37,506 nt of DNA from a virus, in IMG/VR virus record IMGVR_UViG_3300048833_000075, positions 1 to 37,506 of that record; one strand, 5' to 3'. Of the stretch, positions 1-37,506 are shown piece after piece. How positions within the stretch are numbered: the first letter of the stretch is position 1; each line of letters starts with the position of its first letter. Position numbers and translations under genes: made by a program. The notes under the pieces are model-generated. The model saw only the letters and a program-made list of their open reading frames with translations, was not told the DNA's origin and searched no databases.

Positions 1-140
1 TCTGCGTAGAAAGGCAAGTGCTGGTTTACATAAGTTACCAGCATGATGACGTTCTCGACGCGAGGCTCTAGGCCGCGATCAAACCCGATCAGTTGGATTT
101 TGGGTGGCGGGCCGATCTTGCGTTTCAGCTTGTATGGCAT
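1..140 (-). CDS. N-terminal part of an unknown protein (cut by window edge)
   Basis: A frame starting at ATG 140 reads MPYKLKRKIGPPPKIQLIGF, then DRGLEPRVENVIMLVTYVNQ and on to the left edge without stop. A weak GGA site lies about ten bases upstream. The start resembles that of the previous gene (MPYKLRRIVG). I do not recognise the family; it continues beyond position 1. Confidence 0.5.
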   Translation of the reverse strand, partial: MPYKLKRKIGPPPKIQLIGFDRGLEPRVENVIMLVTYVNQHLPFYA

Positions 141-378
141 CTGCAAAAATTCCGTGTAAGTATCTATCGGCCAGTACTTCGTTGAAGGCAAGCATTTGGC
201 GCTCAAGCTCGGAGAAGTCCACTGCACGCAGGGCTTCGCTTACCTCTGCAAAGGTAGTACCGCGAGGCTTTTGAATGACGACCTTTACAGGTTCGCCAAA
301 AGCTTCCTCCATCGCATCCCGTATAGTGCGCTGTCGGTAGTCCTGCTTTCCTACGATGCGCCGCAGCTTGTAAGGCAT
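79..378 (-). CDS. Hypothetical protein with MPYKL N-terminus (99 aa)
   Basis: Start at 378 (MPYKLRRIVGKQDYRQRTIR), one base after the previous TGA. The central part (IRDAMEEAFGEPVKVVIQKP and FSELERQMLAFNEVLADRYL) is helix-strand-helix. The end overlaps the next gene by 62 bases. Its first ten residues are very similar to those of the next protein, so the start regions may be duplicated. Function unknown. Confidence 0.55.
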   Translation of the reverse strand: MPYKLRRIVGKQDYRQRTIRDAMEEAFGEPVKVVIQKPRGTTFAEVSEALRAVDFSELERQMLAFNEVLADRYLHGIFADAIQAETQDRPATQNPTDRV

Positions 379-379
379 G

Positions 380-736
380 TCAGTACCACGCGAATGATAT
401 ACCCTGCTCACGCATACGGTTGAGCGTCTCGACCTCGTAGGCGACCGCCGCCTCATAAGAGTCGAAACAGATCAGGTGCGTGCTTTTGAGGGGAGAGCGG
501 TTGCGCTTGTCACGATACTCGCCGTAGACCGCTTTGTGCGTATCCTCGGTGTGCATCTGGTCGGCGTACGGCCCAATGCACCATTTGATGTAGTAGAGCG
601 GCTTGTCCTTGACCTTGCAGATTTCGGTGACCCGCTCCATGGAACCGTTGTGTCCGAAGACATCCATGAGTTTGGGGTTGCGCGTGAATTCTGCGGCTCC
701 GTCCGCATGGACGGTAATGACGTGACGTTCAGGCAT
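380..736 (-). CDS. Hypothetical protein (118 aa)
   Basis: The ATG at 736 (MPERHVITVHADGAAEFTRN) has GGAG about seven bases upstream. The sequence starts with a beta hairpin, continues GSMERVTEICKVKDKPLYYI and KWCIGPYADQMHTED, and ends with a helix (SYEAAVAYEVETLNRMREQG). Two cysteines and several histidines are visible, but no known motif. The stop is one base before the next ATG. Confidence 0.6.
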   Translation of the reverse strand: MPERHVITVHADGAAEFTRNPKLMDVFGHNGSMERVTEICKVKDKPLYYIKWCIGPYADQMHTEDTHKAVYGEYRDKRNRSPLKSTHLICFDSYEAAVAYEVETLNRMREQGISFAWY

Positions 737-761
737 TGCGATGCTCCGCAAGATGGGTTGA

Positions 762-775
762 TGCAATCGATTGTA
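762..775. repeat. 14-bp palindrome copy 1, intergenic
   Basis: TGCAATCGATTGTA on the plus strand, downstream of a terminator-like hairpin and 25 bases before the ATG at 736. On the minus strand its TACAAT half stands 17 bases after a TTTACA, so here the palindrome could overlap a -10 box. Confidence 0.9.
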
Positions 776-803
776 AGGTGTTACCTGCCCCGTGTAAAGG
801 AAA

Positions 804-831
804 GGCGGGGAGCCATGCGCAACCCCCCGCC
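804..831 (-). terminator. Terminator-like hairpin
   Basis: GGCGGGG (804-810) pairs with CCCCGCC (825-831), 14-base loop; the transcript continues TTTCCTTTAC. It should limit read-through from the ATPase module. Confidence 0.6.
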
Positions 832-839
832 CCATAATC

Positions 840-881
840 GCCCGCCAGTTCTAGCACGGAGCAAACGCACAGTCGGCGGGC
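840..881 (-). terminator. GC inverted repeat after the acidic-linker gene
   Basis: GCCCGCC (840-846) pairs with GGCGGGC (875-881) with a long loop. It precedes a second hairpin at 804-831. Confidence 0.45.
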
Positions 882-887
882 AATACC

Positions 888-1691
888 TTATTCGACAAGC
901 TTGGGCAGCGGCCACTGCGCGATGATGGCGGCGATGATGTTCGCCTTCGTATCTGCCGCCGTCACATCCGCAGGCGCGTACATGTCGATGAGTTCGGCCT
1001 TGGTGTGAACCTCAAGGTTGGTGGCAAGGGGAACGGGGTCTGGCGTATCGTCGTCATCGTCCTCGCCGTTCCAATCCTCGTCGTCGGCGTCGTCGGCATC
1101 CGACGAATCCCCCGCATCGCTGTCATCGGAAGCCCCGGTATCGGTGGTTTGCGCCGCGCTGGACGCCTCCGAAGGGTTTTCGGGTTCCCCGGTAGCGTCG
1201 GCACCGTCGCCCAATCCCGCTTGCATGCGATCCATGATGACCTTGCCAACGATGGTATCGGGATCGGAAGCTTGTTCGATTGCCATCCCGACCATGCGCG
1301 CAGCCGTGGTATACGGCACATAGATTCCGACCTCGGGAAAATTGCCGCCGTCGATGGTGAGCGCCTTGACGGCGGTTTCGTCCAGCGTGATGTGCCGCTC
1401 CACCGGATCGATGATGATGCCTGCGTAGCTGCCAGTGGGGAACGCTTCATCGTAGGGGATTTCGGAGGTAGTCGTCTTGTCGAAGCACGCCTTGCCGAAT
1501 TGCTTGACGGCGTTCAGGTGTTTGAACTCTGTCGGTGCCCGCCACGGTTCATCGATACCGATGGCGAGACAGGCCAGCGCCGTACGGTGCGTGGATTCCT
1601 TGGTGCCGTGGTTCTTGTACGAACGCCGCGCGTGTTCGATAACTTCCTCGTACGCGGCGATCTTGAGTTGCTGGAAAGCGGAATCGTTCAT
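888..1691 (-). CDS. Acidic-linker protein with C-terminal HeH/SAP-like domain (267 aa)
   Basis: Start at 1691 with AAGGGG upstream, overlapping the previous TGA. Residues 1-165 form a globular domain with a helical start (MNDSAFQQLKIAAYEEVIEH) and strands (GSYAGIIIDPVERHITLDET). Residues about 170-215 are a very acidic linker (DSDAGDSSDADDADDEDWNG). The C-terminal 45 residues (TKAELIDMYAPADVTAADTK, ANIIAAIIAQ) look like a HeH/LEM or SAP helix-extended-helix, usually DNA- or protein-binding. The function is unknown. Two GC hairpins follow the stop. Confidence 0.65.
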   Translation of the reverse strand: MNDSAFQQLKIAAYEEVIEHARRSYKNHGTKESTHRTALACLAIGIDEPWRAPTEFKHLNAVKQFGKACFDKTTTSEIPYDEAFPTGSYAGIIIDPVERHITLDETAVKALTIDGGNFPEVGIYVPYTTAARMVGMAIEQASDPDTIVGKVIMDRMQAGLGDGADATGEPENPSEASSAAQTTDTGASDDSDAGDSSDADDADDEDWNGEDDDDDTPDPVPLATNLEVHTKAELIDMYAPADVTAADTKANIIAAIIAQWPLPKLVE

Positions 1692-2083
1692 GGTTGCCCC
1701 TTTTCGTATTTGGTTACGCGCTGCACCATGCAGACACGGTACAGCATGGGTGACGTGAGAGTGTCAACCACAATATACTCGATTCCAAGGTGCACGACAA
1801 TATCTGGCCGTTCCCGTGTGTTGGGTATCTGCACCCGATGCAGCACCGAACGCATATCCTCGTCCATGAGATTCACATCGACCCATGGAATACTGTTGTT
1901 GACCTGCCACCGATTTTGCCGCGTAACGTTGTTCACGCGATGGCCGTCAGGGGATATGCCGACAAGTCGGCGCTGCCCCCTTTGGGGCAACGCTCCTTCG
2001 CTTTCACGACGCCGGGAATGAAAGACGGCGGCTCTCTGCCCTTCGGCTTCGATGTCTTTCTGACGGTCGTATTCGTCGGTCAT
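1688..2083 (-). CDS. Hypothetical protein (131 aa)
   Basis: Coupled to its neighbours on both sides (TGATG upstream, ATGA downstream). The first 45 residues are highly charged (MTDEYDRQKDIEAEGQRAAV, RRRESEGALPQRGQRR), then a beta-rich domain follows (NSIPWVDVNLMDEDMRSVLH, RPDIVVHLGIEYIVVDTLTS, MLYRVCMVQRVTKYEKG). I do not recognise it. Coupling suggests that it belongs to the same transcript as the ATPase module. Confidence 0.6.
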   Translation of the reverse strand: MTDEYDRQKDIEAEGQRAAVFHSRRRESEGALPQRGQRRLVGISPDGHRVNNVTRQNRWQVNNSIPWVDVNLMDEDMRSVLHRVQIPNTRERPDIVVHLGIEYIVVDTLTSPMLYRVCMVQRVTKYEKGQP

Positions 2084-2277
2084 CAGTAGTTGACCCGTTC
2101 GCCCATGTCGGGCGCGGGGCCGCAGTCGCCCACCGCAACACGCGCACGGGCAACGCCCGCAAACATTGCCTCAAACGGTGCCGTGGCATCCTGACAGGTG
2201 CCGCCGACATACCCTTCGGCTTCGATCTTGGTGGTGCCGTCCGGCTGGACGTGCATGAGAATACGCTTTTCAGCCAT
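2083..2277 (-). CDS. DUF2997-like protein (64 aa)
   Basis: The ATG at 2277 follows GAGG. The sequence MAEKRILMHVQPDGTTKIEA, EGYVGGTCQDATAPFEAMF fits DUF2997: a beta hairpin with P-D-G-T turn, then the GF.G..C..A motif and a helix. Family members are short and often beside DUF1257 or AAA+ genes. Ending of the gene (ARVAVGDCGPAPDMGERVNY) is longer than the minimal family. The TGA overlaps the next start (TGATG). Confidence 0.7.
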   Translation of the reverse strand: MAEKRILMHVQPDGTTKIEAEGYVGGTCQDATAPFEAMFAGVARARVAVGDCGPAPDMGERVNY

Positions 2278-2291
2278 GATGTGTTCCTCGG

Positions 2292-2534
2292 TTAAAGGGG
2301 TTTGCGGCGACGGTCGCCAATCGCTTCGCTGTAGAGGTTGTGCACCTCATCAACGCCGACGATCACGCCGTTTTCGATGCGCTTGGCAAGATCGGTGATC
2401 CGTTTCTGCAACGCCACGGCTTCCTGTTCGCTTTGCTTAGCGTACAAGAGCGCATTGGCAAGATTCTGCAAATCGGACTCGACCTTGGTATCGCGGGTTT
2501 TACCCACGATTTCTTCGAAGGATTTCGCTGCCAT
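2292..2534 (-). CDS. Small helical protein (80 aa)
   Basis: Start at 2534 (MAAKSFEEIVGKTRDTK) with AAGAGG seven bases upstream; an ATG at 2567 has no such site. The sequence is almost entirely helical and charged (LANALLYAKQSEQEAVALQK, RITDLAKRIENGVIVGVDEV), with a heptad-like pattern. The end is basic (GDRRRKPL). It sits between DUF1257 and DUF2997 genes, so it may be a partner or adaptor of this module. No known domain seen. Confidence 0.65.
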   Translation of the reverse strand: MAAKSFEEIVGKTRDTKVESDLQNLANALLYAKQSEQEAVALQKRITDLAKRIENGVIVGVDEVHNLYSEAIGDRRRKPL

Positions 2535-2582
2535 GTGGCATCCTCTTGGAATGAGTGTTGGTAGCAAGCGACGGGTGCCGCT

Positions 2583-2596
2583 TGCAATCGATTGTA
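2583..2596. repeat. 14-bp palindrome copy 2, intergenic
   Basis: TGCAATCGATTGTA on the plus strand, three bases after the TGA of the DUF1257 gene and about 50 bases before the next ATG. Confidence 0.9.
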
Positions 2597-2599
2597 GGA

Positions 2600-3028
2600 T
2601 CAGGACGCGGCGACGAGTTCCAGCGTGACCGTGCCCTTGTCCCCGGCGAGGCGGCGCGACGTGTAGCCCATTTGCGCGGCCTGATATTCGGCTTCGCGCA
2701 GGGTGTATTCCTGCAACAGCTTGCCGAGCGGCTGGTTGTACGCCTGCTTGTTCGCGTAGTAGTCGGGCAGACCGTAGGGGTCAGCGACGAGCGTGTACGC
2801 GCCGTCCTTCTGCCTGACGAGGCCGATCCCGTAATTGCGGTTGATCCGCCCATCGCCTCCGGTGTGTTCGATGGCGGCGTCACACTTGTTCGGCTGGCCG
2901 GGGTAGGTAACAAACGTCGTGGCATTGACGTTCAGCTTGCCCGCCCCTTTCGAAAGCTCGTGGGCGATCTGGCCGAGAAGGGTGAGGTTGCGGATGCGAA
3001 CCTTGTCCATGATGATGTTGTGCGACAT
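2600..3028 (-). CDS. DUF1257/Ycf35-like protein (142 aa)
   Basis: I choose ATG 3028 (MSHNIIMDKVRIRNLTLL). The pattern fits DUF1257, the family of algal Ycf35: MSH start, strand, IRNLTLLGQIAHELSKGAGK, CDAAIEHTGGDGRINRNYGI, GLVRQKDGAYTLVADPYGLP, then the helix GKLLQEYTLREAEYQAAQMG and a final strand (GTVTLELVAAS). Function of the family is unknown, but its genes often stand with AAA+ or DUF2997 genes. It lies in the same cluster here. The stop is followed by a palindrome copy. Confidence 0.75.
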   Translation of the reverse strand: MSHNIIMDKVRIRNLTLLGQIAHELSKGAGKLNVNATTFVTYPGQPNKCDAAIEHTGGDGRINRNYGIGLVRQKDGAYTLVADPYGLPDYYANKQAYNQPLGKLLQEYTLREAEYQAAQMGYTSRRLAGDKGTVTLELVAAS

Positions 3029-3064
3029 GTTATGCGATGCTCCGTTGCATGTTAACGCGGTTGC

Positions 3065-3093
3065 AGAATAGCGCATTGGTCTTGCTGTAGCAA
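3065..3093 (-). promoter_or_regulatory. sigma70-type promoter before the DUF1257 gene
   Basis: TTGCTA (3088-3093), 17 bases, TATTCT (3065-3070) on the minus strand. The start point would be near 3058, about 30 bases before the DUF1257 ATG. A small TCTTGC/GCAAGA stem overlaps the -35. Confidence 0.55.
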
Positions 3094-3100
3094 GGCAAGA

Positions 3101-3772
3101 TTACCTTGTCACGATGTTCCGAACCCGACGAATGCGCCCTGCGCCGAGTTTGGAGGGAGTCTTGTTGACGATGACCTTGGACGTTTTGCCGCCTTCGAGT
3201 TGCTGGTAGTTGAAGACCTGATCCTCTGCCTCGTAATACGGGTCAAGGATGTCCTGCAATGCGGCGTCTGACGGAACAGAAAGATGTTTGCGCCACGTGA
3301 GTTGATGGCGCTGCGGTAGCTGTTCTTCGTCGGTGACAAGGTGGAACCTGCCCTCGAAATGCACTGTAGGCACAGCCGCAAGGTGGTGCGGCGGCAATTC
3401 AACGCTGATGCGCCATAGCGGCGCGTTCGGGTCCACGACCAAGAGCAGGTATTCGTAGTTGGGTATCAGACCGCCGCTCTGATCGTAGTGATCGTACTCG
3501 ACGAGGATTTCGGTCATCGGCGCGACCTCATAGCGGCTTTCCCACCACTTGCCCGCATCCGTGGGCGAGAACTGTTCCGTCGCTGGCATATCGCGCACAA
3601 TGCTGGTATCGCCGTAGCCCGCGATCTTGCGCTGATACGCGACGTACATAGGGATGATTTCGAAACCCTTTTCGCTGTTGATCAGCGTCCAGAGCTTGAT
3701 TTCGCAGTTGCGACGCAGGGAATTACCCTGACGCCGCAGACTGTCCTTTCCATGGCTTAGCTGCACGTACAT
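3101..3772 (-). CDS. Hypothetical protein of the ATPase module (223 aa)
   Basis: The ATG at 3772 overlaps the ATPase stop (TAATG). The sequence opens MYVQLSHGKDSLRRQGNSLR and includes KLWTLINSEKGFEIIPMYVA, EILVEYDHYDQSGGLIPNYE and YLLLVVDPNAPLWRISVELP, a mixed alpha/beta pattern with several strands. The C-terminus is basic (KLGAGRIRRVRNIVTR). I do not recognise the family. Tight coupling suggests that it works with the ATPase, perhaps as substrate or adaptor. A promoter lies just after its stop. Confidence 0.65.
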   Translation of the reverse strand: MYVQLSHGKDSLRRQGNSLRRNCEIKLWTLINSEKGFEIIPMYVAYQRKIAGYGDTSIVRDMPATEQFSPTDAGKWWESRYEVAPMTEILVEYDHYDQSGGLIPNYEYLLLVVDPNAPLWRISVELPPHHLAAVPTVHFEGRFHLVTDEEQLPQRHQLTWRKHLSVPSDAALQDILDPYYEAEDQVFNYQQLEGGKTSKVIVNKTPSKLGAGRIRRVRNIVTR

Positions 3773-5523
3773 TACGGGGTTACCTTTCGAGTGACCTTGA
3801 TTTTGCGGCGAGGCGTGGCCGATCCTGCAATCGATTGTTGCACGTCCGAACTCGCAAGTCGAGCGTTTTGCAGCGCCCATTGCCGCATTTCATCGAAGTC
3901 CTTGGCCCGTGTGATGTACATGGGTTTGATGCTTGCGACGGCATCATCGATGTGGTGCGGGTGAAGCCCCGGCTCATCGTCGGATAGCGACATGACGAGC
4001 GCGTCTTCGATGATTGCCTCGATTTCAGAACCGACGAAATTCTCGGTCCTGTCGATGAGGGTCTGTACGAAGTCGTCAGGCGCATCGTGCCCGCGCTTGC
4101 GCGCATGGATTTTCACGATTTGCGCGCGTTCGGTGACGTTCGGCACGTTGACCGACCATACCTCATCCACGCGGCCCTTGCGGAGCAATTCCGGGGGCAG
4201 GCCACCGATACGGTTGGCGGTCATGATGAGAAAGATGGGACGGTTGATCTGGTCCCTCTCTTGCATCCACGTAAGGAACGTACCAAACACGCGGCTGGTG
4301 GTGCCGCCGTCCGTATTCGATCCACCGAGCATCCCGGCGAAACCCTTGTCGATTTCATCCAGCATCAGTACGACAGGAGACATAGCGTCGAGCATTGCCA
4401 GCACCCCGCGCATTGCGGCCTCGGATTGCCCGATGTAAGCGCCGAAAACGCGGCCAATGTCGAAGCGGATCACGGGCAAATTGAGAATGGACCCAGCCGC
4501 CTTGGCAAGCATGGATTTCCCCGTGCCGGGTGGGCCGACAACGAGTGCGCCGCGCGAAGGTGTGACGCCGAACGTAAGCGCCTCGGGCCTGTAGGTAGCT
4601 GCCCGTTGCCGCATCCATTGTTTGAAGAGGTCGAGACCACCGATCTGATCCTCTGCAACGGTCGGCTGCAATTCGAGAACGTTCGTCTTGCGAAGCATGC
4701 TGGTCTTGTATTCCCGCAGCATGTCAACGATGTGTTGCGCAGTGATCGGCGGGAACGTCATTACGTCCGCTTCTTCGGCTTCGCTGCGTTCGATGTCGTA
4801 CTTGGTGATCGACAGAGCAAGTGCGGTTTCAAAATCGTGTTCCGTCATGCCCGCGCCGTTCGCGAGAATGGCATCACGCTCCGCATCACTCAATACGCGA
4901 ACCTCACGACCACCGACGCGCTTCCTTTCGCTGCCCGGTCGGTTTTCCGGCTCCTGCGAATCGAGCACCGCATCAAGAACCTCGTTGAGTTCATCGCGGG
5001 TCGGATAGTCCATCGTGACGATGTATGCGATGGCGCTGATGTCATCGGGTATCGCCGCCGTAACAGGCACGATGAAGAACAACCGCTGTTTGATCGTTAG
5101 CGACCGCTGCGCTTGCTTTCGGATCATGTTGCGCATCGCAGATGTCTCGAAGACGTGGTAGGCGTCCAGCATGACGAAAACGCCGTTGTCAGGCGTCGTC
5201 TCGCTTTCATTCCCGAGCGCCATGATAGCGCGCACGTTATCGGCGGTGTTGACATCGTAGGTGGACGGCTTGAGCGCATCAAATACGCCGTCGCCGTCGC
5301 CAAGCGCAGATGATCGATAGGTAGCCCAACCGTGTTCCGTAGTATGGAGGCGGAAGGGAGCGCCGATGGACTCCGCGTGGCTGTAGATTTCGTCAACGAT
5401 CTTGTAGACCTCGGTGGGCTGGCACCGAACGATCATGACACCGATGGAAGCGTTTGCCGCGATAGTGATTTCGCGCAGCAATTTCTCGCGCGCCGATGTC
5501 GGCGGCGCTGTGTGAATTGTCAT
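3772..5523 (-). CDS. Ycf46-like AAA+ ATPase (583 aa)
   Basis: Start at 5523 (MTIHTAPPTSAREK) with GGAG upstream; a longer frame would run through the palindrome. The N-terminal half contains VFVMLDAYHVFETSAMRNMI and RLFFIVPVTAAIPDDISAIA, the domain that precedes the AAA core in Ycf46 proteins. The core has LVVGPPGTGKSMLAKAAGS (Walker A), VFGAYIGQSEAAMRGVL, VVLMLDEIDKGFAG (Walker B), SRVFGTFLTWMQERDQ, and LPPELLRKGRVDEVWSVNVP with arginine residues. All catalytic elements are intact. It probably remodels or unfolds a partner using ATP; the substrate is unknown. It begins its own transcription unit and is coupled to the next gene by TAATG. Confidence 0.85.
   Translation of the reverse strand: MTIHTAPPTSAREKLLREITIAANASIGVMIVRCQPTEVYKIVDEIYSHAESIGAPFRLHTTEHGWATYRSSALGDGDGVFDALKPSTYDVNTADNVRAIMALGNESETTPDNGVFVMLDAYHVFETSAMRNMIRKQAQRSLTIKQRLFFIVPVTAAIPDDISAIAYIVTMDYPTRDELNEVLDAVLDSQEPENRPGSERKRVGGREVRVLSDAERDAILANGAGMTEHDFETALALSITKYDIERSEAEEADVMTFPPITAQHIVDMLREYKTSMLRKTNVLELQPTVAEDQIGGLDLFKQWMRQRAATYRPEALTFGVTPSRGALVVGPPGTGKSMLAKAAGSILNLPVIRFDIGRVFGAYIGQSEAAMRGVLAMLDAMSPVVLMLDEIDKGFAGMLGGSNTDGGTTSRVFGTFLTWMQERDQINRPIFLIMTANRIGGLPPELLRKGRVDEVWSVNVPNVTERAQIVKIHARKRGHDAPDDFVQTLIDRTENFVGSEIEAIIEDALVMSLSDDEPGLHPHHIDDAVASIKPMYITRAKDFDEMRQWALQNARLASSDVQQSIAGSATPRRKIKVTRKVTP
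3826..3839. repeat. 14-bp palindrome copy 3, near 3' end of ATPase gene
   Basis: TGCAATCGATTGTT on the plus strand, core exact; encodes Q-Q-S-I-A about 20 codons before the stop and about 55 bases upstream of the next start. Confidence 0.8.
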
Positions 5524-5535
5524 GGGTTGCTCCGT

Positions 5536-5549
5536 TGCAATCGATTGTA
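5536..5549. repeat. 14-bp palindrome copy 4, upstream of the ATPase gene
   Basis: TGCAATCGATTGTA on the plus strand, ending one base before the ACGGAG ribosome binding stretch of the ATPase gene. Confidence 0.9.
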
Positions 5550-5597
5550 AGCGCATAGTGCGTTGATGCTAGCATATGTTTCAGGTGTATTGAAACG

Positions 5598-5631
5598 AAA
5601 AAACGCGGCCAGCCTTGAGGGGCCGACCGCG
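5598..5631 (-). terminator. Rho-independent terminator
   Basis: An 11-bp stem (5604-5614 with 5621-5631, two G-U pairs) with a six-base loop is followed on the transcript by six U (5598-5603). This is the clearest intrinsic terminator in the window. Confidence 0.85.
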
Positions 5632-5672
5632 CTTCCTGACGACGAGAGGCCAGTGACCCTGACGCCGCACAC
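5598..5672 (-). ncRNA. Possible small RNA of about 75 bases
   Basis: If the promoter at 5678-5708 is active, its transcript would start near 5670 and end at the strong terminator at 5598-5631. No reading frame of useful length with a ribosome binding site lies inside. The evidence is only the order promoter, short spacer, terminator. Confidence 0.25.
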
Positions 5673-5677
5673 CGAAT

Positions 5678-5708
5678 ACTGTATTGCAGATTTTTTTCCT
5701 CCCGTCAA
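5678..5708 (-). promoter_or_regulatory. Possible promoter between two terminators
   Basis: TTGACG (5703-5708) and TACAGT (5678-5683) on the minus strand, 19 bases apart. The spacing is long, so the call is weak; an A-rich spacer favours it. Confidence 0.35.
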
Positions 5709-5742
5709 CCCCCTTGCACAAAAATCTTTGACAAGAAGTTAA

Positions 5743-5788
5743 CCCCCTCGCAGCCGGGAGGAAAGGGAGGATCAAAGCTGCGAGGGGG
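5743..5788 (-). terminator. 12-bp stem terminator-like hairpin
   Basis: CCCCCTCGCAGC (5743-5754) pairs perfectly with GCTGCGAGGGGG (5777-5788). The transcript continues TTAACTTCTTG, a moderately U-rich tail. It should end or strongly reduce late transcription. Confidence 0.7.
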
Positions 5789-5800
5789 CGGCGCGCATAG

Positions 5801-5842
5801 TGTCCAGCCATGGTGCCGCGTATAGCTTAGCTTGGCTGGACA
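5801..5842 (-). terminator. 9-bp inverted repeat
   Basis: TGTCCAGCC (5801-5809) and GGCTGGACA (5834-5842) form a perfect 9-bp stem with a 24-base loop, immediately after the last late gene. No U-run follows; it may be a regulator site or RNA hairpin rather than a terminator. Confidence 0.4.
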
Positions 5843-5862
5843 ATACGTGCAAGAGGTATTCG

Positions 5863-6144
5863 TTACAGCGCCGGAGGTTCCAGAACGTAAAGGTAACCAT
5901 CGCGCGGACCGATAGCGCGACAGTAGTAGTTCTGCGAGGTCGCCGGAAGCGTTACCGGGGAATCACCGGGGTACAGCAACATGTAAGACCCCGGCCCTAT
6001 GTCATCTTCGGGGTCTTCCTCGTCATATTCAGGCGACGTACCAGCCATTTTCAGAGCAAGAGGGATTTGCTCGGTATTCTGCACCAACAAGGGGTTTGCC
6101 GGCGCAGAGGCAACTGTAACCCATTCGTCGTTTGGAACTTGCAT
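5863..6144 (-). CDS. Hypothetical protein (93 aa)
   Basis: ATG at 6144 with a strong GGAGG site seven bases away. The sequence (MQVPNDEWVTVASAPANPLL) has a central acidic segment (EYDEEDPEDDIGPGSYML) and a predicted beta end (YYCRAIGPRDGYLYVLEPP). The strand pattern around SQNYYCRA is that of a small beta-sandwich, such as a fibre or decoration subunit (LLLPGDSV-like turn). It is the last gene before a gene-free stretch with terminators. Function unknown. Confidence 0.55.
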   Translation of the reverse strand: MQVPNDEWVTVASAPANPLLVQNTEQIPLALKMAGTSPEYDEEDPEDDIGPGSYMLLYPGDSPVTLPATSQNYYCRAIGPRDGYLYVLEPPAL

Positions 6145-6158
6145 ATACTGTCCTCCGT

Positions 6159-6172
6159 TGCAATCGATTGTA
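6159..6172. repeat. 14-bp palindrome copy 5, intergenic
   Basis: TGCAATCGATTGTA on the plus strand, between hairpin and the GGAGG ribosome binding site of the gene starting at 6144. Confidence 0.9.
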
Positions 6173-6173
6173 A

Positions 6174-6192
6174 GGCGGGGAGCGCCCCCGCC
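6174..6192 (-). terminator. GC hairpin next to a palindrome copy
   Basis: GGCGGGG (6174-6180) pairs with CCCCGCC (6186-6192) with a five-base loop. On the transcript it is followed by TTACAATCG, so the palindrome starts one base after the stem. There is no U-run. Confidence 0.55.
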
Positions 6193-6207
6193 TCACGGTT
6201 TCAGAGG

Positions 6208-7083
6208 TCAGTCCTGATACGCGAAGATGCGGCGGGTGGACGGCGCGGAGGTCGCAACCACGCCCATGCCGAAGCCGAGGTCGCCACGCATGTCGTTCAG
6301 CGCCAGAGCCAACGTGGAAATGTTGTTGCGCACAGCGCCAAGGGCCGCGTCAACGGTCGCGTCGGTGAGCGTCTGCTGCCCGCTGGTCGCGGCGGTGCCC
6401 GTCGAAGACCCGTTCAGGTCGTCCACATCCCATCCAAGACGTTCTTCGTCCGATGCAACGAATCCACCAACGCCGTCCTGCAACGGCTCAAGGCCGATGG
6501 CAACACGAAGGAAGTTGATCGCGGCAACGAGGGTGGACTGGTAGTTCCGCATCTTGTTGATTTCACGGATGCCGCCAGCCGCCTCGACGCAGCCGGAAGT
6601 AGCAGCGGTCAGCGCGGACGTGATCGCACCGATGGTGCCGTCAGGCGACGTACCCGACATGCCCGTGATGTAGACCGGACCATCGTTGTCGAAGCCAAGA
6701 ATGGCGTGCAACATTTCGTTCACACGGTCAGCCAGTTCGAAGTGCGCGTTGTTGATCGCGGACACCGCAGTGTCAAACCCGGCCTTGGGCGAGAACGCGG
6801 TGACGCCATCCACGATACCGATGGTCGGGGTCACAACGGCGGCAAGATCGTAATCAGTGTCGGCGGTGCCGCCCGTCGAATCGGTCAGCGCGCCGATGGC
6901 GGCGGCAACAGGCTCAACGGGGTCGGCGGAAGTGTCGATACCGATGGAGGTCGCGGCCTTGAGACGCTGACGCGCAAGCTCCTGCGCAAGAGCGGTGATC
7001 GCGTCCTGCGTCATGACGTGATCCCACTGGACACGCTGGACGCCAAGCTGGGTGATGAACGGAAGTTTCGTGCGTTGCGACAT
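6208..7083 (-). CDS. Probable structural or adhesin-linked protein (291 aa)
   Basis: The ATG at 7083 (MSQRTKLPFITQLGVQRVQW) has GGAG seven bases upstream. Composition is rich in Ala, Gly and Thr. It contains a helix (ITALAQELARQRLKAATSIG), then residues 90-130 with a helix (AINNAHFELADRVNEMLHAI), the helix EINKMRNYQSTLVAAINFLR near residue 190, and a helix near the end. I do not recognise a family. Its place after the LamG adhesin and before a terminator suggests a late virion or tail-fibre accessory role. Confidence 0.55.
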   Translation of the reverse strand: MSQRTKLPFITQLGVQRVQWDHVMTQDAITALAQELARQRLKAATSIGIDTSADPVEPVAAAIGALTDSTGGTADTDYDLAAVVTPTIGIVDGVTAFSPKAGFDTAVSAINNAHFELADRVNEMLHAILGFDNDGPVYITGMSGTSPDGTIGAITSALTAATSGCVEAAGGIREINKMRNYQSTLVAAINFLRVAIGLEPLQDGVGGFVASDEERLGWDVDDLNGSSTGTAATSGQQTLTDATVDAALGAVRNNISTLALALNDMRGDLGFGMGVVATSAPSTRRIFAYQD

Positions 7084-7157
7084 TATCGCGCTCCATAGCA
7101 AGAGGTTCAGCTTCGGGGCTTCGGCTCATCCTTATCCCGTCCACGTTCGCAACTTAC

Positions 7158-7171
7158 TACAATCGATTGCA
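7158..7171. repeat. 14-bp palindrome copy 6, intergenic
   Basis: TACAATCGATTGCA on the plus strand (less common orientation), nine bases after the stop of the LamG gene and about 75 bases before the next start. Confidence 0.85.
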
Positions 7172-7179
7172 GCGGTCAA

Positions 7180-8721
7180 TCAAGTAGATTTGGGCAGAGG
7201 TAGAGTCGGCGGCGTATAGTTGCCACCGCCGTAGCGCGCAACACCCTTGGTAATACGTACCGCCTTGATTTGCCCGTTAGCTGCGCCGGAAGAGCCAGTG
7301 CCGCTTACGGAACGACCAATACCCAAAAATATATTGTTCACGCCCGGATCAAAAATAGCGCCGCTGATACTGGCTGTACGAACAAGTACTCCATCCACAT
7401 AAAAATACAGGTTGGACCCCTGACGTTCAATACATAGATCGTATTCTGTGGCAGAGTCTAGGGTGCTACTACCTATAAAAGCAGTAAGATTACCACAGGA
7501 CTCAGTTACAACAGAAGCATCAAGACCGTCAGTGGACCACTGCAAACCAAAGGAGTTGGAGTTACCTAGCGTTACAAAACGCCAACCTCTTTCTCCGTCT
7601 GTTGTTTGATAGTTGGCTACCATTGTGCGGGTAGCGGCTATAGATCCTCTCCATTTGAATACTTCGATTGTGAAATCCCCTGAGTCAAAATTCCATACGT
7701 TAGAAGCAGCATTTCTTGCCACGTAACCTAGCGTATTGGGGTCAGACTGAAACCTATCATTAATCCATTGATCCTGTGTGAGATTGTACGGGCGGAACGC
7801 ATCCTCTACGCCTGATTGATTGCCGTAATACTTGCAACCCCATTCTCCCTCGAAATCTAATAGAAGCGCGACGTTTGCAAAGTCTGGATCGTCAGTCACA
7901 TTGCGCCCAAAGATAGTAGTGGGCGGCGTAAAAGATGCACCCGTGTAGCGGGGTACGCCTATTGTCAGGCGAAACTCATCCATCCAGCACTCTAGGCCGT
8001 TATCTGGATCATTATCAACGTTGGAGTTACAGCTTGCGCCAATAAGGATGTTGTAGTCGTTTGCGTTGGTATTTACCCATACCGGGTTGGTACTGATGTT
8101 TCCGGTGACAGACCCACGCAAACCGTCAACGTACACGTCGATGTTGGCACCGTGACGCCGAACTGCGATATGATGAAAATTTCCATCCCACATGGTAGCA
8201 GGGCTAACGCCATCGGTATCAAGATCGAAGCTGGCTGTGACTACGCCTGTGCCTGTTCCGTTAATTGAAATTTCAACGAATACAACGTTAGTGGTCGGGT
8301 TATACCCGATGCGCATGTGTCTCTTGTTCGAAAGCGTTTGCCATGCCCCGTACCAGTACCCGGTGGGTGAAGGTTCCGAATTTGCTGCGGTCCAGAACTC
8401 AATGCACCAATCGCTTGTTCCAAAATCTATAGTATTGCCGCGCGGACCTGCGATGTACCCTTCGCCGCCTTCGTGGCAACGCATGGACCGTGTTCCAAAC
8501 TTGAACTTGCTGGTATCCCAGCGAACTTGCTCGTTGTATATAGGTGCAGCGTCTCTGCCACGAATCTCAAGTGTCTTTGGCGTGCCGCTCAAATCCTTTG
8601 GCGACCAGAATTCCTGAATCAGAAGAACATTAGCGTAAAGTGCATCCCCGGTCGGCGGCGGTGGTCCCCCGCCAGCGGCCATAGCAGAGGCCAGAATACC
8701 GATCAGAGGGGTGATACTCAT
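7180..8721 (-). CDS. Adhesin with two LamG-like domains (513 aa)
   Basis: Starts in ATGA overlap with the previous gene. A short hydrophobic opening (LIGILASAMAAGGGPPPPTG) is followed by two tandem concanavalin/LamG-like domains. The first (about residues 30-275) has RSMRCHEGGEGYIAGPRG, DWCIEFWTA, NFHHIAVRRHGANIDVYVDG and WMDEFRLTIGVPRYTG. The second (285-510) has FTIEVFKWRG, YDLCIERQGSNLYFYVDG and IKAVRITKGVARYGG. Both end with the same R-Y-x-G and P-P-T strand. Such domains bind host glycans or proteins and are common in phage tail fibres. The gene is visibly richer in A and T than its neighbours, suggesting separate acquisition. Confidence 0.75.
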   Translation of the reverse strand: MSITPLIGILASAMAAGGGPPPPTGDALYANVLLIQEFWSPKDLSGTPKTLEIRGRDAAPIYNEQVRWDTSKFKFGTRSMRCHEGGEGYIAGPRGNTIDFGTSDWCIEFWTAANSEPSPTGYWYGAWQTLSNKRHMRIGYNPTTNVVFVEISINGTGTGVVTASFDLDTDGVSPATMWDGNFHHIAVRRHGANIDVYVDGLRGSVTGNISTNPVWVNTNANDYNILIGASCNSNVDNDPDNGLECWMDEFRLTIGVPRYTGASFTPPTTIFGRNVTDDPDFANVALLLDFEGEWGCKYYGNQSGVEDAFRPYNLTQDQWINDRFQSDPNTLGYVARNAASNVWNFDSGDFTIEVFKWRGSIAATRTMVANYQTTDGERGWRFVTLGNSNSFGLQWSTDGLDASVVTESCGNLTAFIGSSTLDSATEYDLCIERQGSNLYFYVDGVLVRTASISGAIFDPGVNNIFLGIGRSVSGTGSSGAANGQIKAVRITKGVARYGGGNYTPPTLPLPKST

Positions 8722-9167
8722 GTGTCAAGGTCTCCGACGAGAAGATAATCGTCCGCTGCAATAGGTATGAGGGTGGCGGCGCTGTACTGCGTGCGCAAGG
8801 AAAGATTGCCGTCTGCGCTACGGATAGTGACACCCGATCCAGCCACAAACGATACTGCGCCAGCGCCGTATGCCGCAACAATAAGAGGTTCCGTTCCGGT
8901 AAGTGACGGCGGCACTGTGATGTCAGCGGCAGAGCCAAAATTCGCCAAAACGATCTGATTGCCGCCAAGATGCGTGTCGGTAACGCTGAACGCAGAAGCT
9001 TCGGTGCTGACGGTCACAGATGGCGGGCTGACAAGGCTGTTCGGATCATCAAGCTCGTAACCGTCTTCGGTGGCATTGACCTTTGCGACGAATCCTGCAT
9101 CGCCACCGCCCGGTACGGGAAGTCCGAGCAATACGCGACCCGGAAAGCCTGTCTGTGATCCCGGCAT
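8718..9167 (-). CDS. Phage fibre-type beta domain protein (149 aa)
   Basis: Coupled to its neighbour by TAATG. Residues 25-45 (FVAKVNATEDGYELDDPN) and the rest (GNQIVLANFGSAADITVPPS, VSFVAGSGVTIRSADGNLSL, RTQYSAATLIPIAADDYLLV) form the repetitive beta pattern found in tail fibre or minor structural proteins, with the typical end of a Q-Y-S-A-A-T strand before W/Y-L-L-V-G-D-L. It probably trimerises as part of an adhesin. The ATGA overlap with the LamG gene downstream suggests one attachment unit. Confidence 0.7.
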   Translation of the reverse strand: MPGSQTGFPGRVLLGLPVPGGGDAGFVAKVNATEDGYELDDPNSLVSPPSVTVSTEASAFSVTDTHLGGNQIVLANFGSAADITVPPSLTGTEPLIVAAYGAGAVSFVAGSGVTIRSADGNLSLRTQYSAATLIPIAADDYLLVGDLDT

Positions 9168-9445
9168 TATTGACCCTCCATGAGTCGTAGGTCGATTAGC
9201 GTATGCTCATCCGGCACCGCACACCGAATATACAACTGTATCCCCTGCTTTTTCAAGTCTCGAATGACGAAGGGGTCGGATTCCTCTGTCGCGAGATACA
9301 CGTCCTCGGGATTCGTAGGCAGATTTGCCGCCCTGCTCGGTTTTGCGAAGGTGTAGTGAAGGTCATGCGGACCCATTACGCGGAGCCGCACATAGCTGGG
9401 GATTGACTCATCCACCGGAGTCCAGTTGTGATCGACGCTTCTCAT
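9167..9445 (-). CDS. Hypothetical protein (92 aa)
   Basis: The ATG at 9445 follows a GGGAAG site and a composite hairpin/palindrome element. The protein looks like a compact beta domain (SYVRLRVMGPHDLHYTF, DVYLATEESDPFVI, IQLYIRCAVPDEHTLIDLRL). The pattern of a small fibre-associated or chaperone protein is possible given the next genes, which encode a fibre-like and a LamG protein, but I do not recognise a family. Stop overlaps the next ATG (TAATG). Confidence 0.6.
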   Translation of the reverse strand: MRSVDHNWTPVDESIPSYVRLRVMGPHDLHYTFAKPSRAANLPTNPEDVYLATEESDPFVIRDLKKQGIQLYIRCAVPDEHTLIDLRLMEGQ

Positions 9446-9456
9446 TTTCTTCCCGC

Positions 9457-9470
9457 TACAATCGATTGTA
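9457..9470. repeat. 14-bp palindrome copy 7, intergenic
   Basis: TACAATCGATTGTA, a perfect 14-bp palindrome, 11 bases before the ATG at 9445 and next to the GGGAAG site. Confidence 0.9.
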
Positions 9471-9493
9471 GCGCGGAGTCTCCCCCGCGCTAC
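9468..9493 (-). terminator. 9-bp GC hairpin overlapping a palindrome copy
   Basis: GTAGCGCGG (9468-9476) pairs perfectly with CCGCGCTAC (9485-9493) around an eight-base loop. Its left arm shares GTA with the palindrome at 9457-9470, so hairpin and palindrome are one composite element. Confidence 0.6.
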
Positions 9494-9511
9494 GCCTGCC
9501 TCATTGCTCTG

Positions 9512-9754
9512 TTATTCTGATTTCTGCCACGGCAGAAGCCGCAGCGGTGTACTGGCGCGAATACGGCCCACGACGACCAAGAGACCGCCGATGGCGGTAA
9601 AGATGGCATCGATCTGCTGGTTGACGAAGATCGCATCTTCGTTCGAGAAGTTGATCCCGAACAGAGCGGCCAGCGGCGGCAACGTCAGGATGAACGCGCC
9701 GATCATCGTGAGAGAGATTCCGAAGAACTTGGTATCGGTATTCTGTTCGTTCAT
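9512..9754 (-). CDS. Holin-like protein (80 aa)
   Basis: Start at 9754 (MNEQNTDTKFFG), with AAGG about ten bases upstream. Two membrane helices are predicted: FFGISLTMIGAFILTLPPLA and IFTAIGGLLVVVGRI, joined by a polar loop with Asn, Asp and Glu, and a basic end (RASTPLRLLPW). The second helix followed by GR.RA..PL is common in small holin-type proteins from alphaproteobacterial phages. A TATACT box lies about 36 bases before the start but without a clear -35. Holins time lysis by forming pores; this role is inferred from size and topology. Confidence 0.6.
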   Translation of the reverse strand: MNEQNTDTKFFGISLTMIGAFILTLPPLAALFGINFSNEDAIFVNQQIDAIFTAIGGLLVVVGRIRASTPLRLLPWQKSE

Positions 9755-9823
9755 GGTGTGCATCCTTGGGTTGTGGTCAGTGGGTGCAGTATACCCCAAG
9801 ACGGCGATTGATTCATCACAATC

Positions 9824-10321
9824 TTAGGATGGCGGCGCGTAGTCCATCTGGACGTTGAACGGACCCCACGTCATGAGCAGTTCGTTGTCCGTCAAAGGAC
9901 TGCGGTGTACCGTCTGTACCATGAACTCCGTATCGCATCCGTGTTCGATCAGGATTTCCATGTTGTTGTCCGTCGAAGGCGTTGACGGCGCGATAGGATC
10001 GTCAGGCGTAGGTCTGCGCCATTCGAGTTGTCGCGGAATCTGTCGCATGTCGTATAGCTCCATCGACAGAAGTTCCGCCTCCATACCCAACGGGTAAGCG
10101 GTTTTCTGGAATACGCCATACGCGAGGTTGTCATCCTCGTTGATGCAGTAGAATTCCGTGAAGGCGAGATTCATCATGGGTTTGATGATACGCAGTTCGA
10201 CCTTGGCACCAGTTTGGCCAAGGACCGCCTGAAACGGAACCCACACAAGCACGGCTACGACGAAGACCATGCTAGCGTAGTAGATGGTGGACCTCACCCA
10301 TTGAAAAACAGAGTATGTCAT
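9824..10321 (-). CDS. Membrane-anchored protein with periplasmic domain (165 aa)
   Basis: Starts in ATGA overlap with the previous gene. One hydrophobic segment (residues about 14-35, YASMVFVVAVLVWVPFQAVL) is followed by a 130-residue polar domain. The arrangement fits a single-pass anchor with a domain outside the cytoplasm. The domain contains two cysteines (YCINEDDN and HGCDTEF). I do not recognise it. In a lysis cluster it could be spanin-like, but it has no lipobox and no long coiled coil. Confidence 0.6.
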   Translation of the reverse strand: MTYSVFQWVRSTIYYASMVFVVAVLVWVPFQAVLGQTGAKVELRIIKPMMNLAFTEFYCINEDDNLAYGVFQKTAYPLGMEAELLSMELYDMRQIPRQLEWRRPTPDDPIAPSTPSTDNNMEILIEHGCDTEFMVQTVHRSPLTDNELLMTWGPFNVQMDYAPPS

Positions 10322-10599
10322 TTCCCTTCCTCGTCATCCTTCCCGTTACGGGGATCATTGTTAAGCCCAGCCTGTGCTCGCAGGAACGCGGCGAACAAAT
10401 CGCGCAGGTAGCTTATGTCGATGCCGAGAGCAATCGCCGCCAATGCCAGATAGACAAGGTTAGGCACAGGTTTAGCCAACACATCGAATCCGTAGTCCGC
10501 AATGAAAAGGACAAGGATAGCAAGGATGGTCAGCAACCTGAGCAAGCTCAGTTCATCGGTTGTTTTCTTCGGTTTCCTTGCCACGATTCCACCTGACAT
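10318..10599 (-). CDS. Small membrane protein with two segments (93 aa)
   Basis: The frame starts at ATG 10599 (MSGGIVARKPKKTT); a GTG at 10584 has a better AGGTGG site and could be the true start. A basic N-terminus is followed by two likely membrane helices, LLRLLTILAILVLFIADYGF and LVYLALAAIALGIDISYL, and an acidic C-terminus (DPRNGKDDEEGK). Positive-inside prediction puts the basic N-terminus in the cytoplasm. It resembles holin-like proteins by size and layout only. The stop overlaps the next ATG (ATGA). Confidence 0.6.
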   Translation of the reverse strand: MSGGIVARKPKKTTDELSLLRLLTILAILVLFIADYGFDVLAKPVPNLVYLALAAIALGIDISYLRDLFAAFLRAQAGLNNDPRNGKDDEEGK

Positions 10600-10732
10600 T
10601 ACGTGACGAGTAGTAAACGGTCGCCACGGCAAACGCGAGTAGACCTCCCGGCCCCCCAAGTACAAAGAATGCGGCACCTTCTGCGAGTACAACACTCGCG
10701 ACCATCATGTTTGCGGTCATTTGAACATACAT
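10553..10732 (-). CDS. Small membrane protein (59 aa)
   Basis: A short frame beginning MYVQMTANMM, with a long hydrophobic region (VASVVLAEGAAFFVLGGPGG, then LLAFAVATVYY) and a basic-polar tail (SSRNVRWNRGKETEENNR). This would give one or two membrane segments with the tail in the cytoplasm. It overlaps the next gene's start by about 45 bases. No ribosome binding site is clear, so the start may be one of the internal ATGs. Gene order suggests a holin or antiholin-like component of a lysis cluster, but that is inference. Confidence 0.5.
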   Translation of the reverse strand: MYVQMTANMMVASVVLAEGAAFFVLGGPGGLLAFAVATVYYSSRNVRWNRGKETEENNR

Positions 10733-10840
10733 CGCATTAGGTGTGCTGGGGGTTGAACATGGGCCGAGACATGTTTGTCTTTCGGCGTTTATGGGAATGG
10801 GAGGATCGCTAGGTATGGAATGTGCGTGGTAGTGCCATGA

Positions 10841-10869
10841 AACATACGCTTTATTAACTGGTTAGTCAA
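10841..10869 (-). promoter_or_regulatory. sigma70-type promoter of the membrane protein cluster
   Basis: On the minus strand TTGACT (10864-10869), 17 bases, then TATGTT (10841-10846). It follows a palindrome copy. The transcript would have a leader of about 100 bases before the first membrane gene. Confidence 0.55.
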
Positions 10870-10897
10870 TATAGCGCAGGTTTCATATATAAGCCGC

Positions 10898-10911
10898 TAT
10901 AATCGATTGCA
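10898..10911. repeat. 14-bp palindrome copy 8 (variant) in a hairpin loop
   Basis: TATAATCGATTGCA on the plus strand. It lies in the loop of a 7-bp stem, ATAAGCC (10889-10895) with GGCTTAT (10914-10920), which overlaps the stop codon of the upstream gene. A promoter follows about 30 bases later. Confidence 0.7.
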
Positions 10912-10916
10912 AGGGC

Positions 10917-11696
10917 TTATTGGGATTGAATTACAGTACCCACAAGGGTGAAGTTGATGTCCTCGATTCCAAAGGGGTCCGCTGGTCCTGTTACCGTAAG
11001 TACATCCCCCGCCGCATACACAAGATCGCCTGATCCTGTGGTGTTGAAAGCGAAGGAACCATCGGTGGCAACAGTCACAGTTCCGACGGACGAACCGTTG
11101 CGACGCACGGTCATAGCGTAACTGGAAGAGGGATCAGTGATGCAGGCCCCACGGGAACCAGCGAAGTTGTCAGGGAACGTTGTTTCTCGGGCAAAAACGA
11201 TGCGCGCCAGCGTCTCGCTTGGATTCGGCGCACCGAATACCGCAACGTCCACGTCATAGGGCGCTATGACAGTGGAAATAGATAGAGCCTGCGAAACGTC
11301 AACGATGTCCGTGCCATCACAGTAAACGAGCTTGACCTGCCCCGGCGCAAGGGGCGACCCTGTGCCTGCGCTGGTTTTGATCGTGGCCGTCTCTGTCGTC
11401 TGGTTGTTGACGATAAACAGGTGGTTGTTGTCGGGGTGGATCACGTTGAAGTTTTCGGTAGCCCCGTCAAGCAAAGTCAAATAGATAAACCGCAAGGCAG
11501 TGCGGCTGCTCAAATCGTTGGCATCATCGAATGGGATATTCAGGTTGTACCCAATCGTGGTGGCCGCAGAGGTATCAAGATCATAGCTTGCCGCGATGAC
11601 CGATTCCATTTGAGTCAACGCAGTGCTGATCGCAGTGGCTTTCTGCGTCTGGCTCTCGCTGATCAAGAGAAGTTCAAGAAGTGACGATACAGCCAT
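10917..11696 (-). CDS. Tail fibre-like or tip-associated protein (259 aa)
   Basis: Starts in TAATG overlap with the tail-tip gene. The first 35 residues are helical (SSLLELLLISESQTQKATAI). Residues 70-140 form strands like NFNVIHPDNNHLFIVNNQTT and VKLVYCDGTDIVDVSQAL, a pattern often seen in small phage fibre or attachment proteins (VvnN with VycDGtdvv). The C-terminal 100 residues form an Ig-like or lipocalin-like beta domain. It probably attaches to the tip or is a receptor-binding subunit. A hairpin containing a palindrome copy follows the stop. Confidence 0.6.
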   Translation of the reverse strand: MAVSSLLELLLISESQTQKATAISTALTQMESVIAASYDLDTSAATTIGYNLNIPFDDANDLSSRTALRFIYLTLLDGATENFNVIHPDNNHLFIVNNQTTETATIKTSAGTGSPLAPGQVKLVYCDGTDIVDVSQALSISTVIAPYDVDVAVFGAPNPSETLARIVFARETTFPDNFAGSRGACITDPSSSYAMTVRRNGSSVGTVTVATDGSFAFNTTGSGDLVYAAGDVLTVTGPADPFGIEDINFTLVGTVIQSQ

Positions 11697-14600
11697 TATA
11701 CTACCGCTGCTCCTGCGTTGCCGCGCCCAACTATGGACGAAATCTGATATACATTTACTGTGACGGGTGCGCCGGGTGTCAATCCGTCGCTGGTCTGCTG
11801 TGCCGCAGTATACGACGCCTGCGTTGCGTTTTCCACCGTGATTGTTCTCACGACATCAGGCCCGTCCATTATGTCGAGTTCAAACCGCAAAATGGTCTCT
11901 GCGTTCGGTAGATCAGAACCATCCAGCAAAGCAGTGTAACGTCGATCACGACGCGCCCACGAAATCGTGAGGTTATCGCTCATGTCCCGTGTACCTGTGA
12001 TCATGACAGGAGAGAAGGGGCGAACGCGCGCACCAGTATTGGTAAACTGCTGCGGTGTCGCAGCAGATGGCAACTGCGTATAAGTCACGCCTCTATACTC
12101 AAGGGGGACGCCACGGTAGGAAAGCGTGTCGCTCACGTTTACAAGGGACGGGCTTTCAAGAAGCACGAACCTTTCGCCAAGAGTGTGCCCGGCCAAGATA
12201 GATGGCAAATCGGTGCCCCTACGGCCACGAAGGAAATTTGACAGCATGTATTCGTTGGCGCTAAGACGCGCGGCGGTCATGAATTGCACAACCTCATTCC
12301 CGATGATCGCCATGTTACGACCAGCCAAAAGCTGATCAGGCGTGACACTGGAAAGTTCATCGAAGTCGTTCACAATGATGTACACGCGGCTGGCTGTATC
12401 GACCACTTCGGCAAGGCCGTTCACAAGCGTGGCCCGATGCACAACGCCTGCGATTGCGCGCTGATTGCGCGAGAACAACGGTTGCGAAGCAGCGCCGCCG
12501 TCCAGCGACCTGTACGCTTCCGCTCCGCGCCAGTTGGGCTGCGGGGAACCAAATGCAGCGTAGAAACCGAAGTTGCCGTGTTGCTCCACAAGAGGCGGCA
12601 CATCCATTAGATATAGGTCGGTGCGTGGCAGGAAGCCGGGCACAGGCGGCGTACCGCGCCATCCTGTGTTATCCATGAGTGTACGGTCATCCTCCCCTTC
12701 GGCTGGCACGTATAGCGTGATGTCGTGCAGCGTACCTTCGATTTCGATGAGACCGTTTGCGCCGCGATTACGTCTGGTCACCCGAACAGTGAGATTGTCC
12801 TTGCCAAGTTCTGTTCCGTCGATGAACAGAATATCGGTGGGTGCGACGTTGATGTACTTGGGCGGCAATTCGAACGATACGACGAACCGCTCCATCCAAA
12901 TGTCGCGCATCTTGTCGCGCACAAGGGTTTTGGCGTTCTCTGCTGGAATAACCGCTGCGTACTCCACAAGAGCGTCCCCAACCGCGTCGGACATTTGCCT
13001 CATGTAGATTGCAGTATTGCCTTGATAGTTTCGTTCAACGTCCTTGAAACGCAAGGAAAGGTTGCGCGGCATTGATACCTCGTCGCGCATAGCGATACGG
13101 ACAAGCGCCTGCTGATCGTCGTCGTATTCAGCTTCCTTACCGCCGAGGTCGCTGTAATCGATTGTAAGGTCAGTACCACGGTCACGTGGACGAAATACGA
13201 GGGAGTTTCCGATTTCCGCAACGTCAACGCGAAAAGTCTCAAGCAGCAATTCCATCGCCGCCCGGTAGTCTGTCTTGTCCCCGACAGTATACCCAAGAAT
13301 ATGACTCGCCTGCCCCATGTCCGGTAGCGCGGAAATATCGAAATACTCATCGTCAACGCCAGCGCGACGCATCATGTCAGACAGAGCATCCGCCACTCTG
13401 GCATCGTCGTATTGCACAACCTCAAACGAAAAGCTTGGAATACGGTTACCATATGGTCCAAGCTCAAGGCGGTCAAAGACAACGTGCGCCCGTCCGATAT
13501 AGGCGGGAACATCCTCGTCCAGCGTGGCTTCCATCGTCGGGTCTGGTATCTGCGTATCGTGCCCCGGATAAACCGTGATGTTGTCGGGGCCAATATAGGT
13601 AAGTACCGCTCTCTCGGAAAAATCATTGATGGCGTCGTACAAATTCCAGTAGTCGGGCCAGTCTCTAACGTCAGGGTCATCCCCTTCCAGATAGCCTTTA
13701 CTGATTTCGAGCGAACCTGTTTCAACAACCATGTCAGCAAAGACAGGGAAGTTGAGAAGATACTGGCAACGAAAACGCACATACCGTGCCTCTGCCGGAA
13801 TAGTTCCTGTGAAGGCCAGCGCCACAACAGGCTCATCGTCTTCCCACCGAAAATCGGGAGAATCTGTCTGTAAGCTGACGCCGACAGTATTGTCGTCAAG
13901 AAGGATGTTGTCTCCCTCGGAGTAGAATTCAACCTGAAAGAACGCCCTGCCGTTGGTCAAACCAAATGACGCGGTGATATTGATCAATTGATTAAAAGAG
14001 TAGGTGCCGGGTCCGTCAGAATCCAGATCGACAAATACCTCTATGGTTTCGGTCCAAGAGATAAAACGACCCGGAATCTGGATAAGCCTGCGGTCAAACT
14101 CTCCGAGGGGCGGGCCTTCGACGAGTCGGCCAGTGTAGGCATGGCTTTCATGTAGAGGAATATAGTACCCCGTCGCCGTATCGCGCCAGTACACGACTTG
14201 CTTCGTGTTGGTCAAAAGATCGTTGGCCTCGCCCTCCGTGATACGGATCATGGCACTCATGTTGCCGTTGGCCTTGTAGAAGTTGCCATCGTCCGTATCG
14301 GTGTATTCACGAATGATCGACCACGGGATAAGCGTGGGTTCATACAAGTGATCGCGATAGTACGAAGGGTAGGGGATGCCACCGATGTTCTGAGGATGCT
14401 CCGAAGTCGAGGTTTCCATTTCGTAGCGGGTGCCACGAACAATGTTGCCTTCCGCCCAAATCCGACCAATACCGAGGACCGGACCCTCGGAAAGCATATA
14501 ATCAATATCCACGTGGTACGTGTAGGAGACGACAGGTGCGCCGCCTTTACCGCCGATGCTCTGCTTGTTGGCTGTCTCGATCAGATCAGACGAAGCGATA

Positions 14601-14809
14601 ACGATGCCCGCCACTCTGTCTGCGCCGTAAACAAGTGGGATAGGCACGCCGGGTTCTGCGCGCGTAACCGCCGTGTCTTCGATGCGAGGCGGCTTCGTGG
14701 AAGAACCAAAGATAAGTTTGTCAACGTAGCCGCCAATGGCTGAACCAATGAAACCGCCAAGCGGCCCCAAGAGGCTCGAACCAACGCTCCCAAGTACCAT
14801 TGCGGCCAT
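11696..14809 (-). CDS. Large tail-tip protein, GTA gp15-like (1037 aa)
   Basis: The ATG at 14809 has GAGG about nine bases upstream. The start is a glycine-rich segment (GSSLLGPLGGFIGSAIGGYV) followed by TRAEPGVPIPLVYGADRVAG and DYMLSEGPVLGIGRIWAEGN. This opening is typical of Phage-tail_3-type host specificity proteins. The middle has SFEVVQYDDARVADALSDMM and later RNLSLRFKDVERNYQGNTA. The C-terminal third ends with a fibronectin-like strand series (LRFELDIMDGPDVVRTITVE). It probably forms the tip and positions receptor-binding fibres. It lacks an obvious glycoside hydrolase TIM barrel found in RcGTA gp15. Ends in TAATG. Confidence 0.8.
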   Translation of the reverse strand: MAAMVLGSVGSSLLGPLGGFIGSAIGGYVDKLIFGSSTKPPRIEDTAVTRAEPGVPIPLVYGADRVAGIVIASSDLIETANKQSIGGKGGAPVVSYTYHVDIDYMLSEGPVLGIGRIWAEGNIVRGTRYEMETSTSEHPQNIGGIPYPSYYRDHLYEPTLIPWSIIREYTDTDDGNFYKANGNMSAMIRITEGEANDLLTNTKQVVYWRDTATGYYIPLHESHAYTGRLVEGPPLGEFDRRLIQIPGRFISWTETIEVFVDLDSDGPGTYSFNQLINITASFGLTNGRAFFQVEFYSEGDNILLDDNTVGVSLQTDSPDFRWEDDEPVVALAFTGTIPAEARYVRFRCQYLLNFPVFADMVVETGSLEISKGYLEGDDPDVRDWPDYWNLYDAINDFSERAVLTYIGPDNITVYPGHDTQIPDPTMEATLDEDVPAYIGRAHVVFDRLELGPYGNRIPSFSFEVVQYDDARVADALSDMMRRAGVDDEYFDISALPDMGQASHILGYTVGDKTDYRAAMELLLETFRVDVAEIGNSLVFRPRDRGTDLTIDYSDLGGKEAEYDDDQQALVRIAMRDEVSMPRNLSLRFKDVERNYQGNTAIYMRQMSDAVGDALVEYAAVIPAENAKTLVRDKMRDIWMERFVVSFELPPKYINVAPTDILFIDGTELGKDNLTVRVTRRNRGANGLIEIEGTLHDITLYVPAEGEDDRTLMDNTGWRGTPPVPGFLPRTDLYLMDVPPLVEQHGNFGFYAAFGSPQPNWRGAEAYRSLDGGAASQPLFSRNQRAIAGVVHRATLVNGLAEVVDTASRVYIIVNDFDELSSVTPDQLLAGRNMAIIGNEVVQFMTAARLSANEYMLSNFLRGRRGTDLPSILAGHTLGERFVLLESPSLVNVSDTLSYRGVPLEYRGVTYTQLPSAATPQQFTNTGARVRPFSPVMITGTRDMSDNLTISWARRDRRYTALLDGSDLPNAETILRFELDIMDGPDVVRTITVENATQASYTAAQQTSDGLTPGAPVTVNVYQISSIVGRGNAGAAVV
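13153..13166. repeat. 14-bp palindrome copy 9 (variant), inside tail-tip gene
   Basis: TGTAATCGATTGTA on the plus strand, core TAATCGATTG; encodes T-I-D-Y, the third reading frame. Confidence 0.7.
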
Positions 14810-14812
14810 TTG

Positions 14813-15286
14813 TCAGTCCTCGAAGTTAGGCAAAGTCCAAAGGGAGCTTACCCTGTGCGACCAGTAAGTGATGTTCATAGGCATTTCCATGACACAACGT
14901 CGAGCTTTCGCGTACGAATGTATCATGTGTGGCCGACCGTGCTTGTCTGTTCCCGTGTAAACCGCGATATGCCGTGGAAGCCCCTCACGGTCAATCCAGA
15001 AAATCATAACGTCTCCGGGTTGTACCTGAGACGTAAGGGCTTGCAATCGATTGTAGGGAAGCGGGGTCAGGAAATCCGCAGCGCGCGTTTCAAACAGCGT
15101 GCTGTCAGGTGTCCTTTCATATCCATCGATAAGAGCGGCCTTGTCCGTGATACCCAAATCCTTTGCGGCAACGGCAAGCAACCCGATACAGTCGAGGCCA
15201 GCACGTGACCTACCTTGATGCAGGAACCTGACCCCTTTGTAGGATCGCAGTTGCGCAAGCCATTGTTCACGGGATACGCCAAGCAT
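14813..15286 (-). CDS. NlpC/P60-type tail peptidase (157 aa)
   Basis: Starts at 15286 overlapping the previous TAA. The pattern is that of GTA gp14-like NlpC/P60 proteins: MLGVSREQWLAQLRSYKGV, GLDCIGLLAVAAKDLG with catalytic Cys33, QPGDVMIFWIDREGLPRH with His106, and IAVYTGTDKHGRPHMIHSY. These cysteine peptidases cut peptide cross-links of peptidoglycan during tail penetration. Length agrees with the family. One palindrome copy lies in the coding sequence (P-Y-N-R-L-Q). The next gene begins three bases after the stop. Confidence 0.85.
   Translation of the reverse strand: MLGVSREQWLAQLRSYKGVRFLHQGRSRAGLDCIGLLAVAAKDLGITDKAALIDGYERTPDSTLFETRAADFLTPLPYNRLQALTSQVQPGDVMIFWIDREGLPRHIAVYTGTDKHGRPHMIHSYAKARRCVMEMPMNITYWSHRVSSLWTLPNFED
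15042..15055. repeat. 14-bp palindrome copy 10, inside peptidase gene
   Basis: TGCAATCGATTGTA on the plus strand; encodes Y-N-R-L-Q, a different reading frame from most coding copies. Confidence 0.85.
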
Positions 15287-16188
15287 TACGCATCCTCTCC
15301 GTCTTCCGGTTCTTCGGGCGGTGCTTGAGCAAACGACTGCGGATAGGACACAAGGTAATCCGTGCCAGACAGGTAGGGTTCGCCGCCAAACCTGCTGTAA
15401 TTGTTGAACCGTTCGCGGCACTCCGTTTTACCTTTGCCACACCCCTGCAAAAGATTGACGCTATCGCCAACCTCAATGTCGTACGGGACAGGCAGGAAAA
15501 GCTGAATGGAGTTCTCGTAATTGCGGATGATTTCCATCGACACGCCTTCGTTGTTTCCAGACGTGAATGTGCAGCGCCCCCACGCATAAAGACCGTGACG
15601 TTCAAGTGGAATGTTCAGAGTGAAAATATCTCGGGAGTTGGCCTCCGTGACAGTTGCCGCATGCGTGTAAGTCAACGGATCAATACCGCAACGGGCATCC
15701 GTAAATGTCCAACGACATTCGACCGAAGTTGTCTGGATGAAATACTGCGCCAGCTTTTGCGCGATACCACGAAGCTCTGCCTTGAATTGCACCCCCTCTG
15801 CGGAGATTTCCCCCATCCAAGAGACGCGCAGCGGCAGGGTAAGAATGGACGACCTGCCCCAATAGGCTAGGAAGATTTCGACCTTGGCTTGACTGTAGAT
15901 ACCAGCAAGGATGTCGTTCTCTGTGATCGATTCTTCGCCAATGATTGCGATAAGATCGAGGTTGGACACCGCCAGACCCGCGCTGTCTTCGATTGCCGTA
16001 AGCTGAAAACCGTCTGCCGGATAGTACCAGTAGGCGAGACCATCGCTTTCAACGATTCTGATCTGCTTGTCGTGCGACGTATACCGAAACACGACGCCAT
16101 CGCGCCGCGATACCTTGATGCACTCAGCGTACTTCGTGCGAGTCTTGGCAAGAAGATCGTAGATTTCAGTATAGTCGGCGCGGTTCAC
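15286..16188 (-). CDS. DUF2163-like tail hub protein (300 aa)
   Basis: GTG start at 16188 with GGAGG seven bases upstream, overlapping the previous TGA (GTGA). The sequence fits DUF2163/BR0599-type proteins such as GTA gp13: FRYTSHDKQIRIVESDGLAY, ITENDILAGIYSQAKVEIF, the disulfide or metal-like region VECRWTFTDARCGIDPLTY, and the C-terminal QGCGKGKTECRERFNNYSRF with GGEPYLSGTD. The paired cysteines (about residues 170-180 and 250-260) are typical; in the GTA structure such proteins form the hub. Followed by TAATG overlap with the peptidase gene. Confidence 0.8.
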   Translation of the reverse strand: MNRADYTEIYDLLAKTRTKYAECIKVSRRDGVVFRYTSHDKQIRIVESDGLAYWYYPADGFQLTAIEDSAGLAVSNLDLIAIIGEESITENDILAGIYSQAKVEIFLAYWGRSSILTLPLRVSWMGEISAEGVQFKAELRGIAQKLAQYFIQTTSVECRWTFTDARCGIDPLTYTHAATVTEANSRDIFTLNIPLERHGLYAWGRCTFTSGNNEGVSMEIIRNYENSIQLFLPVPYDIEVGDSVNLLQGCGKGKTECRERFNNYSRFGGEPYLSGTDYLVSYPQSFAQAPPEEPEDGEDA

Positions 16189-17282
16189 TCGAAAACCTCC
16201 ACAAGCACAACGTTGCCGAAGGTGGCCGTAACCGAGTCACGCAAGCCTGCGGTGATTTCGCTCTCTGCGTCTTCGTCCGTTTCGAACCGCACAGGCACAT
16301 AGAAGTAGTACCCTGCCGTAATTTCCGCGCCAGCCGGGGGAAGCGCCGAACGAATGTTCACGTTCTCGGGGCCGAGAACAGCGGTGCCGAGACTTGAACC
16401 ATTGTAGTTCTCAAGAACGATGCTGGAACCGTCGATTGCACGAACACGTTGCGGATCGCCGCCCTCGACAGCGTTGTACGCATTGTTGGACCAACCGGAC
16501 ACATACACAAGATCGCCAACCTGCAATCCAGCGATGCTGCCGCCAGTGATGACCCCGCCTGCCGTCCTGCTGCGGCTCTGAGTCAAGTTGTACGGCTGCA
16601 AGAATGTGATCAGGTTGTCGGCATAGGAATATGTCCAGTTAGCACATTCGAAGCCATCGATTGCAACCTGCAAGGTTCCTTCCTTGGGGTACAGGATTCG
16701 ACGGCGACGCTCACGTACACCGTGCCTGTAGTATTTATAGAGCGGATACTGCGACTGGTTGCCAACTGCCACCGCAACGAATTGGTCAAGAGGCGTAACG
16801 TCCTCCCCGGAAAGAACAACGCCATCGATGTTGCGGGACGTGTGGTCCATCGGATCAAGGAACAGGAAGCCGATGTAGGAGCCTGCGCAGACGTGCCAGA
16901 TATTCATGACGTTTGCCACGTCCGAAGCTGGCGCATTTTCCAGCACAACGTTGTACTTGTGCTTGGGATAGACCCACCGCTGATTGCGCTGCTCCGCGCC
17001 GCTGGCGACCTCGATCTTGTCCGTCACGTAACGCGGCACACCCGTCGATCCATACGTGATGCACTCGGGGAAGATCACATCGGTGTAGATCATGGAAGAG
17101 TCCTCGTTGATGAAATTGCTCTCACGGTCAGGGACCGCTACGTTGACGCCCGCCCTGTTCACCACAAGATCGCCGTAGGGGTCAAGCGCGGCCACACTAA
17201 CGCCTGCCCTGTCGATAATCAAATCGTCAGAGTAGTTGTAGGTGGATACGCTTACACCTGCCGTTTCGACATACAAGGCCAT
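16185..17282 (-). CDS. DUF2460-like distal tail protein with N-terminal triple repeat (365 aa)
   Basis: The start overlaps the previous TAA (TAATG). From residue about 65 the sequence matches DUF2460/GTA gp12-like proteins: IYTDVIFPECITYGSTGVPR, NQRWVYPKHKYNVVLENAP, the CAGSYIGFLFLDPMDH block, and the basic REVRRRR-like segment RERRRRILYPKEGTLQVAID. These form the distal tail ring. The first 50 residues are unusual: an 18-residue unit starts at residues 8, 26 and 44 (AGVSVSTYNY, AGVSVAALDP, AGVNVAVPDR). The repeat is not known to me from this family and may contact other tip parts. Confidence 0.75.
   Translation of the reverse strand: MALYVETAGVSVSTYNYSDDLIIDRAGVSVAALDPYGDLVVNRAGVNVAVPDRESNFINEDSSMIYTDVIFPECITYGSTGVPRYVTDKIEVASGAEQRNQRWVYPKHKYNVVLENAPASDVANVMNIWHVCAGSYIGFLFLDPMDHTSRNIDGVVLSGEDVTPLDQFVAVAVGNQSQYPLYKYYRHGVRERRRRILYPKEGTLQVAIDGFECANWTYSYADNLITFLQPYNLTQSRSRTAGGVITGGSIAGLQVGDLVYVSGWSNNAYNAVEGGDPQRVRAIDGSSIVLENYNGSSLGTAVLGPENVNIRSALPPAGAEITAGYYFYVPVRFETDEDAESEITAGLRDSVTATFGNVVLVEVFE
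16652..16665. repeat. Possible degenerate palindrome copy inside the DUF2460-like gene
   Basis: The plus strand reads AGCCATCGATTGCA, one mismatch in the 10-base core. It lies near the middle of the otherwise long gap between copies 10 and 11. One such match is expected by chance in a window this size, so the call is weak. Confidence 0.3.
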
Positions 17283-18406
17283 TACAGCACCGGATCAAAA
17301 GCGAGTCGGATATTCATGGTGTTGATGCCTGTGGGAGTAAGTTGCAGCGTCCCCGGCATGGCGATGGCTGGCTTTCTGGAATGCACACTTTCCAGTGCGC
17401 CGATGGAGATACGTTTCGGCAAGAAGGTGGCGGCGTTGGTCCCACTCTGCGGCCCGAAAGACATGCCAGTCTGTTCCTCGGTGCTGGTATTCTCCGCAAA
17501 GACCTCGACGCTGTATGCCGTGACGTTTTCAATGCCACCGGGCAGGTCGTCAAGGCTGTACAGAAGGAAGGCGTTGGGGTTGGTCGGGTTCGCCGCGATG
17601 GATGTCCACGAATTGCTGGAAATCACACCGCCAAGGCCCAGCCACACGATGTTCTGCGGGCCGCGAAGCTGGTTCGTATTGGACGATCCAGTGGACACAA
17701 AGATGTCATCCAGCCACATCGTGTACCCATCGTCCCCGAAAAACGATGTGGCGGCGTTGATGAAGTGTACCGACGAAATCAGCGGGGCCGATGCCTTGCG
17801 CAGAAGCGCATTGGCGACCTCATCGACAATCGTTTCCCCGTTGATGCCGATGGAGACAAACGGGACGCCTGCCACATAGTCAACGAGAAATTCGATGTAG
17901 TTCCACGCGGTAAACCGGACAGTCCGCGAGGGCGTGTCCGTGTCTGTGATGATGCCGGGCGTTATTTGGTCGGAAGCGCGAGGCGTGATGTCCTCCGTGG
18001 AGGCAAACACGCGACCAGTTGGCGTGATCCAGATGGAAATCTGTTCCTCGTCCCCGTTGGCACCGTCATAGCGGAGTTGCATGATGGGGACGGCTTCGGT
18101 TGGGACAGTGGACCACTTGAAGCCCGCTCCACAGGTCAGACGTGCCTTGCTGGTAAAGGCCCACCCGATATTCACGTTGTCGTCGCGGCAGAACGATCCG
18201 GGGCTACCTGAGACCCGCACAAACTCAAGGCTCTGCCCACCGGGTTTCCGTGATTCGTCGTCAACCACCGCAAGAGAAGCGCCGGATTCATCGAACCAAT
18301 CCGTAACAAGGTCCGGCGTGACCCCGGCTAGTATGCTCACGACCTCAGCCGCAGAAATACTCCCCGTGTCATACTGATCGAAGCCTTCGAGAAGAATGGG
18401 GGTCAT
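17282..18406 (-). CDS. Tail protein with LamG-like beta-sandwich pattern (374 aa)
   Basis: The ATG at 18406 has an AAGGAC site. The protein begins MTPILLEGFDQYDTGSI and has a series of beta-strand patterns (LEFVRVSGSP, KARLTCGAGFKW, TAWNYIEFLVDYV, YTMWLDDIFV) like the jelly-roll or concanavalin-like folds used in phage tail tips and fibres. The WLDDIFV strand is typical of LamG-type repeats in phages. It lies between the tape measure and the DUF2460-like gene, a position absent from the minimal GTA order. The last 100 residues may be an attachment domain to the distal tail. The stop overlaps the next start as TAATG. Confidence 0.6.
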   Translation of the reverse strand: MTPILLEGFDQYDTGSISAAEVVSILAGVTPDLVTDWFDESGASLAVVDDESRKPGGQSLEFVRVSGSPGSFCRDDNVNIGWAFTSKARLTCGAGFKWSTVPTEAVPIMQLRYDGANGDEEQISIWITPTGRVFASTEDITPRASDQITPGIITDTDTPSRTVRFTAWNYIEFLVDYVAGVPFVSIGINGETIVDEVANALLRKASAPLISSVHFINAATSFFGDDGYTMWLDDIFVSTGSSNTNQLRGPQNIVWLGLGGVISSNSWTSIAANPTNPNAFLLYSLDDLPGGIENVTAYSVEVFAENTSTEEQTGMSFGPQSGTNAATFLPKRISIGALESVHSRKPAIAMPGTLQLTPTGINTMNIRLAFDPVL

Positions 18407-18422
18407 GTTTAGTTACCGTCCT

Positions 18423-18436
18423 TGCAATCGATTGTA
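18423..18436. repeat. 14-bp palindrome copy 11, intergenic
   Basis: TGCAATCGATTGTA on the plus strand, three bases after the tape measure TGA and overlapping the upstream edge of the AAGGAC ribosome binding region of the next gene. Confidence 0.9.
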
Positions 18437-18439
18437 GGG

Positions 18440-21400
18440 TCAGGTGTTACGCTTTGCCTTGTCAAGCTGACGAGCAAGCATCTTTGCGTGTTGCGAAGCC
18501 GAGCGGCGGAACCCATTCGGGCTATTGCCACCACCCATGACATACGTGACACGCAGATTGATGCTGTCCCCTTGACTGTTGTTGGAGTTTACCATGCTGC
18601 CGCTGAAACTTCCACCACCGACATAGCCGCCGTCCGAGTACCCCGGCATCATGCCGTTGTTGATCATTTCCAGAAGCGGACGCCAACGGTCGGTTTGCTT
18701 TTTCTTGACGACGAACTCGCCGCCATGGACGACACCCGCGATTTCGTCAGGGTCGATATTGCCAGTGTAACCACCATCGTCAAAGAGGTTGCCGAGGAAG
18801 CCGAACAAGCCGCCCATACCCCCGCCGAGACCGCCAATGCTACCAAGTCCACCGACCGCAGTAACAGGGGAGTAGGTAACGCCTGCGCCAGACGCGACCT
18901 GTTGCGCCATCGCCTGCATGGATTGGATAAACTGGTTGAAAACATTGGCTAGGTTGGTTCCAAAGTCGTTGACCGCGCTTGTAATCGATTGCACGGCTTG
19001 GTCCAGACCGGGGACGCCACCCCCTAGCAAGTCCTGCCCGACACCGCCAACGGCAGGTTGAGTCGAACCACCCATAAGTGGCGAAAGGTACTGGTTGGGG
19101 TCACCCGTAAGTTGCCCATTATACGGCAAGGTAGTTTGCATGCCGCCGCCGTACTGCGCGTAAATCCTGTCAGCTTCCGACATCCGGCGCGCGTAGTTGG
19201 CGTGCGCCGGGTCAGGGCGTTCGTACTGCCGAGCAATGATGTCAGCCGCCTCGCTTGCATCGGTTACGCCTTCCAGCGCCCGAGCAACGCCCGCTTCCGT
19301 GGTTTGCAGTTCATGCACGAAGAAGTCAAGCTGCGTACCAATGTCGCCAAACGCGGCCCCGGCCTCCGTAGCAAATTGTTGATAGTCCTGCATGCGGCTA
19401 GCGTGCCACTGTGCAAGCCCGAAAGAGGTTCCATTGTCCCCGAGGGCGTTCGGGTCAAGGCCGCTCTCTTGGATGAAGTTGCCGACCGCACCAGCCGCAA
19501 CAGGTGCGCTAAGACCCCGCTCCATGAGTGCTTGGAAAATCTGCTGTTCGCCCGCGATGCCTTCCTGCAACGCCGTTGCGGCAGTCTGCATGAGTTGTTG
19601 ACCCGAATTCTGGAACGCCATTCCAAATTCGCCGTCAAGCTGGAAGTGCGGGCCGTCGAAGAACGACTGCCACTCACCGCCCCACGTAAGTTGGTCCTGA
19701 TAGCCAAGCTGACCAGCCGCTTGCTCAACATACCCGGCAAGTTCAGTGTAGGCTTCCGGCGACCAGTTGGCCGATCCGTCTGCGTTCATGATGACGACAT
19801 CCGCCGCCATACCCGTCAGGTGGCGGGAGTTCATTGTTTGCGAAGCGCCACGGGCAACAAGTTCACGCTGTTCCTCGACAGTGCGCAGACCGTCCGTAAT
19901 CTCGAAATCGATGCCAGACATTTGCTTGGCGAGGGCGAGAATTTCGACAAGTCGGGAATCAACGCCAGTCAGGTGTTCGACGCTGCGTTGGCTGAACAAC
20001 TCTACCGACTGAATAGCCGCACCAAGGCCGGGAACAATCGAGTTGACCGCCCCTGTGGCGCTGTTCATCGCACCACCAAGGAAATCCGCAGTGCCCTGTG
20101 TGCCACTGCCTGTCGGAATATTACCGCCAAGCGCGTTTACTGTGGTGTTGAACGCCGTCGCCAGACCGTTTGTAAAGTTGGTCAGTACAGCTTCGGTGCG
20201 CGTAAGGGCATCGCGGTAAACCTGTTCGGTTACAACCGATACCTCCGTCAGCGTGTTCTGCAATGGGTCGAGAAGTTCGTTCTGCGCCTGCTGCCCACCG
20301 AACGCACTAGAGAGACCGGGGAACAGTCGGCCAAGAAGACCCCCGACTCCCATGCCGGGAAGCCCCTCGCCGCCACGGCGGGAAGGTTGCAGCGCGTTGC
20401 CGAAGATGGAACCGCCGCCGCCAGTGGCAGAGGAAATAGTTTGCTGCACAAGCGCCTTGGTGAACCCCTCGAAAATCTGCCGGGAAATGTCCAGCATATT
20501 TTTCTTAAAGTTATCCCACATATTTTCGGTGTCATAGATGAAATCACCGATGCCAGTGGAAAGAGTATCGATCAAGCCGCTGGTGGCATTCTCCGTAATG
20601 TCGATGATGCCGACAAGCTCTTTCTGGTATTCCGCGAACGCGCGGGCGATACCTGCGCCAACACTGGTGAAAGTGTCGTTGGCTTCGAAGGCCACGTCCG
20701 TGAGGTCGCGGCGGAAAAGCTCAAGCGCCGCAGAGCGGCGTTCCATTTGCGCGGTGAAGCTGTCGGCGGCGTCTATTTCAGCTTGCTTAAGGGCTTCGAT
20801 CTGGTTGATGAGCGCGTCGTACTCGGTAGCAAGTTCGCGCAGCTTGATGGGATCGCCCGCAAACTCTCGCGCAAGGTCTTCGAATTCCCTTTGCAGTTCG
20901 CGAATCTGCTGATCGTAACCCGCTACAATCGATTGCAAGTCCAGATCGAAGGTATCCTCGATACGGCTTGTCAGGCTAACGCCGCGCAGGGTTTCGAGAT
21001 ACGACCGCCGTACCTCGTCGGACGTTCTGGCGAGTTGCAGGAACGCATCCTCTACGGCACGGGCTTCGGCGCGGGCACGTTCAGCGAGACGCTGCTGTTC
21101 CTTGAGGGCTTGTTCCTGCTCACGACGCAGCCGCTCATTCTCACGACGAAGTTCGTCGGCGCGGCGAAGCTCTGCCTGCCGCTGTGCCTCAATCGAGTCC
21201 CCGACATCGCCAAGACCAAGCAGGGCCGCGTTGGAAATACGATCAGACGCGGCGGCGAACGATCTGCGAAGTTCGGCTTCCTGTTCCGCCGTGATGTTCC
21301 CTGCCGCCACAAGCGCGACGACATATGCCTCAAAGACTTGCTTGTACTTTGCCTGCTCACGATCAATGATTTCCTGAGCTTCATCGACCGAGGTACTGGC

Positions 21401-23992
21401 GTTGATTTGATCATTGATGGCTTTGATCAGGGCAGAACCGTCAACGACCTCGCCAAGCGAAGGATTTCTGGCAAAATCAATACCAGTGCCCTTGAGAGCT
21501 TCTTCGAAGAATACATCGATGCCTTCCCTTGTATCGATGTTAAAGTCAACGAGAATTTCACCGAATTTGACCGCGAGGTCTTTCGAAATATCCTCAAGGT
21601 CAAGTTCAAGTTGCGCAAGTCCCGCTTCGTTGGCGAGACGAATACCCTCTGCCAAGTTTTCCGTGCGCCCAAGCTCCTGCTCAAGTACGCGGATACGAAG
21701 TTCTTCGGCCTGCCGCGCCTGTGAATCTGCGAGACCGGAGAGAGCGTTAAGCAGTTCGAAGTTTTTCTGGTCTTCCGCAACACGAAGAAGTGCAGTGGTT
21801 CTTTCCGCAGAGAATCCAGCCTGCAAAAGCAGTTCTTCAAAGATAGCGCGGACAGCTTCCTGTTCGCTTGCGTCGGAGTTTGCGATACGGTCACCGAGTT
21901 CTTCAATGAATTGCGTGGGAAGGTCGCCAGTTTCTTTCCAGCGATCTTGCAACGCCGCCAACGCTAGCGCGTATTCCTCGTTAGGTTCGATGAGACCTTG
22001 TTGCAGTCCGGTAACATAATCGACAAGCGCCTGTTGCCGTGCTTCTGCCAGAACAGCGACGTTTTCGTCGGCAACCCGCACGGCTTCTTCGAGTTCTTCC
22101 ATGCGCTTGATAGCTGCGGCAAAGGCACCGCGTTCCTCCGCGCTGTAATCGGCAAAGAACCTGTTGATAGCGTTCTGCTGATCCTCTGCCCGTGCGCCGG
22201 GGTTGTTCCCAAGCAGGCGCATGACAAAGTTGCCATCGTTAGCATCTTGAATTGCGGCATCGGTTGCCCGCTTCAATTCAAGATATTCGGCGCGCATTTC
22301 CTCGAAATTTTCGAATTCATTATTGAGGGCATCCATGGCCCCTTGCGCAAGGTTCTTGTCAGCTTCATTGCTTCCCGCACGACGCCCGGTGAAGCTGAAA
22401 ACGTCGAGCGCACTCGCGCCCATGCCTCTCAGAACGTCAAGCTCGGTCCTGACGTTATCAACGCGGCGGCGAACCTCTTCCGCTGTGCCGCGACCAATCA
22501 GGCGATCTGCCACGGCATCAGCATCCGCCGTGGCCTGTCGAACATCCTCTGCGCCGAAGCTGGTTGCGACGATGTTGGAAAGACGCTCTGCGCCGTCGCG
22601 GACATCCTCAATTCCAAGAGCGAGTCGGGTAAGCTCGACAAGGGCGAGACCTGCCCCGTAGCCAAGTGCGGCAAACGGAATGGCACGAATGGACCGCGCG
22701 AAAAGCAACGCGGCACTGTTGGCAACGCCGAACTGCAATGCGACCGCGCCAAGCGCAGCACCTACCCCTTGGAACGCGAGTACGGCAAGATTGAATACCT
22801 TGATGAGACCGCCCATGCTTGCGGAGAGACCAGTACCGATAAGTGCACGGTAGGCGAGTTGCAGTGCGCCAGCGGCGGCTGTAATCGCAACAAGCCCAAC
22901 GCCAAGCTGCCCGAACAGCACAATCATGTCCTTGGTGCCTTGATCAAGGTTTTGGTAGGCATCAAGAAGGTTGTTCACCTGATCGACAAATTTCAGCACT
23001 AAGGGAGCGAGTACCGCCCCAAACTGCTTGGCAATATCGGTGAGACGGTTCTGAAACAGTTTCAGTTGACCGTCAAACGTACTCAGGTTGGCGACCGCGA
23101 GTTCAAGTGCCTTGTCTGTTCCGGTGACGGCATTCAGCAATCGCTCATAGGCATCCTCGCCAGTGACGCCAACGTCTTCGAGGGCCGCGATAAACGCCTT
23201 GACGCCAGCAAGAGCTTCTGTCTCGAAAATACGCGCAAGCTGTGCGTCGTTAAGGTCGGATTGCGCGATGTCTCGCAAGATGTCTGCGAGGTTTCGAAAT
23301 TCACCCGTAGCTGTTCTGGTGGCGATACCTGCTTCTCGCAGCAAGGTGCCAGCTTCACCAAGAGGACGGACAAGGCGAATAATGATGTTACGGAGGGCCG
23401 TACCAGCTTGTTCGCCACGCAGACCCACGTTGAACAGAACGGAAAGAGCCGCCGTGGTCTCTTCGATGGAAAGACCTGCGAGGCGCGCAACCGGGGCCAC
23501 CTGACGGAAGGCGTAGGCCAATTTATCGATACTGGCGAGCGAAGCTGTGATAGACGCAGTAAGGACGTTCGCCACGCGGTACGTATCCGTAACTTCTAGC
23601 CCAAACGCACGGATGTTGGAGGCGATAAGGTCTGACGCAACCGCCACGTCAGCCATGGTGGCTTGGGCGAGAAGAAGAACGCCCGTCATACCTGCAATCG
23701 ATTGTTCGGCGGTGAAACCCGCCTGCGCTAGGTTACGAAGGGCCGAGACAGCTTCAAGTGCGGATGTGGTGGTGGAAAGCGAGAATTGCCTTGCCGCAGC
23801 AGCCATTCGGTTAAATGTATCGGTCGTACCACCAGCGATAGCGTTGGTCAGGGTGAGTTCCTTCTGGAATTCCCTGAACGAGTTGAGAGCAAAGCCAAAG
23901 GCCGTGGCGGAACTGGTAAGGAGGGCAAACGAAGCCGCTGCCCTCCTAAGATCGTCGCCCACTCGTCCAAAGTCAACGTCGCCCGTCGCCAT
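18440..23992 (-). CDS. Tape measure protein with M15-type peptidase and phage lysozyme domains (1850 aa)
   Basis: Starts at 23992 right after the chaperone TAA. Residues 1-330 match the TP901-type tape measure core (FSLSTTTSALEAVSALRNLA, GLSIEETTAALSVLFNVGLR). A hydrophobic stretch follows at about 340-450, then long coiled coils to about 1100. Around residues 1357-1451 lies a D-Ala/L-Ala peptidase-like M15 domain with SRHLTGMAAD and GPHFQLD; likely zinc ligands are His1391, Asp1398 and His1449. Residues about 1484-1614 resemble Phage_lysozyme2 (GAVGNFIQESGLDPNALG), candidate catalytic Glu1509. The protein sets tail length and probably opens peptidoglycan during DNA entry. It carries three palindrome copies. 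Confidence 0.85.
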   Translation of the reverse strand: MATGDVDFGRVGDDLRRAAASFALLTSSATAFGFALNSFREFQKELTLTNAIAGGTTDTFNRMAAAARQFSLSTTTSALEAVSALRNLAQAGFTAEQSIAGMTGVLLLAQATMADVAVASDLIASNIRAFGLEVTDTYRVANVLTASITASLASIDKLAYAFRQVAPVARLAGLSIEETTAALSVLFNVGLRGEQAGTALRNIIIRLVRPLGEAGTLLREAGIATRTATGEFRNLADILRDIAQSDLNDAQLARIFETEALAGVKAFIAALEDVGVTGEDAYERLLNAVTGTDKALELAVANLSTFDGQLKLFQNRLTDIAKQFGAVLAPLVLKFVDQVNNLLDAYQNLDQGTKDMIVLFGQLGVGLVAITAAAGALQLAYRALIGTGLSASMGGLIKVFNLAVLAFQGVGAALGAVALQFGVANSAALLFARSIRAIPFAALGYGAGLALVELTRLALGIEDVRDGAERLSNIVATSFGAEDVRQATADADAVADRLIGRGTAEEVRRRVDNVRTELDVLRGMGASALDVFSFTGRRAGSNEADKNLAQGAMDALNNEFENFEEMRAEYLELKRATDAAIQDANDGNFVMRLLGNNPGARAEDQQNAINRFFADYSAEERGAFAAAIKRMEELEEAVRVADENVAVLAEARQQALVDYVTGLQQGLIEPNEEYALALAALQDRWKETGDLPTQFIEELGDRIANSDASEQEAVRAIFEELLLQAGFSAERTTALLRVAEDQKNFELLNALSGLADSQARQAEELRIRVLEQELGRTENLAEGIRLANEAGLAQLELDLEDISKDLAVKFGEILVDFNIDTREGIDVFFEEALKGTGIDFARNPSLGEVVDGSALIKAINDQINASTSVDEAQEIIDREQAKYKQVFEAYVVALVAAGNITAEQEAELRRSFAAASDRISNAALLGLGDVGDSIEAQRQAELRRADELRRENERLRREQEQALKEQQRLAERARAEARAVEDAFLQLARTSDEVRRSYLETLRGVSLTSRIEDTFDLDLQSIVAGYDQQIRELQREFEDLAREFAGDPIKLRELATEYDALINQIEALKQAEIDAADSFTAQMERRSAALELFRRDLTDVAFEANDTFTSVGAGIARAFAEYQKELVGIIDITENATSGLIDTLSTGIGDFIYDTENMWDNFKKNMLDISRQIFEGFTKALVQQTISSATGGGGSIFGNALQPSRRGGEGLPGMGVGGLLGRLFPGLSSAFGGQQAQNELLDPLQNTLTEVSVVTEQVYRDALTRTEAVLTNFTNGLATAFNTTVNALGGNIPTGSGTQGTADFLGGAMNSATGAVNSIVPGLGAAIQSVELFSQRSVEHLTGVDSRLVEILALAKQMSGIDFEITDGLRTVEEQRELVARGASQTMNSRHLTGMAADVVIMNADGSANWSPEAYTELAGYVEQAAGQLGYQDQLTWGGEWQSFFDGPHFQLDGEFGMAFQNSGQQLMQTAATALQEGIAGEQQIFQALMERGLSAPVAAGAVGNFIQESGLDPNALGDNGTSFGLAQWHASRMQDYQQFATEAGAAFGDIGTQLDFFVHELQTTEAGVARALEGVTDASEAADIIARQYERPDPAHANYARRMSEADRIYAQYGGGMQTTLPYNGQLTGDPNQYLSPLMGGSTQPAVGGVGQDLLGGGVPGLDQAVQSITSAVNDFGTNLANVFNQFIQSMQAMAQQVASGAGVTYSPVTAVGGLGSIGGLGGGMGGLFGFLGNLFDDGGYTGNIDPDEIAGVVHGGEFVVKKKQTDRWRPLLEMINNGMMPGYSDGGYVGGGSFSGSMVNSNNSQGDSINLRVTYVMGGGNSPNGFRRSASQHAKMLARQLDKAKRNT
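18980..18993. repeat. 14-bp palindrome copy 12 (variant), inside tape measure gene
   Basis: TGTAATCGATTGCA on the plus strand, core TAATCGATTG; encodes V-Q-S-I-T. Still a near-perfect palindrome. Confidence 0.7.
20924..20937. repeat. 14-bp palindrome copy 13, inside tape measure gene
   Basis: TACAATCGATTGCA on the plus strand, opposite to the majority; encodes L-Q-S-I-V. Confidence 0.85.
23693..23706. repeat. 14-bp palindrome copy 14, inside tape measure gene
   Basis: TGCAATCGATTGTT on the plus strand; encodes E-Q-S-I-A. Core exact, one outer base different. Confidence 0.8.
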
Positions 23993-24984
23993 TTACTTTC
24001 GTCCTCTTGCTTTGGAAGGCGTAGTAATCTTGGCGTACTTCGGCTGCTGCTTCGCTCTGGATGCTTTCGCCGCACTCATTGCACGCTCTTTGCTCTGCGC
24101 TTCCATGTCCCGCTCACCGTCCAATGCGGACTGCATCAAAACCATGGTCGGTTGAAAGAGGGCAGGTTGATGGTCTATCCCGCCGTGGGAAGGGAGGAAC
24201 CCCTTTTCATAAGCGGCATGGGCCATAACGACATCGGCCCACCACTCCGGGTCTTCGTGGATAGGATGGCGAGGGCAACGATTCTGCTTCTCGCCGTTTG
24301 GTAGCTCCCAATAGAAGCCGTCCCTCCTATCCGCTTCGTGTACCGAACCTTTGCGGGGTTGCGCCTTTTCGGTACAACCCCGTTCGAGTTTCAGTTGGTC
24401 GGTGCAGTCTCCGCAGCGCCACTCGCGAAAGGCAGCGCGTCGGCTGGCCGCGACTGCGAAGCGGACTTTTTTTCGAGGTCGGGCGACATGCCGTTCCTCA
24501 GAAAGATCGCATCCGACAGTTCGTGAACCACGTCAACGGGAAGATAGGCGAAGCACTCGTCGTGCAGCACCTTGGCGAACCCGGCCCCGGCCTGCATCGT
24601 GCCTTCCTTGAAGGGAATCGGGCGACCTTCCTCGGTCAGGAAGTTGTCCCACCCGCGCAGACCACGACGTACGGCCTCGTAGGAACGCTGCGTACGGCGG
24701 TTGCCGATGCTGATGCCGTCGCCCTTCATGGTGGGGGTGTTGGTCATGTCCCCGAGTTCAATACGGTCAGCCTTCGTCAAGACGCCGAGATAGAACACCG
24801 TGGGTTGGCCGATTTCTTCGCGAACCTTGCCTTCCATTTCCGCGAGTTCTTCGTCGGACGGAACAGCGTTGCCAGTGGCCAAAAGACGCTGATAGGCTTC
24901 GGTCTTGATATTGTCGGGGTGCGCGGGGTCCGATTTCAGGACGTGGGGTTCGCGCTCTGCGAGGGACAAGCCTCTGATTGCCAT
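23993..24984 (-). CDS. Tail assembly chaperone GT, made by -1 frameshift (about 330 aa)
   Basis: At 24466-24472 the codons GAA AAA AAG contain A_AAA_AAG. A -1 shift there opens a frame without stop down to TAA at 23993. The shifted part reads VRFAVAASRRAAFREWRCGD, then FYWELPNGEKQNRCPRHPI, EWWADVVMAHAAYEKGFLP, GGIDHQPALFQPTMVLMQSA and a basic tail. The ELPNG..CPR and H....GFLP.GG..QPA features are like those of T-domain regions in other siphophages, and there is no good independent start for the whole segment. The product bridges tape measure and tail tube. TAA is followed immediately by the tape measure ATG. Confidence 0.75.
24391..24984 (-). CDS. Tail assembly chaperone G (197 aa)
   Basis: The ATG at 24984 lies after a purine-rich AAGGAAAGG stretch. 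The protein is mainly helical and starts MAIRGLSLAEREPHVLKSDP. It stands immediately before the tape measure gene, the standard place of lambda gpG-like chaperones, and contains a slippery site near its end (SPDLEKKSAS). In lambda-like tails the chaperone coats the tape measure protein until the tube is built around it. The last 25 residues after the slippery codons are low-complexity, as expected for the zero-frame end product. Confidence 0.75.
   Translation of the reverse strand: MAIRGLSLAEREPHVLKSDPAHPDNIKTEAYQRLLATGNAVPSDEELAEMEGKVREEIGQPTVFYLGVLTKADRIELGDMTNTPTMKGDGISIGNRRTQRSYEAVRRGLRGWDNFLTEEGRPIPFKEGTMQAGAGFAKVLHDECFAYLPVDVVHELSDAIFLRNGMSPDLEKKSASQSRPADALPFASGAAETAPTN
24466..24472 (-). 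other. Slippery heptamer A_AAA_AAG
   Basis: A run of seven A on the minus strand (24467-24473) followed by G. In the G frame the codons are GAA AAA AAG. This is the same heptamer used by E. coli dnaX. A stem combining CAG/CTG and CGCG/CGCG begins roughly 10 bases downstream and may stimulate the shift. Confidence 0.75.
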
Positions 24985-25018
24985 GTCTGCTGCCTTTCCT
25001 TGGCTGCTGATATGGGGG

Positions 25019-25195
25019 CTACTTGGTCGCGTAAATCTTGCGTATCCTTGCCGCCCCGGTTGTTAACAGTTCGTCGTATTCTGCTTCCGCCGCCTCCCGC
25101 GTAAGGCGCGCGGCGAAAACGTAGTAAAGGTCTACACCTTTTTCGTCGCGTAGTCCAGTGGCCTTTTCGATGAGATAGATGGGCACCTTGCGCAT
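25019..25195 (-). CDS. Small hypothetical protein (58 aa)
   Basis: A short frame starting MRKVPIYLIEKATGLRDEK, with a beta strand, a charged turn, YYVFAARLTREAAEAEYDEL (strand and helix) and a final strand RIRKIYATK. ATG at 25195 follows the upstream stop by one base, and the stop lies 34 bases before the tail chaperone start. Gene spacing and balanced composition support a real gene; function unknown. Confidence 0.55.
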   Translation of the reverse strand: MRKVPIYLIEKATGLRDEKGVDLYYVFAARLTREAAEAEYDELLTTGAARIRKIYATK

Positions 25196-25196
25196 G

Positions 25197-25496
25197 TCAA
25201 AGCTTCGACCATACGCCGTCCGTCAACCAGCCGTGCCAGTGTCCGACAGCATTAACAGATGGGTAAAGGGATATACTGTTTCCTTCTTGGGTTAGTTCCC
25301 ACGAAGGCCCCTCCGGTGGCTTGAACCCTCTGCCCGCGCGCAAGACATATATGTTGCCGCATCCGCATGGGCATTTGTACCAGAAGAAGATATTACCACG
25401 ATCATCAGCTTCGCGGATGCAATAACCGCCCGGTATACCGTTATCCGCCAAGTCTTCCCGCGTAGAGTAGGCTAGTGCACCAATCCTAGTTTCCAT
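25197..25496 (-). CDS. DUF6527-like cysteine protein (99 aa)
   Basis: Starts at 25496 (METRIGALAYS), after a hairpin and a palindrome copy. The sequence contains YKCPCGCGNIYVL, then WELTQEGNSISLYPSVNAVG, and HWHGWLTDGVW. This order of a CPCGCG knuckle, a beta strand with a W, L.PSV and a final H-containing strand is characteristic of DUF6527-type proteins, probably zinc-binding. Function in phages is not known. It is followed one base after the stop by a short gene (TGACATG). Confidence 0.65.
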   Translation of the reverse strand: METRIGALAYSTREDLADNGIPGGYCIREADDRGNIFFWYKCPCGCGNIYVLRAGRGFKPPEGPSWELTQEGNSISLYPSVNAVGHWHGWLTDGVWSKL

Positions 25497-25509
25497 GACG
25501 CCCCGCGCT

Positions 25510-25523
25510 TGCAATCGATTGTA
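25510..25523. repeat. 14-bp palindrome copy 15, intergenic
   Basis: TGCAATCGATTGTA on the plus strand, eight bases beyond a hairpin and 13 bases before the ATG at 25496. Confidence 0.9.
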
Positions 25524-25531
25524 ACGAAGAA

Positions 25532-25553
25532 GGGGCGAGGTTTCCCCCGCCCC
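25532..25553 (-). terminator. GC hairpin before palindrome copy
   Basis: GGGGCG (25532-25537) pairs with CGCCCC (25548-25553). On the transcript it is followed by TTCTTCGTT, a fair U-rich tail, and then the palindrome. Confidence 0.55.
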
Positions 25554-25561
25554 TCCCACAT

Positions 25562-25602
25562 CGCCATTGGGGGAATGGCCCCCACGTCAGACAAAACTGA
25601 CG
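25562..25602 (-). other. Hairpin-rich spacer after HNH gene
   Basis: Between the HNH stop and the next gene there are several perfect short inverted repeats: CGTCAG/CTGACG (25585-25590 and 25597-25602), and overlapping GCCATT/AATGGC and GGGGG/CCCCC pairs around 25562-25583. They could terminate or attenuate the transcript coming from the tail tube and HNH genes. Confidence 0.5.
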
Positions 25603-25610
25603 CGGAGCGG

Positions 25611-26153
25611 TTAACAGAACGTGCGGCCTGCAACGATATTCTCGATACTGGTCCTGTGGACGCCGAATCTCTTCGCAAGTGCCACCGCTCCGAACTCTCT
25701 GTCCTTTGGCTTGTACACCAATCTTATATACGCCGCATCATCATTTGTCAACTTTGCGGCATGGTGTGTTTCGCCTCGCATGCGGCGACCATGTAGTAGC
25801 TTGTCTTTCTCGTTATCGCGGCTGGTTCCCCAAGCAAGATTGCTTGCCTTCCAGTTCAACGGGTCTCCGTCTAAGTGACGCACAAGGTAGTGATGCTTCA
25901 ATCGATTGCAATGAGCCTTTGCTACAAGCACATGCACCTGTACTGATCGTTGGTAACGCGGTGCATGCGATCTAAGGTCAGGTATTGTTACACGTGGGTA
26001 TCTACCTTTGGTACTTACCCTCAATTCACGCTGCGAAAAATGTTTCCAATACTCTCTGGCAGATTCGACAATAAAACGGGAATACGCCGTCACTCGTATA
26101 CGCCCGTCAGTGTGCGCCTGTACATGAGGATAACCCGGTACGTCTTTCCACAT
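25611..26153 (-). CDS. HNH homing endonuclease, NUMOD/HNH/HTH type (180 aa)
   Basis: I use the ATG at 26153 (MWKDVPGYPHVQAHTDGRI); a GTG at 26171 would place the start inside a hairpin. The first 30 residues resemble NUMOD4, which opens many free-standing homing endonucleases. The central HNH_3-like core is VQVHVLVAKAHCNRLKHHYL, VRHLDGDPLNWKASNLAWGT, with histidines and the final NL.WGT signature. The end (GAVALAKRFGVHRTSIENIV) is a helix-turn-helix for DNA recognition. It probably nicks or cuts phage DNA and promotes its own spread. It interrupts the tail operon between tube and chaperone genes, a typical insertion site. Confidence 0.85.
   Translation of the reverse strand: MWKDVPGYPHVQAHTDGRIRVTAYSRFIVESAREYWKHFSQRELRVSTKGRYPRVTIPDLRSHAPRYQRSVQVHVLVAKAHCNRLKHHYLVRHLDGDPLNWKASNLAWGTSRDNEKDKLLHGRRMRGETHHAAKLTNDDAAYIRLVYKPKDREFGAVALAKRFGVHRTSIENIVAGRTFC
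25897..25910. repeat. 14-bp palindrome copy 16, inside HNH gene
   Basis: TTCAATCGATTGCA on the plus strand with an exact 10-base core. It encodes C-N-R-L-K in the HNH core and has the less common orientation. Its presence in a mobile gene may mean local acquisition of the site or chance. Confidence 0.75.
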
Positions 26154-26161
26154 AATGCAAA

Positions 26162-26187
26162 TCCCCGACACGTTTCCATGCCGGGGA
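26162..26187 (-). terminator. Hairpin after tail tube gene
   Basis: TCCCCG (26162-26167) pairs with CGGGGA (26182-26187). In the transcript it is followed by TTTGCATT and then the endonuclease ATG. It may lower read-through from the highly expressed tube gene. Confidence 0.45.
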
Positions 26188-26224
26188 CTGTAGTATTTAA
26201 TGATGAGCTAATCAAGTGCTTTGA

Positions 26225-27781
26225 TTAGACGAAGGCGATCCTCAATTCGTCGTCACCACGCGAGGACAGCCCGTTAAGGGACAAGTTGACCTCGTTGGTG
26301 AGGATACCGTTCCGGTCGCCGTAGGTCAGCCCGGTAAAGTTGGTGCGTTCCATGTAGAAGCGGACCTGATTGCCGACCTCCGAGCCAACACGAAGGTGGA
26401 CCGGGAACTGGTCGTTGACCGAGAAGGTCGCCCACATACCCGTATAGGCTTCGTAGGTGGCTTCCGGGTTCATCTGAGCGGTGGGTTCGCGGCCCGTGAT
26501 CTGCGCTCCGTCATAGCCCTCTTCCGCGTTCATACATTCGCGAAGGTTGAGGGTGTTGCCGAGAGCGATGGTGAACGACTGTGCGCAGAAGTCCAGATCG
26601 CCCTTGATTGACATTTGGGCGAGTTCGACCTGCGGCGGCTGAACCTGATCGAGAACGGCATCCAGCCATGCGGGTTCTTCCACGGGGTCGAGATAGTTCC
26701 CCTGAAACTCGAACTGCGCTTGGCCGAGGTTGCCCGCCTCGCCCGTGAACGTCACGGTGCCCATGCAGGACGTGGCCTTGTGCAGCACGCCGTCCATATT
26801 CAGGTAGAGCGTGATCGTCTCGGTTTCGGCATCCCGCGACGTGGGCTTGTAGTGGTAGCCCGTCTCGTAGAGTTGGACCACCCATTTCTGGCCCTCGACA
26901 AGGTTGCCAGTCCACGTGGGCGTGATGGTCGCGCCCGAGTTGCCGAGTGCAACAGCCGTGCTGCCCGAGGTCACCGTCACAGGCGCAGAACCGCTGGTGA
27001 AGGTCACGGTAATGGTATCGGTAACCGCCGAAGCCGCCAGCCGCGAATCTGCGTCGATCAGAGCCGCGAGAGCCGCCGCAACGTCTTCCTCGTCATCGCC
27101 CGCCTCGACCTCGTAGAAGAAGGTCAGACCGCCGACGATCACATAGCACTGATCCCCGGCAGCGGGAGTACCGCCGACGACGATTTCCAGCGCCGTGCGG
27201 TCGGTCTCGTCAAGCGTCAGCGTGGTATCCGACGAATTGTTGACACGAACCTCGTTGCGGGTGTTCGGCAGCACAGTCGTGTCCTCGGAACCCTGCGACC
27301 ATTTCGTGACCTGCACTTCCGCCGTTGCCGACGCGCCGCCAGTCACGACCTCGACAAGGTAGGAGCCGAAACGCGCGGTCGGAGCCGCCGTCTTGCCCCA
27401 CGCCACGACAGGACCATTCTGCACGGTGCCGTACATGACGGGATCGGCAATCTGGTTCGCCGCACCGGAAGCGATCAGGAATTCCTTCATGCCGCAGGCG
27501 CGGAGAAGCGTGCCAAGCTTCGCGCGCTGTGCGGGGGAGCCGGAACCCTTGATTTCATGGGTGAAGCTGATGCTCACCTGCTTCCGACCGACGCCTTGCG
27601 GCACGGGCGAGAACGAAGGCCGGAAAACAGGCCGTTCAAGCAGGGTGGGGTCAAGCTGGTAATCGAGGTCTCCGACGAGGAAGGCGTCGAGGGCCGGATC
27701 AGGCAGCGGGTCAACCCCACGGGAGACTTCGAGTTTGCCGAGCATGAGGCTCAGCGCGGTTCTCATCGACGGTTTCGCCAT
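26225..27781 (-). CDS. Major tail tube protein with inserted domain (518 aa)
   Basis: A strong AAGGAG site precedes the ATG at 27781. The N-terminal part contains KQVSISFTHEIKGSG and a helix (QRAKLGTLLRACG), and the C-terminal part has GTVTFTGEAGNLGQAQFEF, TNEVNLSLNG and other beta-strand patterns seen in tail tube proteins. At 518 residues it is longer than common tube proteins (about 150-300). The extra length corresponds roughly to residues 130-310, rich in Thr, Val and Gly, and is probably an Ig-like or decoration insert. It forms the tube through which DNA passes. A short hairpin lies after the gene. Confidence 0.75.
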   Translation of the reverse strand: MAKPSMRTALSLMLGKLEVSRGVDPLPDPALDAFLVGDLDYQLDPTLLERPVFRPSFSPVPQGVGRKQVSISFTHEIKGSGSPAQRAKLGTLLRACGMKEFLIASGAANQIADPVMYGTVQNGPVVAWGKTAAPTARFGSYLVEVVTGGASATAEVQVTKWSQGSEDTTVLPNTRNEVRVNNSSDTTLTLDETDRTALEIVVGGTPAAGDQCYVIVGGLTFFYEVEAGDDEEDVAAALAALIDADSRLAASAVTDTITVTFTSGSAPVTVTSGSTAVALGNSGATITPTWTGNLVEGQKWVVQLYETGYHYKPTSRDAETETITLYLNMDGVLHKATSCMGTVTFTGEAGNLGQAQFEFQGNYLDPVEEPAWLDAVLDQVQPPQVELAQMSIKGDLDFCAQSFTIALGNTLNLRECMNAEEGYDGAQITGREPTAQMNPEATYEAYTGMWATFSVNDQFPVHLRVGSEVGNQVRFYMERTNFTGLTYGDRNGILTNEVNLSLNGLSSRGDDELRIAFV

Positions 27782-27803
27782 ATCTGGCTCCTTTTGGTGT
27801 GCG

Positions 27804-28316
27804 TCAGGTTTCAGTCATAAGCTTGTACGGGTTATGGAGGCGGGTGCGGTACTTGACCAGAACTCTGAGCGTTCCGCCGGGGTAGACATCATGGATGCCT
27901 ATGATTTGATGATCGTTGCCTTCGTCCTTGATGTCCAGAGTCAAGCCGCCAAGCTGGTGATCTGCAAGGATGGCCTTCTGAACGATTCCGAGATAATACT
28001 TGTAAACTTGCAATTCGTCCAGTCCTCGCGTCGGCGTGAAGCGAAAATGGATGAATACGGGCAAATTGTATGTCTGACAGCCTCCGTAGCTTTCCAGCAT
28101 TTCCTCTTCGCCTTCCTCAAGACAAGCGAGAGGGCACTGGTCGTTTCCAAGCTTTTCCGGGTTTCCGGGGTACACAACCCGGAAAACTTTCTCCCCCGGA
28201 GGGTCGGCGGGAGGTGCGGGGCCGTCATACGTATTGTTCAAGATCAGTAACAACGCTTCAATGATACGCTGTCTGACGGTTTTGCCATCGGCGGCAATAG
28301 CGGTAGCTTTTGGCAT
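27804..28316 (-). CDS. Tail terminator-like protein (170 aa)
   Basis: Starts at 28316, one base after the previous stop. The protein opens with a helix (TVRQRIIEALLLILNN) and continues with strands such as YNLPVFIHFRFTPTR, then a helix (ELQVYKYYLGIVQKAILAD), and ends with a strand (TLRVLVKYRTR). This alpha/beta order and the place immediately before the tail tube gene fit the tail terminator family, which caps the tube and joins it to the head. Family membership is inferred, not motif-proven. Confidence 0.6.
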   Translation of the reverse strand: MPKATAIAADGKTVRQRIIEALLLILNNTYDGPAPPADPPGEKVFRVVYPGNPEKLGNDQCPLACLEEGEEEMLESYGGCQTYNLPVFIHFRFTPTRGLDELQVYKYYLGIVQKAILADHQLGGLTLDIKDEGNDHQIIGIHDVYPGGTLRVLVKYRTRLHNPYKLMTET

Positions 28317-28317
28317 G

Positions 28318-28986
28318 TTATCTCCTGTTACGCTTGATACCAGTGAGCGATGCGAAATCGATCTGGTTGAACGTGCTGAGCATGATGCGCCCGACTGCTA
28401 CCATGAAGTTGTCGCGTCTAGAATTCCACGCATCACGCAAAAACCCTTCCGCTGGAAAGTCCGCCGAATCAACAAGAACGTAAAGAAGCGTAAGCCTTCC
28501 GGTGGCTCCCTTGTACGCGATGTAGAATTTGCCTGTTCTCTTGCTCTTGTAGATGAAGGTTTTCAGAATGCCTTGCCAGCTACGCGGGCCGGGGAGTTTG
28601 GGTGAACCGTCAGGGCGAAGCGCGGCGGGTAGCGGGATTGCAAGGGCCTCTGCCGCAACAGGGAAGATGGTTCCGCCTTCCTCACGCAGCTTGACATAGC
28701 CGGGGCCGATGATGTGGCCGCGAATATCGAGAAACCTTGTACCGAATACTCGGGTTCCGCCAAGCAGGGTGCGACGTGCGCGACCGGAACGGTAACCAAC
28801 GTCACCGTCGATGACGACCTTTGCCACAACGGCAAGAAGGGCTTTCTTTAACTCGACGCGAACTTGTGCCGCGATGAGTGCTTGGTTCCGCAGACTCGCG
28901 CCCTTAGCACGGCCCAAGGCCCCGAAGATGCTGAGCATTTCAGGGCCTACGTTTACTTCGAAAACTTTGACGTTGCGGACCGCCAT
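28318..28986 (-). CDS. Tail completion / HK97 gp10-like protein (222 aa)
   Basis: The ATG at 28986 lies four bases after the connector stop. The sequence is basic, with a helical N-terminus (ALIAAQVRVELKKALLAVV), a central RSGRARRTLL segment, the block YVKLREEGGTIFP, and a C-terminal helix (FLRDAWNSRRDNFMVAVGR). The pattern of a long helix, SGxLRxS-like segment, beta region and terminal helix is that of head-tail joining or minor tail proteins of the HK97 gp10 type. Assignment by pattern and position only. Confidence 0.6.
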   Translation of the reverse strand: MAVRNVKVFEVNVGPEMLSIFGALGRAKGASLRNQALIAAQVRVELKKALLAVVAKVVIDGDVGYRSGRARRTLLGGTRVFGTRFLDIRGHIIGPGYVKLREEGGTIFPVAAEALAIPLPAALRPDGSPKLPGPRSWQGILKTFIYKSKRTGKFYIAYKGATGRLTLLYVLVDSADFPAEGFLRDAWNSRRDNFMVAVGRIMLSTFNQIDFASLTGIKRNRR

Positions 28987-28990
28987 TATG

Positions 28991-29677
28991 TCAGCCCGTC
29001 ATAAGACGGACCTCGGTGCGAATCAGTGCAAGTGCCGACTTGCACAAACCGGACGGTCCAATGGAATCGCGGGTGTTGCGTTCTTCCTGTTCGTTGCGCG
29101 ACGAACCAGTGACCTCGTTCAAGAGCGCACGGAACTCAGCCATTGCTTGCTGAGCGCATGCCGTCTTGATGTGCGACGGAACGTTGAGAACGCCTGTTGC
29201 CTCGTATTCGGGCGGATCGGTGGGTGGGTCGGTGACGACCTCTGCCATGATTTCTTCGTAACCCGCCACATACGTAATCTGCAAAGAACGGCCAACGCTC
29301 TGCATGACCTGCGGATAGATGACGATGGCGTTCAGGCGGTTGTCAAACTGGTAATAGCTGGTGTCGAGCGCCGTAGCGTTCGCCCAATCACCGCCTGTAT
29401 GGAATTTCAGAATGGGATAGTCCCCTTCCACCAAAGACACGGGGCGTTCCTTGAGAAAGAACTTGGCGACGTTTCCGCCGCGCCCGATGGCGACATCGAT
29501 GTCCTGCGTATCGAAATACTCGACATAGGTTTGCCGATCAAACTCACGCCGGGTATAGCGGCGGATCAAGGCAGAAGATTGTTCAATGCTGGCCGCGATC
29601 ATGGGATCGTCCGCAGTCCAGTTGGCACCGCTCTGCATCAGCGATTTCACATCGTCAAGAGAGCAAAGTGTTGTCAT
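28991..29677 (-). CDS. gp6-like head-tail connector (228 aa)
   Basis: The ATG at 29677 begins MTTLCSLDDVKSLMQSG, the typical helical opening of gp6/QLRG-type connector proteins. Residues about 25-50 (AASIEQSSALIRRYTRREF) continue the four-helix pattern, a beta insert with YPILKFHTGG follows, then LQITYVAGYEEIMAEV, and the helix IKTACAQQAMAEFRALLNE. These proteins form the ring below the portal that closes the DNA-filled head. The location right after the head genes agrees. The last part (residues 195-228) is longer than in minimal family members. Confidence 0.75.
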   Translation of the reverse strand: MTTLCSLDDVKSLMQSGANWTADDPMIAASIEQSSALIRRYTRREFDRQTYVEYFDTQDIDVAIGRGGNVAKFFLKERPVSLVEGDYPILKFHTGGDWANATALDTSYYQFDNRLNAIVIYPQVMQSVGRSLQITYVAGYEEIMAEVVTDPPTDPPEYEATGVLNVPSHIKTACAQQAMAEFRALLNEVTGSSRNEQEERNTRDSIGPSGLCKSALALIRTEVRLMTG

Positions 29678-29688
29678 GTTTTCACCGC

Positions 29689-29702
29689 TGCAATCGATTG
29701 TA
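29689..29702. repeat. 14-bp palindrome copy 17, intergenic
   Basis: TGCAATCGATTGTA on the plus strand, between a GC hairpin and the start of the connector gene at 29677, which it precedes by 11 bases. Confidence 0.9.
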
Positions 29703-29710
29703 GGGGCGAA

Positions 29711-29729
29711 CGGGGGCGCTAGGCCCCCG
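29711..29729 (-). terminator. GC hairpin upstream of palindrome and connector gene
   Basis: CGGGGGC (29711-29717) pairs with GCCCCCG (29723-29729) around a five-base loop. In the transcript it is followed by TTCGCCCC and then the palindrome. The weak U-tract makes it an incomplete intrinsic terminator. Confidence 0.5.
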
Positions 29730-29736
29730 ATCAGTA

Positions 29737-30084
29737 TCAGGAGGGACGACGCAGCTTGCCGGGGCGACCATTGCCCGCGACCTTGACGGTACGGGAAGCG
29801 GAGACACGGCGGGGCCGAAGCTCATCCTCAATCGAAGCCTCGCGCGGATCAGGGACGTTGCGGGAGATACGGAATACGGGTTTCTCCCATTCCTCGCCGT
29901 CGCCGTCCGAAATCTTGTCATGCAGCTTTTCGAGATAGGCTGCAATCTTGGGATCATCGAGCACTTGAGGCTTTCCGTACTCGAAGCGGATAGAGTCCTT
30001 GGGGTCTTGCGGCGTTCCATCGGGATGCCGCAGGGTGTAGACCTTACCGCGAATGAGAGTGGCAGTGGTAACGAGCTTCGACAT
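29737..30084 (-). CDS. Hypothetical head-region protein (115 aa)
   Basis: The start at 30084 is preceded by AGGAG. The protein has a short beta-like N-terminus (TATLIRGKVYTLRHPDG), a central charged part (residues 45-75) and a basic C-terminus (RPRRVSASRTVKVAGNGR). Position between capsid and connector genes suggests a head decoration or completion factor, but I do not recognise a family. A GC-rich hairpin and a palindrome copy follow it. Confidence 0.6.
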   Translation of the reverse strand: MSKLVTTATLIRGKVYTLRHPDGTPQDPKDSIRFEYGKPQVLDDPKIAAYLEKLHDKISDGDGEEWEKPVFRISRNVPDPREASIEDELRPRRVSASRTVKVAGNGRPGKLRRPS

Positions 30085-30100
30085 GGTTTTGGGTGCTCCT

Positions 30101-30143
30101 GATAGGCCCTGATCAATGCTGGTGTGCGGCGTCAGGGCCTATC
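30101..30143 (-). terminator. 12-bp inverted repeat after the capsid gene
   Basis: GATAGGCCCTGA (30101-30112) and its exact complement (30132-30143) form a perfect 12-bp stem with a 19-base loop. It stands between the capsid stop and the ribosome binding site (AGGAG) of the next gene. There is no U-run after the stem, so it may be a partial terminator or an mRNA-stabilising hairpin that sets capsid expression apart from downstream genes. Confidence 0.6.
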
Positions 30144-30156
30144 TGGTTGTTGCAGA

Positions 30157-31116
30157 TCAGGCGGCGATGTTGAAGCTGCGAACCACCATGTCTTCCTGTT
30201 CCAGCGTGAAATCGAAACGCATGGTGAAGACGATGATGATCACACGTTCGCGGCTGTCGCGGTCGAACTCCATCCGCATGTTCCGCTGGACACCGAACAG
30301 GATGTTCGACGGGTCCATGAACAGGGCTTGCGTATGCGGCATGCCCGCGCAGCCCTTGAGCGGAACACCGAACGGCGCGAAGTTGACACCGTTGCCGCCG
30401 ACAAGCACCGAGTCACCGAGGCCCGTCTGACGCTGTGCGACCTGCATCATGTAGCGGAGCATCTGGTTGTGCGACGTGTAGAACTTGTAACGGTTCATGA
30501 CGCGCTTGAACTTGTCGGGAAGCGTCTGGATCATTTCGTTGAACGTCACGGCGTCCAGCGGTGCCCCGGCGTTGTTGACGGTGTTCGACGTGGCCGAAAC
30601 CAGCAGACCATCACGCAGCGCGAGGTAGGTGTCCAGCGAAGACTCGTCACCGTTGATGAGCATGTCTTCGATGTCAACGCGGATGCGTTCGGCCAGCTTG
30701 AACAGCACGGTCTCTTGGAACCGCGTGTTGTCGATGGCACCGCCTTCGATGTTGTCTTCCAGCACTTCGTACGGAAGGTTGACTTCCGCGATGACCTCGA
30801 AGGTGTTCAGTTCGACCTTCGACGTGGTGACCTTGGTGCGGTCGGCACGGGCCAGCGCACGAGGGCCTTCCTCGCCGGAAAGCGGCGACGAAATCAGCCC
30901 TTGGTTCGCGGGGCGCAGCGCGCGGGTCGCGAGGTCGAGCTTGTTCACGATCATCTTGGGCCGGGTCATGTTGATCAGGCGAACATCGTCCAGCAGAGCC
31001 GTGTCCTGCACAAGGATACGGATGAAGTTGTTCGCCTGCTCGGGCAGCATCAGGCCAGCGGTCGTCAGGTCCGAAAGCGCCATATCCGCCTTGGCCAGCA
31101 ATTCCTTCGTTCTCAT
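30157..31116 (-). CDS. Major capsid protein, HK97 fold type (319 aa)
   Basis: The ATG at 31116 follows an AGAGG site. Length and pattern agree with XkdG-like HK97-fold capsid proteins: a helical N-terminal arm, the E-loop-like region before KVELNTFEVIAEVNLPYEVL, LAERIRVDIEDMLINGDES, and the C-terminal P-domain strand with QRNMRMEFDRDSRERVIIIV. It builds the icosahedral shell. The order protease, scaffold, capsid, connector supports the call. A 12-bp inverted repeat lies directly after the stop. No N-terminal delta domain longer than about 40 residues is seen, which fits the separate scaffold-like gene upstream. Confidence 0.85.
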   Translation of the reverse strand: MRTKELLAKADMALSDLTTAGLMLPEQANNFIRILVQDTALLDDVRLINMTRPKMIVNKLDLATRALRPANQGLISSPLSGEEGPRALARADRTKVTTSKVELNTFEVIAEVNLPYEVLEDNIEGGAIDNTRFQETVLFKLAERIRVDIEDMLINGDESSLDTYLALRDGLLVSATSNTVNNAGAPLDAVTFNEMIQTLPDKFKRVMNRYKFYTSHNQMLRYMMQVAQRQTGLGDSVLVGGNGVNFAPFGVPLKGCAGMPHTQALFMDPSNILFGVQRNMRMEFDRDSRERVIIIVFTMRFDFTLEQEDMVVRSFNIAA

Positions 31117-31181
31117 GGTGTAGTTCCTCTCGTCATTCTCTGGTGTGAGGGTTGTCGTCAGTCGGTTGGTCTGGTCAGGCG

Positions 31182-32534
31182 TCAGCCGAACATGCTGCGC
31201 TGGGTCTTGTCAGTCAGCCAGTCCTGCGTGGACTTGCGCTGCTTCTCGGGCGCGGGGCCTGCCTCGGCCTTGGGGGCCGGGGTGGACGATTTCTGCGTCT
31301 GCCGCCGCGAGGCAAGGGCTTCGACGGTTTCCGTCACGGCCTCAAGCTTGTCGGTGACGGGCGCAAGCGCCTTGGCAATGATGTCCGCGACGGCCACGGT
31401 GGTGTCCGCAGTCGTTGCAGTCGATTGCAGCGGCTTGGTCGCCGCCTTGGTGTGATGTTCCGCTTCGCCGCCCGAAAGGAACAGGGCGTAGCCCTTGGCC
31501 CACTTTTCGAGCTTCGCCCGATCCTCGTTCTTGTCGAACGTCTTGGCGATGTTCTCTTCGCCAGCGCCAACGTAGGCGTCGAAGAAGGAATCGAGACCGA
31601 TCAGGATTTCGGCGTAGTCGGAAGCGGCCTTCATGAGACCTTCCGCCTTGGCGTCGGCGGGCATCGATTCTTCGCCAAGGATGGCGGCGACGACGCCGTT
31701 GAACGCGGCCTGCACGTCATAGTAGCCGGGAGGGGTCGAATCCCACTGCATGCCAGCTTCCAGCGCCGCAGAGAGCGTGGATTTCTTGGCGTAGAACGCA
31801 TCCCAACCGCTGAACTTGGCGACGGTTTCCTTGGCCTGCTTGATGAAAAGCGAACGCTTCGACGGAGCGGCGTCGGTCTTGGTCTCGACTTTGGCCTCGT
31901 CCTCGTCGCTGGCCTCTTCCTCGTCCTTGGGCATGGGCTTCTTCTTGCCGTAGCCCTTTTCCTCGGATTCGGCCTCGCCCTCGTCTTCCTCGTCTTCGCC
32001 CTCGTCGGACTCTTCGTCCTCTTCGTCGGGATCGTCGGCCTTGACGATGAATTCACCGATATGGGCGATCACGCCCGCATCGTCTTCGTCATCCTCGGAA
32101 AGATCGACCTTGCCGACACGCACGGGCGTAACATCGACAAGCGCCCCATCAAGGGCCTCGAAGCCGCCGCCGTCCAGCGCCTTGATCACGAGTTCTTCGG
32201 GTGCGAAATCCGAATCCGCAAGCCAATCCTTGACGGACTGTTCGTCCGCGAAGTTGTCGGCGGCGAAGGAGAACTTGATGATGGCCTTCTCGGACTTCGC
32301 CTCGGTCGCGGCCTCGGTCTTCGGAACGGTCGTCACCTTCTTGTGGGATTTCTTGGTCGTTTGCGGTGCCTCGCTCCGCTTCTTGATGGCCATGGCAGTT
32401 ACTCCGTGTTTTGCCGATTTGATCAGCGTGAAGGGGGTTTCGTTTGCGCCGCGATCCACCAGAGAAACGTAGGTGGCGGTCGCCCCATGAAGCTCGGAAG
32501 CTTCCCGAATTGCTCGCTTGACCTTGATCTTCAT
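31182..32534 (-). CDS. Acidic scaffold-like head protein (450 aa)
   Basis: It starts at 32534, overlapping the protease stop. The N-terminus carries YVSLVDRGANETPFTLIKS, a block common to phage head-protease and scaffold regions. Residues about 145-215 form a highly charged acidic stretch (DPDEEDEESDEGEDEEDEG). The C-terminal 80 residues contain a likely coiled coil (DKLEAVTETVEALASRRQ) and a basic end. Low complexity, charge and coiled coil are typical for assembly scaffolds. Location between protease and major capsid protein supports this. I see no separate catalytic domain. An alternative is a capsid-associated structural protein. Confidence 0.6.
   Translation of the reverse strand: MKIKVKRAIREASELHGATATYVSLVDRGANETPFTLIKSAKHGVTAMAIKKRSEAPQTTKKSHKKVTTVPKTEAATEAKSEKAIIKFSFAADNFADEQSVKDWLADSDFAPEELVIKALDGGGFEALDGALVDVTPVRVGKVDLSEDDEDDAGVIAHIGEFIVKADDPDEEDEESDEGEDEEDEGEAESEEKGYGKKKPMPKDEEEASDEDEAKVETKTDAAPSKRSLFIKQAKETVAKFSGWDAFYAKKSTLSAALEAGMQWDSTPPGYYDVQAAFNGVVAAILGEESMPADAKAEGLMKAASDYAEILIGLDSFFDAYVGAGEENIAKTFDKNEDRAKLEKWAKGYALFLSGGEAEHHTKAATKPLQSTATTADTTVAVADIIAKALAPVTDKLEAVTETVEALASRRQTQKSSTPAPKAEAGPAPEKQRKSTQDWLTDKTQRSMFG
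31416..31429. repeat. 14-bp palindrome copy 18 (variant), inside scaffold-like gene
   Basis: TGCAGTCGATTGCA on the plus strand; the core differs by one base (CAGTCGATTG). It encodes L-Q-S-T-A. Included because it keeps both outer half-sites and falls near the regular spacing of the other copies. Confidence 0.6.
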
Positions 32535-33169
32535 TCGTTCCTCAAGTGGATGCGGTGGGTTCGCCCATCCGTTTCATCAGTGATATTCGAGTTCGTGATG
32601 GTATGGGCGGGGCTTCCATCGCTGCCGGGGCCAGTCTTCCCCCACGCGATACCCCCGTTCTCGTCCATGCGGACCATGAAAGGGTGATAATGCTTATCAT
32701 GCGGATCAGGATCAGTAAAGCCATAATACCATGCGTCGTATTCGATTTCAACAACGGTATCCTTGCGGAACGTCATGATTTCGAAACTGTAGCCGTTGAT
32801 TTGACCGTCCTTGACCTGTTGCCAGACCACATCGTCATCGATCTTGGTGGTAGCAACCCACGCACCTTCGTCGTAATCCGGGTCATCCTTGCGGGCGATG
32901 AAGCTCTCAACAATGTGGGCCGCAACAAGCTTGTTGTTGTGCTGCAAGTCGATGGAGTGGGTCAGGCGGTTGCGCATGAAATCGTGGGCGACCTTCTGCA
33001 ATTCCTGCTTGGTCATGAAGTGCCCATGGGAATCGAGAACATCCGGGGCATAGACCTGTCCGGTGACGAGACGCTGATCGTCATCAGATACCTTGGAGAT
33101 ACGGTAGGAGGCCGTTACGACCTCCGGCCCTTTGCAGGCTTTGCGAAGAATATCCGCGACTTTGGCCAT
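32531..33169 (-). CDS. XkdF-like prohead protease (212 aa)
   Basis: The start at 33169 (MAKVADILRKAC) has a GGTGGA site, and the upstream TGA lies one base away. The protein resembles the Peptidase_S78_2/XkdF group: GQVYAPDVLDSHGHFMTKQ, then RNRLTHSIDLQHNNK with candidate catalytic His71 or His77, and INGYSFE with candidate nucleophile Ser128. Such serine proteases cut the scaffold and capsid precursors during head maturation. It lies between portal and scaffold-like genes, the expected position. The stop overlaps the next start as ATGA. The assignment rests on motif and position; the exact catalytic residues are inferred. Confidence 0.75.
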   Translation of the reverse strand: MAKVADILRKACKGPEVVTASYRISKVSDDDQRLVTGQVYAPDVLDSHGHFMTKQELQKVAHDFMRNRLTHSIDLQHNNKLVAAHIVESFIARKDDPDYDEGAWVATTKIDDDVVWQQVKDGQINGYSFEIMTFRKDTVVEIEYDAWYYGFTDPDPHDKHYHPFMVRMDENGGIAWGKTGPGSDGSPAHTITNSNITDETDGRTHRIHLRNE

Positions 33170-33170
33170 G

Positions 33171-34946
33171 TCATTCCACCGTGCTTGCAATCGATTGTAG
33201 GCGATCTTCGATGTTGCTGACCGCTTCGTCAAGATCGTCTTGCATCTTGTGAACAACCTTGTCAAGCAACCTTCTCAGGGATTTCTGCAAGGGCAGATTG
33301 GCGTCCCGCAGATCGAGTTCTTCGTCGTCCTCGGGCGGAACCGTTTCTTCGAGGGTTTCCTCAAAGATGTCGAGACCTTCGATTGTCTTGCCCGCCTTGA
33401 CGTACTGCATGACAATGGAGAACGGAATGTCGCCCCACTCATCCATGACGGGTTCGATGTCGGCGTCCAGATAGCGGTTGGCGATCTTGATGGCGATGTT
33501 GGCGGTAAGCGCCCCTTCGCGGCCAAGGCTGTTGATGATCCGCGCAACTTCCTGCGGGTCTTTGATCCCCGGCCCTGTGGATTTGGCCCGCCAGAAGCGC
33601 AGGCCGTGCGTGGCAAGCACAACGCGGTGGAACATGTCGTCCCACGACATGCGTTCCGGCTGGAAGATTTGCTCATCCGCCGTAAGCATGGATGCGAAGG
33701 CACTGGCGCGGTTGTAGTCCTTCGCGGAACCGATGTAGATCGGCGGCAAGCGGAAGGAGGAACGGGCTTTCTCGGAGCCATCCGAGATATAGTCTTTGAA
33801 CAGACCTTCGTGCTGCCGCTCGGAGAGCATCGGCTTCATGTCAACGCGCGGTGCTGGCAGGCTTCCGTCGAGCGCCGCCATTTCGCCCGCGTCTGCCATG
33901 GCTTCAAGCACGACGATCCGGTTCATGGCCTTTTGGCCGCGCACACCGTCGATATAGCTTTTGATCTTCTCAAACGATTCCTCGGTGAGTGCGCCGCCCG
34001 AAACCAGCACAGCCATGGCCGGGATGGCGTTGTCACGGAAGAAATTGAGGTTGACCATTTCGGCTTCCCGCGCGCCAAGCAGGGAAGGCAAAGCCCCTAC
34101 CCAACGTGGAACGCCATAGCAGGTGCCGGGGCTGTAGAGGGACTGGTAGTAGATTTCGGTCGCTTCTTCTTCGATAGAGAGCGAGTTGTTGACCTTCCCT
34201 GTCGTGGGATCGATCATGCGCGGATCGCCCCATTCCTTGAACCACGTTTTCTTGCCGTACTCATCGATCTGTACAAAACGGCAGAACCGCTTGTACCCAT
34301 TGCGGACAGCGCCGGATACGGGGTCGGTGTAGGTGATCGGGGTGTATTCCTTTTCCCGGTTGGTCATGCGAATGGTGGAAGTCGGAACGTGGTCAAAGCC
34401 GACGACACGCCCCGCCGCATCCCGCTGAATCTCGAAACAGCGTGCGCCAAGAACCTCGTAGTCCACTCGACTGTCCTCGCGGTGCTGCTTGAGTGTGCGA
34501 CCGTCAGAGGTCAGCGTACCCAAGAGACGCAGAAGACGCATTTTCTCGTTCTGAGCCGCGCGGGAGGATTCCTGTCCCTCTACGCCAACGTACTCGACCA
34601 CAAGACCATAGGCTTCGATGTTGGTCCGGTAGGAGTCAACACACTGGCGCAGGATAGAAGACGAGTAGTAGACCTTGAGCAAGTCCCTGTAGGAATAGAC
34701 AGGTTCGATGATCCGCAGACCGCCGCTCTCAGACAGGATGTCGCCCTCGACAACGCTGTAGTGCGGATTGTAGTTGGTGTCAAAGATGCCGTAGACGTTC
34801 TTGCTGATATTCTCGACGTTCAACGACTCTTGCAGACCAGCCGTATAGCCGATGGGGCTATGGAACCCGGTGACTGTCGGGTCTTGGGCGGCAAGACGTT
34901 CTTGCGCAGGTTTTTTCGAGAGACGGATTTTCCGCGACAGCGCCAT
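33171..34946 (-). CDS. Portal protein (591 aa)
   Basis: The ATG at 34946 follows an AGGGG ribosome binding site. The protein has the length and layout of a phage portal: an N-terminal arm, then residues about 75-330 with YRDLLKVYYSSSILRQCVDS and a clip/stem region with the typical LYSPGTCYGVPRWVGALPSL block. After this comes a long C-terminal helical crown ending in an acidic segment (PPEDDEELD) and a coiled tail. Portals form the dodecameric ring through which DNA is packaged and to which the tail attaches. The gene opens the head operon and is followed, two bases after the stop, by the protease gene. The final codons (RLQSIAST) are created by a palindrome copy. Confidence 0.85.
   Translation of the reverse strand: MALSRKIRLSKKPAQERLAAQDPTVTGFHSPIGYTAGLQESLNVENISKNVYGIFDTNYNPHYSVVEGDILSESGGLRIIEPVYSYRDLLKVYYSSSILRQCVDSYRTNIEAYGLVVEYVGVEGQESSRAAQNEKMRLLRLLGTLTSDGRTLKQHREDSRVDYEVLGARCFEIQRDAAGRVVGFDHVPTSTIRMTNREKEYTPITYTDPVSGAVRNGYKRFCRFVQIDEYGKKTWFKEWGDPRMIDPTTGKVNNSLSIEEEATEIYYQSLYSPGTCYGVPRWVGALPSLLGAREAEMVNLNFFRDNAIPAMAVLVSGGALTEESFEKIKSYIDGVRGQKAMNRIVVLEAMADAGEMAALDGSLPAPRVDMKPMLSERQHEGLFKDYISDGSEKARSSFRLPPIYIGSAKDYNRASAFASMLTADEQIFQPERMSWDDMFHRVVLATHGLRFWRAKSTGPGIKDPQEVARIINSLGREGALTANIAIKIANRYLDADIEPVMDEWGDIPFSIVMQYVKAGKTIEGLDIFEETLEETVPPEDDEELDLRDANLPLQKSLRRLLDKVVHKMQDDLDEAVSNIEDRLQSIASTVE
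33186..33199. repeat. 14-bp palindrome copy 19, 3' end of portal gene
   Basis: TGCAATCGATTGTA on the plus strand, inside the last codons of the portal gene and 16 bases upstream of the protease start at 33169. Although coding, it has the same placement relative to the next ribosome binding site as the intergenic copies. Confidence 0.85.
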
Positions 34947-34972
34947 GACTATCCCCTTTAGGATTTCGCATG

Positions 34973-35001
34973 ACTATAGCGCAGACTTTTGTTGATTGCA
35001 A
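34973..35001 (-). promoter_or_regulatory. sigma70-type promoter of the head module
   Basis: On the minus strand TTGCAA (34996-35001), 17 bases, then TATAGT (34973-34978). It sits 27 bases before the portal start and directly downstream of a palindrome copy, so head-gene transcription could be controlled through that site. Confidence 0.65.
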
Positions 35002-35007
35002 CTTGCT

Positions 35008-35021
35008 TACAATCGATTGCT
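35008..35021. repeat. 14-bp palindrome copy 20, portal upstream region
   Basis: TACAATCGATTGCT on the plus strand, touching the TAG of the preceding gene and ending seven bases before the -35 box of the portal promoter. It has the less common orientation relative to transcription. Confidence 0.85.
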
Positions 35022-35547
35022 AGGCGCGAGACGCTGGCTTAGATCGGATTAGCTTTAGCTTTTTCTTTTTCGGCGCTTTTACGGGCGCTAGAGAGGCTTT
35101 AGAGGGTTGCACGGGCCGGGGCAGGGGTAAGGTCCGACCGGGCGGGAAATCGTCCAAAAATTTGGGGAAGTCCCACAGCAGGATTTGACGGAAAAGCAGG
35201 CTGGTTCCTTCGCTGGCTTCGATCTTGTCCATGGTGGTTATGGCCGACATATGCCGCGCTACGATTTCATGCTGCTGGTCGGTGAGTATGCTTTTCTTGA
35301 AAGCGCGGCGCATCGCAACAGACAGCACATAGATGAATATGCGCTCATCCAATGAAAGTTCGGATAAAGTTCGCGCCCCTACCTTACTGCATATGCGCAC
35401 AAGATTGTCGTCTGCCGTGTCGATATAGTTGACACATGACTTGTTGACCATGGACGCGAGGATAGGCACCTTGAATACAAGCTTCCAGTCGTCACCGAAT
35501 AGCTTGATGTGGCGTTCCTCGTTATTGAGCCGCTTGACTATGGGCAT
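35020..35547 (-). CDS. Hypothetical protein with basic C-terminal tail (175 aa)
   Basis: I prefer the ATG at 35547 because it overlaps the upstream TGA (TGATG) and has GGGAG eight bases before it; an ATG at 35562 lacks such a site. The core (residues 1-130) looks mostly helical. The last 40 residues are rich in proline and lysine (for example APKKKKLKLIRSK), a likely nucleic-acid-contacting tail. It lies directly upstream of the portal gene, where small terminase subunits or head accessory genes can occur, but I see no helix-turn-helix that would support a terminase call. Function unknown. Confidence 0.6.
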   Translation of the reverse strand: MPIVKRLNNEERHIKLFGDDWKLVFKVPILASMVNKSCVNYIDTADDNLVRICSKVGARTLSELSLDERIFIYVLSVAMRRAFKKSILTDQQHEIVARHMSAITTMDKIEASEGTSLLFRQILLWDFPKFLDDFPPGRTLPLPRPVQPSKASLAPVKAPKKKKLKLIRSKPASRA

Positions 35548-36044
35548 CAGCGTTTCTCCCATTTACAGTTATCGGGGGAGTAGTCGTAACTCTTGTTGAT
35601 ACGGACAAGAGCGTAGCGACCATCGGGCGCATCCCCCATGTCTTCGTAAAAATTCTCGAAGCTGTTTTTCCATCGGTCGCATACCTGAATGCCCAACGCT
35701 CCATAGAATTTGTAACCGGATGTTTTGTCGTTGTAGCATTTCTGTTTCATGCGGGTCCACGCACGGTAGGCTTTCGTGACGGAACCGCTGGTCCCCTGCC
35801 CATGAGTGGTGGCCCGCTCTGCGTACATTCTGCGCCGCTGTTCGAGTGTCTTGTGTCGATTGGCTGTATCGACGTGAACGCGGCGAAGGCATCCGCACGA
35901 CTTGACTCTGCCTAGAAGTAGCGAACGTATGTAGGCTACTTTCTCTCCACCGCACTGACATACGCACTTGAATTTGTGATCGCTATCCTCGACAGGCTCC
36001 GCGATTGTCAGTAGGCCGCAGCGCATACCAAGGTAGATACTCAT
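35547..36044 (-). CDS. HNH/AP2-like phage protein (165 aa)
   Basis: The start is ATG at 36044, overlapping the previous TGA. The sequence fits a widespread phage family: an N-terminal beta-rich part with CVCQCGGEK and KSCGCLR (about residues 26-58), then YRAWTRMKQKCYN, the block YGALGIQVCDRW, and a terminal segment ending YSPDNCKWEK. The last part resembles the divergent HNH or AP2-like DNA-binding regions of phage homing proteins, and relatives are often annotated as HNH endonuclease or AP2-domain protein. The paired CxC/CGC cysteines suggest zinc binding. No complete catalytic HNH triad is evident, so nuclease activity is uncertain. It ends in TGATG overlap with the next gene. Confidence 0.6.
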   Translation of the reverse strand: MSIYLGMRCGLLTIAEPVEDSDHKFKCVCQCGGEKVAYIRSLLLGRVKSCGCLRRVHVDTANRHKTLEQRRRMYAERATTHGQGTSGSVTKAYRAWTRMKQKCYNDKTSGYKFYGALGIQVCDRWKNSFENFYEDMGDAPDGRYALVRINKSYDYSPDNCKWEKR

Positions 36045-36466
36045 GCACGCTTCCCACGGAAAGGGTCGCCGCCGAGACGGAAGGGCCACAGCGGGCACTC
36101 GATTGCCGTGCATTCGGCAACGCCCTTTCGCCCGCCTTGGCAAACGATGCACATGGCCGTGATCGCGGTAGCCCGGTTCTTGATACGATTGCGGTATCTG
36201 ATTTCTTGGCTGTTGCGTGAGTCGAACGGAGTACGCAACGCGGTCAACCGATCATCCATGGTGAAACGCTGGTCGGGTCGATCATCGCCGCAGGCCATGG
36301 CAACAAGGCCGATGCGACGGATATGCGCGGCGTCCGGGTTTTCTCCGTACACATCGACAATACGTCCCCCGGCTTCGACGCTCTTTTTTTCCTTGGGCAC
36401 GGCGGCAACCTCGTCAAGTAAGGTGGGCTGTTCGGCGGGTGCGCTTGAACGTTTCTTGATTGGCAT
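36041..36466 (-). CDS. Cysteine-motif phage protein, paralog B (141 aa)
   Basis: The start is ATG at 36466 (MPIKKRSSAPAEQ), directly after the TAA of the upstream gene and preceded by a GGAG site; longer versions of the frame run into the upstream gene and are rejected. The C-terminal half repeats the cluster of its neighbour: RIKNRATAITAMCIVCQGG followed by AECTAIECPLWPFRLGGDP, against RIKNRATGIRAYCVQCQGG and NECASVTCPLHPFRMGKDP. The N-terminal regions are unrelated, so only the cysteine domain is shared. Its TGA overlaps the next ATG (ATGA), implying translational coupling. Function unknown; metal binding is inferred from four conserved cysteines. Confidence 0.75.
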   Translation of the reverse strand: MPIKKRSSAPAEQPTLLDEVAAVPKEKKSVEAGGRIVDVYGENPDAAHIRRIGLVAMACGDDRPDQRFTMDDRLTALRTPFDSRNSQEIRYRNRIKNRATAITAMCIVCQGGRKGVAECTAIECPLWPFRLGGDPFRGKRA

Positions 36467-36468
36467 GG

Positions 36469-37002
36469 TTACTCCGTTGCATCGGCGTCGTCGCCGTCCT
36501 CGCCGTCTTCGAAAAGTGCTTCCTCTGCAAGTTCCTCTTCCGTCATGGGAGGATCGGGCAGAATGATCTTGCTTAGGTCGAAACCGCGCAGCGGGTCTTT
36601 GCCCATACGGAACGGATGCAGCGGGCAGGTAACAGACGCGCATTCGTTGACGCCCGCGACGTATCCGCCTTGGCACTGCACACAGTAAGCGCGGATGCCC
36701 GTCGCTCGGTTCTTGATGCGCTTCTGGTATTTGTTGCAGACCGCATCCCCGTTTTCGGCATCACGGACGGCTTCGACAAGCTCATCGAACGGAACGTGCT
36801 TGGGGTTCGCCCCCTGCCACGAAAGCCTGCGCTCAAAAACCGTGATTTCCTCTTCGATCAGGATGCGCTCAATGGCATCCTTTTCGTTACGAAGTTTTTC
36901 GTAGAGCTTTTCCAAAGACCTTTCGAGGTCTAAGCGATGGCTCTGGCTGTCCGGTGTGAGCGGCGTCTTGTAGAAGTCGGGCTTTGTAGCTGGCACTGAC
37001 AC
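36469..37002 (-). CDS. Cysteine-motif phage protein, paralog A (178 codons)
   Basis: The start is GTG at 37002 with an AGGA ribosome binding site. The N-terminal half (about residues 20-60) is predicted helical and charged, possibly a coiled coil. Residues about 105-150 carry a cysteine cluster: CVQCQGG, then a second pair in NECASVTCPLHPFRMGKDP. The spacing suggests one zinc-binding or disulfide-linked knuckle. The C-terminus is strongly acidic (EDGEDGDDADATE). The next gene carries the same cysteine block, so the two look like a tandem duplication. Such proteins occur upstream of head genes in many phages without an assigned function; a DNA-binding or packaging-accessory role is only a guess. 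It ends in TAA three bases before the next ATG. Confidence 0.7.
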   Translation of the reverse strand: MSVPATKPDFYKTPLTPDSQSHRLDLERSLEKLYEKLRNEKDAIERILIEEEITVFERRLSWQGANPKHVPFDELVEAVRDAENGDAVCNKYQKRIKNRATGIRAYCVQCQGGYVAGVNECASVTCPLHPFRMGKDPLRGFDLSKIILPDPPMTEEELAEEALFEDGEDGDDADATE

Positions 37003-37300
37003 TTCCTACCCTTTCGTGCATGGTTTGGCGCTTGACCGCATTGGCTTTGGTCAAGGCTTCTAAAACTGCGGCCACGGGATCAGCATTGATGCCGACTGTC
37101 CATGCTTGATTGGCATCACTGAATTTGACGATGGCTTGGTACTGCGTCGGGTTCAGCGAATGATCGTACTGAGATACCCGAAGCAAAAGCTCCTGACCAT
37201 CGTTGTCGAAAGCACGCTTCATTGCGTCACGCAGATCGTCGCTGCAATCGATTGTAGCAGCCTTGGGCTGTGGCTTTTTCAGTAGTAGTTTTTTGGGCAT
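36887..37300 (-). CDS. Hypothetical protein, 137 aa
   Basis: The ATG at 37300 has a GGAG ribosome binding site seven bases upstream and follows a good promoter. The N-terminus is lysine-rich (MPKKLLLKKPQPK), followed by a mixed alpha/beta-like core with no motif I recognise and a basic C-terminus. Its 3' end overlaps the next gene by 116 bases in another frame, which is long even for a phage, so the C-terminal part may be poorly conserved. Codons 16-20 (ATIDC) are formed by one copy of the repeated 14-bp palindrome. Function unknown. Confidence 0.55.
   Translation of the reverse strand: MPKKLLLKKPQPKAATIDCSDDLRDAMKRAFDNDGQELLLRVSQYDHSLNPTQYQAIVKFSDANQAWTVGINADPVAAVLEALTKANAVKRQTMHERVGSVSASYKARLLQDAAHTGQPEPSLRPRKVFGKALRKTS
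37243..37256. repeat. 14-bp palindrome copy 21, inside the 37300 gene
   Basis: TGCAATCGATTGTA on the plus strand. It encodes T-I-D-C in the 36887-37300 gene, about 45 bases after the start codon. Same orientation as most copies. Confidence 0.85.
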
Positions 37301-37324
37301 GGTTTGCTCCGCGTATACCGTTAG

Positions 37325-37353
37325 AGTATATAACGGATTCTTGGCAGAAGCAA
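37325..37353 (-). promoter_or_regulatory. sigma70-type promoter
   Basis: Read on the minus strand, TTGCTT (37348-37353) is followed after exactly 17 bases by TATACT (37325-37330). It lies directly after the stop of the right-edge gene and about 25 bases before the start at 37300, so it should begin a transcript running left. Confidence 0.6.
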
Positions 37354-37365
37354 GCAGCTATACTG

Positions 37366-37506
37366 CTACTGCGATGCTCCATCCCCGGTCGATTGCACCT
37401 TGCGCTGGCGAGGCGAAACACGACGAACAGGCTTACGCTTTGGCTGCGGGCGACGGAACATGTCGGGTTCCGTTTCAACGTCCAATTCCTCAAGGTCGAT
37501 GCTTGG
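37366..37506 (-). CDS. C-terminal end of an unknown protein (cut by window edge)
   Basis: The last 46 codons of a gene that begins beyond the right edge are visible, ending in TAG at 37366-37368. The peptide starts acidic (IDLEELDVETEPDMF) and then turns very basic (RRPQPKRKPVRRVSPRQRK), a composition typical of nucleic-acid-contacting or disordered tails. I do not recognise the family. Its position upstream of the head genes would fit a terminase or another early packaging gene, but nothing in the visible part proves that. The frame is chosen because it is open to the edge and ends just upstream of a good promoter for the next gene. Confidence 0.55.
   Translation of the reverse strand, partial: PSIDLEELDVETEPDMFRRPQPKRKPVRRVSPRQRKVQSTGDGASQ

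Follow-up and report, generated by a model that had tools for sequence, protein, structure and literature searches.

A virus fragment of 37,506 bases (hereafter the window), most of whose main genes are read from the minus strand, carries at 5523-2083 of that strand a gene module whose recurrence in many unrelated phages and bacteria marks it as a real, previously undescribed machine. The module region encodes, in order, a Ycf46-family AAA+ ATPase, a protein termed P2, a DUF1257 (Ycf35-type) protein, an 80-residue orphan, and a DUF2997 protein, and the five tightly linked open reading frames that a sequence-only reading had placed at 2083-5523 are all present there. We give about an even chance to the interpretation that it is the phage version of a widespread, uncharacterised AAA+ remodelling system, acting early or midway in infection, in which P2 would be a client or an adaptor and the DUF1257 and DUF2997 proteins would be dedicated cofactors. 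To our knowledge, Ycf35, Ycf46, and DUF2997 have no settled function, although the relatives of the motor are familiar genes of chloroplasts and cyanobacteria.

To the right of the module lie genes for the portal, protease, virion structural protein, tape measure, and tail proteins, followed by stem-loops and then by the module itself. An intrinsic terminator (5598..5631, minus strand; stem-loop 5631-5604 followed by TTTTTT; z, -4.7) stands between the module and the upstream late genes, and a second strong stem-loop with a weaker T run (5743..5788, minus strand; stem-loop 5788-5743; z, -4.6) is also located upstream, in agreement with the earlier proposal that two terminators cut the module off from the late genes. 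A scan for consensus promoters and terminators, which listed neither stem-loop and counted fewer terminators than expected from shuffled sequence, was not used. The palindromic site TGCAATCGATTGTA, present in 16 copies in the window, is found directly upstream of the ATPase ribosome-binding site (5536..5549) and directly past the DUF1257 gene (2583..2596).

The ATPase (583 residues; 3772..5523, minus strand) matches Pfam AAA (6.5e-27) and, over residues 12-577, the PHROG family phrog_8638 ('unknown function'; 2.1e-117). It contains, all encoded on the minus strand, a Walker A motif GPPGTGKS (4536-4513), a pore-loop-like YIG (4437-4429), a Walker B motif LMLDEID (around 4368-4348), and an arginine-finger region RKGR (4182-4171). 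Gly330, Gly333, Gly335, Lys336, Asp389, Glu390, Asn437 (sensor-1), Arg448, and Arg451 are invariant among nine phage homologues, which bears out the assignment as an AAA+ ATPase. The classical AAA domain is common to the FtsH, CDC48, and PAN unfoldases, but the phage ATPase has no protease domain (by Pfam) or second canonical AAA domain and scores far under every curated cut-off. Identity with the FtsH protease was rejected (75.8 bits against an NCBIfam cut-off of 600, with the match confined to the AAA domain), as was identity with the anti-phage ATPase IetA (60.3 against 510 bits; the PADLOC IetA model matches the AAA domain only).

Pfam profiles supported the AAA, DUF1257, and DUF2997 assignments, that of DUF1257 marginally. 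The DUF1257 protein (142 residues; 2600..3028, minus strand) scored 22.9 bits with PF06868 against a gathering cut-off of 22.2, and its membership is firmer through homologues. An N-terminal MSH is conserved among DUF1257 proteins, which makes 3028 (142 residues) the most probable start of the gene in place of 3010. AlphaFold2 predicted a confident β–α fold (pLDDT, 91), for which the fold search returned no significant match to a solved structure in the PDB; sequence searches of the PDB with DUF1257, DUF2997, and P2 likewise gave no match. The DUF2997 protein (64 residues; 2083..2277, minus strand) scored 29.9 bits with PF11211 (gathering cut-off, 24.1) and carries the GxxGxxC motif (2214-2194, minus strand; conserved Cys28 at 2196-2194) that is common to phage, cellular, and cyanobacterial members. 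Across 30 diverse aligned members, Gly14 and Cys28 are invariant and Gly22 and Gly25 nearly so; in a wider set, the cysteine is near-invariant overall, being kept in 91% of the phage, 95% of the cellular, and all of the cyanobacterial members. The 80-residue open reading frame between the DUF1257 and DUF2997 genes (2292..2534, minus strand) has no family match, and neither the 50,697 phage records searched nor the fetched loci contained a relative. It is an orphan insertion outside the conserved module and was rejected both as a module component and as the second substrate or adaptor candidate that had been proposed from the sequence.

By tblastn, 133 phage records contain a relative of the ATPase; Rhodobacter phages have the best match, at 44% identity. 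The order AAA, about 220-residue protein, DUF1257, DUF2997 occurs in RcKickapoo and RcMenchie, and the AAA–P2–DUF1257–DUF2997 order is kept in L338C, HJ05, JP1 (plus one small extra gene), and SM1 (plus one extra gene), as well as in IMG/VR contigs. The named siphophages are those of Rhodobacter (RcKickapoo and RcMenchie), Rhizobium (L338C), Aeromonas (HJ05), Agrobacterium (JP1), and Pseudomonas (SM1). Exactly one DUF2997 (PF11211) is present in each of the 12 P2-type or P2-branch records. Across 167 loci, which were gathered through the ATPase and hence do not give unbiased co-occurrence rates, all profile matches of DUF1257 (54/54) and DUF2997 (75/75) lie on the strand of the ATPase; iterative profiles may take in a few false DUF1257 matches, and the two weak ones that were checked (L096 and L141) are over the Pfam cut-off. 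A locus search with DUF1257 alone as the query returned none. The four-gene order in six phage lineages, with all profile matches co-oriented, indicates that the association is not due to chance and, with the related sets in bacteria, establishes the recurrent unit that the sequence-only reading had suspected.

P2 (223 residues; 3101..3772, minus strand) has no family match and is a phage-only core component of the module. Its AlphaFold2 model (pLDDT, 79) comprises a β-rich domain and a disordered basic C-terminal tail. The fold search gave no significant match in the PDB and two significant matches in BFVD, both uncharacterised phage proteins, one of which, from SM1, is an independent match. 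The relatives of P2 are 13-39% identical, with the distant ones assigned partly by position and model; they are present only in phage-type loci, and all P2 profile matches are co-oriented with the ATPase. In one alternative phage type, P2 is replaced by DUF3150, often alongside DUF1257/DUF2997, and the two never occur in one locus. In the other (Corndog type), the partner is an unrelated protein of 280 residues, and DUF2997 was detected in 1/24 (Fisher p = 7e-11, relatedness not corrected). The AAA-ATPase of a Corndog-type mycobacteriophage, Firecracker gp100, is likewise a phage member of this family, but its next gene encodes an unrelated protein of about 270 residues and no DUF1257 or DUF2997 is found there; mycobacteriophage genes beside the AAA gene were rejected as DUF1257/DUF2997 on comparison (PF11211 included). 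No similarity was detected between P2 and DUF3150 or the 280-residue protein. These three proteins thus appear to constitute an exchangeable partner, as expected for a client or an adaptor, and P2, since its conservation with the module is confined to phages, is upheld as a good candidate for either role.

In cells, the earlier statement that AAA, DUF1257, and DUF2997 genes recur together in bacteria was borne out: of 79 loci containing the motor (loci, not independent events; a 96-kb Paracoccus contig with P2 was counted as phage), 41 have DUF2997, 17 have DUF1257, and 41 have an NrdG-like radical-SAM gene. The radical-SAM gene (PF13353; just below the TIGR02491 cut-off; CxxxCxxC in all) is on the motor's strand in 41/41 loci, usually near the motor, and is associated with DUF2997 (Fisher p = 7e-9 over the 79 loci, relatedness not corrected). 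Gene orders include DUF2997–rSAM–AAA–DUF1257 in two Obscuribacterales loci and AAA–DUF1257–DUF2997–rSAM in Paenibacillus oceani. The motor and small partners of these operons of AAA, DUF2997 (with or without DUF1257), and NrdG-like radical SAM are homologous to those of the phages, which differ by having an added P2 and no radical-SAM gene (0/14 phage records). We found no description of such operons in the searched literature, and no linking of DUF1257 or DUF2997 with an AAA protein in the portions of the literature on these families available to us. This radical-SAM partner, the conserved cysteine of DUF2997, and the DUF3150 and 280-residue alternatives to P2 are observations beyond those of the sequence-only reading.

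The DUF2997 gene adjoins Ycf35 in all 30 cyanobacterial loci examined, re-finding cluster g, DUF2997–Ycf35–fed7, with a ferredoxin (PMC4284462). In cyanobacteria, the ferredoxin is in the DUF2997–Ycf35 operon and the AAA gene and a second DUF1257 are elsewhere (the second DUF1257 follows a Ycf46-like AAA gene in five genomes), whereas in the phage the AAA gene is joined by P2, and no ferredoxin is annotated alongside the module. A DUF1257-like domain precedes DUF2997 in a fusion protein of Paenibacillaceae; the domain is uncalled by Pfam and aligns over its length with DUF1257 (hhalign probability, 69.5%; E, 4e-5). This fusion and the cyanobacterial adjacency argue, on comparative grounds, that DUF1257 and DUF2997 would work together. 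By Pfam, DUF2997 was found in 2/200 Bacillota and 2/299 Pseudomonadota genomes, the seed genome included in each; one of the two non-seed genomes has the radical-SAM gene alongside, and the other has no module gene in a 3-kb stretch. Given this rarity, the linkage of DUF2997 to the module is not background.

Homology between the phage ATPase and the Ycf46 family in the broad sense reaches the N-terminal region beyond the AAA domain. Thirteen cyanobacterial Ycf46-like proteins match the phage ATPase profile, nearly all of them end to end (about 14-541 of 566 positions, about 420-480 bits), whereas the match of FtsH-size proteins is limited to about 260-507 (about 140 bits); phage P2-type and cellular ATPases are roughly 30% identical. 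The N-terminal homology and identical ATPase motifs are also the points of likeness to cyanobacterial Ycf46 (slr0374). In a 113-row tree of phage, cellular, and cyanobacterial proteins, the P2-type phage proteins form one branch (99*), including two phage rows without a detected P2, which separates them from every cellular and cyanobacterial member. Owing to this separate branch, the label 'Ycf46-like' stands for the family and falls for orthology: the phage ATPases do not group with cyanobacterial Ycf46 and are a deep branch of their own. Recent capture of the module from a host, unlikely on this tree, was rejected. The deep branch, the occurrence of the module in Rhizobium, Agrobacterium, Aeromonas, and Pseudomonas phages, and the confinement of P2 to phage-type loci also make it extremely improbable that the module is passenger cargo lately acquired from a photosynthetic host and devoid of a phage-specific role, as might be supposed from the origin of the Ycf35/Ycf46 names in cyanobacteria and plastids and from the nearest isolates, which infect photosynthetic Rhodobacter. 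Cyanobacterial Ycf46 has been tied to CO2 use (Jiang 2015, as cited in PMC7496141), a link not known for the phage ATPase, and whether red-algal plastids contain ycf35 and ycf46, along with ycf34 and pbsA, correlates with habitat (PMC5940233).

The surroundings of the module bear on its place in infection. In 14 loci of relatives, the strand of the module also carries replication genes, including a DnaB-type helicase, some 4 kb downstream, the window itself being a fragment. Because of these genes and the upstream terminators, early or middle expression is predicted from gene order. A place ahead of the replication genes counts slightly against a role in the virion. It is unlikely that the module is a virion or tail assembly chaperone, in which the ATPase with DUF1257, DUF2997, and P2 builds or disassembles a phage structural protein. 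In P2-type phages, the module does come directly past the tail/lysis genes, and in spirochaetes, for example Treponema, the motor and the radical-SAM gene, joined in four loci by DUF2997, lie within contractile-tail clusters that also hold genes of the sheath, hub, and gpV types. However, the terminators sever the module from the late genes, most other cellular motor loci have no tail genes, and the 280-residue-partner type in Firecracker has ParB-like and Ku-like genes nearby and no visible tail gene.

The early-type position is also compatible with host takeover or counter-defence, in which the motor would dismantle a host complex such as a defence or stress protein; the swapping of P2, DUF3150, and the 280-residue protein among phage types is as expected for changing targets, and MkoA-like helicases adjoin related motors in Shewanella, Vibrio, and Bacillus. 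We regard this role as doubtful, since DUF1257 and DUF2997 are deeply conserved in cells, mostly where no defence gene can be recognised, which points to a housekeeping client, and since none of P2, DUF1257, and DUF2997 has a match among the PADLOC models, the match of the ATPase to IetA being to the generic AAA domain.

Membership in the AAA+ class implies ATP-driven remodelling, and it is from this class that we infer such a role for the phage proteins. In the remodelling system favoured here, the ATPase would form a ring and pull on, unfold, or dismantle a putative client. DUF1257 and DUF2997 would act as dedicated cofactors, probably binding each other and the motor, and the conserved cysteine of DUF2997 may serve in chemistry or in metal/thiol binding. 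P2 would fill the client-specificity place, as client or adaptor. Most likely, the module works early or midway in infection on a protein complex of the host or of replication, and is not itself a part of the virion. The conserved cysteine, the cyanobacterial ferredoxin (PMC4284462), and the cellular NrdG-like radical-SAM gene suggest redox or metal chemistry, but the phages have no radical-SAM gene of their own. As a long shot, the small DUF2997 protein might carry a redox group or a radical: in cells, the neighbouring radical-SAM enzyme (NrdG/PFL-activase-like) or a ferredoxin would charge it, and the Ycf46-type motor, with DUF1257, would place it in a client or take it out. The phages would then supply the motor, the carriers, and an adaptor of their own, P2, while relying on an electron source of the host. 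If true, this would represent a previously unknown kind of system, one that loads a protein cofactor at the expense of ATP.

Altogether, the Ycf35, Ycf46, and DUF2997 families are joined in one gene set, with a radical-SAM partner added in cells, which turns an annotation puzzle into a testable one. The module is now open to study in simple phages with culturable hosts, namely Rhodobacter capsulatus, Pseudomonas aeruginosa, Rhizobium, and Agrobacterium.

A 14-bp palindrome, TRYAATCGATTRYA, recurs at 16 sites in the window (762–37256), where shuffled sequences are expected to contain none, and several of these sites lie immediately upstream of genes. The same palindrome is found in four loci of one phage clade (L001, which is RcKickapoo, L002, L008, and L009), and is absent from all others among the 235 loci searched; in the Rhodobacter phages it is likewise located upstream of the gene for the Ycf46-family AAA+ ATPase. 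The element looks like an operator/stoperator or a promoter element of this clade. Downstream of the module, a 118-aa gene (window 380–736) is conserved in the same four loci, and is possibly part of the module's operon. Within the module of RcKickapoo, an annotated HNH endonuclease gene (L001:8483–8992) lies between the genes for P2, the phage-only partner protein, and the DUF1257 protein, and its relative RcMenchie has no HNH endonuclease gene at this position. Elsewhere in the window, the tape measure protein (18440–23992; 1,850 aa) matches endolysin families over residues about 1333–1471.

Among the loci gathered through ATPase homology, L014 encodes a divergent DUF2997-like protein (8419–8619) lacking the Cys, and its C-terminal end forms a His-rich tail, HHHHHGHGGHHH, the composition of which is suggestive of metal binding. 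In contractile-tail gene clusters of spirochaetes, the Ycf46-type motor gene and an NrdG-like radical-SAM gene adjoin the baseplate hub gene, with both sheath and hub genes at L105, L117, L139, L142, L149, and L161, and the hub gene at L104, L110, L132, and L155. In Shewanella, Vibrio, Bacillus, and archaea (L134, L107, L127, L144, L154, and others), the motor-family gene is followed by a gene for a helicase of ~1,100 aa and two further genes. The Shewanella helicase matches MkoA of Mokosh, and it is possible that the motor, the helicase, and the two accompanying genes constitute a defence locus.
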